Shown piece after piece: positions 1 through 64,000 of a stretch of DNA of 64,000 nucleotides; positions within the stretch are counted from its first letter, which is position 1, and every line of letters begins with the position of its first letter. The DNA lies in the NCBI RefSeq assembly GCF_900109225.1, contig NZ_FNZK01000003.1, positions 124,001 to 188,000 on the forward strand, read 5' to 3'. Source of the stretch: Propionispira arboris. GTDB taxonomy: Bacteria > Bacillota > Negativicutes > Selenomonadales > Selenomonadaceae. The notes under the pieces are model-generated. The model made no database searches. It was not told the DNA's origin and saw only the letters and a list, made by a program, of their open reading frames with translations. The position numbers and the translations under genes are program-made.

Positions 1-2
1 CG

Positions 3-2015
3 GTAAAAAGTAAAGCTTTCGTAAATTTGGGCATTACTACTGTTTATGATTTGCTAACGCATTATCCGCGGCGGTATGAAGATCGCAGTGTTGTTACCAA
101 ACTTTCCGAAGCTAAAGTCGGCGAGACAGAGACTATCAGCGGCATTTTGATAAATGTGACAGAGCATAATCCCAGGCGAGGATTGAAACTTTTGAAAGCA
201 TTGGTTAATGATGGTTCAGGTTTTTTGCAAATAACTTGGTTCAATCAGCCCTTTGTTAAAAAAAATCTAAAAATTGGTCGACGAATCTTTGCTACAGGAA
301 AAGTGAATTATGCATATGGTGGACAGGGTCAATTTGAAATGAATCCTATTATTGATTATGAGGTTGCCGAAGAACAGGCAGAAGATACCCATAAAATCTT
401 ACCGGTTTACATGGCAACAGATGCCTTACCACAAAAATTTTTACGTAAACTCATAGAGCAGGTTTTAGATGAGTCTATTAAGATTCCCGAAAATCTTCCA
501 AAACATTTGCAACTCGAGTATCAATTGATGGATCGAAAAGACGCTATGTATAAAATTCATTTTCCCACAACAATGGAGGAAATGACAAAGGCTCGTTATC
601 GATTAGCATTTGAAGAACTGTATTTGATTCAATGTGGTCTTTTAGTTTTGAAAAAACAAAGCCGTGATAAACAAAAAGGTATCCGGCATTTAATGAATAG
701 TACTTTATTGAAGAAAGTACTACATAAAATTCCGTTTAAATTGACTACGGATCAAAAGTTGGTTTTGGAAGAAATTTATCATGATATGGAGTCCAGTTTG
801 CCAATGCGGCGTTTAATTCAAGGGGATGTTGGTTCTGGTAAGACAATTGTATCGGTGCTTGCTCTAGTAAAAACGATTGAAAATGGTTACCAGGGAGCGT
901 TGATGGCACCAACTGAAATTCTAGCAGAACAGCATCTTGCCAGCTTTACAAATTTACTGGATTCTTGCGGCATACGAATTGGCTTTTTGAGCGGCAAGCT
1001 TACGAAAAAAAATCGTGAAGTAACACTTGAAAAAATTGCGGCGGGGGAAGTAGATCTTGTGATTGGTACGCATGCACTCATTCAGGAAGCAGTTCAGTTT
1101 AAAAATCTCGGGCTGGTTGTGACGGATGAACAGCATCGGTTTGGAATTCGTCAGCGGGCCCTGTTAGAAGAAAAAGGTCAGCTTATGCCGGATGTTTTAG
1201 TAATGACAGCGACGCCAATTCCACGAACTATGACTCTTACAGTGTATGGTGATTTGGATGTATCTGTCATTAAACAACTGCCGCCGGGACGTAAACCGAT
1301 ACGGACGTTTGTCCGGACAAGCAGTAAGCGAGACCTCATCTATCAGTTTGTTAAAGCAGAGATTGCCAAAGGTCGCCAAGCTTATGTAGTTTGTCCTTTG
1401 ATCGAAATGTCAGAGACGCTCAATGTACAATCCGCGACTGAGGTTTATGAAGAACTTACCGGTGGGATATTTCGTGATATAGAATGTGGACTTGTCCATG
1501 GGAAACTTTCTTCCAAAGAAAAAGAGAAAATCATGTTGGAATTTCATGCGGGAACAATTAAACTACTGGTTGCAACGACGGTAATAGAAGTTGGTGTCAA
1601 TGTGCCAAATGCTAGTATCATGGTAATTGAAGGAGCTGATCGTTTTGGGCTGGCACAGCTTCATCAGCTGCGTGGGCGAATCGGACGCGGTCAATACCAG
1701 TCCTATTGTATTTTAATTTCCCAAGGAAAGTCTGCTGTGGCGAAAGAGCGGCTTGGTATCATGGAAAAGACGAATAGTGGATTTGCTTTGGCAGAAGAGG
1801 ATTTAAAATTGCGTGGGCCAGGTCAATTTTTTGGTTCGATGCAGCATGGTTTGGCAGATCTGAAAATAGCCGATGTCTTGAATGATCTGGATATTTTATT
1901 AAAAGCTAGAGATGCTGCCTTAAAGACTCTGGCAAGTGTGGATGATTTACGTTATATCTTAGAGATTTTATCGTTGCAATATAAAGATCAGTTTATGAAA
2001 ATTACGGATAATTAA
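3..2015 (+). CDS. recG: ATP-dependent DNA helicase RecG (5' end outside window)
   Basis: Branch-migration helicase that remodels stalled replication forks and recombination intermediates. The reading frame is open to the window edge, and the first residues in frame (KSKAFVNLGITTVYDLLTHY) fit the inside of the RecG N-terminal domain, so the true start lies upstream; only a small part is missing. An OB-fold wedge domain comes first, followed by the superfamily 2 core with Walker A GDVGSGKT, Walker B variant DEQH and the motif VMTATPIPRT. The C-terminal helicase lobe holds QLRGRIGRG and the RecG C-terminal region. The gene is followed by the riboswitch-controlled dapB with no clear terminator between. 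Family assignment is firm. Confidence 0.96.
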   Translation, partial: VKSKAFVNLGITTVYDLLTHYPRRYEDRSVVTKLSEAKVGETETISGILINVTEHNPRRGLKLLKALVNDGSGFLQITWFNQPFVKKNLKIGRRIFATGKVNYAYGGQGQFEMNPIIDYEVAEEQAEDTHKILPVYMATDALPQKFLRKLIEQVLDESIKIPENLPKHLQLEYQLMDRKDAMYKIHFPTTMEEMTKARYRLAFEELYLIQCGLLVLKKQSRDKQKGIRHLMNSTLLKKVLHKIPFKLTTDQKLVLEEIYHDMESSLPMRRLIQGDVGSGKTIVSVLALVKTIENGYQGALMAPTEILAEQHLASFTNLLDSCGIRIGFLSGKLTKKNREVTLEKIAAGEVDLVIGTHALIQEAVQFKNLGLVVTDEQHRFGIRQRALLEEKGQLMPDVLVMTATPIPRTMTLTVYGDLDVSVIKQLPPGRKPIRTFVRTSSKRDLIYQFVKAEIAKGRQAYVVCPLIEMSETLNVQSATEVYEELTGGIFRDIECGLVHGKLSSKEKEKIMLEFHAGTIKLLVATTVIEVGVNVPNASIMVIEGADRFGLAQLHQLRGRIGRGQYQSYCILISQGKSAVAKERLGIMEKTNSGFALAEEDLKLRGPGQFFGSMQHGLADLKIADVLNDLDILLKARDAALKTLASVDDLRYILEILSLQYKDQFMKITDN

Positions 2016-2099
2016 AGTCATTCGTTGTATGAAAAATAATAGCAGTTGTGTTTTTATTTGAAAAATTGACCAATAATTTGTAAATCATGAAAAAACATA

Positions 2100-2129
2100 T
2101 TGATTTTTGGGATAGACTTGATATACAAT
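2100..2129 (+). promoter_or_regulatory. sigma-A-type promoter of the dapB leader
   Basis: TTGATT at 2100-2105 and TACAAT at 2124-2129 are separated by 18 bases, which places the transcript start about 25 bases before the first riboswitch helix. Prediction from sequence only. Confidence 0.55.
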
Positions 2130-2159
2130 ATACATAAATCAAATATAGATCCTGTATAG

Positions 2160-2326
2160 GATGAAATAGAGGCGCGAAAAACAAAAGTATCTTTAGGGAG
2201 ACGGGCAGCAATGAACTAAAGAAAAAGGGTTTTTCGCCGAAGTTTTGATATTGCCCCAATATCAGGACTGGATGAATATCGAATAGGTATTTGTTTGTCA
2301 TCATTTTGATGGAGAGCTATCTCATC
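2160..2326 (+). promoter_or_regulatory. Lysine riboswitch (L box)
   Basis: The hallmark conserved blocks appear in order: ATAGAGGCGCG, AGTAT, AGGGAG, TCGCCGAAG, a variable hairpin (GATATTGCCCCAATATC), CTGGATGAAT and GGAGAGCTATCTC. Closing helix P1 is formed by 2160-2169 with CTATCTCATC at 2317-2326, with one mismatch. The 3' P1 strand (ATCTCATC) is also complementary to GATGAGAG in the downstream terminator, giving the expected switch: lysine bound closes P1 and frees the terminator; without lysine the strand pairs with the terminator arm and transcription continues into dapB-asd. It resembles the known lysC leader of Bacillus subtilis in both block order and sequence. Confidence 0.93.
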
Positions 2327-2370
2327 TGGAAAAATTTTTATTTTTCCTAAGGGCTGATGTGTTATAAACA

Positions 2371-2402
2371 GCTGATGAGAGATTTTCTCATTGGCTTTTT
2401 TA
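2371..2402 (+). terminator. Riboswitch-controlled terminator before dapB
   Basis: GCTGATGAGA pairs with TCTCATTGGC (two G-U pairs), followed by TTTTTTATT. The left arm overlaps the alternative pairing partner of the lysine aptamer. Confidence 0.88.
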
Positions 2403-2429
2403 TTAGCATAAATTTTGGAGGTGCATATT

Positions 2430-3221
2430 TTGGTTAGAGTAATGGTAAGCGGGGCTTGCGGAAAAATGGGACGATCTGTTTTAAATGCAGTGCAGCAAGA
2501 TCCACAATTAGAACTAGTGGGAGCTGTTGATTTACATGCAGGCAGTGATATTGGAGACTTGATCGGTATACCAAAAACGGGAATTACCGTACAGGCAGAT
2601 TTAGTAGAAGCAATTGTCTCGGCAAAACCAGATGTATTAGTTGATTTTACAAAGCCGAGTGTTGTCTTTAGTAATGCTTGTATTGCCTTAAAACATAGAG
2701 TTTCTCCAGTTATTGGTACGACAGGTTTGTCGGATGAACATAAAGCTGAAATCAAAAATTTAGCAGAGGAAAATAATACAGCTGCTTTTATAGCCCCTAA
2801 TTTTGCAATTGGAGCCATCTTAATGATGAAAATGGCAAAAGAAGCTGCAAAATATATGCCTCATGTAGAAATCATCGAATTGCATCATGATAATAAACTG
2901 GATGCACCGTCAGGCACGGCTCTTGGTACGGCTGATATGATTCGTGAAGTGCGGAAAAGCATGCAGCAGGGAAATCCTGATGAATTTGAAAAAGTTGCCG
3001 GGGCTCGCGGAGCGAATGTGGATGGAATTCATATTCACAGTGTTCGTTTGCCGGGGTATGTGGCGCATCAGGAAGTGATTTTTGGCGGTCTTGGTCAAAC
3101 GTTGACCATTCGTCATGATTCAATTAATCGTGATTCTTTTATGCCGGGCGTTGTCATGGCTTGTAAAAAAGTAAAAGGTTTACAGGGATTGGTTATAGGT
3201 TTGGAAAATTTATTAGATTGA
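2430..3221 (+). CDS. dapB: 4-hydroxy-tetrahydrodipicolinate reductase
   Basis: Catalyses the NAD(P)H-dependent reduction in the diaminopimelate/lysine pathway in the cytoplasm. The TTG start at 2430 is chosen because GGAGGTG (2417-2423) sits 7 bases upstream and the protein then begins MVRVMVSGACGKMG, the family's nucleotide-binding start; an upstream in-frame TTG at 2415 overlaps the ribosome binding site. Length is 263 residues, normal for DapB. The signature ELHHDNKLDAPSGTA carries the catalytic His and Lys region. Expression is predicted to be shut off by lysine through the leader riboswitch, and asd follows 25 bases downstream, so the two form an operon. Confidence 0.96.
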   Translation: MVRVMVSGACGKMGRSVLNAVQQDPQLELVGAVDLHAGSDIGDLIGIPKTGITVQADLVEAIVSAKPDVLVDFTKPSVVFSNACIALKHRVSPVIGTTGLSDEHKAEIKNLAEENNTAAFIAPNFAIGAILMMKMAKEAAKYMPHVEIIELHHDNKLDAPSGTALGTADMIREVRKSMQQGNPDEFEKVAGARGANVDGIHIHSVRLPGYVAHQEVIFGGLGQTLTIRHDSINRDSFMPGVVMACKKVKGLQGLVIGLENLLD

Positions 3222-3246
3222 TGAAAACTGAGGGGGATTCATAACT

Positions 3247-4278
3247 ATGGAAAAATATAATGTAGCAATATTGGGGGCAACTGGAGCCGTTGGACAAGAG
3301 TTTCTGGATTTGATTGAAGAGCGCAACTTTCCTTTTGCTCAGCTAAAGTTACTGGCATCAAAACGTTCAGCCGGGCAAATTATTCATTTTATGGGTAAAG
3401 ACTATACGGTTGAAGAAGCAACAAAAGATTCTTTTAAAGATGTACACATCGCTTTGTTTGCCGGTGGTGCAGCGAGTAAAGAGTTTGCTCCGGCAGCGGT
3501 TGAAGCAGGGGCTGTTGTTATTGATAATTCAAGTACATTTCGGATGGACCCACAAGTCCCACTGATTGTTCCTGAAGTCAATCCCGAAATGATTAAAAAA
3601 CACAAAGGTATTATTGCGAATCCGAATTGTTCTACGATTATCATGGTTATGGCACTCAAACCAATTTACGATCAGGTTAAGATCAAACGTGTTGTTGTAT
3701 CGACCTATCAAGCCGTATCGGGTGGCGGAAAAGAAGCTATGGCGGAACTTGAAAATCAAGTGAAGGCAATTGCGAGCGGCCAAGAAATTGTAGCGAACAT
3801 CTTACCTGGTGCAGGTTTGCCGAAACATTATCAGATTGCCTTTAATTTAATCCCGCAGATTGATGTATTTAAAGAGAATTTATATACAAAAGAAGAAATG
3901 AAAATGATTGATGAAACTCATAAGATTATGAATGACTATGATATGGGTATTACAGCTACGACGATTCGTGTACCTGTATACCGCAGCCATGCCGAATCGG
4001 TTAACATTGAACTGGAAGGCGAATTCAGCGTTCAAGATGCCAAAAATGCTTTGGCAAAATTCCCCGGGGTTGTTGTCGAAGATGATCCAGCTGAAATGAT
4101 TTATCCAATGCCTCTGAAAACATCCGGTAAAAATGATGTAGCAGTAGGTCGTATCCGTAAAGATTATTCGATTAAAAATGGTTTAAATTTATGGGTTGTT
4201 GGTGATCAAATTCGTAAGGGTGCTGCCTTGAATGCCTTACAGATCGCTGAATATATGATTGAGCATAAAATGTTTTGA
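3247..4278 (+). CDS. asd: Aspartate-semialdehyde dehydrogenase
   Basis: Reduces aspartyl-4-phosphate to aspartate semialdehyde, the branch precursor of lysine, threonine and methionine. The 343-residue protein has the NADP-binding start NVAILGATGAVGQ and the active-site Cys at about residue 128 in ANPNCST. The motif SGGGKEAM (usual form SG.G) and a conserved His/Arg C-terminal region fit the family. It lies 25 bases after dapB, is covered by the same lysine riboswitch and ends at a strong terminator. Confidence 0.96.
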   Translation: MEKYNVAILGATGAVGQEFLDLIEERNFPFAQLKLLASKRSAGQIIHFMGKDYTVEEATKDSFKDVHIALFAGGAASKEFAPAAVEAGAVVIDNSSTFRMDPQVPLIVPEVNPEMIKKHKGIIANPNCSTIIMVMALKPIYDQVKIKRVVVSTYQAVSGGGKEAMAELENQVKAIASGQEIVANILPGAGLPKHYQIAFNLIPQIDVFKENLYTKEEMKMIDETHKIMNDYDMGITATTIRVPVYRSHAESVNIELEGEFSVQDAKNALAKFPGVVVEDDPAEMIYPMPLKTSGKNDVAVGRIRKDYSIKNGLNLWVVGDQIRKGAALNALQIAEYMIEHKMF

Positions 4279-4295
4279 GCGTTTAACTGATAAAA

Positions 4296-4336
4296 TGCCA
4301 AAATTCAGTGTAAATAACTGGATTTTGGCATTCTTA
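4296..4336 (+). terminator. Terminator after asd
   Basis: TGCCAAAATTCAG (4296-4308) pairs with CTGGATTTTGGCA (4318-4330), followed by TTCTTAGTTTT. Confidence 0.8.
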
Positions 4337-4423
4337 GTTTTGAATTCATTGTCAAAATAGAGCATCGAATCTACGGATGTTGTCTTTTGGCAAGGAAACC
4401 AATGTGAATACATTGTATTAAGC

Positions 4424-4453
4424 TTTACAATAGGCGGCTGTAAGATATATAAT
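4424..4453 (+). promoter_or_regulatory. Promoter of rnjA
   Basis: TTTACA (4424-4429) and TATAAT (4448-4453) with an 18-base spacer. This leaves a leader of roughly 130 bases before rnjA; the leader contains a loose direct repeat (GGACTTACTA / GGACTTAACTACTA) but no riboswitch I recognise. Nothing else is seen between asd and rnjA. Confidence 0.7.
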
Positions 4454-4589
4454 AGAAGAAATAAGAAGAACGGTCGATTTATATATTTTTTTAATTGTAC
4501 AGTTCGGACTTACTATTAAGGACTTAACTACTAAGAGTTAAAGATAGATTCAAAATAAGTAGATAAAATTAACGTCGGAGGTGTAATTT

Positions 4590-6254
4590 TTGGCTAAAGT
4601 ACCACAAAAACTTCAAATCATTCCACTAGGTGGACTCGGGGAAATCGGCAAGAATATGACAGTAGTTCGTGTAGATGATGAAATACTGGTTATTGATGCT
4701 GGATTAATGTTCCCTGATGATGATATGTTGGGAATCGATTTGGTTATTCCTGATATATCTTATTTATTAGAAAATCGCGATATAATAAAGGCGATTGTTC
4801 TTACCCATGGTCATGAAGATCATATTGGTGCATTACCGTATGTGTTGAAACAGCTTAATGTACCAGTATATGGAACGAAATTGACACTGGGAATCTTAGA
4901 AGGCAGACTAAAAGAAAAAAATGTCGATGCGAGTGGTTTGATTCCAGTTAAACCAGGTGACATTATTAATCTTGGCTGCTTTAGTGTCGGATTTATTCGT
5001 GTAAGTCACAGTATTCCTGATGCGGTTGGTTTGTCTATAAAAACACCAGTTGGAACGATTGTCCATACGGGCGATTTTAAGATGGATTATACGCCGGTTG
5101 ATGGAAAAATGACGGACTTTCGGAGATTTTCTGAATTAGGTAATCGTGGCGTATTGCTATTAATGTCGGATAGTACGAATGCAGAAAGACCGGGACATAC
5201 TCCTAGTGAAAGAACAGTAGGGGTTGCGTTTGATAAAGTTTTTCATAATGCAAAAAATCGTATTATTATTGCTACGTTTTCTTCGAATGTGCATCGTATT
5301 CAGCAGGCAATTGATACGGCCTGCCAATATAAACGAAAAGTTGCTGTTTTAGGGCGCAGTATGATTAATGTTGTAAATATATCTTTAGAATTGGGTTATT
5401 TGACGGTTCCTGAAGGTGTCTTAATTGATATTGATGAAATCAATAATTATCCAATGTCTCAGGTTGTTATTGTGACGACGGGAAGTCAAGGTGAACCGTT
5501 GTCAGCACTGACCAGGATGTCGATGTCTGATCATCGCAAGGTGGGCATTGTTCCTGGTGATACCGTTATCATTTCGGCTACGCCGATTCCTGGTAATGAA
5601 AAACTCGTTTCGCGAACGATTGATAATCTTTTGAAGCAGGGTGCCGAAGTAATTTATGAGAAATCAAAAGGCATTCATGTATCTGGGCATGCCAGTCAGG
5701 AAGAATTGAAATTGATGTATAATTTGATTCATCCAAGATTCTTTATGCCTGTGCATGGAGAATATCGTCATTTGATTAAACATGCCAAACTAGTTCAGGA
5801 TCTGGGCATGCCAAAACACAATATTTTTATTAGTGATAATGGACAAATTTTAGAATTTACCAGAGATAAAGGCACTGTGGCTGGCAAAGTTACCGCTGGT
5901 AACGTGCTTATTGATGGACTGGGTGTTGGTGATGTTGGCAATATTGTATTGCGTGACCGCCGCCAGCTATCCCAAGATGGTATCTTGATTATTGTTGTTA
6001 CTATGGATAAAGACCAAGGCTGTGTAGCCGCAGGTCCAGATATTGTTTCCAGAGGGTTTGTGTATGTACGTGAATCCGAGGCATTGATGGATGAAGCGAA
6101 GGAAAAAGTTAAAACAGCACTTGAAAAATGTGAAGAAAATAATATTACCGAGTGGGCGACTATCAAAGCTAATATTCGTGATGCTCTTGGTAGATATTTA
6201 TATGAAAAAACTCGTAGAAGACCGATGATTTTACCAATCATTATGGAAATCTAA
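4590..6254 (+). CDS. rnjA: Ribonuclease J
   Basis: Metallo-beta-lactamase/beta-CASP ribonuclease with 5'-3' exo- and endonuclease activity, central to mRNA turnover in bacteria lacking RNase E. The zinc motif HGHEDH is at residues 73-78, further ligands lie in VSHSIPDA and GDFKMD, and the beta-CASP motifs include ATFSSNVHR and HVSGHAS. Length is 554 residues, as expected. The TTG start at 4590 is preceded by GGAGGTG 6 bases upstream. It is monocistronic between its own promoter and terminator. Whether it is the J1 or J2 paralogue cannot be decided here. Confidence 0.95.
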   Translation: MAKVPQKLQIIPLGGLGEIGKNMTVVRVDDEILVIDAGLMFPDDDMLGIDLVIPDISYLLENRDIIKAIVLTHGHEDHIGALPYVLKQLNVPVYGTKLTLGILEGRLKEKNVDASGLIPVKPGDIINLGCFSVGFIRVSHSIPDAVGLSIKTPVGTIVHTGDFKMDYTPVDGKMTDFRRFSELGNRGVLLLMSDSTNAERPGHTPSERTVGVAFDKVFHNAKNRIIIATFSSNVHRIQQAIDTACQYKRKVAVLGRSMINVVNISLELGYLTVPEGVLIDIDEINNYPMSQVVIVTTGSQGEPLSALTRMSMSDHRKVGIVPGDTVIISATPIPGNEKLVSRTIDNLLKQGAEVIYEKSKGIHVSGHASQEELKLMYNLIHPRFFMPVHGEYRHLIKHAKLVQDLGMPKHNIFISDNGQILEFTRDKGTVAGKVTAGNVLIDGLGVGDVGNIVLRDRRQLSQDGILIIVVTMDKDQGCVAAGPDIVSRGFVYVRESEALMDEAKEKVKTALEKCEENNITEWATIKANIRDALGRYLYEKTRRRPMILPIIMEI

Positions 6255-6255
6255 A

Positions 6256-6299
6256 GAAAAGCAGAAACTTCTTTTTGATAAAAGAGTTTCTGCTTTTTT
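6256..6299. terminator. Terminator between rnjA and the convergent small gene
   Basis: AAAGCAGAAACTTCTTTT pairs with AAAAGAGTTTCTGCTTT, followed by TTTTTT on the + strand and a T-rich run on the - strand, so it can serve both genes. Confidence 0.85.
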
Positions 6300-6306
6300 C
6301 AATTTT

Positions 6307-6588
6307 TTATTTTTTTAGAATATACTTATCTGTTGCATAATCCAGCATTTCCTGCCATGATTTAAATTTTGTCGATTGGAGAACGTGTTTATCCATTTCA
6401 TTTTCTGGAAGAGCTTCAAAGTCTTGCTGGCATTTAATTGTAAATTTTCCTCCATTTAAAAATTTTTCAAAGGATTTATAACGAGTGAATTTACGCATAA
6501 ATGAAGTATGAAATACTTCATTAAAATCGACAAGCTGCGGTTCAAGCGAATTCGGGAGTTTATAATAGCCGGTTATTTTGATAGGCAT
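6307..6588 (-). CDS. Hypothetical small protein (93 aa)
   Basis: I do not recognise this family. It is real by context: GAGGTGA lies 5 bases before the ATG and a strong promoter (TTGACT-18-TATTAT) lies just upstream. The protein is soluble and charged, with no signal peptide or membrane segment. It starts MPIKITGYYKLP and has an aromatic/basic central part (RKFTRYKSFEKFLNGG) and a lysine-rich end. It is monocistronic, convergent with rnjA and divergent from the chemoreceptor. Confidence 0.7.
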   Translation of the reverse strand: MPIKITGYYKLPNSLEPQLVDFNEVFHTSFMRKFTRYKSFEKFLNGGKFTIKCQQDFEALPENEMDKHVLQSTKFKSWQEMLDYATDKYILKK

Positions 6589-6615
6589 GGTATCACCTCA
6601 CTTATTATAGATATC

Positions 6616-6645
6616 ATAATACTGCACGGTTTAATTGAAAGTCAA
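6616..6645 (-). promoter_or_regulatory. Promoter of the 93-aa hypothetical gene
   Basis: On the - strand TTGACT (6645-6640) and TATTAT (6621-6616) have an 18-base spacer. The rest of the 308-base divergent region to 6896 shows no further feature that I can support; no sigma-28-like flagellar promoter was found before the chemoreceptor. Confidence 0.75.
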
Positions 6646-6896
6646 TATGCACCCATAAATTATTTTCTGTATTATTGTAAAAGAAAGAAGGTTTTTGAAG
6701 AGTAATCTAGAAGATTTCTTAATTAACAAAGATAGGCTCTTAGGCTTTTTGCATGTTCCCTGAAACTTCATCTTATATTGAATCTTGCTGTAATTTGTAA
6801 CTGTAAGGCTGTTGTTGATTCGATAGGTGCGTCTACAACATTTGTTTTTATAGTATGGAAATTTTTTCATAAAAATTATACAAGGAGAGATGTAAA

Positions 6897-8618
6897 ATGA
6901 ATTGGTTTAGCAATCTGAAAGTTAGACAAAAATTATATTTTTTGATCGCAGTTTTCAGTATAGCAGTAATTGTTATTGGGGTTTTAGGTCATGTAAATTT
7001 GAAAAAGAGCAGTCAAAATATGGAAACTTTATATGGTGTTAATGTTAAAGCAATCGAATTGACGGATGATTGTCGGTTGGCGCAGCGAAGAATTCAGGCC
7101 GATTTGTTTGCTTTGATGGTTACAACGGATGATAATGAAAATAAAAGATTATCATCTGATATTATTCAAGCCAGAAAGCGTTTTGATGATAATATTGTGG
7201 CATATGAAAAGCTTCCACTTACTCAAGAACAGAAAGCAGCGTTGGAATCTGTAAAGACTATAGTAGTGCAATATCGCACAGTAAATGCGGATGTTACTGC
7301 TTTGGCGCTACAGAATAAGAATGAGGAGGCCTATAAATTATTTCAAGTAAAAGCTGCACCATTAGCAGAGCAGATTTTTGATAAATTCAGGGCGATTTCT
7401 AGTGAAGCTAATAAAAGTTCAGAGCAGTTGAATCAAACGGCAAGAGAAGATGTTGCCCGTTCTAGTATGACAGCGATTGCTATTACCGTGATTGCTTTAC
7501 TCCTGGGAGTGGTAGTAGGCATCTTGATTATCAAACAAATTACGAAACGCTTGAGTGATTCTGTAAAATTTTTAGGCGATATTGCATCAGGAGATTTTTC
7601 GCAGGATGTGGCAGAGCACAGTATGAAAGATCAAAGCGAATTTGGAGCGTTGTCACAGTCGGTTGATCGAATGAATCGAAATATTCGGGCGTTAATTAAG
7701 CAACTTTTAAATACATCCGAACAAGTGGCAGCAGCATCAGAAGAATTAACTGCCAGTGCAGAACAGTCAGCACTGGCATCCAATCAAATAGCAGAATCCA
7801 TTACAGAAGTTGCCAAAGGTGCGGAAAAACAATTGGAAATGGCTGTTTCGACAAATCATATTGTCGAAGAGATGGCAAAAGGAATTCATCAAGTTACTGA
7901 AAATACTAGTGAAGTGGCTCGATCGACAGAGCGGACGTCAACGGCTGCTATCGAAGGTGGTAAGGCGATTGAAAAAACAGCTATTCAGATGGGAACCATT
8001 GAAAAACGAACCGATGATACGGCGGATGTGATTGGTGAACTAGAGGGGAAATCAAAACAAATTGATACCATTGTCGGATTAATTTCAAATATTGCTGCCC
8101 AAACGAATTTGTTAGCTTTAAATGCGGCTATTGAAGCAGCAAGAGCTGGAGATGCAGGTAGAGGATTTTCGGTTGTTGCGGAAGAGGTCAGAAAATTGGC
8201 TGAACAATCAGCCCATGCGACAAAAGACATCACAGAACTCATTGTTGATGTACAAGCAAAAACAAAAACCGCGGTCAATTTTATGAATGAAAGTAAACGT
8301 GAAGTAAAAATGGGCTCAGAACTTGTTGATTTGGCTGGTAAGAATTTCAATGAAATATTAACAATGATTAAAGTTGTGGCGGATGAAATAAATGAAATAT
8401 CAGCAGCGACTGAAGAGCTGACGAGTGGAACCGAAGACGTTGTTACTGCCACGGGGAATAGTAGCAACGAAACAAAAAAAACAGCAGAATCAACTGAAAC
8501 GATTTCGGCTGCCACAGAACAACAATCAGCATCCATGGAAGAAATTGCTTCTGCTAGTACCCATTTAGCAAAACTTGCAGCAGATTTGCAAAATGAAATA
8601 CAAAAGTTCAAAATCTAG
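6897..8618 (+). CDS. Methyl-accepting chemotaxis protein, membrane-bound
   Basis: Chemoreceptor that feeds CheA/CheW. Transmembrane segment 1 is at about residues 12-32 and segment 2 at about 187-212; between them lies a helical periplasmic ligand domain of the four-helix-bundle type (4HB). A HAMP linker follows at about 212-265, then a coiled-coil signalling domain with the conserved tip [20 protein letters not shown]. No C-terminal CheR-tethering pentapeptide is visible. Length is 573 residues, typical. Its ligand cannot be told from the sequence. A second chemoreceptor follows 130 bases downstream after a hairpin. Confidence 0.93.
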
Positions 8619-8646
8619 ACGGCAGTGTTTTTCTAAATAGGTCTAT

Positions 8647-8678
8647 TTGAGACTATCGGCTTTGATTGATAGTCTCAA
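8647..8678 (+). terminator. Probable terminator after the chemoreceptor
   Basis: TTGAGACTATC and GATAGTCTCAA form a perfect 11-bp stem. The following T-run is weak (GGCCTGTTTATAATTTTT), so termination strength is uncertain. Confidence 0.55.
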
Positions 8679-8747
8679 GGCCTGTTTATAATTTTTAGCT
8701 TAACTTGTATAAAATGTTTGTACTTACAATAATATGGGGGGATCCTT

Positions 8748-10031
8748 ATGTTTTTTACGAAAAATAAAACAAATGTTTCATCAGGAAGTTATACGGTAAA
8801 GGATCGAATTGCGAAAGAAATGCTGCAAATGGATAATGAATCTTTAGGATATTTAGGAGAACTGAAAACGATCATTGATCAAAATTTGGATTCGATTACC
8901 GACGATTTTTATACGAAATTGTTGAAAGTAGGCGAAATCGAGAAATTTATCAATAAATATTCATCGATTGATAAATTAAAAATGACATTTCGTGATTTTT
9001 TGCCATTGCTGTATGAGATACATATTACACCAGAACATATGGATAAAATTTATAAAATCGGCCAGGTTCATAATAGAATACAATTACCAGTTAGTTGGTT
9101 TCTACTCAGTGTTGGGGCTTTAAAACAAACGATTCTTCCCTATGTTTTTCAAGCTTATAAAAGTGATACAAATCATTTGTACAAAGTTATTATTGCCTTC
9201 AATCAAATTACCGACTATATGGAAGCGGTCGTGATGGAGGAATTTGTACAGCGTTATTCAAGTGCTTTAAAGGAAAAAATTGAGGTTGAAGAAAAATTAT
9301 TGGAACAGCAAAAAGCGATTTTAGTTAACATCGAAGATTCTTCGCACACGCTGGCCGCAGCTGCAGAAGAAACAACTGCCTCCACGGAACAAATGGCGGA
9401 ATCGGTTGGAAAAATAAAATTAGCTGCTACAGAAGTTAAAAATGAATCCAATCAAACCCGTTTGACCGCGATTGACGGAGAAAAATCGATTCATCAAACG
9501 GTTGCTGAACTTGAACTGCTTTCTTCAGCAACTACCGATGTCCAAAAGAAGATTGAAGTTTTAAATGTTACATCACAGTCAGTATTTAATATTATTGAAA
9601 CCATTACGTCCATTGCCGCCCAAACCAATTTGTTGGCATTGAATGCTGCAATCGAAGCAGCACGAGCGGGGGATGTTGGTCGAGGGTTCGCTGTTGTAGC
9701 GGATGAAGTGCGGAAATTAGCGGAACAAAGTGCGGATTCCGCTCATCAAATTGCTGATTTAATTGAAAAAAATAGTGCTTCGACAAATGAGGTTGTTACG
9801 AGTATGACGGAACAAATTGCCATGATGGGGAAAGTTGGTGCCTCAGTAAAGATCAGCGCCAATCAGATGATGGAAATTTCAACTTCGACGGATAAAAATT
9901 ATCAACATATTGATCATATTGATCATTCATTAGAAAATCTATCACAAACCGCCCAAGAAATTGAAAAAGCATCAGAAGATGTTACAAAATCAGCTACGGA
10001 TTTAGCGGATATGTTTGCACAGCATTCGTAA
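8748..10031 (+). CDS. hemAT: Globin-coupled chemotaxis receptor (HemAT-like)
   Basis: Soluble heme-based sensor for oxygen or related gases that signals to CheA. Residues about 20-180 are a globin sensor domain; [14 protein letters not shown] matches the F-helix region of the HemAT/protoglobin group, with H108 the expected proximal heme ligand. There is no membrane segment. Residues about 190-427 are a chemoreceptor signalling domain with the tip [20 protein letters not shown]. Length (427) is close to Bacillus subtilis HemAT (432). A GGGGGAT ribosome binding site precedes the ATG. In a presumed anaerobe this would steer cells away from oxygen; the ligand is inferred. Confidence 0.9.
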
Positions 10032-10041
10032 TGATTATTTC

Positions 10042-10068
10042 ACCGCCTTTTAGTTAAGGCGGTTTTTT
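10042..10068 (+). terminator. Terminator after hemAT
   Basis: ACCGCCTT / AAGGCGGT stem with loop TTAGTT followed by TTTTTT. Confidence 0.92.
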
Positions 10069-10148
10069 TCTTGCTGGACAGAGTCGATAATATCCTGTAA
10101 TATAACAATATAGCTAGCAAGTGAACAATTGAAGGGAAGACTATTTAT

Positions 10149-10340
10149 ATGGATGGAACAATACGTAAACAGATAGCAATTGGTGCCAAGGTTCTTGTTG
10201 TGCAAAAACAAGATCAGCGCTCAGGTAAATTAACAGAAGGTGTTGTGCAGCGACTGCTTACAAATTCGCAAGTGCATCCGCGCGGCATCAAAGTGATGCT
10301 TGAGGGTGGTATCGTTGGTAGGGTACAAAAAATACAATAA
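10149..10340 (+). CDS. YwbE family small protein
   Basis: A 63-residue protein matching the conserved YwbE family: core GAKVLVVQKQDQRSGKLTEG, then LTNSQVHPRGIKVMLEGG and the end VGRVQKIQ. It is a predicted soluble beta-rich domain. The molecular function is not established. It lies alone between two terminators. Confidence 0.88.
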   Translation: MDGTIRKQIAIGAKVLVVQKQDQRSGKLTEGVVQRLLTNSQVHPRGIKVMLEGGIVGRVQKIQ

Positions 10341-10348
10341 CTAAAAAT

Positions 10349-10383
10349 AAACATTCAATTTTACGAATTGGATGTTTTTATTT
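10349..10383 (+). terminator. Terminator after the ywbE-like gene
   Basis: AACATTCAATT / AATTGGATGTT stem with loop TTACG, followed by TTTTATTTTTA. Confidence 0.8.
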
Positions 10384-10418
10384 TTACGGTAGAGATTTTA
10401 TAAATAAAGGAGATTAGA

Positions 10419-11525
10419 ATGTGCAAGAAATATCACGTGTTATTTAGTTTCATTTTATTTGTGATTGTAGTTTTATTTCCATTATATCCGGTTATGGCAG
10501 CAAAAGACACTACGACACAATTAGCAAATCTGAAAGTGTTCGTTACGGGTCAGAGCCAATTAAAACCTTCTTTTTCTAGTGCCCATCGAAGATACAGCCT
10601 TTTGGTTCAAAGTGATGTTACAACGGTTATGATTCAAGCCATAACCACATCACCAAATGATCGTTTGGAAATAAACCATATGAAGTCAGCTTCGAGTGAT
10701 TTGTATACAGCAAAACTCCATTCAGGGAAGAATAAATTCGAAATAATGGTTACAAATCCAGCGGGTATAGCAAAAAAATATTCACTGCATATTGTTCGGG
10801 AAAATATACAACCGGTCGTGGATAAATTTTTGAAATATACCTATACGGATATGCAAACTGGGACCACAATGGAATATCGTTTATTTAAACCAGATCATTA
10901 TAGTATGTTGAAATCTTATCCTCTGGTTTTGTTCTTACATGGAAGTGGTGAATGCGGCACAGATAATGAAGCACAATTGATCGCCAATCAGGGAGCAACA
11001 ATTTGGGCTAAACCAGAAGAACAAGCGAAAAATCCGTGCTTTGTTTTAGCCCCGCAAGCTCGGTATACTTGGAACGACGATCCTGCATCCACACCTGCTA
11101 ATCAGGCAGCTGATCTTGATATGGCGGTTAAAGTTTTACAGCGGGTTGTTGAAAGTTATCATATTGATAAAAATCGTTTATATGCGACTGGTGTATCAGA
11201 TGGTGGTTCTGCTGTCTGGCGCCTGAATGAAGCTTATCCATCCTTGTTTGCGGCTATGGTTCCGATCTGCGGCGAAGGTGATCCAACGAAGGCTGACAAA
11301 ATAGTTGGTAAACCAATTTGGGCGTTTCATGCTGAATCAGATCCTATTGTTTCTGTAGAAGGTTCGCGGGCAATGATTCAGGCTGTACGAGGTGCTGGTG
11401 GGGTACCTTTATATACAGAATATCCGAAAAATACCTATATATATCCAATTGCACATTATTCATGGATATTAGCCTATCAAGATCATAAAATGAGAAAATG
11501 GCTCTTTCAACAAATAAAAAAATAA
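10419..11525 (+). CDS. Secreted alpha/beta-hydrolase (esterase) with N-terminal beta-sandwich domain
   Basis: The start MCKKYHVLFSFILFVIVV...PVMAAKD is a signal peptide with likely cleavage after VMAA. Residues about 35-125 look like a cadherin-like beta-sandwich domain of the type often found in cell-surface proteins (ends YSLHIVRE). Residues about 135-368 are an alpha/beta-hydrolase of the PHB-depolymerase/feruloyl-esterase-like group: oxyanion-hole LFLHGSGECG, nucleophile S260 in GVSDGGS, Asp in HAESDPIV and probable catalytic H346 in IAHYSW. The substrate is unknown; an ester of a polymer or plant phenolic is possible. AAAGGAG precedes the ATG. Monocistronic. Confidence 0.82.
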   Translation: MCKKYHVLFSFILFVIVVLFPLYPVMAAKDTTTQLANLKVFVTGQSQLKPSFSSAHRRYSLLVQSDVTTVMIQAITTSPNDRLEINHMKSASSDLYTAKLHSGKNKFEIMVTNPAGIAKKYSLHIVRENIQPVVDKFLKYTYTDMQTGTTMEYRLFKPDHYSMLKSYPLVLFLHGSGECGTDNEAQLIANQGATIWAKPEEQAKNPCFVLAPQARYTWNDDPASTPANQAADLDMAVKVLQRVVESYHIDKNRLYATGVSDGGSAVWRLNEAYPSLFAAMVPICGEGDPTKADKIVGKPIWAFHAESDPIVSVEGSRAMIQAVRGAGGVPLYTEYPKNTYIYPIAHYSWILAYQDHKMRKWLFQQIKK

Positions 11526-11526
11526 G

Positions 11527-11561
11527 AAAAGGCTGTATCCAATGATACGGCTTTTTTTTTA
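11527..11561 (+). terminator. Terminator after the esterase gene
   Basis: GGCTGTATC / GATACGGCT stem with an ACG-free CAAT loop, followed by nine Ts. Confidence 0.9.
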
Positions 11562-11649
11562 GCTAACAGGAGTTTTCACATTAAACGGGAATAAAGAATA
11601 CTAGATATAATGATGTTTTTACCATGAACTTAGCAGGGAGGAACTGTCA

Positions 11650-14600
11650 ATGATGCCATTTGATTTTACGGATTTTTATGTAGTAGTTGCTTTGGTAATA
11701 GTAGCGATTTCCTTGCTTTTACTTTGGACACGTTCACTCAATAAAGCGGTACAGAGCCGGACTGCCGAATTACAGCAGTTAGAAAATATACAAGGTGCAC
11801 GTGCCGAACGATTTCGTCTTTATTCTTGTCTTTTAGGTGAAATTATTCAGCTTGAATCGATTGATAATAGCGATACATTCACTTTAATTCGCGAAATTAC
11901 ACAATTAATTGGTGAAACTTTAGGGATTGAAAGAGTTTCCGTTTGGCAATATCAAGATAATGGTACACGTTTAGAATGTGCTGATTTTTTTGAAACAGAA
12001 CAGAGAAAACACGATCCGCTGGCAATCTTTTCAGAAGATTTTTTTGCTGTTGTACGTGAATTACTGCAAAATAATCGCTATATTGCAGTGGATGATGTAT
12101 TGACGGATTCTCGTATAGAAAAATATAAAGAAATTTATTTAGTCCCCCGTGGCATAACCTCTATTTTTATTTGCAATATTCTTTCTGGTGGACGAAAGTT
12201 AGGTGTTATTTGTCTGGCTCGTCAATATCAGCCTTATGTCTGGTCGGATGAAAAAATAAATTTTACGTTTCAAGTTGCAGATCATATTGGTTTAGCTATA
12301 GGCAACCAAGAACGGCTTAATCTCTTGCGGGCTTTGAAAAAAAATGAAGAAATTTTATTACGGGCACAGGCGGTATCGAAGACAGGGCATTTATATCTTA
12401 AATTTGAAACAGAAAATATTATTGGATCTGCGGAAGTTTATCAGATTTTTGGCATAATAGATTCAGCATTGCTGACCCCGGAAATCTTATTGGAACAAGT
12501 TCATCCAGCGGACCGGAGAAAGGTCGAACAAACTTGGCAGCGGGCAAGACAAGAAGAACAGGCTGTTTATACCAATCGTTATAGACTTTTAATTGATAGC
12601 CAAATCAAATGGGTTGAGGAGCGTGCCGAAGTCGAATATAATTTGATGGGACAGGCAGTCGATGTTCTAATTATTGTGCAAGATATTACCACAAAAGTAA
12701 AAACGGCACAGGAGTTGGAACATCATCGGCAAAATCTTGAAAAAATGATTGATATCCGGACGCAGGAATTGGAATCAGCAAAAATAGCTGCAGAAAAAGC
12801 TAATGCAGTCAAGTCCATGTTTTTGGCAAATATGAGCCATGAAATTCGTACACCGATGAATGCTATTATTGGTTTGGCTTATTTGGCGCTTAAGACAGAT
12901 CTTACCGTGAAACAGCGTGATTATCTTGATAAAATTCATCGTGCCGGTAATTCTCTATTACAAATCATCAACGATATTTTGGATTTTTCCAAGATGGAAG
13001 CACAGAATTTGCCTTTAGAAAAAATCGATTTTTTTCTTGATGATGTCATACGAGGTGTCGTGGATGTTACCAGTGCAAAAGCTTACGATAAAGGACTGGA
13101 ATTTCTTTACTATATTCCGCCAGATTTACCAGTTAGCTTAATAGGTGATCCACTGCGCTTAGGACAAGTCATTACAAATTTGGTAAACAATGCTTTAAAG
13201 TTTACGGCAAAAGGTGAAGTTGCAATCCGTGTCAAACAACTGCAGGAAACAGATGCTAGGATTCAACTGCAATTTACCATTCGTGATACAGGGATTGGGT
13301 TGTCATCGCAGGAAGTAGACAAGTTATTTCAGCCGTTTATCCAAGCGGATGGTTCCACTACACGTAAATATGGTGGGACAGGTCTTGGACTTTCTATTGT
13401 AAAACAACTCGTAGAACGCATGGAAGGCGATATACGAGTAATGAGCAAACCTGCTGTTGGGAGCAGCTTTATTTTTACAGCTTGGTTTGGCATTTCTGAG
13501 ATCAAGCAAAAACAACAAAACCGTTTGCCAAAAGAGCTTAACCATTTACGTATTTTAGTAGTCGATGATAATCCCACTGCACGAGATATCTTATTTGAAT
13601 ATTTGACAGCAATGGAATTTTGTGTAGATACCGCTGCGAGTGGTGAAGAGGCAATTCAGCTCGTAGAAAATTTAAACGCCAAACCATATGGGGTTATTTT
13701 TATGGATTGGCAGATGCCCGGTGCTGATGGACTTCAGACGGCACAATCTATCAAGCTAAAAGTTAATAAAGGGATACCGCCGCCCATTGTAATGGTTACA
13801 GCATATGATCGAGAGGAATTGCGTGAAAAAGCAGCTCAGGCAGGGCTGGAAGGTGTTTTAATTAAGCCAGTTAGTCCTTCTATGCTGCTGAATACATTAC
13901 TACAATTATTTTCAGCAAACAAAGATGGAAGTAGTCGACACAAACAACAAGAACAATCTTATGGTTTATGGGGGATGAAGGTTCTCCTGGCCGAAGATAA
14001 TGTGATTAATCAACAAATTGCTATCGAATTAATGGAAAGTCAGGGGGTTCTTGTCGATGTAGCAGAAAATGGAAAAGAAGCCGTTGATAAGGTTTTGCAT
14101 GAACATAAGTTATATGATGTTATACTCTTGGATTTACAAATGCCAGTTATGGATGGTTTTGAGGCGGCACGTGAAATTCGTAAAGTTGATCAAAAACTAC
14201 CGCTTTTAGCATTTACTGCGCATGCGATGTCCGATCAGCGGGATCGCTGTTTGGCTATGGGGATGAATGGACATATTACAAAACCAATTGACCCACAGGT
14301 ATTGTTTGCGACATTAAGCATATGGAAAAATCATCATGCTATTTCTCCAATCAATACAGATTTCAGTTTCCAAATTCCAAAAGAAAACCATATTTTGAAT
14401 TTTGGAAAGACTGTCATTCAAGGAATTGACATAGTGGATGGTTTGCAGCGTGTATCCTATAACGAGGTTTTGTATCAACGGATTCTTGGGCAATTTATGA
14501 ATGGTTATCGTACGGTTGACAAGCAGCTTTTCGATGCTTGGGACAATGGGGAAACTGACCTGGTTATCAGCCTTGCCCATACATTAAAGGGGATTGCTGG

Positions 14601-15012
14601 TAATATAGGTGCGGTGGCTCTGCAAAACACAGCAAGTCTAATTGAAAAAGGTCTACTACATCCTGATGTGCAAATTGAAACGATACAAAATCTTTTAGAC
14701 CAATTTTCTGAAAACTTAGACGAAGTCATACAGAGTATAGACACTTATTTGAAAAGTCAACCAACAGGTAAAGCAGTACCTGCGACAATGGTAATGTCTA
14801 TCCAGGAATGTCATGAAAAGTTACGGACTTTTTTGATGGATGCCGATAGTGAAGCGATTGCTTTTTTTGCTTCTGTTAAAGGAATATTCTTGGAAAAGCA
14901 TAATCGTGATTTAGTTAAATCACTTGATAAAGCACTGAATATGTTTGATTTTGATGCGGCACTCAATTTACTAAAAATTTTTGAGGCAAAAGGTGAAGAT
15001 GATGAAAAATGA
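11650..15012 (+). CDS. Hybrid sensor histidine kinase, GAF-PAS-HisKA-HATPase-REC-REC-Hpt
   Basis: A complete phosphorelay in one 1120-residue polypeptide. Order: one N-terminal membrane segment (about 9-27); GAF domain (about 45-205); PAS domain (about 220-345); coiled coil; HisKA with phospho-acceptor H397 in [11 protein letters not shown]; HATPase (N box [14 protein letters not shown] boxes DTGIGL and GGTGLGLS) to about 620; receiver 1 with D686 in FMDWQMPG; receiver 2 with D828 in [11 protein letters not shown]; and a C-terminal Hpt domain with H977 in [13 protein letters not shown]. Architecture resembles BarA/ArcB-type kinases. No large extracellular domain, so sensing is probably cytoplasmic. 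Its 3' end overlaps the HD-GYP response-regulator gene, the likely output partner. Ligand unknown. Confidence 0.92.
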
Positions 15013-16087
15013 TGAAAAACCAGTTATTTTAGTTGTGGATGATACACCCTTAAATTTAGCAATTGTTAGTGATTTACTGCGAAACATCTATAAGGTAAAA
15101 GTTGCAATTAATGGAGAAAGAGCTCTATCCGTCGCAATGCTCGATCCACCTGATTTAATTTTATTAGATGTAATGATGCCTGTTCTGGATGGATATGAAA
15201 CATGTCGGCGCTTAAAAGAGGATGAAAACTTAAAAGATATACCAATCATTTTTTTGACAGCCAAAAATACAGTAAATGATGAAGAAAAAGGATTTTCATT
15301 AGGAGCCGTTGATTACATTTTCAAGCCAATCAGTCCCCCTATTTTATTAGCTCGAATTAAAACACACTTAATGTTGAAACAAGCTAGAGATTTTCTTATT
15401 GACAAAAATATTTATTTACAAGCTGAAATCGCAAGACGGGTCAGTGAAATCAATATGATACAGGAGGTCAGTATTGCAGCGATGGCCTCATTGGCGGAAA
15501 CTCGTGATAATGAAACTGGTGGACATATCAGGCGAACGCAATATTATATTAATGAATTGGCTTTAGATATGCGTCAACATGAGCTGTTAAAAGACGTGCT
15601 TTCAATAGAAAACATCCAATTGCTCGTAAAATCTGCGCCGCTGCATGATATTGGAAAAATTGGCATACCAGACTATATATTACTTAAACCTGGTAAATTG
15701 ACCGTTGAAGAATTTGAAATCATGAAAACACATACTACTTTGGGGCGAAATGCAATTATTCGCGCGGAAGAAATGCAAGAACAGCCTGATACATTTTTAC
15801 GCTTTGCTAAAGAAATTGCCTATTCTCATCATGAAAAATGGAATGGCAGTGGTTATCCGCAAGGGCTAGCCGGCGAAGCAATACCGATATCAGGCCGTCT
15901 GATGGCGGTGGCAGATGTATATGATGCTTTGATTAGTAAGCGGGTCTATAAGGAGGCAATGCCTCACGCTGCCGCTGTGGAGCTGATTTACAAAGACATG
16001 GGCACGCATTTTGATCCTACAGTCGTAGAATCTTTTTTGCGGATAGAAAAACGTTTTTTAGAAATTAGTGATCAATATGCCGATTAA
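15002..16087 (+). CDS. Response regulator with HD-GYP cyclic-di-GMP phosphodiesterase domain
   Basis: RpfG-like regulator. The receiver domain (about 5-120) has DD at 13-14 and phospho-acceptor D56 in [11 protein letters not shown]. The C-terminal HD-GYP domain (about 160-355) has [17 protein letters not shown] and [11 protein letters not shown], the metal and substrate motifs of active c-di-GMP phosphodiesterases. Of two adjacent ATGs (14999, 15002) the second is chosen since AGGTGA (14991-14996) is better spaced. It overlaps the upstream kinase gene by 11 bases, so the two are translationally coupled and likely partners. Confidence 0.93.
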
Positions 16088-16118
16088 GCACGATGCTATA
16101 ATAAATGAAAGCACACTA

Positions 16119-16166
16119 AAAAACAGCTTTTCATGCATACATAAAACATGAGAAGCTGTTTTTTTA
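16119..16166. terminator. Bidirectional terminator
   Basis: AAAAACAGCTTTTCATG / CATGAGAAGCTGTTTTT with one mismatch, T-run on the + strand and an A-rich left flank giving Ts on the - strand. It serves the HD-GYP gene and the convergent acetyltransferase gene. Confidence 0.87.
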
Positions 16167-16171
16167 TGGAA

Positions 16172-16600
16172 TTAATATTCTTTGCGGAAACCTCGTACAT
16201 CATTGATAAAGCCTACACTTTTGTAAAATTCATGAGTTGCCACCCGAAAGGCGGTAGATACAAAAATGGCACATGATGCATGATTTTTTTTAGCAAATTC
16301 ATCCAATTTAAAAAACAAATTACTGCCAATGCCCATTCTTCGCGAATTTTGTTTTACCACAACGGAGTCAATGAATAAAATAGGTTTGCCGCCACTATAA
16401 AGAGAATTCATAATGAACCCACAAGCGGAACCAATTATTTCGTTATTTTCTTTGGCAGTTAAAAGTAAATAATTAGGGTTTTTAGCGATTTTTCTATAAA
16501 ATTCATCGGCGCTGTCGAGTGAGTTTTCAAAGGGGGTCAATTCTTTATATAATTCTACTAATTGAGGGACGTCTTGTTTGTCAAATTTTTCAATGATCAT
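16172..16600 (-). CDS. GNAT-family N-acetyltransferase
   Basis: A 142-residue GCN5-like acetyltransferase. The acetyl-CoA binding motif A is seen as VVVKQNSRRMGIGSNLFFKLDEFA (Q/R-x-x-G-x-G/A form), preceded by FIDSVVV and followed by HEFYKSVGFINDVRGFRK, the usual C-terminal strand-helix. The acceptor is not predictable. AGAAGG precedes the ATG. Single gene. Confidence 0.88.
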   Translation of the reverse strand: MIIEKFDKQDVPQLVELYKELTPFENSLDSADEFYRKIAKNPNYLLLTAKENNEIIGSACGFIMNSLYSGGKPILFIDSVVVKQNSRRMGIGSNLFFKLDEFAKKNHASCAIFVSTAFRVATHEFYKSVGFINDVRGFRKEY

Positions 16601-16715
16601 AGTTAAACCTTCTTTATAAAGTATAGTTTAGCCAAGCAAAATTTAAATTTTCATAGTTTAGGCTGGATAAAAACTTTGTACATGTGATACAATAAATACC
16701 TTATAAAATTATTCG

Positions 16716-16743
16716 TTGCTTATATAATAGAGTATATAAGCAA
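16716..16743. repeat. Perfect 11-bp palindromic hairpin upstream of the DUF1653 gene
   Basis: TTGCTTATATA (16716-16726) and TATATAAGCAA (16733-16743) with the 6-base centre ATAGAG. A TATAAT hexamer (16723-16728) lies inside it. Neither strand has a T-run after it, so it is not a terminator; an operator over a promoter is possible. The 75 bases from here to 16818 contain nothing else recognised. Confidence 0.6.
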
Positions 16744-16818
16744 TAAAAACAAGAAAAACGTGAATTATATAAAAATAATTTTTACAGACTACATAATAAG
16801 AAAAAGAAGGGTATTGGT

Positions 16819-17031
16819 ATGGATATTCAAACAGGAATTTACAGGCATTACAAAGGTAAGGAATATCGGGTTCTATTTATAGCCAAACATAGTGAAACAG
16901 TAGAGGAAATGGTTGTGTATCAGGCATTATATGGGGAGTTTGGGTATTGGGTACGACCCAAAAAAATGTTTGTGGAATCAGTGAATGTTGGCGGGCAGCT
17001 TATGCCGCGTTTTCAGTATATAAAAGCATAA
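16819..17031 (+). CDS. DUF1653 domain protein
   Basis: A 70-residue protein that is a single DUF1653 domain: GIYRHYKGKEYRVLFIAKHSETVEEMVVYQALY, then FGYWVRPKKMF. The family is common as a small conserved protein; its function is unknown. AGAAGGG lies upstream of the ATG. It converges on the nitroreductase gene with only 3 bases between stop codons. Confidence 0.87.
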   Translation: MDIQTGIYRHYKGKEYRVLFIAKHSETVEEMVVYQALYGEFGYWVRPKKMFVESVNVGGQLMPRFQYIKA

Positions 17032-17060
17032 ATATTATAACCAATTTATAATATTTTTTG
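17030..17060. terminator. Shared terminator built from two facing stop codons
   Basis: AAATATTATAA (17030-17040) and TTATAATATTT (17046-17056) form a perfect 11-bp stem with loop CCAAT, followed by TTTTG. The stop codons of both convergent genes lie in or at the edge of the stem. Confidence 0.65.
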
Positions 17061-17568
17061 ACAATTCTCTTCTTTTGGATTTCAATTCTTGTTTTTTCGG
17101 ATGTCCAACAGCGATAAGGGCAAGTAAATCAAATTCGGCAGAAACATTCAGGAATTCTTTTACTTTCATTTCCTGCGTTATGATTTCACTGACCCAGCAA
17201 GTTCCAAGACCAATTTCATGAGCTGCAAGCATCATGTTTTGTACAGCTGCACCGATTGCCTGCATATGTTTACTATAAACCTTATCGGTACTGTTTTCAG
17301 GATTTTTCAAGACAGTGCTGTCGAAAAAAACAGCAATCAAGCAGGGTGCATGTTTAAGCCAAGGGTCACAACTGGTTAATGCTGCTAGTTTATGGATCAG
17401 CTCTGTATTATTCGCTATTACGGAAAACCTCCAAGGCTGCAAGTTTTTGCCGGAAGGGGCCCAGCTTGCAGCTGTCAGTATTTTTGCAACATCACTCAAC
17501 TTCACTTTTTCCAAAGTATACGAGCGAATACTTCTTCGATTCAATATAGCGGACATTATTGGACTCAT
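17035..17568 (-). CDS. Nitroreductase family protein
   Basis: FMN-dependent NAD(P)H oxidoreductase-like protein. The start MSPIMSAILNRRSIRSY contains the RRSIR FMN-phosphate motif; ASWAPSGKNLQPW and the late motif GLGTCWVSE are standard. The second of two ATGs (17568) is chosen because GAGGT is 8 bases upstream; the first is only one base from it. Length 177 residues. It lies 31 bases downstream of the recombinase gene on the same strand, so it may share its promoter. Substrate unknown. Confidence 0.88.
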   Translation of the reverse strand: MSPIMSAILNRRSIRSYTLEKVKLSDVAKILTAASWAPSGKNLQPWRFSVIANNTELIHKLAALTSCDPWLKHAPCLIAVFFDSTVLKNPENSTDKVYSKHMQAIGAAVQNMMLAAHEIGLGTCWVSEIITQEMKVKEFLNVSAEFDLLALIAVGHPKKQELKSKRRELSKNIINWL

Positions 17569-17599
17569 ATTCATTACCTCACTTTAAATCTGATGAACA

Positions 17600-18577
17600 T
17601 TAAAACATCTTATTTAGAGCATTATTTTTAAACATATTGCCTTGTTCAATGTAGCGGCGTACCATTTTTTCGGATTTATGGCGTGTCTGCTGCATGATGG
17701 AACGTTCATCAACATCATGTTGAGCTGCGCTGGTTGCAAAACCACGTCGTAAGCTGTGTCCGGAAAAGTCAGCAGCATTTAAACCGGCCAGGCCAATATA
17801 TTTTTTTACGATGAGTGCGACAGACTGATTCGTTAAACGCTGATTGCGTAGTTGTTTATTCTTAGTTAAAGGACGAAAGAGCGGACCAGATTTTAATTGA
17901 GAAAATTCAAGCCAGTATTTTAAAGAAGCTACGGCACAGAGCGTAGGGGAGGTGCTATAGGGGATTGCAACATACTGCCCTTGCCCTTCCTGATCTCCTT
18001 TAGATTTTGTAAGTAAAATGATGACACCTTCATTGGTGAAGGTTAAATCTTCAATATCGATACCAACAAGTTCTGAACGACGAAAGGCTCCCATAAATCC
18101 AGTCAATAAAAGAGCTTTATCGCGAATACCAGCGATATCGGTTGTATCAAAAAAAGCAACCATATTTTCTAGATCTTCCATTAGAACTGGTGATTTACCA
18201 CGCTGCATGGTTCCTTTTTCTCGCTTTATAGCATCAAGAGCATTGCGGACAAGTCCGCTGCGACAAGGATTATTATCAAGATAACTGGCGGCTTTATGAT
18301 TTTCAGAAATAGCACTTAAACGACGGGATACAGTATTTGCTTTGGCATTATCGGCTAAATCGTTAATGTAATTGACGATAGTTTCTGGCTCTGCTGGCAA
18401 AGCCTGTAATTTGGCATGGGCACACCAGTCATAGAAGTCAAGCCAGTCCGATTCATAAGCACGCAACGTATTATCCGCTTTTGATTTTTGCAAACGTTTT
18501 TTACTTTTTAGCGAAAGTTTACAATTATTTTCAATCAAATTATTTTTACGTAAAAGAAATTTTTTATCATCATTCAT
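17600..18577 (-). CDS. Tyrosine site-specific recombinase
   Basis: A lambda-integrase-superfamily recombinase of 325 residues. N-terminal core-binding domain about residues 25-120 (LRAYESDWLDFYDWC), catalytic domain after that with Arg in GAFRRSELVG, Lys in TKSKGDQEG, HSLRRGF (H-x-x-R), and the end HKSEKMVRRYIEQG with H and the nucleophile Tyr. The ATG at 18577 has AAGGAG 9 bases upstream. It is not next to a tRNA or phage genes. A 13-bp inverted repeat pair enclosing a promoter lies just upstream. It is not close enough to XerC/XerD to call it so; an invertase or transposon-type role is possible. Confidence 0.88.
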   Translation of the reverse strand: MNDDKKFLLRKNNLIENNCKLSLKSKKRLQKSKADNTLRAYESDWLDFYDWCAHAKLQALPAEPETIVNYINDLADNAKANTVSRRLSAISENHKAASYLDNNPCRSGLVRNALDAIKREKGTMQRGKSPVLMEDLENMVAFFDTTDIAGIRDKALLLTGFMGAFRRSELVGIDIEDLTFTNEGVIILLTKSKGDQEGQGQYVAIPYSTSPTLCAVASLKYWLEFSQLKSGPLFRPLTKNKQLRNQRLTNQSVALIVKKYIGLAGLNAADFSGHSLRRGFATSAAQHDVDERSIMQQTRHKSEKMVRRYIEQGNMFKNNALNKMF

Positions 18578-18669
18578 GTAAAACGGGCTCCTTAAATTCA
18601 TAATCAAATTTGTCTTAATTTTACAATTTCAGTATTAACTAGTGATAACTATAAATTATCGTTAGTTAT

Positions 18670-18764
18670 AAATAAGCATTTATTAAATTATTTATAATCT
18701 GATTATATTCATTTTCATCGTACTTGTAAACACCATGCTATTTATCATAATTAAATGCTTATTT
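18670..18764. repeat. 13-bp inverted repeats flanking a promoter
   Basis: AAATAAGCATTTA at 18670-18682 and its exact reverse complement TAAATGCTTATTT at 18752-18764, 69 bases apart. The segment between holds a consensus promoter pointing at the recombinase. Left of it, at 18645-18669, is a second small inverted repeat (ATAACTA / TAGTTAT). The layout is that of an invertible DNA segment, though the repeats are short and AT-rich. Confidence 0.6.
18702..18730 (-). promoter_or_regulatory. Promoter of the recombinase, inside the inverted repeats
   Basis: On the - strand TTTACA (18730-18725), a 17-base spacer and TATAAT (18707-18702). Predicted start near 18695, about 118 bases before the recombinase ATG. 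If the segment flipped it would face the other way. Confidence 0.75.
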
Positions 18765-18794
18765 TCTTCTTGCCCATTTTGTTCATAAAAGTGC

Positions 18795-18866
18795 TATAAT
18801 TAAGATATTGATTCATTGAATATTGTCTTTTTTATCTCTACGATTGAGCCGTAGAGATTCTTTTTT
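18795..18866 (+). ncRNA. Candidate small RNA with its own promoter and terminator
   Basis: An extended -10 element (TGCTATAAT, ending at 18800) is followed some 35 bases later by a classic terminator: ATCTCTACG (18834-18842), CGTAGAGAT (18850-18858) and TCTTTTTT. No start codon with a ribosome binding site lies between, so the predicted product is a non-coding RNA of about 60 bases (about 18807-18866). No -35 of good quality is seen. It could also be a decayed leader. Confidence 0.45.
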
Positions 18867-18898
18867 GATCGAAGACAAACATTCACTGTTTCAGTAAA

Positions 18899-18945
18899 GT
18901 GAGGCTCCATGATGGATAGGTTTTTCATCATGGAGCCTCACTTTT
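18899..18945. terminator. Terminator after fabV
   Basis: AGTGAGGCTCCATGATG and CATCATGGAGCCTCACT form a 17-bp perfect stem. It lies just past the fabV stop on the - strand; the T-run is short on both strands. Confidence 0.75.
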
Positions 18946-18967
18946 ATCTACTACTTATCACGTAACT

Positions 18968-20158
18968 TTATTCATTGATGCTAGGAATTTTTTTTAATGA
19001 AGGTATGTCCTTTTCATAATCAACACCAGCAAAACCGAAGCCAAACAAACGGAAAAAATCATTTCGGTATTCATCAACAGCCGAAATAGCTGTTAAATTT
19101 TCAGTAGAGGTTTGTTCCCACAATTTTTTTACCGTTTGTTGTACCTCTGGTTTCATTTCCCAGTCATCGAGTCGGATTCGATCTTTGGCGTCGAGTGTTG
19201 GTGTTGTTCCATATAATTGAGTGTGGAATAACCGATAGATTTGTTCAATGCAATGTTCATGTAAGCCTTTTTCTTTCATGACTTTAAATAATAAGGACAT
19301 ATATAGTGACATGCCTGGAATTGCTGTACTGGCTTGCGTAACGACTGCCTTATTGACAGAAATAAAAGCTCGCCCACCGTCTTTATGTAAGAGCCCATTG
19401 ATTTTTTGAGCAGAACTTTCTAAGCTTTCTTTGGCTTTACCGATTGTTCCATCACGATAAATTGGATGCGTAACTTCAGGACCGATATAGGAATAACTGA
19501 TAACAGTAGCTTCTTTCGCTAAAACGTTGCCATCTTGGAGGGCTTGTACCCACATTTCCCAATCTTCGCCCCCCATTACGCCTACGGCTTGCCGCACTTC
19601 GTCATCCGTTGCAGGAGCGACTGTAATATCAGAGACAAGTTCTTTATGAAAATCAATATTTTTACTAGTGAAAGATTCTCCGATTGGTTTAATGGAAGAA
19701 ACAAGTGTTTCACCACTGACCGGATGCGTACGTCTAGGCGATGCCAGACTATACACTACTAAATCAACACTGCCCCAGTCTTTTTTGATTAAATCAATCA
19801 CGCGATTTTTAATGTCAGTTGAAAAAGCATCCCCATTAATGCTTTTTGCATAATAACCAGCATCGATAGCATTTTCTTCAAAAGCGGCACTGTTATACCA
19901 ACCTGCTGTAGCTGTTTTATTACCACCAGGCGGTTTTTCAAAAAACACACCAATAGTAGCTGCTCCACAGTTAAATGTAGAGACAATTCTTGAAGCTAAA
20001 CCATAACCGGTAGATGCGCCGATGACAAGTACATGTTTAGGACCGTCTACGTGCGGTTGCTTTTTCACATAATCAATTTGCTCGTTTACCGATGCGGCAC
20101 AACCATCAGGATGGGCTGTAGTACAGATAAAACCTTTAAATTTTGGTTTAATAATCAC
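18968..20158 (-). CDS. fabV: Trans-2-enoyl-ACP/CoA reductase FabV
   Basis: NADH-dependent enoyl reductase that completes fatty-acid elongation, an alternative to FabI that is often insensitive to triclosan. Length 396, matching the FabV family. The NAD-binding motif GASTGYGLASR follows KHVLVIGAS near residue 45; the family's Y-x8-K active site is present in YRDGTIGKAK. The C-terminal RLDDWEMKPEVQ and FGFGFAGVDY are family-typical. It could alternatively act as a crotonyl-CoA reductase (Ter), which shares the fold. Single gene with a terminator; an inverted repeat overlaps its promoter. Confidence 0.94.
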   Translation of the reverse strand: MIIKPKFKGFICTTAHPDGCAASVNEQIDYVKKQPHVDGPKHVLVIGASTGYGLASRIVSTFNCGAATIGVFFEKPPGGNKTATAGWYNSAAFEENAIDAGYYAKSINGDAFSTDIKNRVIDLIKKDWGSVDLVVYSLASPRRTHPVSGETLVSSIKPIGESFTSKNIDFHKELVSDITVAPATDDEVRQAVGVMGGEDWEMWVQALQDGNVLAKEATVISYSYIGPEVTHPIYRDGTIGKAKESLESSAQKINGLLHKDGGRAFISVNKAVVTQASTAIPGMSLYMSLLFKVMKEKGLHEHCIEQIYRLFHTQLYGTTPTLDAKDRIRLDDWEMKPEVQQTVKKLWEQTSTENLTAISAVDEYRNDFFRLFGFGFAGVDYEKDIPSLKKIPSINE

Positions 20159-20231
20159 AAATATCTCTCTTTTCCTATAAATTAAATAAATTTTTTATTT
20201 TTTGTTTTATGCTAATTTATGGTACATATTT

Positions 20232-20263
20232 AAATGATACCACAAATATAGATCATTTGACTA
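20232..20263 (-). promoter_or_regulatory. Possible fabV promoter with overlapping operator
   Basis: AAATGAT (20232-20238) and ATCATTT (20252-20258) are a perfect 7-bp inverted repeat with a 13-base centre. On the - strand a weak promoter, TAGTCA (20263-20258), 18 bases, TATCAT (20239-20234), overlaps it. A repressor site is plausible; the regulator is unknown. Confidence 0.35.
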
Positions 20264-20339
20264 TATAATGCATTAAAGAAATTTAATATATCAGTCTGTC
20301 CAAAATGAAATATAGCATATTTAAGAAAAATTATATAGT

Positions 20340-21782
20340 TTATTTAGTTGGCGTCTCGGATATAATATTCTTACGCTTGGGCGCTGCATATAATAGACAA
20401 AACATAATAAGGATTGTAAACAAAATCCCGGTAGATTGTGCATTTAAGACCCATAGCCCCTTTCCGGCGTTGCCAAATTGTAAAAATACTGTAACGATAA
20501 TTCCGCCGATTGCTGCAATAAAAGCAGATGTGGTACTCGCCCGCTTAGAGAAAAGCCCAAACAATAACGGACCGGTTAAAGACACAGACATCAATGCATA
20601 AAAAATAGATAATGCTGAAATAACATTCGGTAAAATCATAGCCATTCCTACGCCAATGATACCGGTTATAGCTGTAATAACACGTGTGCTCTTTAAAAGT
20701 TTTTCATCCGAAATACCGGGATTGATGAAGCTTTTATAAATGTCTTTCGTAAAAGACGTAGTAATCATATAAAGTACAGCATCTGCTGCACTTATTTCAG
20801 CTGAAAAAATAGCGGCCAGGGCAAATGCGGAAGCCCAAAAAGGCATACATTCTTTCATAACATAAGGTAGTGCTAAATCAGGTTGTGCTAAATCAGGGTT
20901 TATTGCGAAAGCAGCCATGCCTAAAATAACCGGAATTACAGCGAAAAACAACATTGCAATACCACATAAGCAGGTACTGCGACGAACAGTTTTTTCATCT
21001 TTTGCTCCATAAATTTTACCAATCAGTGCGGGTGATATGAAAAAGGATGGTGTAAGCATCAAGAAAAAACCCATAATAGCACTTGAGCCTAAGCCGGTCA
21101 TACTGAAATAGTTATTTTCTTGCAAACTGCTGCCTAAATTTGCCGCAATTTTAGTTTCCAAGCCGCTCCAGCCACCGACAAAATGAAAGACAAAGGGTAT
21201 AGCAATGCAGAAACCAATGAGTTTTACCAAAACTTCAATTATGTTTACATAAGCAGCTGATAATAACCCGCCGGCACAAAAATAGAGAACAATAACAATA
21301 GCTGCGATTAGAACACCGGTATTTTTGCTGATATCCGCCACCGTGGATAAAATCCAGGCAATCCCCATAAGTTGACCAGCAAAAATAGCAATGGTTCCAA
21401 TTGCCATAAACAAAGATATAAGTCCGCGAAAATTTCGATTATATCGATACTCTAAAAAATCACCTAATGTATAAAAATTATACTTTTTAGCTAAACGCCA
21501 AATGGCAGGGCCGATGATAAATGCTAAAAAAAACGTACCAATTGCTGATGCAATAATCCACCAGGCTGCAGAAAGCCCCGATTTAAAGCCAAGACCAGCC
21601 ACGCCTACGGTTGAACCCGCACCAATATTTGGGGCAATAAGCGTTATAAACAAAAGCAGTGAACCAAAGTTTCGGCCACCGACAAAAAAATCATCCGTTG
21701 TTTTCACTTTTTTTGACATAATTGTCCCAATTAAAATTAACACAAGTGAATAAAGTGCAATTACGATAATATAACCATTCAT
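20340..21782 (-). CDS. Sodium:solute symporter (SSS family)
   Basis: Integral membrane transporter of 480 residues with about 13 hydrophobic segments. The start MNGYIIVIALYSLVLILIG is the first helix; SSS-typical stretches include TTDDFFVGGRNFG, GAGSTVGVAGLGF, YTLGDFLEYRYN and AALFSAEISAADAVLY-like ALAAIFSAEISAADA. Uptake is likely sodium-coupled. The substrate (for example pantothenate, proline or an organic acid) cannot be assigned. It is divergent from lexA and has its own promoter. Confidence 0.92.
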   Translation of the reverse strand: MNGYIIVIALYSLVLILIGTIMSKKVKTTDDFFVGGRNFGSLLLFITLIAPNIGAGSTVGVAGLGFKSGLSAAWWIIASAIGTFFLAFIIGPAIWRLAKKYNFYTLGDFLEYRYNRNFRGLISLFMAIGTIAIFAGQLMGIAWILSTVADISKNTGVLIAAIVIVLYFCAGGLLSAAYVNIIEVLVKLIGFCIAIPFVFHFVGGWSGLETKIAANLGSSLQENNYFSMTGLGSSAIMGFFLMLTPSFFISPALIGKIYGAKDEKTVRRSTCLCGIAMLFFAVIPVILGMAAFAINPDLAQPDLALPYVMKECMPFWASAFALAAIFSAEISAADAVLYMITTSFTKDIYKSFINPGISDEKLLKSTRVITAITGIIGVGMAMILPNVISALSIFYALMSVSLTGPLLFGLFSKRASTTSAFIAAIGGIIVTVFLQFGNAGKGLWVLNAQSTGILFTILIMFCLLYAAPKRKNIISETPTK

Positions 21783-21827
21783 TCAAGCTGCACACTCCTT
21801 TTTCTATCATTAAAATTTCATCACTAT

Positions 21828-21856
21828 ATGATAATCTTGTTTTTCATAAATGTAAA
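21828..21856 (-). promoter_or_regulatory. Promoter of the symporter gene
   Basis: On the - strand TTTACA (21856-21851), 17 bases, TATCAT (21833-21828). Confidence 0.65.
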
Positions 21857-21901
21857 GGAAAATAGGAAATGAATGATTGTAAAAAAATTTCCATAAACTA
21901 A

Positions 21902-21939
21902 GAACGAACGTTTGCAATCAATGCGATCTGTGCTATAAT
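21902..21939 (+). promoter_or_regulatory. lexA promoter with overlapping SOS box
   Basis: GAAC-N4-GTTT at 21902-21913 is one base from the Firmicutes LexA operator GAAC-N4-GTTC. It touches the -35 TTGCAA (21912-21917), which is 16 bases from an extended -10 TGCTATAAT (ending 21939). This fits lexA autorepression. Confidence 0.8.
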
Positions 21940-21979
21940 AATACTAACTTGTATGTTTGATGAATCGGGAGTGATTATA

Positions 21980-22597
21980 ATGAATCATGACGTTGTGCTA
22001 AACGACCGTCAGCAAAAAATATTGCAATTTATAAAGTCCTTTCTATTAGAAAAAGGATATCCGCCTGCTGTGCGTGAAATTGGGAAAGCCGTAGGATTAA
22101 AATCGAGCTCAACGGTTCATGGTCACTTGGCAAAGTTAGAAGCTATGGGAATTATTAAAAGAGATCCAACCAAACCTCGGGCAATTGATATTTTAGAAGC
22201 AAAACCATGGTCAAAGACTATTTCCGTACCTTTAGTCGGTCAGGTCACAGCTGGTATTCCTATTTTGGCTGAGGAAAACATTGAGGATGTTTTTTCATTT
22301 CCACAAGGATTACTAGGAACACAGGACAAAACGTTTATGTTAAGAGTACAAGGTGAAAGCATGATTAATGCTGGTATCTTTGATGGTGATTATATCATGG
22401 TTCGCGAGCAGGATACCGCCAATGATAATGATGTGGTTGTAGCCCTGATTGATAATGAAAATGCTACAGTAAAACGATTTTTCAAGGAAAAAGATTGCAT
22501 TCGGCTTCAACCGGAAAATGATACAATGGAACCTTTTTATGAAAAAAATGTTTCTATTCTCGGAAAAGTGATCGGCGTCTATCGGCAGATGAATTGA
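21980..22597 (+). CDS. lexA: LexA repressor
   Basis: SOS master repressor, 205 residues. The N-terminal winged helix (about 1-70) contains PPAVREIGKAVGLKSSSTVHGHL. Self-cleavage occurs at A91-G92 in QVTAGIPI, with catalytic S127 in GESM and K165 in ATVKRF, all present. The ATG at 21980 has GGAGTGA about 6 bases upstream; an in-frame ATG at 21953 overlaps the likely transcript start and lacks a ribosome binding site. Regulated by its own SOS box. Confidence 0.96.
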   Translation: MNHDVVLNDRQQKILQFIKSFLLEKGYPPAVREIGKAVGLKSSSTVHGHLAKLEAMGIIKRDPTKPRAIDILEAKPWSKTISVPLVGQVTAGIPILAEENIEDVFSFPQGLLGTQDKTFMLRVQGESMINAGIFDGDYIMVREQDTANDNDVVVALIDNENATVKRFFKEKDCIRLQPENDTMEPFYEKNVSILGKVIGVYRQMN

Positions 22598-22602
22598 TTT
22601 AT

Positions 22603-22658
22603 AAAAGAGCGATTGCCCCAGATTGGAGTTCATCCTGTCTGAGACAATCGCTCTTTTT
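22603..22658. terminator. Bidirectional terminator after lexA
   Basis: AAAAGAGCGATTG (22603-22615) pairs with CAATCGCTCTTTT (22645-22657). T-runs are present on both strands, so it also serves the convergent PLP-enzyme gene. Confidence 0.85.
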
Positions 22659-22662
22659 ATGT

Positions 22663-23904
22663 TTATTGCAAATCTTCAATTGCTTGAGCAGCACCCATTA
22701 TGCCAATTATTGCATGTTCGAACGTTAATGCGCCTTGCAGGTAAACGATATAAGGTTCTCTCATTGGTCCATCCGCGCTCAGCTCAATCGAAGCACCCTG
22801 GACAAACGTACCAGCTGCCATGATGACTTGATCTGTATATCCTGGCATATCCCACGGCTCAGGCGTTACATAAGAATCTACAGGAGAGTATTTTTGTAAG
22901 CCCTGACAAAAAGCAATTAAACGCTCTTTGGTTCCAAGCTCAATGGCCTGAATGATATCACCACGATCATCTTGCGGGCGTGGCAATGTCATATAGCCAA
23001 GTTTCGTAAAGAGTACGGAAGCGAAAATCGCCCCTTTTACGGCTTGTGCCACAACATGTGGTGCTAAAAACAAGCCTTGGAACAGCAAACGGTTATTGGC
23101 TAAAGATGCACCCAGCTCATCCCCCATTCCTGGTGCCGTTAAACGATAGGAAGCAAGTTTTACCAGATTATCTTTGCCAACAATATAACCACCAGTTGGA
23201 GCAATGCCGCCACCTGGATTTTTGATAAGCGACCCAGCCATGATATCTGCCCCGACTTGTGTTGGTTCCAACGTATCAACAAATTCACCATAGCAGTTGT
23301 CGATAAAACAGATACAATCTTTTTTTATTTTTTTTACGTAAGTACATATGTCTTTGATTTCTTGAATCGTAAGTGGTGAACGCATACTATAACCACGAGA
23401 GCGTTGAATTAATACTACCTTGGTGGTTGGTTTTATCTTAGTGCCTACCCGTTCTAAGTCTACTTTCCCATTTAACATTGGCACTTCATCGTAAAGAATC
23501 CCGAATTCCTTAAGTGAACCGGAACTTGGTTGTTCATAACCGATTACGGTCTGCATAGTATCATATGGCTTGCCAGTGATGGAAAGCAATTCATCACCCG
23601 GCCTTAAAATACCAAATAAAACAGTTGCTAGTGCATGTGTTCCGGAGACGAATTGCGTACGCACCAAAGCTCGTTCTGCACCAAAAATTTCCGCATAAAG
23701 TTCTTCTAATTTCGTTCGGCCGATATCGTCATAGGCATAACCGGAAGTTGTATTAAAATGAATGTCGGAAACTTTTGTTTTACGCATAGCTTCCAATACT
23801 TTTAAGGTATTTTCCTCAGAGATTTCTTCGATTGTTTTAAAATATGGAGCGCACTCCTTTAGCGCCGCTACTTTCATTTGAAGGATTTTATTTGTAAATG
23901 GCAT
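22663..23904 (-). CDS. Methionine gamma-lyase-like PLP enzyme (YnbB family)
   Basis: A 413-residue fold-type I PLP protein of the family sometimes annotated as aluminium-resistance protein. The PLP lysine is in GSLIKNPGGGIAPTGGYI, and CFIDNCYGEFVD supplies the cofactor Asp. The N-terminal TTSGYAYDDIGR and FVSGTHALATVL are typical. Its true substrate is not established, despite the name. It lies 2 bases after hflX on the same strand, an arrangement also known in Bacillus (ynbA-ynbB), so co-transcription is likely. Confidence 0.9.
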   Translation of the reverse strand: MPFTNKILQMKVAALKECAPYFKTIEEISEENTLKVLEAMRKTKVSDIHFNTTSGYAYDDIGRTKLEELYAEIFGAERALVRTQFVSGTHALATVLFGILRPGDELLSITGKPYDTMQTVIGYEQPSSGSLKEFGILYDEVPMLNGKVDLERVGTKIKPTTKVVLIQRSRGYSMRSPLTIQEIKDICTYVKKIKKDCICFIDNCYGEFVDTLEPTQVGADIMAGSLIKNPGGGIAPTGGYIVGKDNLVKLASYRLTAPGMGDELGASLANNRLLFQGLFLAPHVVAQAVKGAIFASVLFTKLGYMTLPRPQDDRGDIIQAIELGTKERLIAFCQGLQKYSPVDSYVTPEPWDMPGYTDQVIMAAGTFVQGASIELSADGPMREPYIVYLQGALTFEHAIIGIMGAAQAIEDLQ

Positions 23905-23906
23905 AA

Positions 23907-25718
23907 TTAAATAGTAGTCTCCTCTAACATATATTTCTTGAATTTATTAATTTCCTCACGAGGAACCGATGCTTTTATCAGTGTTCCAGCTTCGTTGTAC
24001 TGGGTAGATTGTACCATGGCGATTTCATGTAATAAGGTGATGGCACTACCTTCGTCATATGGTATTAATAATTCTAAATTGACATTTTTCCCAGCAAAAT
24101 ATTCTTCGATTTTTGTTTTTAATAAATCGAGATTCATATTTTGTTTAGCTGATATTCCAATACTGTCAGGGGTTGTTAACATGGTTTTTAATGTATCGTC
24201 ATCATTTAGGTTATCGATTTTATTGAATACATTGAGCGTTGGTTTATCCGCTGTTTTTAATTCTCGCAAGACGGTAACAACTGAATCCATTTGCTGTTTG
24301 TAATTGATTTGGCTGCTGTCAATTACATGCAGTAATAGATCAGCACTTTGTACTTCTTCTAAAGTAGCTCTAAAGGCAGAAACCAAATGATGTGGTAGCT
24401 TCTGAATAAAACCAACGGTATCCGTAATGAGAACTTTTTGGTTTGTACTGAGTGTCACCTGCCTGGTTGTTGGATCTAATGTTGCAAAGAGCTTATCTTC
24501 AGCAAAAACATCGGAGCCAGTCAAGGCATTTAGCAGTGTTGATTTGCCCGAATTGGTATAACCGACAAGTGCTACGGTGGATATATTGGAAGACTCTCTA
24601 TTTTCACGATGCAGCTGACGCTGCTTTTTAATCGCTTCAATTTGTTTTTCAATATCATTAATCTTTGAACGAATATGGCGTCGGTCGACTTCCATTTTCG
24701 TTTCTCCAGGGCCTCTGGTGCCGATACCTCCGCCAAGTCTTGATAAAACAAGCCCCTGTCCACTGATTCGTGGCAGTGCATAGCGTAACTGGGCCAGTTC
24801 AACTTGAAGTTTTCCTTCGTGTGATCTAGCTCTTTGAGCAAAAATATCAAGGATTAAAGCCGTTCGGTCGAGAACTTTAATGCCAAGCATCAATTCGATA
24901 TTGCGTTGCTGTGATGGTGACAATTCATCATCGAATACAATCATGTTCGCATTCGTTTCTTGAATCAACATCGATATTTCTTGAATTTTTCCTTTGCCAA
25001 AAAATAAAGCCATATCAGGACGATCTTTTTTTTGGGTAACAGTAGCAACGATTTTTGCTCCAGCGGTTTCAGCTAATTGTTCAAGTTCTTTTAATGAATC
25101 TTCAATTGTCCAGGTACTTTTGGAGTTTGCAAGATCAATTCCTGCCAGGATAGTCCGCTCTTCATCATCTATTGTCATTAGAGCATTATGTTTAGCAAGT
25201 TGTTTATCAATGAGCATCGTCAAATAGGTTAGATTAATTTGGTGGATTTCCGTCAGACTGGTTGGACCTAATCCTTGCAGCTGCGGCACATCATCTTCGT
25301 CATACTCGCCGGTGAAAAAAGCAATACTGGCCAGCATATCGGATCCCTGTTGTCCAATGGCTACCATTGCGTCAAAACGCATACGACGCAATGAGGATAA
25401 ATCAGGTTGACTAAGCCTTGTATCACCGCTTGGATGCGTGTGAATGCAGCGAATGCCAGAAAGCCGTAGTGTTGAGGTCCGTTCTTTTATTTCCGGCAGA
25501 CTGATGGTCGATGTATCACCAATCGCGACTTGCATGACTTTTCCCTGGCGGTTTATATAAACTGCCACTTCACGATTAATCATTTGTGTTATTTCAAGCA
25601 TTTTTTCGTTGATTTCATTAGTAGATATTTGACCAAGCGGTATCTGTAAATCATAAATAGCGTTTAATTGATCTAAAATATATTTTTTAATACCTTTTGT
25701 ATCGCCATGTACTTCCAA
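23907..25718 (-). CDS. hflX: GTPase HflX with an N-terminal JAMM-motif domain
   Basis: Ribosome-splitting GTPase HflX, here 603 residues where about 420-440 is usual. Residues about 195-380 are the HflX N-terminal and coiled-coil region (FFGKGKIQEI, GGGIGTRGPGETK); the G domain starts with GYTNSGKST near residue 386, followed by DPTTRQ, DTVGFI and NKID. The extra N-terminal about 140 residues contain E50, H93, H95, S103 and D106 in the spacing H-x-H-x7-S-x2-D (HTHPSGDTRLSQPD), the metal signature of JAMM/RadC-like proteins. Seen directly: the full motif. Inferred: a metal-dependent or metal-binding domain. The methionine-gamma-lyase-like gene follows. Confidence 0.93.
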   Translation of the reverse strand: MEVHGDTKGIKKYILDQLNAIYDLQIPLGQISTNEINEKMLEITQMINREVAVYINRQGKVMQVAIGDTSTISLPEIKERTSTLRLSGIRCIHTHPSGDTRLSQPDLSSLRRMRFDAMVAIGQQGSDMLASIAFFTGEYDEDDVPQLQGLGPTSLTEIHQINLTYLTMLIDKQLAKHNALMTIDDEERTILAGIDLANSKSTWTIEDSLKELEQLAETAGAKIVATVTQKKDRPDMALFFGKGKIQEISMLIQETNANMIVFDDELSPSQQRNIELMLGIKVLDRTALILDIFAQRARSHEGKLQVELAQLRYALPRISGQGLVLSRLGGGIGTRGPGETKMEVDRRHIRSKINDIEKQIEAIKKQRQLHRENRESSNISTVALVGYTNSGKSTLLNALTGSDVFAEDKLFATLDPTTRQVTLSTNQKVLITDTVGFIQKLPHHLVSAFRATLEEVQSADLLLHVIDSSQINYKQQMDSVVTVLRELKTADKPTLNVFNKIDNLNDDDTLKTMLTTPDSIGISAKQNMNLDLLKTKIEEYFAGKNVNLELLIPYDEGSAITLLHEIAMVQSTQYNEAGTLIKASVPREEINKFKKYMLEETTI

Positions 25719-25774
25719 AAAAACACCTCCTCATTAAATTTTATTTTTGTAAATGTTTTGCATCGATTAAGGTA

Positions 25775-26776
25775 TTACGATTTATTCGTTACATTTAAAA
25801 TACGTTTTAAGGTAATAGACAAAGTTCCATCCGGATTATTATTGAATTCAACAAAATCGGTATTATTAAAATAATCAAGTGGAATCGTAAGTTCTATGCC
25901 TGTATCTGTTTTTAGTTTATGGTTTCGCAGTCGCTTTAATGTAGCTTCTTGTTCCACTTCGACTCGCTCTGGCAAACCAGCCTCTTGGATTTGTTCCATA
26001 TAAGACGCCTGCATGGATGGATTCGATTTGAATATTTCGCGACCTATTTCTTTTGGTTCAACGTTCGGTGAATCTTGTATTGTTTCGGTAATAAACGATT
26101 TTACCGCTGTTGCCGCTACGATATCATCCTGACCATATTCATCAGCAACTTTTTTAGCGATTTTACTAACAAGACTGATTGTTTCCTTTGGTGAAACACT
26201 TTGGCTGCATTCCAGAAGAACTTCAGGAAAAATACTGACTTTATTACCATCCATTACGTATTTTTTATCAACAAAAATTATTGCATCATCGGCTGTATTG
26301 ATAAAAGAAAATTCGTCGATTTTTTGGGATAAATTCGGCATAATAGCATAATGATTGATAATATCATTTTTTACACCTTCATCCGTTTGGATTACCTGGT
26401 GTATAAAGCCCATATGGTTATTGCATTTAAAAACTACAATTTTGCGCTCGTCATCAATTGTGATATCACATACCAGAATATCAGCGGAATCAAGCTGTTC
26501 AGAATGTGATATTGCGGTATAAACCGTTTTGACAATATACTTGGAAAAATCAATAAACGTATTTTCTTCTTTTAAATACAAATGAAGTTGCTCTTTAAAT
26601 GTACTATCCTCGTAAAAAGTTCCTTTTTTGGCATTTTGATCGGCATACGATTTCTCAATATGTTTCAATAAGAAGGTTTCAACGCTATTTTCGACTAATA
26701 ATTCTTGATCTGAAAAAACGGTGAGACCAGAATTAAAATCTAAAATATGCAAAATTGCCCTATGGATAATAATCAA
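25775..26776 (-). CDS. Nucleoid-associated protein, NdpA/YejK family
   Basis: A 333-residue homologue of the 37-kDa nucleoid-associated protein family. The start IIHRAILHILDF, the central FIHQVIQTDEGVKNDIINHYAIMPN and the C-terminal LKTDTGIELTIPLDYFNN fit. A TTG start is used, with GAGGGGA about 6 bases upstream. Role in DNA compaction or binding is known only from distant relatives. It stands alone, 56 bases upstream of hflX on the same strand. Confidence 0.85.
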   Translation of the reverse strand: MIIIHRAILHILDFNSGLTVFSDQELLVENSVETFLLKHIEKSYADQNAKKGTFYEDSTFKEQLHLYLKEENTFIDFSKYIVKTVYTAISHSEQLDSADILVCDITIDDERKIVVFKCNNHMGFIHQVIQTDEGVKNDIINHYAIMPNLSQKIDEFSFINTADDAIIFVDKKYVMDGNKVSIFPEVLLECSQSVSPKETISLVSKIAKKVADEYGQDDIVAATAVKSFITETIQDSPNVEPKEIGREIFKSNPSMQASYMEQIQEAGLPERVEVEQEATLKRLRNHKLKTDTGIELTIPLDYFNNTDFVEFNNNPDGTLSITLKRILNVTNKS

Positions 26777-27012
26777 CGCAAATCCCCTCTCTTTATTTTA
26801 GTATGAATGGTTGTTTCGGTACGCTTTAAAGCAGACATACTCTTAATTATATCATATATAATGCGATTTTTTGATTACTTTTTTTGTAATGACGTGGATA
26901 GAGAAAATAACCGCTGTTTATTTTTTAAAATATTAGATGCGTTATGGTTGGTTTTTTAGTATAATAAAAAGCAGTTTGATGTAAATAAATTGTAATCGAG
27001 GATGATGGATCT

Positions 27013-27687
27013 ATGAAATGTAAGTATTGTGGAACGGACCTTGCCCCTAAAGAAACCCTTTGCCACCATTGCGGCCGTTATTTAGGCGATCTGGAACAAG
27101 CTGCGAAAAGCCATAAAAAAAGAACGATGTATATCGGATTTGGTATTATTATTATTGCACTTATTTTTGTTTTTACGACCTTTGGCGGCAATTTGATGAC
27201 TCAAAAACAAACGAACGAAACGTTAGCCAAGCAAGCGGCAAATGCAGCGCCCAATTTAGGTTTGACGTTTAAAAAATTTAAAGAGCAATTTAATGATAGT
27301 GAATATACAAAAAAGTTTGCTCTTTCTTTGGGTGATGTTAATGATAAAGGGGATGATTTCCAATACGCATTGAATCCAAATTTACTGATAAGTGGTGCGA
27401 TCGATAAGACAACACGGAAATTAATTCATGTGCAGATTATGGCGCAGCCATCATCACAGGACGATCTAATAAAATTTGTGACATCCATGGGAGTTGTGAT
27501 TGATATCATGAGCCCAGACGTTCCCCGTAATAAACGCAAGGACATTTTAAATGAACTTGGTTTTGGTGAAGGCGCGGATATTCGTCAGGCTGACAATGAC
27601 TCGATTCGCGGCGATAAAAAATATCATTTTAAATATATAGAAAAAACTGGTTTTGTATTTTCAGTTATGAATGCAAATGCAAAATAA
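27013..27687 (+). CDS. Zinc-ribbon membrane-anchored protein of unknown function
   Basis: A zinc ribbon starts the protein (MKCKYCGTDLAPKETLCHHCGRYLG: two CxxC pairs). A single membrane segment follows at about 39-58 (MYIGFGIIIIALIFVFTTFG), so the ribbon is cytoplasmic and the rest (about 60-224) is outside. The outer part has no motif that I recognise. Residues after the helix are rich in Asn, Lys and Asp. Divergent from the ndpA-like gene. Confidence 0.8.
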   Translation: MKCKYCGTDLAPKETLCHHCGRYLGDLEQAAKSHKKRTMYIGFGIIIIALIFVFTTFGGNLMTQKQTNETLAKQAANAAPNLGLTFKKFKEQFNDSEYTKKFALSLGDVNDKGDDFQYALNPNLLISGAIDKTTRKLIHVQIMAQPSSQDDLIKFVTSMGVVIDIMSPDVPRNKRKDILNELGFGEGADIRQADNDSIRGDKKYHFKYIEKTGFVFSVMNANAK

Positions 27688-27688
27688 T

Positions 27689-27725
27689 GAAAAGAGATAT
27701 CATTTTAACATTGATATCTCTTTTT
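27689..27725 (+). terminator. Terminator after the zinc-ribbon gene
   Basis: AAAAGAGATATCA / TGATATCTCTTTT stem followed by TTTC. Confidence 0.85.
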
Positions 27726-28131
27726 CATAGGGAAAATACTTCCCTTCATAATTTGTCGACAGCCTCAACCACTTTTTGAATTGAAGCATGGTCTTTCAAA
27801 AAATGTTTTTAACGAAGAGGAAAAATAACGATTCGAATCGAAAATAATAAAGCATGCAAGTTTTTTGAAACTATTTATTTTATGTATGGAAAATGTAAAA
27901 TTTCAATGATTTTCAATATTTTTTTATATATTAATTATAGAAAATACGACTTTATATATATTTATTTTAATTATAGTAAATCAAAATAAATTAAATTATA
28001 TATACTTAATTATATTTTTGTATATATAATTTATACATAATCTGCGATATGTAAATTATGCTCTTCTTTTCTAAACTAACAAACAAAAGATGTTCTTACA
28101 AATATTATTACGGTGTAAAGGATTGATTGAA
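27726..28131. other. AT-rich gene-free stretch before the integrase
   Basis: About 400 bases with no credible gene. It holds the left copy of the inverted repeat (27758-27777) and a long run of A/T with many TATATA steps (27880-28040). No clear promoter or riboswitch was recognised. Confidence 0.6.
27758..27777 (+). repeat. Inverted repeat, left copy
   Basis: GACAGCCTCAACCACTTTTT. The copy at 29572-29591 is its reverse complement with one mismatch (16 contiguous identical bases). Confidence 0.75.
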
Positions 28132-29274
28132 ATGTCTTTTGGGCATATCAGAAAACGTGGGAAAAAGTGGTACTATTCATTTGAATTATCAACGGTTGAT
28201 GGCAAAAGAAAACGGGTTGAGCGTGTTGCAGGCACGACAAAAAAAGATGCCGAAAAGGCCTTGCACAAAGCATTATACGAGATGGATTTAAATGGTATAT
28301 TTCGGACATCAAGTGAAATATCATTTGCAGATTTTTTGGACCGTTGGATCAAGCAATACAGTATCAATCTTGCCTATAATACACAAAAAACCTATATAAA
28401 AATCATTGAAAATCACTTAAAACCATCATTGGGCGCTTATAAATTGAAATATTTACAGCCAGAAGTACTGCAGGATTTTATCAATTCCAAAAAAATAAAT
28501 GGTTATAAAAAAAGTACTGTTTCACAGATTTTTGCGGTACTTTCCATTGCGCTCGCGTATGCAGTTCAACCTTTGCAGTATATAAAAGAAGACCCAACAA
28601 GATATATAAAATTGCCAAAATTTGATATAGAAATAAAAGAAGATATACAGCGTAAAATGAAAACTTTGACAGATACAGAACTCACTACCATCCAAAATAA
28701 TTTCAAAAATAGCATTTTTTACATACCGATAATGATTGCGTATCTATCTGGTGTACGTGTGGGTGAGTGTTTAGCACTAGAGTGGACCAGGATCGATTTT
28801 GAGGCAAATGTTTTAAAAATCAGGGAAACTTTGCTAGATACAAAAAGTGGTGAAAGCCGCCGTAATGGACCACCAAAAAGCAAGGCTAGTGTACGCGATA
28901 TCCCTTTCGGACCTACGTTGCGGTCTATTTTAAAAGAAGAAAAGATGAATCAAGTCAAAAATAAACTTAAATACGGGAAATTTTATATAAAATCCGGCCA
29001 AGTGTGTGTGAAAGAAAATGGCGAACCCCTCTCGCATAATGATATACGTTATTTATCTATTTTATGCAAAAAGAAACTGGGAATAACTTTTAATTTCCAT
29101 ATGCTGCGTCATACGCATGCGACGATGCTGTTGGAAAATGGTGCCGACATGCTGGATATATCAAAACGACTCGGACATAAGAACTTGGCAACTACTACTG
29201 ATATTTATGCGCATGTACGTAAAAAGATGCAGGATCGAACTGTCTCTATTTTAGAGCAAATTGTGAATCAATAA
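28132..29274 (+). CDS. Phage/transposon-type tyrosine integrase
   Basis: A 380-residue integrase with the Tn916/phage-like layout: N-terminal DNA-binding region (MSFGHIRKRGKKWYYSFEL), SAM-like core-binding domain (about 60-170) and catalytic domain with Arg in LSGVRVGE, HMLRHTHATML (H-x-x-R), LGHKNLATT and the nucleophile Tyr in DIYAHV. ATG at 28132 has AAAGGA upstream; the in-frame start at 28090 lacks one. Right after the stop are two GGCAAA repeats 11 bases apart, like integrase arm sites. No other mobile-element gene is nearby. Flanked by inverted repeats. Confidence 0.9.
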   Translation: MSFGHIRKRGKKWYYSFELSTVDGKRKRVERVAGTTKKDAEKALHKALYEMDLNGIFRTSSEISFADFLDRWIKQYSINLAYNTQKTYIKIIENHLKPSLGAYKLKYLQPEVLQDFINSKKINGYKKSTVSQIFAVLSIALAYAVQPLQYIKEDPTRYIKLPKFDIEIKEDIQRKMKTLTDTELTTIQNNFKNSIFYIPIMIAYLSGVRVGECLALEWTRIDFEANVLKIRETLLDTKSGESRRNGPPKSKASVRDIPFGPTLRSILKEEKMNQVKNKLKYGKFYIKSGQVCVKENGEPLSHNDIRYLSILCKKKLGITFNFHMLRHTHATMLLENGADMLDISKRLGHKNLATTTDIYAHVRKKMQDRTVSILEQIVNQ

Positions 29275-29287
29275 TTAAAATTCAGTT

Positions 29288-29304
29288 GGCAAAGCGTAGG
29301 CAAA
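29288..29304 (+). repeat. Tandem arm-type repeats after the integrase
   Basis: GGCAAA at 29288-29293 and 29299-29304, period 11 bases, starting 14 bases after the stop. Confidence 0.5.
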
Positions 29305-29435
29305 ATTACCACTACAGCTCCTTTTATGACTAATTTAAAGGGATTTTTAGATAAAAATTCGATAATAGTTAATTATCGGTAATTCATTTCACTCTATCCA
29401 CTTTGAAAAAACACCGTTAAAAAATCGCGTGTAAT

Positions 29436-29506
29436 TCGTTTTAAGATATGCTTAATTGAAATGCATAGATTTATATTCGTACCATAAAATATAAGTCTTA
29501 AAACGA
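29436..29506. repeat. 11-bp inverted repeat
   Basis: TCGTTTTAAGA (29436-29446) and its exact reverse complement (29496-29506), 49 bases apart. A weaker hairpin (TTATATT / AATATAA) lies inside. Confidence 0.55.
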
Positions 29507-29571
29507 GTTTTGAAAGGCTATTTTCTTCTCGGTAGTAATTAAAAATTACACCTCTCTATTTTAGCCTATTT

Positions 29572-29591
29572 AAAAAGTGGTTGAGGCAGTC
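29572..29591 (-). repeat. Inverted repeat, right copy
   Basis: Reverse complement of the left copy at 27758-27777 with one mismatch. Confidence 0.75.
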
Positions 29592-29626
29592 AATCTTTTA
29601 TACAATATATTTAATTTTTTATAAAT

Positions 29627-29667
29627 AAAAAAGACGCCGCTGCTTATGCAGCGTGTCGTCTTTTTAT
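29627..29667 (-). terminator. Terminator after the coiled-coil secreted protein
   Basis: On the - strand AAAAAGACG..CGCTGC ATAA GCAGCG..CGTCTTTTTT, a long stem with a small internal loop. Confidence 0.85.
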
Positions 29668-29687
29668 TTGAAGTAATTTAATTTTTA

Positions 29688-30107
29688 TTATAATAACTTA
29701 CTCAGAAGTGCTAGCGACAGTGAATCTAAAAATGAACTTTGTTTGTCTTTTACTAAAGTTTTTAAATCCGTTTTTTGTTTTTCGTATACTTTTGTGGTTT
29801 GCGTAACTTTTTCCATTAAAGAGGTTAAGGCACTTGTTTGTTTTGTGATACTTTTCATTTGATTTTTCAGCGAATTAAGCTGCGTTGTGGTTGTTTTCAA
29901 TTGTGTTACCAGTAGCTTGATTTGACTGAGTGAGCTCAAATCTTCAGTACTGTCACTAAGTCCTGCTAAAGATTCGGATGAAGCATCTATGCTGTCTTGA
30001 AAAGCATTCAGTTGTTGATCGATACTATCACTAGATGAACAGGAAGCTTGCGGAGTTGGCAAGAAAAAAAATAAGATAATTCCGATTCCAATTAATTTTT
30101 TAATCAT
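29688..30107 (-). CDS. Small secreted coiled-coil protein
   Basis: I do not recognise a family. The start MIKKLIGIGIILFFFLPTPQASCSSSD is a signal peptide; a Cys lies shortly after the hydrophobic core (ASC), so a lipoprotein anchor is conceivable. The rest (about 30-139) is helical and rich in Ser, Thr, Leu and Lys with heptad-like spacing, so a coiled coil is likely. The ATG at 30107 has GGAGGTGA 5 bases upstream. Divergent from another secreted-protein gene. Confidence 0.78.
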   Translation of the reverse strand: MIKKLIGIGIILFFFLPTPQASCSSSDSIDQQLNAFQDSIDASSESLAGLSDSTEDLSSLSQIKLLVTQLKTTTTQLNSLKNQMKSITKQTSALTSLMEKVTQTTKVYEKQKTDLKTLVKDKQSSFLDSLSLALLSKLL

Positions 30108-30336
30108 AATTGTCACCTCCATCTTTCTATATATTAATTTCTACAAGTCTGCTGAATTACCTGCTAAAAATTAATAATATTTTATTCATACTAAGCTAAA
30201 AGGGAAAGATGTTATTTTATGTAAAATAGTAGTACAATAGTATCAATGAATCTATTTCAAGTTATCTAAAGTTACAAAACAAGACTAACTACATTAAAAC
30301 CACATGTGGATAACATATAAAAGGAGGAAAATTTAT

Positions 30337-30846
30337 TTGAATAAATTAAGAACACTTACATTCTTCTGCATTTTCTTTATCGTCATGACTAATGTTGTTT
30401 TTGCGGCAGATCGCTGGCAGTGGATTGCTTCAAACGATTCAGTAGATTTTTTCATTGATATGAATACGATTAAATCTGTAATGGATGACCCCCATTCAGA
30501 TAAAAGTAAGATTTACACTTGGGTTAAATCGCAAACTACGGCAGGTGGTATGCAATCTCTTACAAAAATTCTGCAAGATAGTGATCTCGATGAAGATGTT
30601 CTTGCTGATATAAAAAACGTTGCATATCGCATGTCTTATGTAGAGTGTGATTTAGAAAAGAGACAAATTCGAACCGTATTTTCACAGTTATTCCATGCCG
30701 ACGCTACACCCGTTGAAAATACGATAAAAAAAACACCAGATGCTGAGTGGCTGCCGATAATCCCTGATACAAGAAGTGAAATGATTTTTAACGGTATACA
30801 ACGTTATATATCAAATTATACCGATTCACTCCAGCAGAATATGTAA
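30337..30846 (+). CDS. Secreted protein, possibly surface-adhesin E-like
   Basis: The TTG start at 30337 has AAGGAGG 9 bases upstream. A signal peptide ends near NVVFAAD. The mature part begins RWQWIASNDSVDFFIDMNTIK and has VWVK-like YTWVKSQT, the layout of small secreted proteins of the surface-adhesin protein E type that carry one domain. This family match is tentative. About 169 residues. Function at the surface is inferred only from the signal peptide. Confidence 0.72.
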   Translation: MNKLRTLTFFCIFFIVMTNVVFAADRWQWIASNDSVDFFIDMNTIKSVMDDPHSDKSKIYTWVKSQTTAGGMQSLTKILQDSDLDEDVLADIKNVAYRMSYVECDLEKRQIRTVFSQLFHADATPVENTIKKTPDAEWLPIIPDTRSEMIFNGIQRYISNYTDSLQQNM

Positions 30847-30856
30847 ATTTTTAAAT

Positions 30857-30893
30857 AAAAAAGTCCTAAGAACTTAAGTTCCAGGACTTTTTT
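30857..30893. terminator. Bidirectional terminator between the secreted-protein gene and pnp
   Basis: AAAAAAGTCCT ... AGGACTTTTTT with loop sequence AAGAACTTAAGTTCC that itself can pair. T-runs on both strands. Confidence 0.88.
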
Positions 30894-30898
30894 GTCTG

Positions 30899-32968
30899 TT
30901 ATAAAGTTGCTTTGTGTGATAAATTCACACGACCTTGTCGATCAATTTCGGTAACTTTTACATCAATTTCATCGCCAACACTAACGACATCTTCTACTTT
31001 TTCAACGCGTTCTTTCGCAAGCTGAGAAATATGGCAAAGGCCTTCTTTACCTGGCATTACTTCGATAAATGCACCAAAGTTCATCAAGCGAGTAACCTTA
31101 CCTTTATAGATGGCTCCAACTTCAACTTCACGTACAATGTCTTCAATAATAGCAACTGCTTTTTTTGAGCTTTCAATATCAACAGCCGAAATAAAGATTG
31201 TACCGCTATCCTGGATATCGATTTGTACGCCTGTTTCATCAATAATTTTTTTGATTGTTTTTCCGCCTGGTCCAATGACATCGCGGATTTTATCAGGATT
31301 AATTTTAATCGTTGTTACGCGTGGTGCATATGGGGAAAGTTCTTCGCTTGGTTTATCGATAACTTCCAACATTTTATCTAAGATAAATGCACGACCACGT
31401 TTTGCTTGTGATAAGGCCGAAGCAAGAATTTCACGCGTAATACCAGCAATTTTTATATCCATTTGAATTGCTGTTACGCCTTCCGTTGTACCTGCTACTT
31501 TAAAGTCCATATCGCCTAAGGCGTCTTCCATGCCTTGTATATCGGTTAAAATTGTATATTGATCAGCATCCTTGACAAGTCCCATTGCAATACCAGATAC
31601 TGGACGTTTGATTGGTACACCAGCATTCATCAAAGATAAAGTACTGCCGCAAACACTGCCCATTGAGCTGGAACCATTCGATTCTAATACTTCAGATACA
31701 AGTCTCAATGTATACGGAAATTCTTCAAGTGTTGGTAAAACAGGAACGAGAGCTCTTTCTGCCAGGGCGCCATGTCCAATTTCACGACGACCAGGACCAC
31801 GTGAAGGTTTTGCTTCCCCTACACTGTAACCTGGGAAGTTGTAGTGATGGATATAGTGTTTCGATTCATCACTGCCAATGCCATCAATAATTTGTTCATC
31901 ACCAAGTGATCCTAATGTGCTGATTGTCAGAATTTGTGTCTGTCCACGTGTGAAAAGACCAGAACCATGGGTACGTGGCAGTATACCAATTTCGCAGCTT
32001 ACAGGACGAACTTCATCTACTTCACGGCCATCTGGGCGAATCTTTTCATGGGTAATCATCTTACGCACGGTTTCTTTAACAATTTTATGAAGTACATATT
32101 GAATCTGTTTTGCATTTTCAGGATACATTTCAAGGAAATATTCCAGTGCATCGGTTTTGACAGCAGCAATATGTTCATCACGAAGATGTTTATCGGGATT
32201 ACGTACAGCAACATCCAATTTATCCGTAACTTGCTTACGAATAGCCTGTTCAAGTTCTTCTTCCACTTTGAATAATTGTACTTCACGTTTTTCTTTACCA
32301 CATTCAACAGCAATTTTTTTCTGGAATTCTACAATTTCCTTAATCGCTTCATGGCCAAACATGATTGCATCTAAGATTACTTCTTCTGACAATTCATTCG
32401 CCCCTGCTTCAACCATCATAACAGCATCTGCGGAACCAGCGATTGTAAGGTGTAAATCAGATTGTTTTGTTTGTTCAATGTTTGGATTGATGATGAACTG
32501 ACCATCAACATGACCAACTTTGACACCGGCAATCGGACCATTAAAAGGAATATCTGACACGCATAAAGCACAAGATGCGCCAATCATAGCAGCGATATCG
32601 GATGGATTGTTCTGATCAACAGATAATACCGTAGCGACAATCTGTACATCATTTCTGAATCCTTCAGCAAACAAAGGACGAATTGGACGGTCAATCAAAC
32701 GGCTGCAGAGTATGGACGATTCGCTTGGACGTCCTTCTCTTTTAATAAAGCCACCAGGGATTTTACCTACAGAATATAATTTTTCTTCATAATCCACGGT
32801 TAATGGAAAAAAGTCAACACCTTCTCTTGGTGCCGATGAAGCTGTTACAGCAACTAAAACAACTGTATCACCATAACGAACTAATACAGAACCATTGGCT
32901 TGTTTAGCCATTTTACCATTCTCAATAATGAAAGAACGGCCACCTAATTGCATCTCAAAACTATGCAT
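30899..32968 (-). CDS. pnp: Polynucleotide phosphorylase
   Basis: Phosphate-dependent 3'-5' exoribonuclease, 689 residues, the usual size. Two RNase PH domains (about 1-230 and 320-545) flank a helical domain; phosphate-binding SS in [11 protein letters not shown] and FxxR/D residues are present. KH (about 550-610, [10 protein letters not shown]) and S1 (about 618-688, [17 protein letters not shown]) domains close it. AGGAGG precedes the ATG. It follows rpsO after a terminator, the usual gene order. Confidence 0.97.
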
Positions 32969-33068
32969 TTAATTTCCTCCTACTACTTTTCCTAGCTATT
33001 TTTATTTATTGTAAATTGAAATTTTAGGGAAATCATCTTATATAGTTCATTTTTACACGAAAACATAA

Positions 33069-33095
33069 GAAAAAAGCGGGAATACTCCCGCTTCT
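33069..33095 (-). terminator. Terminator between rpsO and pnp
   Basis: On the - strand GAAGCGGGAGTATTCCCGCTTTTTT: AGCGGGA / TCCCGCT stem and T-run. Confidence 0.9.
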
Positions 33096-33096
33096 A

Positions 33097-33363
33097 TTAC
33101 TTACGAAGATTTAATTTTGCAAGAATTGCACGATAACGGTCAATTGCATTGTTATGAAGATAATTCAATAATCTTCTGCGATGTCCAACCATTTTTAAAA
33201 GACCACGACGTGAATGATGATCCTTTTTATGTTCTTTCAAATGTTCAGTCAAATAAGTAATACGTGCAGTCAAAATTGCAATCTGCACTTCGGATGAACC
33301 TGTATCACCTTCATGCACAGCGTGAAGTTCAATGATTTCTTGTTTCTTTTCTTGTGTTAACAT
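33097..33363 (-). CDS. rpsO: Ribosomal protein S15
   Basis: Small-subunit protein of 88 residues that binds the 16S central domain. Family features are all present: [32 protein letters not shown] and [17 protein letters not shown] lies 9-10 bases before the ATG. Gene order ribF-rpsO-pnp is the standard one. A leader with hairpins precedes it and may be bound by S15. Confidence 0.98.
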
Positions 33364-33504
33364 AGTATAAAAATACCTCCTGTTTTGTAATTCATTCCGT
33401 TAGCCAAGATATCGTCGGAGTTTTTCGCTATCCTCGCTACGGATCAACGTATCATAAATGTACGATACTTGTGATATTATATCATAAAAAAATATCAATG
33501 TAAA
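33364..33504 (-). promoter_or_regulatory. rpsO promoter and structured leader
   Basis: Promoter: TTTACA (33504-33499), 17 bases, TATAAT (33481-33476) on the - strand, overlapping the end of ribF. The leader of about 105 bases can form GTATC/GATAC and TCCGT-AGC / GCT-ACGGA helices just before the ribosome binding site. S15 leader autoregulation is known in other bacteria; here it is inferred. Confidence 0.6.
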
Positions 33505-34421
33505 TTAAAAATTGTTGTTGCTTGCTTAATATCCAGTTTAATTTGTTTTACTAATTGATCAACCGACGAAAATTTCTCTTCATCACGTATTTTTTGCACA
33601 AATTCTATCGTAATGAGTTGATCATAAATATCCTGTTTAAATTCAAGAATATGTACTTCAATATGTCGATTAACACCATTAAAGGTTGGATTTGTACCAA
33701 TATTTGCAATACCGCGATATGTTTTTTCACGGAAAAAAACATGAACAACATAAATGCCATTCGGCAGCATGACTCGATGATTTTCAATAGCTAAATTCGC
33801 TGTTGGAAAACCTAGCAGACGACCGCGTTCATCGCCATGGACTACCTTGCTGCATAATCTAAAAGGTCTTCCCATAAGCATGTTTGCAGCATCAAGCTGC
33901 CCCTCGAGCAACAGGTGCCTTATTTTCGTGCTGCTGATTATTTGATTATTAAGATGAACTACCGGATGGATTTCCGAAATAAACCCAAAATCTTGACTTC
34001 TTTTCAAAAGAAGCTTTGGATTGCCTTCACCTTTATAGCCAAATGTATAATTAGGACCAACGACCACGTATTTAGGTGCTAGATTGTCCTGCAAAAGCTG
34101 TAAAAATTCTAATGGTGTGACGGTTACAAGCTCTTTGGTAAATGGTATATTCATCAAAACATCAATTCCTAAGTCTCGCATTGCAGTTTCCTTACAAATA
34201 TTATCACTGATTTGTAAAGGACATTTTTTAGGCGAAATAACGCCAAGCGGATGATTGCTAAATGTAAAGACTACACTTGTCCCTTGAATAGACTTTGCTA
34301 AGCGGATTGCTTGTTTAATGATATTTTGATGACCTAAATGTACACCGTCAAAGGTTCCTAAAGCAACAACGATATTTGAATATTCTTTAGTTAAATTAGT
34401 AATTGTTGAAAAAATTTGCAT
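33495..34421 (-). CDS. ribF: Bifunctional riboflavin kinase/FAD synthetase
   Basis: Makes FMN and then FAD from riboflavin. The N-terminal adenylyltransferase domain has GTFDGVHLGHQ near residue 22 and STKIR near 150; the C-terminal flavokinase domain has VVHGDERGRLLGFPTANL and TYRGIANIGTNPTF. Length 308, normal. GGAG precedes the ATG. It follows truB in the block. Confidence 0.97.
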   Translation of the reverse strand: MQIFSTITNLTKEYSNIVVALGTFDGVHLGHQNIIKQAIRLAKSIQGTSVVFTFSNHPLGVISPKKCPLQISDNICKETAMRDLGIDVLMNIPFTKELVTVTPLEFLQLLQDNLAPKYVVVGPNYTFGYKGEGNPKLLLKRSQDFGFISEIHPVVHLNNQIISSTKIRHLLLEGQLDAANMLMGRPFRLCSKVVHGDERGRLLGFPTANLAIENHRVMLPNGIYVVHVFFREKTYRGIANIGTNPTFNGVNRHIEVHILEFKQDIYDQLITIEFVQKIRDEEKFSSVDQLVKQIKLDIKQATTIFNLH

Positions 34422-34476
34422 TGGTAATCTAACTCCTTAGTTCGATCAAGGGAAAAATTTGATTACAGAATACAGC

Positions 34477-35349
34477 TTAACGAAAAACGACTTTAACTGG
34501 TACAATACAAGCGGTCTCAGCCTGATAACGGGCGATACCGATAAAGCCTAGTTCCTTATCATAAATTCTTACCAATGAAGATGAATTTATTGGTTGTTTT
34601 TCAGTGATTTTTTGTCCTTGTTGAAAAAAAGAAATTTGAGCTTTCGTAAGCTCAACCGCTGGCATATGCACTAAAACAGAATCGATAGGCTGTATAGCCT
34701 GTTGCGGATTATTTTTAATTTCATCCAAAGTATATGCATTGGCCAAAGAAAAACAACCGACACGCGTACGAACTAAAAAAGACATCACAGCAGGAATATT
34801 TAATTTCTTACCAATATCGATACACAGTGTCCGTATATAAGTCCCCTTAGAACAATCAACATCAAACAAAAGTTTAGGTTCTTCAACTTCTAGTAGTTCC
34901 ATGTTATGAATATGAACGGTGCGTGAAGGAATTTCAACTTCGATATTTTTTCTTGCTAAATCACAAGCCCGTGTTCCGTTAATTTTTATAGCTGAATAAA
35001 TTGGTGGAATTTGAATATTTTCACCAATGAGTTGCTGGAACGTTTCGTTTATCTGTCGTAACGAAGGCATTGTAAAATTTTCTTGTGTCAATATTGTACC
35101 TGTATCATCACCACTATCGGTAGAAAAACCAAAAGTAAGCTCAGCCCGATACGACTTATCGGCATCGGTCATGTATTCAATCATCCGTGTAGCTTTTCCA
35201 AGCGCAATCGGTAAGATTCCAGCTGCACCAGGATCCAATGTACCAGCATGTCCAACTTTTTTTATACCATAAACCTTACGAATAAAACTCACCATATCAT
35301 GAGAAGTCATTCCCGGTGGTTTTAAAGCACAGATAAAACCGTCAAGCAT
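34477..35349 (-). CDS. truB: tRNA pseudouridine(55) synthase
   Basis: Modifies U55 of tRNA. The motif KVGHAGTLDPGAAGILP holds the catalytic Asp; DGFICALKPPGMTSHD and RAELTFGFSTDSGDDTG are family-typical. The ATG at 35349 (GGAGGA 8 bases upstream) starts MLDGFICALKPPG; an earlier in-frame ATG at 35388 would add 13 unlike residues inside nrnA. It overlaps the nrnA stop by 8 bases. Length 290. Confidence 0.96.
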   Translation of the reverse strand: MLDGFICALKPPGMTSHDMVSFIRKVYGIKKVGHAGTLDPGAAGILPIALGKATRMIEYMTDADKSYRAELTFGFSTDSGDDTGTILTQENFTMPSLRQINETFQQLIGENIQIPPIYSAIKINGTRACDLARKNIEVEIPSRTVHIHNMELLEVEEPKLLFDVDCSKGTYIRTLCIDIGKKLNIPAVMSFLVRTRVGCFSLANAYTLDEIKNNPQQAIQPIDSVLVHMPAVELTKAQISFFQQGQKITEKQPINSSSLVRIYDKELGFIGIARYQAETACIVPVKVVFR

Positions 35350-36295
35350 TGTATGAATCCTCCATTGATTGTTCGATTGCAGCAACAATTGTTTCTTTAG
35401 CAGCTCCTACCGGTGCATGCATTGTGCATCCCGCAGCTCGAATATGTCCGCCACCGCCAAATGTTTCAGCAATAAGACTGACATTGGTTGTTTTAGAACG
35501 CATACTAATTCGGCACGTATTTTCATCGACATATTTGACCATAACAGCAACATCGACACCTTCGATAATCCGTGCTAAATCAATAAAGCCCTCTGTACTC
35601 ACGCATTGAGCCAGTATATCCTGTGTAATTGCAAGTAGTGCTATTTTCCCATTTTTGAATATTTCAAGTGTATTCAATGCTAAAGCAATGCCGCGTACGG
35701 CAGTCAGTGTTTTTTTTTCAATGGCTTCGGATATCAAATTGGGTTTTACATCAAATTCCAAAAGTTCGGCGCCGATTCGCATCGTTAAAGCCGTTGTGTT
35801 CGCATAACGAAAAAAACCACAATCGGTTGCGATTGCTGTATAAAGACAAGTAGCTATATTTTTATCGAAAGCTGCCTTCATGAATTTTAAAAGCTGGAAA
35901 ATAATTTCGCCCGTGGCTGCGCGGTCAGGATCCACATATAAATAATCAACCGTACTATTATTCGAAATATGATGATCGATATTCAGAATAGGTGCATTGG
36001 CCAGCTCTTTGATCTGACCAATGCGATCTATACCAGTATCTAAGACAATCAAAAGATCGATTTTTTCAATAATCTGCCCGGGTTTAGACAACAATTCATA
36101 ACCCGGGAGAATATTAAAATTAGCAGGAAGATCATCATCAATTAAGCATGTAACATTTTTACCGATTGCTTTCAGATAATGTGCCAGACCTAAAACAGAA
36201 CCAAGTGCATCACCATCGGGATTTACGTGTGATGTAATAACAAAATTTTTATATTTCGTTATTACATCCGCTGCTTGTTTAAGATCTATCTTCAT
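35342..36295 (-). CDS. nrnA: Bifunctional oligoribonuclease/PAP phosphatase
   Basis: DHH-family phosphoesterase that degrades nano-RNA and 3'-phosphoadenosine 5'-phosphate. Motifs are TSHVNPDGDALGS, VLDTGIDRIG, the DHH signature NIDHHISN and the DHHA1 end SIAETFGGGGHIRAAG. Length 317. It sits 4 bases after rbfA and overlaps truB. Confidence 0.95.
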   Translation of the reverse strand: MKIDLKQAADVITKYKNFVITSHVNPDGDALGSVLGLAHYLKAIGKNVTCLIDDDLPANFNILPGYELLSKPGQIIEKIDLLIVLDTGIDRIGQIKELANAPILNIDHHISNNSTVDYLYVDPDRAATGEIIFQLLKFMKAAFDKNIATCLYTAIATDCGFFRYANTTALTMRIGAELLEFDVKPNLISEAIEKKTLTAVRGIALALNTLEIFKNGKIALLAITQDILAQCVSTEGFIDLARIIEGVDVAVMVKYVDENTCRISMRSKTTNVSLIAETFGGGGHIRAAGCTMHAPVGAAKETIVAAIEQSMEDSYNA

Positions 36296-36299
36296 GAAA

Positions 36300-36653
36300 T
36301 TACTCTGCCTCGTCTTTTTTGATTTTTATAAGTAATTTTTGAATATGTGTACTGTAATCAAGTGATTTATCAAGCTGAAAAGTTACTTCTGGTGTACAGC
36401 GCAGACGAATTCGTTTACCAATTTCGCGGCGAATATAACCGATTGAACTTTGCAATCCATCCCAACAGGCTTTAATTTGTTCATCACTACCCATTATGCT
36501 CACATAAATTTTTGTGCTTCGCAAATCACCCGTTACATCTACTTGTGTTACCGTAACAAACCCAATTCTTGGATCTTTTAATTCTTGCAAAATAATTTGG
36601 CTGACTTCTTGTTTTACGAGTTCTTGAACTTTTTCCATACGAAGCTGACCCAT
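36300..36653 (-). CDS. rbfA: Ribosome-binding factor A
   Basis: Small KH-type factor (117 residues) needed for 30S maturation. The start RMEKVQELVKQEVSQIILQELKDPRIGFVTVTQVDVTGDLRSTKIYVS is diagnostic (shown in part), as is RCTPEVTFQLD. It follows infB by 21 bases. Confidence 0.96.
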   Translation of the reverse strand: MGQLRMEKVQELVKQEVSQIILQELKDPRIGFVTVTQVDVTGDLRSTKIYVSIMGSDEQIKACWDGLQSSIGYIRREIGKRIRLRCTPEVTFQLDKSLDYSTHIQKLLIKIKKDEAE

Positions 36654-36674
36654 ATTACCCCGTCCCTTCGTTTC

Positions 36675-39080
36675 TTATTTATTAAGTGCCTGCGGTGCAA
36701 GTTGTTCCATGGTATAAGCTTCAACGATATCGCCTTCGCGGAAATCCTTGAAGTTTTCAATCGTAACACCACATTCATAACCAAATGCTACTTCTTTTAC
36801 ATCATCCTTGAAGCGTCGGAGTGATTCAATTTGGCCTTCAAATACAACAATATTATCACGAATAATTCGGATACTAGAAGAATTTGTGAGTTTACCTTCT
36901 AAAACATAAGAACCAGCAACAAGTGCTTTGGAGAATTTCATTACCTGACGGATTTCTGCTTTACCTTGAATAACTTCTTTAAACTGTGGTGCCAGCATTC
37001 CCGTCATAGCAGCTTCAACATCGCCAATTGCTTCATAAATAACACGATACGTACGAATATCGATACTTTCGTTATCAGCTAATTTACGTGCATTTGTGTC
37101 TGGACGTACATTAAATGCAATAATAAGTGCATTTGATGCAGAAGCAAGCATAACATCGGATTCATTAACAGCACCAACACCGGCATGAATGATGTTTACA
37201 CGAACTTCATCATTTTTGTTTAGAGCCAATAGTGAACTGCTGAGAGCTTCGACAGACCCCTGTACATCGGCTTTAATTAAGATATTCAAATCTTTTATAT
37301 TACCATCTTGAATTTGTTGGAAGAGATCATCTAACGATACTTTCTTCGAACGCATCAAATCATTACGTTGTTTTTCAATTCTCTTATCAGAAATTGAACG
37401 AGTCAATTTTTCATCCAGTGCCGCTAAAATATCTCCAGCTTCTGGAACATCTGATAACCCAAGAACTTCGACCGGAACGGAAGGACCCGCTTTTTTGACT
37501 TTTTCGCCACGGTCATTAATCATAGCACGTACTTTACCATGTGCAGTACCGGCAATAATTGAATCACCAATGCGAAGCGTTCCTGTTTGTACGAGAACGG
37601 TTGCAACTGGACCGCGTCCTTTATCAAGCTGTGCTTCAATAATAATACCACGAGCTTCGCGATCTGGATTTGCTTTAAGTTCTTGCATTTCAGCAACAAG
37701 TAAAATCATTTCCAATAATTCTTTGATCCCAAGTTTTTGTTTAGCAGAAACAGGAACCATAACCGTTTGACCACCCCAGTCTTCTGGAATGAGATTGTGT
37801 TCAGCAAGCTGCTGTTTTACATGGTCAGGGTTTGCGCCAGGACGATCTATTTTATTGATTGCAACAATAATTGGTACTTTCGCTGATTTGGCATGGTTGA
37901 TTGCTTCAATCGTCTGTGGCATTACGCCATCATCTGCCGCTACAACCAAAATGGCAATATCTGTAACCTGTGCACCACGAGCACGCATCGCTGTAAACGC
38001 TTCATGACCTGGTGTATCTAAAAATACAATTTTTTTGCCTTGGCACATAACTTGATATGCCCCAATATGCTGTGTGATCCCACCGGCTTCACGTTCGGTT
38101 ACCGATGTTTTACGGATTACATCCAATAAAGAAGTCTTACCATGATCGACATGTCCCATAACCGTTACAACCGGAGGTCTATGAACAAGTGATTTAGGAT
38201 CATCTTCTATTTCAGGAATTTCTGTAGGATCTTGTTCAGGTGGCAATTCTTCTACGACTACATCTAATTCACCAGCAAGAAGTGTTGCTGTATCAAAATC
38301 AATTTCCTGATTAATTGTTACCATAACGCCCATCATTAAAAGTTTTTTAATGATTTCAGTAACACTATAGCCCATCTTCATAGCAAGTTCTTTTACTGTC
38401 AAAGATTCCCCAATTTTAATCAATTTAGGTCTGATTGGTTCTGGTTTAGGTGTATTGTATTGGATATGGTTATTTCTACCGCGGTTATTGCCCCGATAGT
38501 TTCTGCTGTTACGGCTGTTCGTGTTACGATTATTAGGATTGAATGTACTTTTATTTGCATTATTATTCATTCGTGAATTTTGCCCGCCTTGTTTATTCGG
38601 CTGTGCGCCATTATTTGTATTGCTATTCTGCGTAGCAGCTGTAGTGTTGACTGCTGTATTTGTTGCAGTATGATTCACTGCTGGTTTTGGTTTATTAAAA
38701 TTTTGATTACTTGGCCCTTTATGTGGGTTGGCTGAAACATTGTTATTTGGTTTTTGTGCTATAAATGGTCTGGGACCATCATTTTTACGTACTGGTTGTA
38801 CGGGTGCTTTTGGTTTGAAATTGTTGTTTGGTGCGGCAGCTGCCGTTTTCGTTACAATCGTAGTCGGAGCTGGCGTTGGAGTTGTAACTTTAGCTGCAAC
38901 TTTTGTTTCCGTACTGGTTTTACCGGCAAATGTTTTTGTTATGATGTCTTTCTCTGTATCACCGACACTGCTCATATGATTTTTTGCTACTGTATTATTA
39001 TTACGCTCTAATATATCAAGAACCACCTTGCTTGTAGTATTAAATTCTTTTGCTAATTCATATATTCTGTATTTGGACAT
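36675..39080 (-). CDS. infB: Translation initiation factor IF-2
   Basis: GTPase that loads initiator tRNA. Residues 1-55 form an IF2-N domain ([13 protein letters not shown]). An Asn/Thr/Pro-rich linker (about 60-205) precedes a second IF2-N domain ([13 protein letters not shown]), then the G domain with [16 protein letters not shown] and NKID, and IF2 domains to residue 801. GGGGGTG precedes the ATG. Part of the rimP-nusA block. Confidence 0.97.
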
Positions 39081-39094
39081 CGATCCACCCCCAT

Positions 39095-39418
39095 TTAGAT
39101 TTCTGCTTTCCTATTGATGAGTTTTAATAAAGCTTTGATAAATCCATTATCAGCAAGAGCAATCGCTACACGGATATTTTTGCCGATAGTGGCTCCCAAA
39201 TCATTTTTCGTTAAAACGTAATACATTTGGACCCCATATGTATCGGACATATCTTTATATTGTTTTTTCGCATTTTCGGATGCATCTGCTGCAACTAAAA
39301 GAAGCGAAGCTTTACCAGCTTGTATATATTTCTCAACAGCAAATTCACCAGAAACTAATTTCCCTGCTTTTTGAGCCATACTAAGTAAATTTATTATTTT
39401 TTTATCCGTATCATTCAT
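39095..39418 (-). CDS. L7Ae/YlxQ family RNA-binding protein
   Basis: A 107-residue L7Ae/L30e-fold protein found in nusA-infB operons. The start [20 protein letters not shown] and LLLVAADAS are typical. It likely binds kink-turn RNA; partner unknown. Overlaps the end of rnpM by 8 bases. Confidence 0.92.
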
Positions 39419-39686
39419 TGACTTGAAAAATCCCGGTTTTTAATTCTTCATAAATTTTACTATCCATCGCACTTTTAAAAGACTTTTCAAAACGACGTTC
39501 TTTGACTGCTTTTGTAAAGCAATCGACATTATGACAAATATAGGCACCACGACCTGATTTTTTGCCGGTGAGATCAATCAAAAATTCACCTTCCGGCGTT
39601 CTGACAATACGAACTAAATCGCGTTTATCACGCATTTGTTGACAACCGATACACATTCGCTGCGGAATTTTCTTTTGCGTAACCAT
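39411..39686 (-). CDS. rnpM: YlxR/RnpM family RNA-binding protein
   Basis: A 91-residue protein with the conserved CIGCQQMRDKRDLVRIVR and GRGAYICHN motifs of YlxR. Family members have been described as modulators of RNase P. Two bases separate it from nusA, and it overlaps ylxQ. Confidence 0.93.
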   Translation of the reverse strand: MVTQKKIPQRMCIGCQQMRDKRDLVRIVRTPEGEFLIDLTGKKSGRGAYICHNVDCFTKAVKERRFEKSFKSAMDSKIYEELKTGIFQVNE

Positions 39687-39688
39687 GC

Positions 39689-40801
39689 TTATTTAGCCTC
39701 CACTGAAAGATCTTTTTCAGCTTCTACTGGTGAAACTTCAGGTGTTGCCGCAATTTGTCCAGCAGCCTGTGTTTCACTCTTTATATCGATTTTCCAGCCA
39801 GTTAATTTCGCAGCTAAACGGGCATTTTGACCTTCTTTGCCGATGGCTAGCGATAATTGATAATCCGGAACAACAACTTTGGATATTTTTTCTTCTTCAT
39901 TAGCATCGACGGATACAACTTTAGCCGGACTCAATGCATTTGCAATATATTTACCCGGATCTGCATTCCATTTTACAATATCGATTTTTTCGCCTTTTAA
40001 TTCGTCTACAATTGATTGGACGCGCATGCCCTTGTGACCAACGCAAGAACCAACGGGATCTATATCTTCATCTTTCGAAAATACAGCAATTTTAGAACGC
40101 ATACCTGGTTCGCGGGCTACCGATTTAATTTCAACAATACCATCGTGAATTTCCGGAACTTCTAATTCGAACAAACGTTTCAGCAGTCCCGGATGTGTAC
40201 GCGATACTAAAATCTGAGGACCTTTTGATGTTTTTTTCACTTCTATAATATATGATTTTAATCGATCACCATGATTATATTGTTCAAATGGAATTTGTTC
40301 CGAGGGAGTTAGAATTGCTTCTGCTTTACCAAGGTCGATAAATACATTTTTTGCTTCCGTACGCTGTACAATACCCGTTAAAATATCACTTTCACGATTA
40401 GAAAATTCTTCATAAATAATACCACGTTCTGCTTCACGAACCCTTTGTACAACAACTTGTTTTGCTGTTTGCGCTGCAATACGACCAAAATCAGCTGGCG
40501 TTACTTCTATTTCTATAATATCATCTATTTCATAGCCAGCATTGATCTGTCTTGCCTGTGCCAGACTCATTTCTACAATATCGTTTTCTACTACTTCAAT
40601 AATAGTTTTTCTCGCATAAACATGAAATTCTCCGGTAACCCTATCAAGTGAAACCCGTACATTTTGGGCTGAACTGAAATTTCTTTTATAAGCCGAAATC
40701 AAAGCTGCTTCAATTGCATCAAATAATATCTCTGGTGCAATTCCTTTTTCTTTACCTAACTGTTTAAAGGCTTCCATAAAGCCTTTATCTTTACTACTCA
40801 T
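39689..40801 (-). CDS. nusA: Transcription termination/antitermination protein NusA
   Basis: 370-residue NusA: an N-terminal RNA-polymerase-binding domain (about 1-130), S1 domain (GIVQRTEAKNVFIDLG, about 135-200), then two KH domains with GSCVGHKGMRVQSI and AIGKEGQNARLAAKLTGWKIDI. A short acidic tail follows; the alpha-proteobacterial-type repeats are absent, as usual in Firmicutes. Confidence 0.97.
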   Translation of the reverse strand: MSSKDKGFMEAFKQLGKEKGIAPEILFDAIEAALISAYKRNFSSAQNVRVSLDRVTGEFHVYARKTIIEVVENDIVEMSLAQARQINAGYEIDDIIEIEVTPADFGRIAAQTAKQVVVQRVREAERGIIYEEFSNRESDILTGIVQRTEAKNVFIDLGKAEAILTPSEQIPFEQYNHGDRLKSYIIEVKKTSKGPQILVSRTHPGLLKRLFELEVPEIHDGIVEIKSVAREPGMRSKIAVFSKDEDIDPVGSCVGHKGMRVQSIVDELKGEKIDIVKWNADPGKYIANALSPAKVVSVDANEEEKISKVVVPDYQLSLAIGKEGQNARLAAKLTGWKIDIKSETQAAGQIAATPEVSPVEAEKDLSVEAK

Positions 40802-40827
40802 TTAAATCCCCCTTATTCAATTGTATG

Positions 40828-41271
40828 TTAAAACTCAAGATGCAAACGAACCGATGCAGCCTTGTCGCGTGGAATAGAAATATCTTCTAAAATAATTGCA
40901 TCCTCAGTATAGCCGGTTAATTTACCGACTGTAACTTTTTCACCATTAATAGGCAGATAAGTGGTTACTTCGACCATACTGCCTATTTGTCTTTTAAAAT
41001 CTTTTTCTTTTTTTAAGATACGATCTAAGCCTGGTGAAGAAACTTCTAAAAAATAATTATCTTTAATTGGATCCAAAATATCTAATTTTTCTTCCAATTG
41101 CTCACTGAGCTGTTGACAATCTTCAATTTCAATACCGCCTTCTTTATCTATGAAGACTCTCAAATACCAGTGATGTTCTTTTATATATTCAACATCAATC
41201 AATTCAATATTAGTGTCTTTAAGAAATTCTAACGCCATTTTTTCTACGATTTTTTCTATTTGATTTGCCAT
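40828..41271 (-). CDS. rimP: Ribosome maturation factor RimP
   Basis: 147 residues; needed for 30S assembly. The motif ELIDVEYIKEHHWYLRVFIDKEGGIEIEDC and FLEVSSPGLDR mark it. First gene of the block, behind a promoter and a hairpin leader. Confidence 0.96.
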   Translation of the reverse strand: MANQIEKIVEKMALEFLKDTNIELIDVEYIKEHHWYLRVFIDKEGGIEIEDCQQLSEQLEEKLDILDPIKDNYFLEVSSPGLDRILKKEKDFKRQIGSMVEVTTYLPINGEKVTVGKLTGYTEDAIILEDISIPRDKAASVRLHLEF

Positions 41272-41330
41272 CGAAACACCTCCCGTACACGTGGAATGAA
41301 TAAAATATTAATTTTCTTAAATATAAGAGT

Positions 41331-41356
41331 AAAGAGTGGGTTTGCACCCACTCTTT
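41331..41356 (-). promoter_or_regulatory. Hairpin in the rimP leader (possible attenuator)
   Basis: AAAGAGTGGG and CCCACTCTTT form a perfect 10-bp stem (loop 6). On the - strand it is followed by ACTCTTATATTT, a weak T-rich run. It lies between the promoter and rimP, so partial termination, perhaps NusA-sensitive, is possible. Confidence 0.5.
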
Positions 41357-41386
41357 AGATATCACACTTAAATTTAATATAATTCT

Positions 41387-41415
41387 ATTATAGCATCAGA
41401 GCAGATAAATGTAAA
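41387..41415 (-). promoter_or_regulatory. Promoter of the rimP-nusA-infB block
   Basis: On the - strand TTTACA (41415-41410), 17 bases, TATAAT (41392-41387). The -35 lies within a perfect 16-bp inverted repeat (41398-41413 with 41429-41444) that may also terminate the upstream membrane-protein gene. Confidence 0.7.
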
Positions 41416-41462
41416 CTATTATAGCTTCTACATTTATCTGCTCTAACAAGCCAGGAAATCTT

Positions 41463-42098
41463 TTAGCAAATTGAATTATTTTTTAACGAAGCAGCATAAT
41501 ACTTTACAATTTTTACAATCATAAAATAAGCTAACAATTCAGACAGCTCCTCTACCGTCTGTCCTTGTTTAGGGGAAAGCAACCAGTGGTGTTCGCCGAT
41601 TGCTGATAAAATAAAGCTGCTAAGCCCAAGTGTAAGATACATTATAGGCAAGGGTATCGTAATAACGTTATCCCACGGAATATTATAAATAAGAGCACTT
41701 ATTACGCTAAGAATAAATAACAGAATAATTCCTTGTATAATATTTGAATGTGGTAGTTGATTCATCGCAATTAATTCTGGGCCGGATGGCGTAAGCTTTG
41801 TTTGAAAAAGAACTCTGCCCCAGCTTAATTCACGACCAGCCAGCATCACAAAAAAAGCACCAATGGAAGCCCAAAGTTTTTTCCCTTGAGATGAAAGATC
41901 TTCTATATAAAAATAAAAACTCATAAATACACCAACGAATAATATCATCACCTGTGAATTTTCTAAAATGCCATTTTCCCAACTGATTTGCGGTGGTAAT
42001 ATCCACGATAATGGAATGATGCACAACAGCCAAGCTACGCCAAACCAACCAGCAGAATCAATATGTTTATCAACGCATATCTTTCTAACTTTAATCAT
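41463..42098 (-). CDS. Integral membrane protein of unknown function
   Basis: About 211 residues with roughly 6 hydrophobic segments. I do not recognise a named family. Conserved-looking polar motifs lie at membrane edges: GRELSWGRVLF, QLPHSNIIQG, GEHHWLLSPKQG and EELSELLAYF. The ELSWG motif with a following His-containing stretch is seen in some uncharacterised membrane proteins, which would suggest a metal or catalytic role, but this is only a resemblance. Own operon upstream of rimP. Confidence 0.75.
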   Translation of the reverse strand: MIKVRKICVDKHIDSAGWFGVAWLLCIIPLSWILPPQISWENGILENSQVMILFVGVFMSFYFYIEDLSSQGKKLWASIGAFFVMLAGRELSWGRVLFQTKLTPSGPELIAMNQLPHSNIIQGIILLFILSVISALIYNIPWDNVITIPLPIMYLTLGLSSFILSAIGEHHWLLSPKQGQTVEELSELLAYFMIVKIVKYYAASLKNNSIC

Positions 42099-42305
42099 AT
42101 AAATAAATGTCTCCTTACCTTAAAATAGTACACAGATATTTACTATTCTAGATAAGTTAGCTGAAATCCTTTTCATTTGGAATAATTATTTTTATCAATT
42201 AGGTTTGTTGATTCCCACCATACAAAATAAACAAGTAAAAGTGCTCTGATTTTACCTATAAAAAATATAATAGTACCCATTCCGAGTTGCTTAATCAATT
42301 ATTGT

Positions 42306-42353
42306 AAAAAGAAAGAAGCTGCTCAGAAATTCGATGAATTAATGAACAGCTAA
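42306..42353 (+). pseudogene. Remnant of an integrase C-terminus
   Basis: In frame, KKKEAAQKFDELMNS followed by a stop codon; this has the look of the last residues of phage tyrosine integrases (helix after the catalytic Tyr: ...EAA.KFD...). No catalytic part remains upstream. Two arm-type repeats follow at 42383-42402, in the place where the intact integrase at 28132 also has arm-type repeats. Short, so identity is tentative. Confidence 0.45.
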
Positions 42354-42382
42354 CCACTCTTTTTTTGTTTTTTCTCAAAGCG

Positions 42383-42402
42383 TCAACAAAATGTCAACAA
42401 AT
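42383..42402 (+). repeat. Tandem arm-type repeats
   Basis: GTCAACAAA at 42383-42391 and 42394-42402, period 11 bases. Pairs like this are common just after phage integrase genes. Confidence 0.6.
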
Positions 42403-42451
42403 TGATTTTTATATACCCGCAAGCCCTTATAAATCAAGGGATTTATATTTT

Positions 42452-45400
42452 TTACATAAACAGTTCCATTTGATCGCTTTCGGTCATACCAGTTAAGCAG
42501 CCGTGTTCACGCAGTATTTCCACAACGGTCTTTGAAATCCCCGTTCTTTTCTTTAAATCATCAATAGATGAAAATTCACCGTCTTTTCTTGCTTCAACGA
42601 TATTTTTAGCAGCAGAGCTGCCCAGACCGTCTAAGGCGGCAAATGGTGGCTGCAATGATTTTTCGTGAATGACAAATTTATCCGCTAAAGAACCATATAA
42701 ATCAACTTTTTCCACATAATAACCACGTATATACATTTCCCAAGCCAGTTCCAAGACAATTTGCAGACCTTTATCTTTCACGGATAGGTTTTCCAGAGCA
42801 TCGAGTTCCTTTAGTCTAGCCTGAATCTGTTCTTTCCCCTGTGAAATCAGATTTGCATCAAATTCAGCGGCACGAATCGAAAAATAGGCCGCATAAAAGG
42901 CTAAGGGATAATGAACTTTACAAAAAGCAATACGATACGCCATCATAACATAGGCTGTCGCATGAGCTCTTGGAAATAGATACTTTATTTTCAAACAAGA
43001 TTCAATGTACCAGTCCGGGATACCACCTGCTTTGAGTTTTTCAATAACATCAGGCTGGATGCCCTTCCCTTTTCTTACATTTTCCATTGTTTTAAACGAA
43101 AGCAACGGGTCAATTCCTTTATGGATAAGATACATCATGATATCGTCACGGGCTGAAATAGCATCAGACAAGGTTGAGGTTCCATTTCTGATGAGTTCTT
43201 GTGCATTGTCCAGCCATACATTGGTTCCATGAGAAAATCCGCTGATACGAACAAGGTCACTAAATTTTTTCGGCATGGTATCGTCCAGCATCTGTCTGGT
43301 AAAGCGAGTACGAAATTCAGGGATACCAAATGTTCCTGAATTACTCCCTAGATCCTGTGGTGTTACTCCCAGTGCCGCGGTCGAAGAAAAAATACTCATC
43401 GTTGCCGGATCATCAAACGGGATTGTTTTTGGGTCACGATGGGTCAGATCTTCCAGCATTTTAATAACCGTTGGATCATCATGTCCAAGAATATCGAGTT
43501 TAACCAACCGACTGCTGATGGAATGATAATCAAAATGTGTTGTAATCGTCGTGGTGTTTTTATCATCCGCTGGATGTTGTATCGGTGTAAAATGATGTAC
43601 ATCCATATTGCGCGGGATAACCATTATGCCACCTGGATGCTGTCCAGTCGTTCGTTTGACACCAGTACAGCCATCAACGAGACTATTGATATAAGCATTG
43701 CGTTTTTTAAGACCTTTTTCATCAAAATATTTTCGTACATAGCCATAAGCAGTCTTATCTGCAACGGTGGCAATTGTTCCCGCCCTGAATACATTATCTT
43801 TACCAAAGAGTTCCTCTGTATATTTATGGGCTACTGGTTGATAGTCTCCCGAAAAGTTTAAATCAATATCCGGTACTTTATCACCATCAAATCCCATGAA
43901 TACAGCAAAAGGAATATCATGACCATCCTTTGCTAAATCACTGCCACAGACAGGACATGTTTTATCCGGTAAATCGAAACCACAGCCATAGGAGCCATCC
44001 GTAATAAACTCACTATATTGGCATTTTGGACAATACCAATGCGGTGGCAGCGGATTAACTTCCGTAATATCCGTCATCGTCGCTACAAAAGAAGATCCAA
44101 CGGACCCTCTGGACCCAACCAGGTACCCATCATCTAGTGATTTTTTTACAAGCTTATGAGCAATTAAATATAGTACTGCAAATCCATGCCCAATGATAGA
44201 ATCTAATTCTAACGTCAAGCGATCTTGAACAATCTGCGGCAAATTTTCTCCATAGAGAAATTTTGCCTTATCATAAGACATGTTTTTAATATCATCATCT
44301 GCGCCTGGGATCATTGGAGAATATAAATCGTCAGGAATCGGTTTAAATACTTCAATCATTTCATTGATTTTCCTTGGATTTGTTACGACCGCTTCATAGG
44401 CTTTTTCTTCGCCTAGGTATTGAAATTCAGCCAGCATTTCTTCTGTCGTTCGCAAATAAAGTGGTGGCTGCATATCCGCATCTTTAAATCCTTTGCCTTT
44501 CATCAAAATCGCTCGATAAATTTGATCTTCCGGATTTAAAAAATGGACATCACAGGTTGCAATCAACATTTTATTTTGTTGTTTCGCAAGCTGCGCTACT
44601 TTTAGATTGATTTTTATCAAGTCATCATCAGACTGAATATCAGGAAAGTCCTCACTGCGTACTAAAAATTCATTGTTGCCGATTGGCTGTATTTCCAGAT
44701 AATCATAGAATTTAGCAATTTCCAGTAATTCTTCATCACTTTGTCCGGCAACAATTGCCCGAATGAGTTCACCCGCTTCACAGGCTGAGCCGACAATTAC
44801 GCCTTCGCGAAATTCAGCAATAATTTTACGGGGGATTCGCGGCTGCTTATGCAGGTATTTTAGATGTGCCAGAGAAACCATTTGATATAAATTACGCAGA
44901 CCTACTGGATTTTTTGCCAATAAGATAATATGATTGGCTCTTTTTTGCTGGTAATCATCGCCCACTAAATAGCCTTCAATACCATAAATAATTTTGATAT
45001 CGAGTTTTTGTTCTTTGATTACTTTCGCGGCTTCCGGAAAAGCCTGGACAACACCATGGTCTGTAATGGCAATGGCTGGCCAGCCCCATTTTGCTGCAGT
45101 ACACACAAGTTTCTTAACGGAAACCACCGCGTCCATATTACTCATGTGCGTATGTGCGTGAAGTTCCACTCTTTTTTCCGTTGCTAAATCCATTCGTCCT
45201 TTCACAGCTGTTTTATACATGCTATCAACAAACATGACAAAATCATTTTGAAATGTATCGAATTTGATCGAACCTTTAATTTTTACGAACATACCTTTAC
45301 TGAGAGCACTCTGGACACGTTCAAATTCATCTTTATCTTTAAAAAATGTTTTACAGCTTATACCGTCACTTTTATCGGCAATATCAAAGGTTAAAAGCTT

Positions 45401-46177
45401 CGTACCTGTCTTGAATTCACGTACATCAAAATCACCCATTGTACCTTCAAAAATCGTATTCTTTATTTCACCATCTACATCATTGATCGGTACTGCTTCG
45501 CCTTGAATCATTTTACCAAAAATCAATGGTGAATTATTTACTTTGGCAGTGCCCTTATCCGTACTCCCTGTTTTCGCAGCGACTGCATCTTTCTTCTGTG
45601 TTTCAATTTGCAGCGCTTCAAGAAACTCGGGAGTCATAAAATCATCTGCCTGAGAAAATTGATTTTCAGCGGCATCTTTTGTACTATATTGTATTTCACA
45701 GCAAAAATTCAATGTATCAGAAATTACCAGCTTCATCATTTTTATTACAGAATGTGCTGTTAAAATTTCTTCAGCAAGTTCACCAAATAATTCCAAGGTT
45801 AAAGTATTTCCATCAAAATGGCGTTTTGAATGCATTAAAAGATGTGTCACCGTTGGATTGCCTGCGGCAGTTTGTTTAACGATTTTTTTCCATTCGCGTT
45901 CAATATAGGCTTCCAAATCAATTACATCCTGATAGAAGAAAACTTGGTTTATTTGGCACTTTTCAGCAATGTGAACAGATGTTCGATCGATTAAGGTATT
46001 GGGCAATCGATTTCTGGTTTGTAGGAGGATTTCCCATGAATTGTTTTTTAAATTAATTTCTACATGTTTTATTTTACATTCCTGTAATAGCTTTTTTTCT
46101 TGATCGTTTGTCGACATCGTATGAACTAAACGCCAAAAATCATTACCATCTTTAGGAATTATACAGTATTTCTGCAT
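42452..46177 (-). CDS. polC: DNA polymerase III alpha subunit PolC-type, lacking the exonuclease domain
   Basis: Replicative polymerase of Firmicutes. About 1241 residues against about 1430-1465 usual. Order: N-terminal region, OB domain (about 215-335), PHP domain starting VELHAHTHMSNMDAVVS, then finger, palm and thumb parts with zinc region CPKCQY...CPVCGSD and catalytic PDIDLNFSGDYQ, and C-terminal helix-hairpin-helix. In other PolC proteins the PHP domain is interrupted by a DEDD exonuclease beginning FDVETTG. Here IIYGIEGYLVGDDYQQ runs directly into NHIILLAKNPVGLRNLYQMV with no insertion (near residue 405). The ATG at 46177 is preferred over 46207: AAAGAGG precedes it and nothing suitable precedes the other. 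Confidence 0.95.
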   Translation of the reverse strand: MQKYCIIPKDGNDFWRLVHTMSTNDQEKKLLQECKIKHVEINLKNNSWEILLQTRNRLPNTLIDRTSVHIAEKCQINQVFFYQDVIDLEAYIEREWKKIVKQTAAGNPTVTHLLMHSKRHFDGNTLTLELFGELAEEILTAHSVIKMMKLVISDTLNFCCEIQYSTKDAAENQFSQADDFMTPEFLEALQIETQKKDAVAAKTGSTDKGTAKVNNSPLIFGKMIQGEAVPINDVDGEIKNTIFEGTMGDFDVREFKTGTKLLTFDIADKSDGISCKTFFKDKDEFERVQSALSKGMFVKIKGSIKFDTFQNDFVMFVDSMYKTAVKGRMDLATEKRVELHAHTHMSNMDAVVSVKKLVCTAAKWGWPAIAITDHGVVQAFPEAAKVIKEQKLDIKIIYGIEGYLVGDDYQQKRANHIILLAKNPVGLRNLYQMVSLAHLKYLHKQPRIPRKIIAEFREGVIVGSACEAGELIRAIVAGQSDEELLEIAKFYDYLEIQPIGNNEFLVRSEDFPDIQSDDDLIKINLKVAQLAKQQNKMLIATCDVHFLNPEDQIYRAILMKGKGFKDADMQPPLYLRTTEEMLAEFQYLGEEKAYEAVVTNPRKINEMIEVFKPIPDDLYSPMIPGADDDIKNMSYDKAKFLYGENLPQIVQDRLTLELDSIIGHGFAVLYLIAHKLVKKSLDDGYLVGSRGSVGSSFVATMTDITEVNPLPPHWYCPKCQYSEFITDGSYGCGFDLPDKTCPVCGSDLAKDGHDIPFAVFMGFDGDKVPDIDLNFSGDYQPVAHKYTEELFGKDNVFRAGTIATVADKTAYGYVRKYFDEKGLKKRNAYINSLVDGCTGVKRTTGQHPGGIMVIPRNMDVHHFTPIQHPADDKNTTTITTHFDYHSISSRLVKLDILGHDDPTVIKMLEDLTHRDPKTIPFDDPATMSIFSSTAALGVTPQDLGSNSGTFGIPEFRTRFTRQMLDDTMPKKFSDLVRISGFSHGTNVWLDNAQELIRNGTSTLSDAISARDDIMMYLIHKGIDPLLSFKTMENVRKGKGIQPDVIEKLKAGGIPDWYIESCLKIKYLFPRAHATAYVMMAYRIAFCKVHYPLAFYAAYFSIRAAEFDANLISQGKEQIQARLKELDALENLSVKDKGLQIVLELAWEMYIRGYYVEKVDLYGSLADKFVIHEKSLQPPFAALDGLGSSAAKNIVEARKDGEFSSIDDLKKRTGISKTVVEILREHGCLTGMTESDQMELFM

Positions 46178-46320
46178 ATTGATTAAGCCTCTTTCTTTAT
46201 CCATCATCTAAAAAAAATCAAATGGATATAGAACATTCTCTATTATCCGATTACGTTATATTTTATCACACACGCCGCTGTATTGATAGCTTGCTTTTAC
46301 CATCAATTGTTTGTTAAAAC

Positions 46321-46362
46321 AAAAAAAATGTGCCTGTGCAATTTATATACAGACACATTTCT
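46321..46362 (-). terminator. Terminator after cheX
   Basis: On the - strand AAATGTGTCTGT ... ACAGGCACATTTTTTTT. Confidence 0.85.
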
Positions 46363-46371
46363 TACTTGATT

Positions 46372-46830
46372 TCAATGTAAATCCATATTAATTTCAATCA
46401 GATTTCCATCAATATCCATTTCTATGACCAAGTATTGTATATCACTTATTTTCACCGAGAAATTGTCACCTAATGTTAAGCTTGGTGTAGAAATATCAAC
46501 TTCAAAATCCATTGACGCCAAATTGGTTGCTGCATTGGCTGTAACCATGTTGGACAATTCAGAAATAGCACTTTGAGCCATTTCATCAAATGTTGCAACA
46601 GGCATCCCCATCATCATGGTCGATGCTATTTTGCAGGCAGCTTCTGTCGTCATATTATAAGCAACATTACCACGAACACTTTTGGTAAAACCAACTAACA
46701 CGGTAACCCCCAGGCTCGGCATTGCTTTTTCTCTAGTAGATAATTTACCGCGTGTGATTGTTAGGAAACCAAGCTGCGGCAATACTGTTGTAATGGCATT
46801 GATAAAAGGATTTACGAATTTCACATCCAT
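46372..46830 (-). CDS. CheX-like chemotaxis phosphatase domain protein
   Basis: 152 residues, single CheX/CheC-type domain. The phosphatase signature E-x2-N is in AQSAISELSNMVTANAAT. CheX removes phosphate from CheY-P in other bacteria. It overlaps the upstream REC-CheX gene by 10 bases, so they are coupled. Confidence 0.88.
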   Translation of the reverse strand: MDVKFVNPFINAITTVLPQLGFLTITRGKLSTREKAMPSLGVTVLVGFTKSVRGNVAYNMTTEAACKIASTMMMGMPVATFDEMAQSAISELSNMVTANAATNLASMDFEVDISTPSLTLGDNFSVKISDIQYLVIEMDIDGNLIEINMDLH

Positions 46831-47696
46831 TCGTCTTGCCTCCTTGCAAATCCAATACTCATTTCCAGATCACCAATCCGTGTTTTGGCGGTGATTTTAA
46901 ACGATTTCAGCTTTGTATTTAAAATACGGATTTTATTGCCGCTTATCATCCCTGGGGGAGCAATTCGAATTTCGTTATCTTTTAATAAATCATTCAATTT
47001 TGAAATATAATTTCCCATAAGAATGTTAGCGGCTTCCTCGAAGGCATCTTGAGCCTCCTCATCCGATAAGTCTTCCTCATCACTAAGATTTAATACCAAA
47101 CGAGCAAATTCAATCATTGTTATATCCGTGGCATAGATAATCATACGACCGGAAGGATTCCCCGTTAAACCAATGATAACTCCAGTTCCGGTAACATCAA
47201 AGTCGACATCTCGCGTTTCTTCAAACATCATTTTACCCTGCAAACCGGATAATTTAAAAAGTTCGCGTTGGAAAATCTTCACCAACGGTTTGATATAAGA
47301 TTCTTCTAAAATAGTATGTAGGTTCATTTCATTTTGATAGAGCAATAATAATGTATCAATGAACTCATTAGGATCGACTGGCTTTTGCAAAAAAGAACGG
47401 ATACCAGCAGCACGCCCTTTTATCATAAGAGAAACATCTTTCATCGCACTAATCATGAGTATTTTAGCGTTGGGGTCGAGTTTTAAAATATGACGACTCG
47501 TTTCGATACCATCTCTATCTGGTAAATTCATATCCATTGTAATGATGTCGGGTTTGTGTATCTGGTATTTTTCAACAGCTTCTTCACTATCTTTTGCATA
47601 GCCGCAAACCTTAAAATTGGTTTTTTCTAGCATTTTTGTTAACATCATATAGCTAACTTTTGAATCATCAACAATTAAAACACGAACTTCTTTCAA
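46821..47696 (-). CDS. Response regulator with CheX/CheC-like domain
   Basis: Receiver domain (about 1-125) with DD at 10-11, phospho-acceptor Asp in TMDMNLPDRDG and K in LQKPVD. The C-terminal part (about 150-290) resembles a CheC/CheX phosphatase fold, with EEAANILMGNYISKLN as the E-x2-N type motif. The phosphatase domain may act on the partner CheY or on its own receiver. Upstream promoter at 47724-47753. Confidence 0.87.
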   Translation of the reverse strand: MKEVRVLIVDDSKVSYMMLTKMLEKTNFKVCGYAKDSEEAVEKYQIHKPDIITMDMNLPDRDGIETSRHILKLDPNAKILMISAMKDVSLMIKGRAAGIRSFLQKPVDPNEFIDTLLLLYQNEMNLHTILEESYIKPLVKIFQRELFKLSGLQGKMMFEETRDVDFDVTGTGVIIGLTGNPSGRMIIYATDITMIEFARLVLNLSDEEDLSDEEAQDAFEEAANILMGNYISKLNDLLKDNEIRIAPPGMISGNKIRILNTKLKSFKITAKTRIGDLEMSIGFARRQDEWM

Positions 47697-47723
47697 AACT
47701 AAGCACCTCTCTTATCCTACTGT

Positions 47724-47753
47724 TTTATAATAAAGTATTATCCCTTTTGTAAA
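47724..47753 (-). promoter_or_regulatory. Promoter of the REC-CheX / CheX pair
   Basis: On the - strand TTTACA (47753-47748), 18 bases, TATAAA (47729-47724). Confidence 0.65.
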
Positions 47754-47837
47754 GAAAAACCTGCCTATTTGCAAAAAATATTCTTATTGTTTAAAAAATT
47801 ATAGAAAAAATAGTATGATATATTCTACCATTAAGCA

Positions 47838-47880
47838 GCAAAAAGAGCGACAAGATTTATCAAATCCTATCGCTCTTTTT
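47838..47880 (-). terminator. Terminator of the cobamide operon
   Basis: On the - strand AAAAAGAGCGATAGGATTT ... AAATCTTGTCGCTCTTTTT with a small mismatch. It ends the 16-gene operon. Confidence 0.9.
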
Positions 47881-48487
47881 ATTTTTTTAAATGCTCAGTA
47901 CTATTCATGAGTTCAATGCTTCGCTCTAAACCATTGTAAGTAAGAATGTTGACCGCTGTATTATCTTGCCGAATTGACCATATGTAACGCAGAGGCATAT
48001 GTAACGCTTCAGCGAGAATTGTACGGTTTACTGCCCCATGTGCAGCAATCACAATCGTTTGATCGGGGTGATCCTCACAAATAGAAAGGACTGCCTTGGT
48101 CGCGCGTTGCTGAAGCTGAGCAAAAGATTCTCCTCCTGGTATTTGAGCTGTATCAGGATTTGCAAAAAAGTGCTGCATCATGCCGCCCCATTTTGAGTTG
48201 ATTTGATCATAGTTCAAACCTTCCCAATCACCAAAATTCACCTCACGCAATGCCGTTTTGCTTTGAACGGGTAGCTTAAATTGTGCAGCAATGCACGTAG
48301 CTGTTTTATGGGCACGTTTTAAATCACTTGAATAAATGGCATCAATTTTATCTAAAGGAAAATTTTGGGCGAGACGCTCAGCTTGCTCAATCCCCGTTTC
48401 AGATAATTCTATATCAGACTGCCCCTGGTATTTGCCTAGTGCATTCCATATCGTTTGTCCATGGCGGATTAAAATAAGTTTTGTCAA
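47879..48487 (-). CDS. cobC: Alpha-ribazole phosphatase-like histidine phosphatase
   Basis: Phosphoglycerate-mutase-type phosphatase. The phosphohistidine motif LIRHGQTIWN is at the start, then EVNFGDWEGL, PGGESF and VIAAHGAVNR with the second His. Placement as last gene of the cobamide operon points to the removal of phosphate from alpha-ribazole phosphate or adenosylcobalamin phosphate. 202 residues. Overlaps cobD by 4 bases. Confidence 0.88.
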   Translation of the reverse strand: MTKLILIRHGQTIWNALGKYQGQSDIELSETGIEQAERLAQNFPLDKIDAIYSSDLKRAHKTATCIAAQFKLPVQSKTALREVNFGDWEGLNYDQINSKWGGMMQHFFANPDTAQIPGGESFAQLQQRATKAVLSICEDHPDQTIVIAAHGAVNRTILAEALHMPLRYIWSIRQDNTAVNILTYNGLERSIELMNSTEHLKK

Positions 48488-49584
48488 AATACATCACCTT
48501 TTCTTATTATTTTTTGCAGGATATTCAGTAAAATACAATTATCCTGGTGTGTTTTTACCGCAATACGAATATACTGATTCGTAAGCCCTGGATAATTGCT
48601 GCAATCGCGAATTAAAATATGATTTTCTAACAATTTTATCTGTAAGGCAGCAGCTGTAAAATTTGTGTTTGCCAAATTAAGCAAAATAAAATTCACGCTG
48701 GGTCGATAAACTTGTAAAAATTGAATTTTACAAAGCTCTTCATAAAAAAAACTAATTTCTGTATTTAAAAATTCTTGCGTACTTTTTTTATACGAAATGT
48801 CTGCTAGTCCCGCAACTCCAGCTTTTTGTGCTAAATGATTGACATTCCATGGATCTTTCCCTAAGTCAATTTGTGCAACAAGCTTCGGATTTGTTATCGC
48901 AAAACCAAGCCGCAGACCCGGAATCGCATAAAACTTTGTCAAAGACTGTAAAACCAACAGATTATCATATTTTTGAACAAGATGACGGCAGGTATAGAGT
49001 TCTGCATCGCTGCGAAAATCAATAAAGGATTCATCAATTACCACAAAACAATTCTCTTTTTTCGCCGCAACAATACATCGTTCAAGGTCATCAACGAATA
49101 AAAGATTACCCGTTGGGTTATTCGGATTACCTAAAAAAAGAAGATCGACATCTTTTAGTTTTGCTAAAAGCAAGTTCCAATCTAACGTAAAATTCATGGC
49201 GGGACTCAAATAAAAATAAGAAATAGCCGCTCCACTGGCAATAGCAGCACGTTCATATTCACTGAAAGACGGAACTGGCAGCAACACTTTGTTTGGCTTA
49301 AGGATGTGGCTTAAAACGTAGAGAAGTTCTACAGCGCCATTTCCCAGTGTGATGGTATCAATCGCAATTTGATATTCTTTTGCAATCGCTGTTTTTAATT
49401 CCCGCCCATTGGGATCCGGGTAATGGACCAGCTGTTTAATCTGTGATTGGATTGTCCTAATTGTTGCTTCAGACATACCTAAAGGATTGATGTTTGCACT
49501 AAAATCAATAATTTGCTTCGTTTCTCCATCAGCCGCAAAATCATGAATATTGCCACCATGCTCAAATTTCTTTAAAGAATCCAT
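48484..49584 (-). CDS. cobD: Threonine-phosphate decarboxylase
   Basis: PLP enzyme (aspartate aminotransferase fold) that makes (R)-1-amino-2-propanol phosphate, the linker of the nucleotide loop. EHGGNIHDFA and DFSANINPLG are typical of CobD; the PLP Lys is in LTKFYAIPGLRLG. The ATG at 49584 has GGAGGAG upstream; a longer frame would begin at 49599. About 366 residues. Overlaps pduX by 23 bases. HisC is the nearest alternative, but the operon and start motif support CobD. Confidence 0.92.
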   Translation of the reverse strand: MDSLKKFEHGGNIHDFAADGETKQIIDFSANINPLGMSEATIRTIQSQIKQLVHYPDPNGRELKTAIAKEYQIAIDTITLGNGAVELLYVLSHILKPNKVLLPVPSFSEYERAAIASGAAISYFYLSPAMNFTLDWNLLLAKLKDVDLLFLGNPNNPTGNLLFVDDLERCIVAAKKENCFVVIDESFIDFRSDAELYTCRHLVQKYDNLLVLQSLTKFYAIPGLRLGFAITNPKLVAQIDLGKDPWNVNHLAQKAGVAGLADISYKKSTQEFLNTEISFFYEELCKIQFLQVYRPSVNFILLNLANTNFTAAALQIKLLENHILIRDCSNYPGLTNQYIRIAVKTHQDNCILLNILQKIIRKGDVF

Positions 49585-50455
49585 TCTGCTCCTCCTCAAT
49601 CAGACAGCCACCTGAGATCAAGTGGACCGTTTTTAAATAACATGCATTTGGTACCGCTTTTTGAATTTCTTCAAGAATGGCTTGCAGCGGCACGATTGTT
49701 TCTGTTTTAAATAAAAGACCGATTACAGTTCCGCTATGGGCGGTATTAACACCAATCGCCCCAAATTGTAAAGAAATTCGAATAATTTCCGACAACTGAC
49801 TTTTACATAAAATCATCTGATTTGCCAACGCGCTGATTGTGGCAGCCTGACCAATTAAGTCAACTTTGCGATTATGCAGACCTTCTAATAATAAGGCTAA
49901 GGCTTCCTTTATTTGTGGTTCATTGTGGGCATTTAGTTTTAATAAATCTTTCCGCTGATGGAAAAATAACGTATCGACTAAACCGCCCGTATCGAACATA
50001 AGAATCGAAATAGGTGGTATCCACTTAAATTGTTCATGACAAAAACCAGTGACTTGATTCATTTGGACAAGACCCTTAAAAAAAACGCCATCTGTTGGCT
50101 CAATGGATACTGCAATACTGGCAATTTCACGTTCCGTAAGTTTCTTTCCTAAAGACACAGCCGCCCCTTGACATACAGCAGCAATATCCGCACTGCTTGA
50201 GGCCATCCCTTTACTAGGAATTAAATCTGAATGCAAGGTCATTTGATACGGATATGACTTTACATGAAATTTTTGCAATACTTTCACTAAAGCGAGTTGC
50301 GATTTTTCCCCGAGCCCTATAAGCGGCCCATTCTGCTCTTCGATAAGAACCGTCGAATATTGATTGATTGGACATGTAATTAAAAAAGGTTTGCCGCTTT
50401 TTGTTCCTTGAAGCAGTTCCCCACAGGATCCGGGGACTTTTACACGTATTACCAT
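49562..50455 (-). CDS. pduX: L-threonine kinase, PduX-like
   Basis: GHMP-family kinase, 297 residues. The start VKVPGSCGELLQG and the phosphate loop PSKGMASSSADIAA mark the PduX group, which phosphorylates L-threonine for CobD. C-terminal HSGTVIGLLF is typical. Neighbour cobD uses its product. Confidence 0.9.
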   Translation of the reverse strand: MVIRVKVPGSCGELLQGTKSGKPFLITCPINQYSTVLIEEQNGPLIGLGEKSQLALVKVLQKFHVKSYPYQMTLHSDLIPSKGMASSSADIAAVCQGAAVSLGKKLTEREIASIAVSIEPTDGVFFKGLVQMNQVTGFCHEQFKWIPPISILMFDTGGLVDTLFFHQRKDLLKLNAHNEPQIKEALALLLEGLHNRKVDLIGQAATISALANQMILCKSQLSEIIRISLQFGAIGVNTAHSGTVIGLLFKTETIVPLQAILEEIQKAVPNACYLKTVHLISGGCLIEEEQNGFFKEI

Positions 50456-50467
50456 ACATATCTCCTA

Positions 50468-51229
50468 CTATAAAATCTGTACCACAAGTACAAAAATACA
50501 TAAAACTAATAATTCACTAAGTTCCGTAAGCGCCCCGTAAACATCGCCCGTTAGACCACCAAGAATTTTGGTACAATACCGACCAAATAAAATGGCAAAG
50601 ATAAAAACACCTACCATACTAATTATAGCAGAAAAACCAAAGGGAAGAATAAAAACAAATGTAAAAATAGCGGCATAAAACAGGGATTTCTTATTTGCAT
50701 AGACAGCAAAGGCTTTACCCATTCCTTCCGGACGAGCATAGGGAAACAATGTAATGCCGATTACCATTGCCATACGAGCGATAATCGGCATTACAAATAA
50801 TGCAACAATTAACTGACCACCAGACATATCCAAAAGCAGAGACCATTTCGTAAGCATAAATAACACAAAAGCCATCACTGCATTTGAGCCGACACAACTA
50901 TCTTTCATGATTTCCAGCATCCGCTCACGTTCTCGTCCCGAAAAAATACCATCCATTGTATCCATGAACCCATCACAATGCAGACCACCTGTTAATACAA
51001 CAGATAAAATCAATAACATTGAAGCTGTCAGGTGCGCTGGCAGATAGATATTAAAAATGGGTAATAAAACAAAAAAAACATAGGCGGCGGCAGCTAAAAT
51101 CAAACCTAAAACAGCACCAATCAACGGGAAAAATTTAACACTTTTGCCAAAATATTCGGCACTCCATTCGCTTTGCTGTCGAAGCTTTATTCGTGTTAAA
51201 AATTGCAAGCCAATAAAAAATGCATTCAT
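50468..51229 (-). CDS. cobS: Adenosylcobinamide-GDP ribazoletransferase (cobalamin synthase)
   Basis: Membrane enzyme (about 6 hydrophobic segments, 253 residues) that joins the lower ligand nucleotide to adenosylcobinamide-GDP. FIGLQFLTRIKL and the metal motif GGLHCDGFMDTMDG are diagnostic. The ATG at 51229 has GGAGG 9 bases upstream and overlaps the cbiB stop (ATGA). Confidence 0.96.
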   Translation of the reverse strand: MNAFFIGLQFLTRIKLRQQSEWSAEYFGKSVKFFPLIGAVLGLILAAAAYVFFVLLPIFNIYLPAHLTASMLLILSVVLTGGLHCDGFMDTMDGIFSGRERERMLEIMKDSCVGSNAVMAFVLFMLTKWSLLLDMSGGQLIVALFVMPIIARMAMVIGITLFPYARPEGMGKAFAVYANKKSLFYAAIFTFVFILPFGFSAIISMVGVFIFAILFGRYCTKILGGLTGDVYGALTELSELLVLCIFVLVVQIL

Positions 51230-52197
51230 AAAATCTGTCCTCCAATCATCCATACAACAAATGCTAAAAGAAGAAATAATATACTAACTCCATACATCAT
51301 TTGAATTGTTTTTGTTATGTGTTTCGGTTGTAATTCCTCTTGCTTATTTCCCATATAGGCACGAAAAGATGCACTGCCAAAATAATAATTCAAGCCACCC
51401 AAACGAATGTTCAGGGCACCAGCTACAGTTGCTTCACTGTAGCCTCCATTCGGGCTTGGATGTTTTTTCGCATCGCGACGCATCATATGAAATGCATTCT
51501 CCCAGTTCAGTTTTAAAAGGTAAGCAACTATAATCAATAAAATCGCCGTTATTCTGGCGGGAATAAAATTCAATACGTCATCCAGACGTGCTGCTGCACA
51601 GCCAAAATGTAAATATTTTTTATTTTTATAACCAATCATAGAATCCATGGTGTTGGCTGTCCGGTATAAAATTGCAAGTGGTAGACCACCTAATAAAAAA
51701 TAAAAAAAGGGAGAAATAATACCATCGACAATATTTTCCGCTACCGTTTCCACCGTCGCACGCGTAATATCAGATACATTTAAATTTTGTGTATCACGAC
51801 CTACGATCCAGCCAACTTTAAAGCGGGCATTTTTTAAATCATCCGCCAACAAATAATTTCGAATTTCAAGGCCAGCTTCAGCCAAACTACGCGGTGAAAT
51901 CGTAAAACTGAGTAAAAGAGCATTTATTCCCATGAGAACTAAGCTATATGGACCAAATAGAAAACCCGCAACGGTAAGTAAAAGATCACTTACCATATAA
52001 ACAATTCCTAAACTACACACAACCATTACGATACCATTATAGAATTGTTTTTTTGCGCAATGGTTGTGCTTCAGTAAAAACTTTTCTAAAAACGAAATTA
52101 AGCTGCCAATTAGAACGACTGGATGAAACTTGGAGCGTGGATCGCCAAAAATAGTATCGATAAAAAAAGCTGACCAGGCTATTAATAAGGTATTCAT
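51226..52197 (-). CDS. cbiB: Adenosylcobinamide-phosphate synthase
   Basis: Membrane protein of 323 residues that attaches aminopropanol (phosphate) to adenosylcobyric acid. DTIFGDPRSKFHPVVLIG, IVGRDTQNL and HPSPNGGYSEATVAGAL are family motifs. Overlaps cobS and cbiP by 4 bases each. Confidence 0.96.
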   Translation of the reverse strand: MNTLLIAWSAFFIDTIFGDPRSKFHPVVLIGSLISFLEKFLLKHNHCAKKQFYNGIVMVVCSLGIVYMVSDLLLTVAGFLFGPYSLVLMGINALLLSFTISPRSLAEAGLEIRNYLLADDLKNARFKVGWIVGRDTQNLNVSDITRATVETVAENIVDGIISPFFYFLLGGLPLAILYRTANTMDSMIGYKNKKYLHFGCAAARLDDVLNFIPARITAILLIIVAYLLKLNWENAFHMMRRDAKKHPSPNGGYSEATVAGALNIRLGGLNYYFGSASFRAYMGNKQEELQPKHITKTIQMMYGVSILFLLLAFVVWMIGGQIL

Positions 52198-53723
52198 TGT
52201 TTTGCCGCCATAATTTCTTTCAGTAAATCCATGTTCAAATTCTTACGTACGGTATCGGCTAAGCGATCATAGCTATCTTGCTTGGCACGGGCGGTATTGA
52301 CTATATTTTCTAAAGGAGTAAGACCTTTTCTAATACGGATGGCATTTAAAATAGAACGGCGGTATAAATCATTATCAAAAATTCCGTGAATATAACTGCC
52401 CATGACCAGACCATCAGAGCGAACATAACCATCTAAATCATGTACTTTTGTCTCAGAACGTTCTGTAATGATAAAAGGATTCGTAAAATTATCCTGAAAA
52501 AATTTAGTACGTCCCATATGGATTTCATAACCATGGAGGCCGCTTGCGACAATGGTCGTATCGAGAAATTGAAAACCAGGACACTCAGCTACGACCTGTG
52601 TAGTCAGTTTTTCCGGAATAAATGTCGTTTCAATAGGCAATAAATCAAGTCCGACAATAGAATCCAAAGTAGATTCGGTATGATGTGGATCATAAATTGC
52701 CTTTCCGAGCATTTGATAACCACCACAAATACCAATGAGTGGTGTTCCCTGCGCAATCAACATTTTTATGTTTGCTTCAATGCCACTTTGACGCAGATAT
52801 AATAAATCTTCTGTTGTATTTTTGCTGCCCGGTAAAAGGATCAAATCTGGATTTCCTAAAGCATCACCGGCTTGCACATAATAAAGTGAGACATCCGCTT
52901 CTTTTTCCAGACAGTCAAAATCGGTGAAGTTTGAAATTTTGGGCGTGCGAATAACAGCAATCTTAAGTTCACCATTTGAAGCCGTATGTATTTTCTCTTC
53001 GAGTGATACAGAGTCTTCATCATCAATTCCTAAATGATCGAGGTATGGTATAACACCCAGGACTGGTTTACCAGTTTTCTGTTCCAGAAAATCAATCGCC
53101 GGTTCTAGCAGTGTAATATCGCCGCGAAATTTATTAATGATAAGTCCTTTCACAAGGGCCCGTTCTTCTTCATCAAGTAATTCCAATGTGCCAACTAGAG
53201 ATGCCAGTGCGCCACCGCGATCAATATCAGCAATAAGTAAGACCGGTGCATTTAAAAGTTTAGCTATCCGCATGTTGACAATGTCATTGGCTTTTAGATT
53301 GACTTCAGCCGGACTGCCTGCCCCTTCAATGACAATCGTTTCATATTCTGTGCTAAGTTCTTTTAAAGCCTGCTGAACGACCGAAAATGCTTTTAAAGAA
53401 TAACCGGTATGATATTCTTTCGCTGACATATTGCCAATCGGTTTTCCCATAAGAATGACCTGCGAACAAGAGTTTCCTGTAGGCTTTAAAAGCACCGGAT
53501 TCATATTGACGATTGGTTCAAGACCAGCAGCTTCAGCTTGCGCAACTTGGGCGCGCCCCATTTCTTCGCCATTTTTTGTTACATAAGAATTTAAAGCCAT
53601 GTTTTGTGCTTTAAAAGGAACTACCTTAATGCCATCTTGATAAAAAATTCGACACAAAGCTGTCGTTAAAATACTTTTACCAACATGGGAGCTGGTCCCT
53701 TGCAGCATAATGTGATTTGTCAT
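52194..53723 (-). CDS. cbiP: Cobyric acid synthase
   Basis: Glutamine-dependent amidase for side chains b, d, e and g; 509 residues. The N-terminal ATP domain starts LQGTSSHVGKS; the glutamine amidotransferase has Cys in GICGGYQMLG and His in GSYIHGIFDN. Overlaps cobU by 4 bases. Confidence 0.97.
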   Translation of the reverse strand: MTNHIMLQGTSSHVGKSILTTALCRIFYQDGIKVVPFKAQNMALNSYVTKNGEEMGRAQVAQAEAAGLEPIVNMNPVLLKPTGNSCSQVILMGKPIGNMSAKEYHTGYSLKAFSVVQQALKELSTEYETIVIEGAGSPAEVNLKANDIVNMRIAKLLNAPVLLIADIDRGGALASLVGTLELLDEEERALVKGLIINKFRGDITLLEPAIDFLEQKTGKPVLGVIPYLDHLGIDDEDSVSLEEKIHTASNGELKIAVIRTPKISNFTDFDCLEKEADVSLYYVQAGDALGNPDLILLPGSKNTTEDLLYLRQSGIEANIKMLIAQGTPLIGICGGYQMLGKAIYDPHHTESTLDSIVGLDLLPIETTFIPEKLTTQVVAECPGFQFLDTTIVASGLHGYEIHMGRTKFFQDNFTNPFIITERSETKVHDLDGYVRSDGLVMGSYIHGIFDNDLYRRSILNAIRIRKGLTPLENIVNTARAKQDSYDRLADTVRKNLNMDLLKEIMAAKQ

Positions 53724-54289
53724 GTTCGTTCCTCCAACTTTACTGCGAGTTTTTTTATATCAACTGGAATTCCACTAACTACAAGATATACACAGTCCGC
53801 AACAGCTGCCATCATCTGGTTACTTAGACCAGCAAGGTCGCGATAAGCTCTTGCCAGCGCGTTTTCCGGTACAATCCCCATACCTACTTCATTTGTAACA
53901 AAAATCACTTGTGCTGCACTTTTTTCGCTATAATGAATGAGTTTTTCGATATGTTCCTTTACATAAGTAAACTGGTCAGCCATCTTTTGCGGGCTGTCTT
54001 TCGCGCATAAAAGGTTACTCAGATATAAGGTCAAACAATCAAATAAAATAAGATCAGCCTGCATGGAGGCTTGCTCAATTGCTTTTTCGGCATGATAAGG
54101 TGCTTCATAGGTTACCCAGTTTGCCGGACGGCGCCCACGATGCAGCTTTACCCGATATTTCATTTCCTCATCATAGATTTGTGCAGTTGCGATATATGAT
54201 ATTTTTTCGCCATGAGTCATAGCGTATTGTTCGGCAAAAGAGCTTTTTCCGCTTCTTGCACCGCCCGTTACTAAAATGATCTTTCCCAA
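53720..54289 (-). CDS. cobU: Adenosylcobinamide kinase / adenosylcobinamide-phosphate guanylyltransferase
   Basis: 189 residues. P-loop GGARSGKSSFAE at the N-terminus, HRGRRPANW with the guanylylated His, and DCLTLYLSNLL. Abuts cbiA with no gap. Confidence 0.96.
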   Translation of the reverse strand: MGKIILVTGGARSGKSSFAEQYAMTHGEKISYIATAQIYDEEMKYRVKLHRGRRPANWVTYEAPYHAEKAIEQASMQADLILFDCLTLYLSNLLCAKDSPQKMADQFTYVKEHIEKLIHYSEKSAAQVIFVTNEVGMGIVPENALARAYRDLAGLSNQMMAAVADCVYLVVSGIPVDIKKLAVKLEERT

Positions 54290-55690
54290 CTACAAAACCT
54301 CCCCATGATTTTTTACAGTTTTAAAGCCAAGACATTTTTTTATAAAACATGCCGCGGCTTTTGTATTGCCGGCAAAATGAATATGCAAATACGACCCCGT
54401 GATATTATCTTTTGCATAGCCTGATTTATAGGTCATATTATTGCGTGTTTTCGTAAATTCAAAGGCCCAGGGAAAATCCACGGCCTTGTTTTCGGGTAAT
54501 ATCATCGAAGAAAAATGAAATTCATGTCCTTGCAAGATACTGTTTTTCTCACAAATCATGGTATCTTGCAGTGCTTTTGCCTCGATATAACCAACCGTCT
54601 GTAATTTATCGTTCATTTTACAGCTTGCTGGAATAAGCCCCAGCATGGCAAACGATTTACCTGTAAAATCGATGATTTCTTTTGTCAAATACATAAAACC
54701 ACCGCATTCGGCATAAATCGGCATCCCCTGTTTCGCCGCATGAAGTAATGACTGTCGCATGGAATGGTTTGCTGATAATTGATCGGCAAAAATTTCAGGA
54801 AAGCCACCACCGAGGATTAAGCCATCCGCCAAGGGTAATTCTTTATCTTGCAGGGGGCTAAAAAAGATGATTTGTGCTCCCATGGATTCTAATACCGCCA
54901 GACTCTCTGGATAATAAAAGGAAAAGGCATCATCTTTCGCTACAGCAATTCGTAAAGAAAACGGCAATGTAACAGCATCTGCTTCGATTCCATTCAAGCG
55001 CGGCGCTTTTTTGGCAATTTCATACAAAAGTTTTACATCGACTTGTTTGGCAATGGTTTCACCAATTATTTTTACGGTGGCCACGGCATTTGTTTCGCCA
55101 ATCGGTGTCAGACCTAAATGACGTTCTGGCATTTTCATGTCTTCGTTGCGATAAATGGCACCTAGTACCGGAATGTCGAGTCGCTGCAACGCATCGGTAA
55201 TCATTCTCTTATGATTTTCAGAACCAATGCGATTTAAAATAACACCAGCAAAATCTACATCGGGATCATACAATTTAAAACCCAGCGCAATTGCTGCCGC
55301 ACTGTCGCCCATCGACTTCACATCAATAACTAAAATCACAGGTGCCTGCAGCTGTTTCGCCAGGGCCGCAGTTGAACTAATTCCCTTGCGACCACCATCA
55401 TAAAGACCCATAACGCCCTCAATAATAGCAATGTCAACTTTTCGGGCCGTTTTATAAAAAATAGAGTTTATTTTTTCTGCTGGTACAAGCCATGTATCAA
55501 GATTATGACCTGGCTTGCCGCTGGCTAGTTCATGATAACCGGGATCAATATAGTCAGGACCGATTTTATAAGATTGGACATCATAGCCAAGTTTCGCTAA
55601 AGCAAATAAAACACCGGTAACAATGGTTGTTTTGCCAGAGCCGCTTTGTGTCGCAGCAATGACAATGCGCGGGATTTTTTTCTCTGCCAT
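54290..55690 (-). CDS. cbiA: Cobyrinate a,c-diamide synthase
   Basis: Glutamine-dependent amidase of the a and c side chains; 466 residues. P-loop QSGSGKTT at residues about 14-21, GVMGLYDGG, and Cys in AECGGFMYLT of the amidotransferase. Thirteen bases after cbiC. Confidence 0.96.
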   Translation of the reverse strand: MAEKKIPRIVIAATQSGSGKTTIVTGVLFALAKLGYDVQSYKIGPDYIDPGYHELASGKPGHNLDTWLVPAEKINSIFYKTARKVDIAIIEGVMGLYDGGRKGISSTAALAKQLQAPVILVIDVKSMGDSAAAIALGFKLYDPDVDFAGVILNRIGSENHKRMITDALQRLDIPVLGAIYRNEDMKMPERHLGLTPIGETNAVATVKIIGETIAKQVDVKLLYEIAKKAPRLNGIEADAVTLPFSLRIAVAKDDAFSFYYPESLAVLESMGAQIIFFSPLQDKELPLADGLILGGGFPEIFADQLSANHSMRQSLLHAAKQGMPIYAECGGFMYLTKEIIDFTGKSFAMLGLIPASCKMNDKLQTVGYIEAKALQDTMICEKNSILQGHEFHFSSMILPENKAVDFPWAFEFTKTRNNMTYKSGYAKDNITGSYLHIHFAGNTKAAACFIKKCLGFKTVKNHGEVL

Positions 55691-55703
55691 AAAAACGCCT
55701 TCT

Positions 55704-56336
55704 TTATCGTTTGTTATCTAATACATACATAATTGCATTCACGACAGATACAGCAATTGGACTGCCGCCCTTTGTGCCAGCAACGGTAATATATGGTACC
55801 AGGGAACGTTTCATGAGCTGTTCTTTGGATTCTGCTGCCCCGACAAAACCAACGGGAATACCGATAATAACAGCTGGACGAATTGAAGTTGTTTCCATTA
55901 GATGCAGTACTTCATAAAGTGCTGTTGGTGCATTGCCAATTGCAACAATGGCACCATCGAGTTTTTCACCAAACTGACGCATTGCTGCCATAGACCGCGT
56001 AATACCTTCTGTTTTGGCAATTTTAGCAACTTCGGGACTCGCAATCAAACATTCTACCATACCGCCAAAGGAGGCCAGCTTTTTTTTATTAATACCAGTC
56101 CGAACCATTTCGACATCGGTATAAATATTGCAGCCTTTTTTCAAGGCGTTTTTTGCCATTTCAATTGCTTGTGGATGAATTCGAATAACCGAGGAATACT
56201 CTACATCTCCGGCTGCATGAATCATCCGGGAATAGACTTTGGTTGCCTCTTCATTTAAATTCAAGTTTTTTAAATAGGGAGCAATGATTTCCATACTACG
56301 TGTTTCAATCCCCATTGGGTCTGTCATAAATTCCAT
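55704..56336 (-). CDS. cbiC: Cobalt-precorrin-8 methylmutase
   Basis: Shifts the methyl group from C11 to C12; about 210 residues. RMIHAAGDVEYSS carries the catalytic His; IITAG-like PVGFVGAAESK and GTKGGSPIAVS are typical. The ATG at 56336 follows GAGGG by 8 bases and is preferred over the ATG at 56351, which has a weak site. Confidence 0.94.
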   Translation of the reverse strand: MEFMTDPMGIETRSMEIIAPYLKNLNLNEEATKVYSRMIHAAGDVEYSSVIRIHPQAIEMAKNALKKGCNIYTDVEMVRTGINKKKLASFGGMVECLIASPEVAKIAKTEGITRSMAAMRQFGEKLDGAIVAIGNAPTALYEVLHLMETTSIRPAVIIGIPVGFVGAAESKEQLMKRSLVPYITVAGTKGGSPIAVSVVNAIMYVLDNKR

Positions 56337-56352
56337 TTCATCATCCCTCATT

Positions 56353-57114
56353 CTATATCATCTTTTTTATTAAGGCTAAGACTTCGTCATAGGTTGCAGC
56401 CGAAGCAGCATAGTCGATCGTGGGGCGGTCAATCATGACAATTGGCAGCTCCATTTCGATCGCTGCTGTTATTTTTGTATCTGTGCCACCAATTTCCCCA
56501 CTATTTTTTGTTACAATGACTTCAGCTCGATATTTTTTATACAGTTCAATATTTAGTTCATGGGAAAAGGGTCCCTGCATTGCGATAATATCTTTTGCAA
56601 AAAAACCAAGTTTCAGGCATTCCGTTAAGACCTTTGCATCTGGCAATACACGAGCAATTAAATGATGCTTTTCTAAGTACGAACTTTGTTTGAATGTCTT
56701 CAAATTACGGCTGCCTGTTGTCAAAAAAATGGTTTCACCTAGCAAAGCAGACTGTTTTGCTGCCGCTTGATAATCATCTACTAAATATAGCTTATCGTAA
56801 ACGGGCATTGCCACGGCTGGTCGTTCATACCGGATATAGGGTATGTTCATTTTTTGACAAACAAGAATTGCATTTTTTGTAACATTCACAGCATAAGGAT
56901 GACTGGCATCGACAAGAAGATTAATTTTCTTGTCGATGATGAATTGCTCCAGCTCTGCCAAATCAAGAGGTTTATCATTGATTTGGAGTTGTTTATCAGC
57001 GAGGAGATGCTTCCCGTATTCGCTTACGACCGAAGCAATCACAGGATACTTTGCTTTGAGTAGTTCCTGTACCAGTTCTCTGCCATCTTGCGTACCTGCT
57101 AAAACGAAAATCAT
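56353..57114 (-). CDS. cbiJ: Cobalt-precorrin-6A reductase
   Basis: NADH-dependent reductase of 253 residues. LAGTQDGREL (nucleotide-binding loop), DASHPYAVNVT and MQGPFSHELN are family motifs. Overlaps cbiH by 4 bases. Confidence 0.93.
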   Translation of the reverse strand: MIFVLAGTQDGRELVQELLKAKYPVIASVVSEYGKHLLADKQLQINDKPLDLAELEQFIIDKKINLLVDASHPYAVNVTKNAILVCQKMNIPYIRYERPAVAMPVYDKLYLVDDYQAAAKQSALLGETIFLTTGSRNLKTFKQSSYLEKHHLIARVLPDAKVLTECLKLGFFAKDIIAMQGPFSHELNIELYKKYRAEVIVTKNSGEIGGTDTKITAAIEMELPIVMIDRPTIDYAASAATYDEVLALIKKMI

Positions 57115-57848
57115 ATGTGATAGCCTCTTGGCGTAATCATGAAGTTATCCGCCACATAGGTATTGCTATTGCCAATAATGACTAAGGAAAACATGTTAAT
57201 TTCTTCTTTTGTGAAATTTTCCAATGTAGAAATAACCGCATTTTCTTCAAGTCGCGAGGCGCTATTCACAATCCCTACTGGTGTTTGCGGGGATTTATAT
57301 TTCAGCATGATTTCACGAATTTCTTCAATGTTTTGCACGCGTTTTTTACTTTTTGGATTATACAGGGCAATTACAAAATCTCCTTGAGCAGCCAGGTCAG
57401 CACGTTTTTTTATTAAATCCCAAGGTGTGAGCAAATCGCTCAAACTAATGACAACAAAATCATGCATCAGCGGTGCACCTAAAATAGCGGCAGAGGCATT
57501 GACAGCACTAATTCCTGGAATGATTTTAACTTCCGGCCTTTGCTCTTTTGGCAGTTTTAGCAAAAGTTCCAAAACAAGTCCAGCCATTCCATAAATTCCA
57601 GCATCACCGCTGGACACAACCGCTACAGTCTTGCCCGCTGTTGCATGATCAACAGCCATCTGGCAGCGATCAATTTCTTGCATCATAGCTGTTCCAATAA
57701 CCTGTTTGTCTTTGATAAGATCTTCAATTAACTTAATATATGTATTATACCCCACCACAATATCAGCTTTTTGAATTGTTTCTAGGGCTTTTGGTGTCAT
57801 ATCCTCTAAACTTCCTGGTCCAATACCGACTACACTTATTTTTCCCAT
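57111..57848 (-). CDS. cbiH: Cobalt-factor III / precorrin-3B C17-methyltransferase
   Basis: SAM-dependent ring-contracting methyltransferase, 245 residues. VVGIGPGSLEDMTPKA, VVGYNTY, SSGDAGIYGMA and YNPKSKKR are the family motifs. No C-terminal fusion. Overlaps cbiG by 13 bases. Confidence 0.95.
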   Translation of the reverse strand: MGKISVVGIGPGSLEDMTPKALETIQKADIVVGYNTYIKLIEDLIKDKQVIGTAMMQEIDRCQMAVDHATAGKTVAVVSSGDAGIYGMAGLVLELLLKLPKEQRPEVKIIPGISAVNASAAILGAPLMHDFVVISLSDLLTPWDLIKKRADLAAQGDFVIALYNPKSKKRVQNIEEIREIMLKYKSPQTPVGIVNSASRLEENAVISTLENFTKEEINMFSLVIIGNSNTYVADNFMITPRGYHI

Positions 57849-58900
57849 GCAATTGCCACCGTCACTTTCGTTAATTTTGTTTTATGAAGCAGAATTTTTT
57901 TTGATTGGCTGGCAAGGAGTACGGCTGCTTCACATACATTACCAATACCAATTTGTTTTGTTACAAATGGAGAAATATCTAGGCTATACAGATCGATCAT
58001 TTGCTGCATCGGCACGTTTTCATAAAAATATAAAGGTACCGATAATGTTTTACTGGCAGCGATAAGACCTGGTTCATCTTTTTTAACTACCGTACTGGCA
58101 ATACAAGCAATATCATACATTGATTTCCCTATTTTCTCACAAGCAGTCTGTATAGCTTGCAAAATTTCTGCTTGGGTTGTATCACGTCTGCAGCCAATAC
58201 CAATCGCCAGTTTCCGTGGTTTCAAAAACAACAGCCCCGCGCCATTCGGAATATTAAGTTGTTCGGTTAGGATAACACTTGATCTGCTAAAACAAGTAGC
58301 TGTTTTTATTTCCATTAATTTTGCCTCTATTTGGCAGGCTTGAAGTTTTTTTATATAATATGGTGCATTCGTCAGGGCCTGGTCGATAAAAAAGTCAACA
58401 GGATTCCCCTGAACGATTTCTGCATTGATGTATTTTAAATGATCAAATGGTTCCATGCTCAAATTTAAGCTTTCTGCCAGCAAATCAACAGCCATTTTTT
58501 CATTGACGTCGGTTGCTGTCGTAATAACTGGAGCCGCACCTAAAAACAATGCTAATTTTTTCGTCAAAGCATTTGCCCCACCAATATGACCCGATAATAA
58601 ACTAATTACATGCTGCGCCTTTTCATCGAGTACAACTACTGCTGGATCGGAACGTTTATCGATGATAAATGGTGCAAGTGTTCGTACGACAATTCCTGTA
58701 GCCATAATAAAAATCAAAGCATCATAAGAATGAAATGTATCCTTTAAACAGTTTGATAAAGAGTCATAGTCATGAAAATTCAGCCTAGACAGTGTGTCAT
58801 AGCGTCCTTTTTTCACAAAAAGGTCATAGTCAAATTGGCAGGCAATTTGATCCGCAAGTTTGGCACCATTTTGCGTAACAGCAAAGACGGCGGTTTTCAT
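57836..58900 (-). CDS. cbiG: Cobalt-precorrin-5A hydrolase
   Basis: Opens the delta-lactone with loss of acetaldehyde; 354 residues. N-terminal, middle and C-terminal CbiG domains are all present: IMATGIVVRTLAPF, LLSGHIGGANALT and IGIGCRRDTTQAEI. CbiG marks the anaerobic, early-cobalt route. Confidence 0.94.
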   Translation of the reverse strand: MKTAVFAVTQNGAKLADQIACQFDYDLFVKKGRYDTLSRLNFHDYDSLSNCLKDTFHSYDALIFIMATGIVVRTLAPFIIDKRSDPAVVVLDEKAQHVISLLSGHIGGANALTKKLALFLGAAPVITTATDVNEKMAVDLLAESLNLSMEPFDHLKYINAEIVQGNPVDFFIDQALTNAPYYIKKLQACQIEAKLMEIKTATCFSRSSVILTEQLNIPNGAGLLFLKPRKLAIGIGCRRDTTQAEILQAIQTACEKIGKSMYDIACIASTVVKKDEPGLIAASKTLSVPLYFYENVPMQQMIDLYSLDISPFVTKQIGIGNVCEAAVLLASQSKKILLHKTKLTKVTVAIAWEK

Positions 58901-59652
58901 TTTGCATCACGATACATATGACTAAATTCCGGCGCATATAATCTGGACAATTCATAATCCGTATTGAGACAGCGGCTGACTACGATCATTGCTGTGCGTG
59001 TTATATCTTTATCTTTTAATTCTTCCACAATGGTCGCTAAGGTGGCACGAATGATTTTTTCTTCCGGCCAGGAAGCTTTTTGTACGATAGCAATTGGTGT
59101 TGTTGAGTCATAACCACCGGCAATCAGTTCCTTCACGACATCATCTAACATGTGGACGCTTAAAAAAATACACATTGTTGCACCATGCGCTGCGAGACTT
59201 GCCAATTTTTCTTTTTCCGGTACAGGTGTTCGTCCTTCATTACGGGTAATGATAACGGTCTGTGAAATTCCCGGTAAAGTGTATTCTTGTTTAAGTGCGG
59301 CTGCGGTAGCCAAAAAAGAACTGACGCCAGGAATCACGGTATATTCAATCTGGCGGCGCTTTAATTCATCCATTTGTTCTTGGATTGCACCATAAATACT
59401 CGGGTCACCTGTATGTAGTCGTACCACCATTGCACCGATTTTCACCGCTTGTTCAATGGTTTCAATAACTTCAGGCAAGGTCATCGAAGCACTATTATAT
59501 ATTGTTGCCCCTTGTTTTGCTAAAGCCAATAAGGCAGGATTGACTAAAGAGCCCGCATAGATGATCACATCTGCCGTCTGTAATAATTTCTGACCTTTTA
59601 CCGTAATGAGCTCAGGGTCTCCTGGACCTGCGCCAACAATAAATACTTGCAT
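58897..59652 (-). CDS. cbiF: Cobalt-precorrin-4 C11-methyltransferase
   Basis: SAM-dependent methyltransferase, 251 residues. VGAGPGDPELITVKG, IYAGSLVNP, HTGDPSIYGAIQEQ and GVSSFLATAAAL are diagnostic. AGGAGG precedes the ATG. Overlaps cbiG by 4 bases. Confidence 0.96.
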   Translation of the reverse strand: MQVFIVGAGPGDPELITVKGQKLLQTADVIIYAGSLVNPALLALAKQGATIYNSASMTLPEVIETIEQAVKIGAMVVRLHTGDPSIYGAIQEQMDELKRRQIEYTVIPGVSSFLATAAALKQEYTLPGISQTVIITRNEGRTPVPEKEKLASLAAHGATMCIFLSVHMLDDVVKELIAGGYDSTTPIAIVQKASWPEEKIIRATLATIVEELKDKDITRTAMIVVSRCLNTDYELSRLYAPEFSHMYRDAK

Positions 59653-59664
59653 GCTATAATCCTC

Positions 59665-60252
59665 CTAAATTTTGCTGTTTTTTTGACATGTAATAATATG
59701 TATCGGGTTCAAGGCCTGCGCCATATCATATGGGCCGACTTTGTTCAGTCTTGTTACCTGAACCTGAATTGCCTCATAGGTATAGGAACTGTGTTGCTTC
59801 ATATACACTATGCTTTCATAAAGTGTTTGGATTGTAATACAATTTAAAATCAACCGTCCGTCTGGTTTTAAAAGGCTGTCACAACGATTTAAAATATCAA
59901 CTAAATACTTGCCGCTTCCACCAATAAAGATGACATCACAAGGGGGAATTTCACTCAGTGCTTGTGGTGCAGCTCCTTCAATTGTGGTGAGATTTTCTAC
60001 CGCAAATTTAGTCGCGTTTTTATGAATGAGTTCGATTCCTTCGACCTTTTGTTCAACCGCAAAAACTTTACCTTGATCTGCCAGTAAAGCCGCCTCTATC
60101 GAAAGTGACCCCGTACCGGCACCAATATCCAAAATCGTATCGGTTCTTTTAATCTTAGCTTTCGTTAAGGTTAATATTCGTATTTCTTGTTTTGTCATGG
60201 GAATATTCCCGCGGATAAATTCATCATCCGCTATACCAATCATATGTGTCAT
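59665..60252 (-). CDS. cbiT: Cobalt-precorrin-7 C15-methyltransferase (decarboxylating)
   Basis: 195 residues, Rossmann SAM fold. GIADDEFIRGNIPMTKQEIR and DIGAGTGSLSIEAAL (SAM motif I) are typical; IFIGGSGKYL follows. Stand-alone from CbiE, as in the anaerobic route. GGTGGTGA precedes the ATG. Confidence 0.95.
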   Translation of the reverse strand: MTHMIGIADDEFIRGNIPMTKQEIRILTLTKAKIKRTDTILDIGAGTGSLSIEAALLADQGKVFAVEQKVEGIELIHKNATKFAVENLTTIEGAAPQALSEIPPCDVIFIGGSGKYLVDILNRCDSLLKPDGRLILNCITIQTLYESIVYMKQHSSYTYEAIQVQVTRLNKVGPYDMAQALNPIHIITCQKNSKI

Positions 60253-60875
60253 GCTGTCACCACCATAATGCAGTGTGAAAACTCTTTTGTTTGCACTGCG
60301 TTTTCTAATGTTGTTTCAATGATTTCTTCATTTTCATAGGATAATCTGGCACATAAATAGACTTTTGTTGTCCGCGGCCAATTATGTCGTAATAAAAGTT
60401 CGGCAATCGTTTTTGAGGTATAGATTGTATCGGTTAAAATACCTAAAATAGCACCTTCCGTAAAGCACAACGATTGCTTATCGGGTTTCCTCCCATGTAA
60501 ACTTAAAAGCCGGGCGGCTTGCCATGGCAGAGCCAGCCGGGCAAAAGCTAGCTGCATGGAACTGATTCCCGGGATCACTTGCAGCTTTTTTAATGGGAAA
60601 GATCGCCTGAGTGCTGCCAGCAGTGAATAATAACCAGGATCACCGGACACCATTACCACCACATCCTGTTTATAAAGCTGAGCCTGTATAAAAGAAATTA
60701 CGGAGGGAATATCCCCTGTAATAATTTTGCTGGTAATGTCAGGAGCAGCTAATGTCTCTAAAGCACGTTTACTGCCAACTAGAACCTTAGCGTTATCAAT
60801 TTGTTGTTTGGCTATCGGCACAATATATTCAGGTGCACCAGGACCGATACCAACAATAATTATTTTATAGTCCAT
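60249..60875 (-). CDS. cbiE: Cobalt-precorrin-7 C5-methyltransferase
   Basis: 208 residues. IVGIGPGAPEYIVPIA, VSGDPGYYSLL and VIPGISSMQLAFARL are CbiE motifs. Overlaps cbiT by 4 bases and cbiD by 16. Confidence 0.95.
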   Translation of the reverse strand: MDYKIIIVGIGPGAPEYIVPIAKQQIDNAKVLVGSKRALETLAAPDITSKIITGDIPSVISFIQAQLYKQDVVVMVSGDPGYYSLLAALRRSFPLKKLQVIPGISSMQLAFARLALPWQAARLLSLHGRKPDKQSLCFTEGAILGILTDTIYTSKTIAELLLRHNWPRTTKVYLCARLSYENEEIIETTLENAVQTKEFSHCIMVVTA

Positions 60876-61963
60876 CCTAAATCCTTTCCAATCTCCTTAG
60901 CCATAGCATCCATGCCAAGAAGTTCACCATTTAATGTAATCAGAACCGTACCAACCGCCACCTCATTAAAAAGATACCGTTGGGCTCTCAGACTAGCTCG
61001 CTGCGCTAAAATATCGTAGAGCCCTTTTACATTATAATTTTCAATGATCGAAATCGCAGCTTCGGTGGTCGTACTGGCCAAAACTTCGGCAATACCAACC
61101 GCCGGCAGTCCTAAAGCACCGGCATAGGCAGCAAGTGTTTCCAGTCTGGCATCAGCAATGCGATTATGGGTGTAAAAAATACCAGCGGCAACTTTGATTA
61201 ATTTACCTAAATGACCAAATAGTAAAACGCGTTTTATTTTTTGTTGTGCAGCCACTTCCAGCATATGACCAATAAAATTACTGGTTTGGATAAGGGCTTC
61301 AGATGGCAAATGACATTTTTCCAGAGCTATTTTTTCGCCTATTTTTCCTGGAACAAACACAAGACTGTCATAACCTAATGCTTTCGCGACACTGATCTGA
61401 GGTGATAAAGAATTTTTGAAGCCATCTTCTGACATTGGCCGAACAATACCGGTTGTTCCAATAATGGACAGACCACCTTCAATACCTAGAACGGGATTCA
61501 ATGTTCGCTTTGCCAGCTCTATACCATCTGGTATAGAAATTGTAATATCACAGCCTGTCTGCTCCCCTAAAATCTCACGTACCACCATTTGGATCATTTC
61601 ACGTGGTCCAAGATTAATGGATGGTTCCCCCATTGGTATAGATAAACCTGGTTTGGTCACGGTGCCAATACCCAATCCGGCAAAAAACCGTATCGTTGAG
61701 GATTCTCGGTTTATCTGAACTTGTGTAAAAACAGAAGCCCCATGCGTGATATCCGGATCATCACCAGCATCTTTTATAACCTTGGCTTTCGCTCCATCGG
61801 CCGTAAATTCAATACTGGCAATAGGAACTTGGATTGTTTCACCACTCAATGCCATAATGGTAACGTTTGATACCGTTTCACCTTGCAAGGCCAGCAAGGC
61901 CGCTTTTGTACCAGCGGCTGCACAAGCTCCTGTAGTAAAACCATTTTTCATTCTTTTTTCCAA
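60860..61963 (-). CDS. cbiD: Cobalt-precorrin-5B C1-methyltransferase
   Basis: 367 residues; SAM-dependent C1 methylation, specific to the anaerobic route. KNGFTTGACAAAGTKAAL, DDPDITHGASV and GTTGIVRPMSEDG are CbiD motifs. The TTG at 61963 is chosen: AGGGGG lies 8 bases upstream and forms part of the riboswitch terminator stem. First gene of the operon. Confidence 0.95.
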   Translation of the reverse strand: MEKRMKNGFTTGACAAAGTKAALLALQGETVSNVTIMALSGETIQVPIASIEFTADGAKAKVIKDAGDDPDITHGASVFTQVQINRESSTIRFFAGLGIGTVTKPGLSIPMGEPSINLGPREMIQMVVREILGEQTGCDITISIPDGIELAKRTLNPVLGIEGGLSIIGTTGIVRPMSEDGFKNSLSPQISVAKALGYDSLVFVPGKIGEKIALEKCHLPSEALIQTSNFIGHMLEVAAQQKIKRVLLFGHLGKLIKVAAGIFYTHNRIADARLETLAAYAGALGLPAVGIAEVLASTTTEAAISIIENYNVKGLYDILAQRASLRAQRYLFNEVAVGTVLITLNGELLGMDAMAKEIGKDLGWTIK

Positions 61964-61993
61964 AATAAAAACCCCCTGTCCAAAGGCAGAGGG
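61961..61993 (-). terminator. Riboswitch-linked terminator/RBS sequestering hairpin before cbiD
   Basis: On the - strand CCCTCTG (61993-61987) pairs with CAGGGGG (61978-61972), followed by TTTTTATTTT. The same AGGGGG is the cbiD ribosome binding site, so the stem could stop transcription or block translation. GGGCAGG at 62026-62032 can pair with CTGCC of its left arm. Confidence 0.75.
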
Positions 61994-62083
61994 TAACAAA
62001 CTATATTTAATTAGTATTATTACCACCTGCCCATCGTCCGTAGGTCATATAGAATACATTACTGTATTCTTCATAACGGTGTT

Positions 62084-62240
62084 GCTGAACAGGCAGGTCT
62101 CCTGGCTAAAATCATTATGCTTCAAATCCTTCCCAAGGAAAATTCCTCAGTGGTATTTATCAAAGCACTCCTTAATACAGTGGCGGGACCGCACCAGTAT
62201 CACACTGGATTTCCCTATTAAGTAAAAATACACCTGTTCC
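62084..62240 (-). promoter_or_regulatory. Cobalamin riboswitch
   Basis: Closing helix GAACAGG / CCTGTTC, the conserved AGGGAAATCC-type block, GGTGCGGTCCCGCCACTGTA and the B12 box AGCCAGGAGACCTGCC are all present on the - strand. It precedes the cbiD operon and should turn it down when adenosylcobalamin is plentiful. Confidence 0.95.
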
Positions 62241-62313
62241 ATTATTATTCAATATTTTTAAATTACGAACCCAATACTTATTTATTCCCTGTAAAGGACA
62301 TAAATCCTGCTTT

Positions 62314-63891
62314 TTATTCAGGGTTTATCGTTGTTTCTTCTTTACTTTTCAAAATGATTTGATTGTTTATTGTTTTTAACAGAATAAATTGAGTTTTTAT
62401 GGATTCTGGGATTTTTTTATAATCAATATCACGCAGCACAAAATATGCCTGAGGATCTTTTTGCAAAATCATATTGAAATCTGGAATAGATGTCGGTGAA
62501 AAATATAATTCATTTCCATATACATTGCCATAAAAAGCAAAACCAGGTCTCAAAAATTTTGATATATATACGGGACTGTAAGAGTCATAAACCGGCATAA
62601 ATTCTTTCACGGTTTCTGCGGATGAAAATTTCGGTGCAACCGCCGGAAAAACATAACCAAAAATGACAGCTGAAATACCAATCATACCTAAAATATGAAT
62701 GCAAAAAGCATTTTTAATTTGATGATTCCATAAGAAATATGCCGTAAAGATCCCCATAAAACCAAGCACAAAACTAAGTAGAAACACTCCCATCGACAAT
62801 TCTGGTAAGGTTTCCAAACCTTGGAATGCACCATATATGGCACCGGCTGTTAAGATAAAAATAATACTACCCCAAATATATTGGCGTTTTGCATAATAAT
62901 ATCCATCCCAAATCTGATCAATATGCCAGGCAACTAATATAGCAATGGCAGGATACATTGGTAAAATATAAGAAACTAATTTGGTCTGTGCAATCGAAAA
63001 AAACAGAAATACAAAACCAGCCCATATATTTAAGAATATAATTTCTTGAGACTGTTTTGTAGCATCTACAATCGAATGATATACCGATTGTACAAGCAAC
63101 GCACTCCAAGGGAAAAATCCAACAAGTAGTACAGGAATATAATACCACCACCAAGTTTGGGTTGGATGTTCCGGCGAGGCAAAGCGCGTAAGATTATGGA
63201 AGCCGAAAAATGTGTCGATAAAATCAGTTCCATGCAAGTGGTACATTATACCATACCATGGTACACAAACAAGAAAAATTAGTAACAAACCAGAAAACAC
63301 TTTCATGTTACGTAAAGCCGATAAATTACGGGTAATAACCAGATATATCGCGGCAATGACCGCTGGCATAAAACCAATAGGACCTTTTGTTAAAATAGCG
63401 AGTCCCATGAAAAGGTAAAAGATATAATATCGCCTTGTCATAAAACTAAGCAGCGATACAGTCATACAAAGTGTCAATGTAATATCCGTTACAGCCGCTT
63501 TACTCAAATAAAAATATTCGATACTTGTAGCTAAAATAAGCGCACTCAGCATAGCGGTACGATTATTGAATAATTTTCGAACAAAAAGATAAACGGAACT
63601 TAAACATACAATTGACAGCAAGGCGGACGGTAAGCGTGCGGCAAATTCACCACTGCCAAATATATGTGAAGCCGCAGCTACCAGCCAATAATACATTGGT
63701 GGTTTATCATACCAAAATTCACCATAAATACGAGGTGAAATAAAGTCATGATTCAAAAACATTTCTTTCGCAGTTTCTGCATAAACAGGTTCATCTGGAT
63801 CTAATAAAGGAATGCCCCCCAGATTAAAAAAAACAATGATACTGGAAATTACAAGCAAAATAAAAAAGTCACAATATCCATTTTTAGTCAT
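62314..63891 (-). CDS. GT39/ArnT-like membrane glycosyltransferase
   Basis: 525 residues, about 11-12 membrane segments, first at about 8-25. LLDPDEPVYAETAKEM carries the conserved acidic DE pair of the GT-C fold, then WYDKPPMYYWL and LTKGPIGFMPAVIAA. The family moves lipid-linked sugars (for example aminoarabinose) to lipid A or other acceptors outside the inner membrane. AGGAGG lies 5 bases before the ATG. Sugar and acceptor unknown; fits an outer membrane-bearing Negativicute. Confidence 0.9.
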   Translation of the reverse strand: MTKNGYCDFFILLVISSIIVFFNLGGIPLLDPDEPVYAETAKEMFLNHDFISPRIYGEFWYDKPPMYYWLVAAASHIFGSGEFAARLPSALLSIVCLSSVYLFVRKLFNNRTAMLSALILATSIEYFYLSKAAVTDITLTLCMTVSLLSFMTRRYYIFYLFMGLAILTKGPIGFMPAVIAAIYLVITRNLSALRNMKVFSGLLLIFLVCVPWYGIMYHLHGTDFIDTFFGFHNLTRFASPEHPTQTWWWYYIPVLLVGFFPWSALLVQSVYHSIVDATKQSQEIIFLNIWAGFVFLFFSIAQTKLVSYILPMYPAIAILVAWHIDQIWDGYYYAKRQYIWGSIIFILTAGAIYGAFQGLETLPELSMGVFLLSFVLGFMGIFTAYFLWNHQIKNAFCIHILGMIGISAVIFGYVFPAVAPKFSSAETVKEFMPVYDSYSPVYISKFLRPGFAFYGNVYGNELYFSPTSIPDFNMILQKDPQAYFVLRDIDYKKIPESIKTQFILLKTINNQIILKSKEETTINPE

Positions 63892-64000
63892 TTTTTCCTC
63901 CTAAAACACGTAAAATGTTTAAATACTTCGCTTTCCTATCGTGTAAGTTTACTACTTAGAAAATCACGACCGAAAACTTTAATCATATAATAGAATCCGA

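Follow-up and report, generated by a model that had tools for sequence, protein, structure and literature searches.

The locus

In the window, that is, the whole stretch of 64,000 nucleotides of Propionispira arboris DNA that was analysed, a gene on the minus strand encodes an HflX protein preceded by a domain with a JAMM-type metal motif (Table 1). HflX is a well-studied ribosome-splitting factor, and JAMM-type metal domains cut ubiquitin off proteins in human cells. An earlier note, made from the letters alone, had reported a reading frame of 603 residues, and this was confirmed at 23907-25718 (-). Homologues align from the same point as its TTG start, several of them with Met there. The same note had confined the head to the first 140 residues (25278-25718), which proved too short: the conserved extension covers residues ~1-185 (25164-25718), and the part matched by JAMM structures residues ~28-162.

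Table 1. Genes and protein features at the hflX locus (window positions; aa, residues of the HflX protein)
Feature	Position	Strand	Basis or remark
hflX with N-terminal JAMM head	23907..25718	-	603 aa, TTG start
Ribosome-binding-like stretch 5' of the TTG, GAGGAGGTG	25724..25732	-	read from sequence
N-terminal extension, aa 1-185, not in ordinary HflX	25164..25718	-	two alignments; HflX structures match from ~aa 185
JAMM/MPN-like core, aa ~28-162	25233..25637	-	AF2 model pLDDT 88.7; PDB matches mostly ~28-164
E50, predicted acid-base catalyst	25569..25571	-	84/84; role as proposed for AfJAMM (PMC300881)
H93-T94-H95, both His predicted metal ligands	25434..25442	-	H93 and H95 84/84; T94 83/84
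S103, predicted stabiliser of tetrahedral intermediate	25410..25412	-	84/84
D106, predicted third metal ligand	25401..25403	-	84/84
Loop preceding the active-site strand, aa 68-88	25455..25517	-	partly low-confidence model; several residues conserved
C91	25446-25448	-	cysteine two residues N-terminal of H93
Ordinary HflX part, aa 188-603 (N-terminal, helical, GTPase and C-terminal domains)	23910..25157	-	Z 38.9 to 8a57, 35.2 to 5ady
GTPase domain, aa ~379-540	24099..24584	-	MMR_HSR1 381-500; TIGR03156 up to aa 540
Met_gamma_lyase-family gene (ynbB-like)	22663..23904	-	PF06838 E 7.1e-188; 2 bases downstream of hflX
NA37-family nucleoid-associated protein gene	25775..26776	-	PF04245 E 1.2e-40; directly upstream of hflX
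Phage-type integrase gene	28090-29274	+	PF00589; ~1.3 kb beyond NA37 gene start

The gene downstream of hflX, here called ynbB-like after ynbB of B. subtilis, is a probable operon partner; among 99 loci that encode such a JAMM-HflX, 71 have a ynbB-like gene that follows hflX on the same strand within 190 bases. Across these loci an NA37 gene was found upstream in 41 (744 bases off in L123), and lexA, a name tested with Pfam, lies near hflX in 33. At some of the 99 loci none of these three neighbours was seen, and certain flanks do not reach far enough for a decision; at L133 neither the NA37 nor the ynbB-like gene was seen, with 652 bases downstream covered. The neighbouring genes of the 99 loci gave no hint of a substrate for the head. 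The integrase gene of the window possibly belongs to a mobile element.

An ordinary HflX with an additional N-terminal domain

From about residue 185 onwards the window protein is an ordinary HflX. The family model TIGR03156 (GTPase HflX) matched residues 189-540 with 484.3 bits against a cut-off of 216.75. In the full-length structural model (pLDDT 81.0, pTM 0.62), the part that begins at residue ~185 and runs to the C-terminus superposes on ribosome-bound HflX, with the scores of Table 1 for 8a57 and 5ady and Z values of 38.3 for 7yla and 37.6 for the mycobacterial 8vk0, and on human GTPBP6 (7of4, Z 37.9). The predicted fold of this part is that of the E. coli, Listeria (HflXr), mycobacterial and human proteins, and the difference from ordinary HflX consists of the ~185 further N-terminal residues that form the JAMM domain. 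Between the two parts, residues 140-186 have the highest mean column entropy of the segments compared (3.14 bits), a variability that would be expected of a linker holding a tethered head.

An addition at the same end is known from mycobacteria. The N-terminal extension (NTE) of mycobacterial HflX measures 39-58 residues; in M. smegmatis it contacts uL16 and helix 38 and extends as far as the junction of helices 69-71, and several species of Clostridium and Paenibacillus likewise have an NTE-bearing HflX (PMC12493154). The likeness lies in the position of the addition and in its action at the ribosome; in contrast, the window HflX carries a predicted folded domain of ~185 residues, which sets it apart from the mycobacterial type. 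The remark on Clostridium and Paenibacillus was the closest found in the literature searched, and a JAMM domain is not mentioned alongside these proteins in the passages covered. The earlier note knew of no functional description of the fusion; a full-text literature search, with preprints and most subscription papers outside its scope, likewise found none, nor any description of an HflX-JAMM fusion as such. The HflX variant with a JAMM head is real and widespread, and it has apparently not been described before.

Motif, conservation and fold of the head

The JAMM motif has been given as EXnHS/THX7SXXD (PMC300881), and the window protein fits it exactly with E50...H93-T-H95-x7-S103-x2-D106; both the residues and the H-x-H-x7-S-x2-D spacing are those that had been claimed from the sequence. 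When residues 1-147 were shuffled, the pattern H-S/T-H-x7-S-x2-D arose in 8 of 200,000 shuffles. By using 200 genomes related to that of the window, an HflX match at E<=1e-20 was obtained in 121 and none in 79. Of these 121 genomes, 89 entered the alignment and the other 32 were not included; as one genome contributed two proteins, there were 90 rows. Six rows were removed, five since the domain was not found in their flanks (L088, L089, L090, L092 and L093) and L094 since it met a contig end. In all 84 remaining proteins of the window's class, each of at least 580 residues and the window protein among them, the five residues E, H, H, S and D are present, and T94 is conserved in 83. A second set, of named genomes, was drawn from the best 80 of 460 relatives, of which seven loci were dropped for lack of a complete matching reading frame; here the five residues are intact in 74/74 (the window and 73 of the 80 loci). 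The metal residues, whose survival in close homologues had been proposed as a check, are therefore invariant in both sets.

In a wider alignment, 67 intact rows have E50, G59, G67, H93, T94, H95, P96, S103 and D106 as the sole invariant residues of the domain, although among the catalytic residues E50 alone is independent of the selection, since the rows had been chosen by the pattern H-S/T-H-P-x6-S-x2-D. Within the stretch 67-88, each of G67, L74, P75, L86 and G88 is found in at least 80 of the 84 class proteins. Despite these well-conserved residues, the loop at residues 75-81 has a pLDDT below 50 in the model of the head. Insertions of this kind take part in substrate binding in other JAMM proteins.

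The head itself (residues 1-185, 43 sequences) was modelled with AlphaFold2 at a pLDDT of 88.7 and a pTM of 0.86. A Foldseek search of the PDB gave RadC 2qlc as its top match (E 1.3e-3, probability 0.97), with no match at E<=0.001. In a VIA-align comparison 2qlc again came first (Z 7.5, rmsd 3.5, 101 aligned), within 1 Z of the following rows, PfJAMM1 5ld9 (7.0), Rpn11 4cr2 (6.8) and an EMC chain (6.8); these are middling scores, and according to the tool a Z below 8 can mean a common arrangement. By a manual count, 47 of the 50 structural matches listed are JAMM/MPN proteins and three are deaminases, where the assignment of the EMC, 9is6, 9ea4 and 8tyx chains is presumptive and in part follows their titles. 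A profile of the domain matched in the PDB, on the catalytic stretch, AMSH, Sst2 and Prp8 (best E 0.04 for these three) and an Rpn11 homologue (0.31), under a top row (E 0.025) that is an unrelated shell protein, and a search of the PDB with the single sequence gave two matches only (E 0.18 and 1.1), neither of them JAMM. Because the individual Z scores are middling, it is the consistency of the list, together with the motif and the profile matches, that speaks for a JAB/MPN fold. On this basis it is almost certain that the head is a JAMM/MPN+ domain, and the comparison with RadC and MPN folds, as well as the invariance of the metal residues, supports the earlier proposal that this HflX bears a JAMM-type head, which may be a protease or a metal sensor. 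Of the two outcomes that the earlier note had named as refuting it, a fold unlike JAB/MPN and loss of the metal residues in close homologues, neither was observed. A chance motif or an artefact of fused frames, to which the TTG start and a RadC score of 19.6 bits against a Pfam cut-off of 22.1 might have pointed, has a negligible probability and was rejected in view of conservation, fold and the rarity of the pattern among shuffles.

Relation to RadC and to other JAMM proteins

The head had been said to read like RadC/JAB proteins; this resemblance goes no further than the superfamily, and the domain itself is not a RadC. The likeness comprises the top structural match and a profile similarity over residues 51-113, where a comparison of the head with 29 RadC proteins of relatives (30 loci picked by a pattern permitting N or T, minus one duplicate) gave a probability of 65.5% and an E value of 5.9e-5. 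In contrast, the window head reads HTHPSG where all 29 aligned RadC proteins have HNHPSG, and the PF04002 score quoted above, obtained with residues 1-147 alone, stays below the cut-off, so that 'RadC fused to HflX' was discarded as a family name. Among 57 members of the family, RadC matched 33 at E<=1 (best 2.1e-4) and Prok-JAB 50 (best 5.6e-4). The genome of the window has five separate RadC matches, and it contains no second copy of the head domain, the other matches being weak, with E values no better than 0.14, and located in frames of 208-233 residues.

With the JAMM/MPN+ proteins (AfJAMM, PfJAMM1, Rpn11, AMSH, CSN5 and Cap3) the head shares the EXnHS/THX7SXXD motif and the predicted fold, its HTHP being that of the AMSH-like Sst2. 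It differs from these enzymes in its fusion to a ribosome-splitting GTPase, in its weak sequence similarity and in that no ubiquitin-like partner was seen. The RadC-like DinG also has an N-terminal RadC/JAMM-like domain with an E/H/H/D site on a nucleotide-driven machine, described as not studied experimentally, but it is a DNA helicase and not a ribosome factor (PMC11981726). Another bacterial JAMM protein, DRJAMM, cleaves a MoaD-MoaE fusion (PMC8832034), and bacterial JAMM domains can therefore be peptidases.

Distribution, metal-less and head-less copies

A sample of 398 genomes of the phylum contained HflX at E<=1e-40 in 306, and the domain profile matched in 77. Four of these (G297, G395, G460 and G485; E 1e-5 or weaker, frames of 239-323 residues) were set aside as RadC-like, leaving a JAMM-headed HflX in 73 of the 306 HflX-bearing genomes and 233 without a domain match. 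One genome among the 233, G346, has a decayed JAMM head (locus L281) that the profile search missed and that gave E 1.6e-4 in a search of 20 proteins. The other long HflX frames of the phylum were also considered as JAMM fusions and rejected: of L279-L284, five are without a significant match to the domain profile and the sixth is the decayed head. Two of them, L279 and L280 (G247 and G571, family f77), are frames of 740-830 residues extended at the C-terminal side.

Of the 73 head-bearing loci, 62 were examined, the other 11 being eight in the window's own family, mostly covered by the 84-protein set, and G249, G328 and G512. The five residues are intact in 50 of the 62 and not in 12, namely L232, L233 and L235-L237 (f67), L238-L243 (f111) and L244 (f119). 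Conservation of the metal residues, complete in close homologues, thus does not extend to some remote proteins that keep the domain (12 of the 62 loci, and L281). Copies with the domain kept and the metal ligands lost, which may be termed pseudo-JAMM HflX, were observed in four family codes (f67, f111, f119 and f110).

In the class set, two loci of family f1, genus g22 (L088 and L089), have no head, with NA37 just upstream of hflX and the ynbB-like gene just downstream. The same gene order is found at many head-bearing Negativicutes loci (e.g., L131, L137-L140), and both loci group with the head-bearing congener L049 at an SH-aLRT value of 100. The absence of the head looks like a clean natural deletion or, less probably, an assembly error. 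Some lineages can thus dispense with the head, and others retain it without its metal site. The tree was made by a quick method; L185 and L210, both truncated, were set aside before 105 rows were thinned for near-identity to 96. It has nine state changes for JAMM-intact, three for metal-less and 11 for head-less rows, of which starred branches force just three, one and three, and it fits one origin with losses as well as spread by transfer, which cannot be told apart on it.

Among the best 80 of 460 relatives, named records with JAMM-HflX include Selenomonas, Sporomusa, Pelosinus, Anaerovibrio, Megamonas, Mitsuokella, Phascolarctobacterium and the like, together with metagenome-assembled genomes labelled just Bacillota, Negativicutes or by family, and the closest is Propionispira raffinosivorans (99% over residues 1-185). 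Because only these 80 were kept, names from outside the Bacillota are limited to two Fusobacterium records of a plasmid collection. On the 219-kb plasmid pSB029A of F. animalis (153558-155360, locus L316), a JAMM-HflX of 600 residues with an intact motif is annotated plainly as 'GTPase HflX'; the second match is from F. vincentii. The phage records searched gave no JAMM-HflX, and the viral contigs gave a single one, of 607 residues (L315), on a contig that is probably bacterial.

Proposed function and alternatives

The reading that we prefer, with a probability of roughly 0.55, is that of a full HflX with a zinc-dependent (iso)peptidase head, which HflX would bring to the large ribosomal subunit and which would act there. 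In its GTP form HflX would dock on a stalled ribosome at the face of the 50S, and the JAMM head, on its variable linker (residues ~140-186), would be kept close to uL16, helix 38 and helices 69-71. This placement on the intersubunit face is suggested by analogy with the NTE of M. smegmatis HflX, which is attached at the corresponding end and makes the contacts described above. A zinc-bound water, activated by E50, would then hydrolyse a bond, peptide or isopeptide, in a substrate close to the ribosome. Candidate substrates are a protein tail and an adduct formed by a peptide or a small protein, and the cleavage would form part of splitting or clearing the subunit. Catalysis by the head in the lineages with an intact site is likely in our judgement. 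Rpn11 is a JAMM peptidase next to an NTP-driven machine, the proteasome, and the proposed coupling of the HflX head to a nucleotide-driven machine resembles it. In a bolder and less probable reading, HflX-JAMM would be a GTP-gated peptidase that acts on stalled ribosomes and corresponds in bacteria to the proteasomal Rpn11.

The peptidase reading is weakened by the distribution described above. The domain without its metal site in 12 of 62 loci and in L281, and the missing head of L088 and L089, mean that catalysis is not needed everywhere, and most HflX proteins of the phylum (233 of 306 genomes without a domain match) do without the head. The main rival is a structural role, in which an MPN-like head would serve mainly for docking or regulation, holding HflX on the 50S or keeping it inhibited, and the metal, where present, would stabilise the fold without being catalytic, by analogy with the metal-less MPN- subunits of eIF3 and CSN. 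The metal-less lineages retain other conserved residues, such as R57-x-G59 and, in f67, L86-S-G88-x-R-C91, and the enzyme-free mycobacterial NTE aids splitting (PMC12493154). Even so, this role appears rather unlikely: neither E50 nor S103 corresponds to a metal ligand of AfJAMM, yet both are invariant in 84/84 proteins, a finding hard to explain without catalysis.

In a further alternative the site would bind zinc or iron and report metal or oxidant levels to HflX, with the possible participation of C91. This residue is found in 82 of the 84 class proteins and in 49 of the 62 more distant phylum loci, and the lineages that carry JAMM-HflX are mostly anaerobic. A sensor would have no obvious need for S103, and position 91 is L, I or A despite an intact metal site in L185, L186, L202, L204, L209, L234 and Fusobacterium, which leaves a small chance for this alternative. 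Lying near H93, C91 may provide a redox link to the metal site.

A head borne on an RNA-binding machine, with RadC relatives of unclear role, might also cut or trim rRNA or tRNA on the stalled subunit. This has a very small chance, given that the known JAMM activities act on (iso)peptide bonds and that the RadC-like domain of DinG, compared by DALI, shows similarity to metalloproteases and none to nucleases (PMC11981726).

If the head is active, bacterial ribosome rescue includes a hydrolytic step. Should the GTP-gated peptidase be real, a peptide- or isopeptide-linked mark or tail on the stalled 50S would be removed during splitting by HflX, and wherever the head is dead or missing, the lineage would either no longer have the substrate or handle it by a different route; to our knowledge, the removal of such a protein mark or tail is no known step of bacterial ribosome rescue. 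The natural variants, with intact, metal-less and missing heads, make the function testable by comparison, for which L088 and L089 and their head-bearing congeners are a ready pair.

Two copies may also coexist: one genome (G125, contig C1) encodes two full-length JAMM-HflX paralogues, at 2319757-2321532 (L047) and 3553190-3554962 (L048), both with the motif intact.
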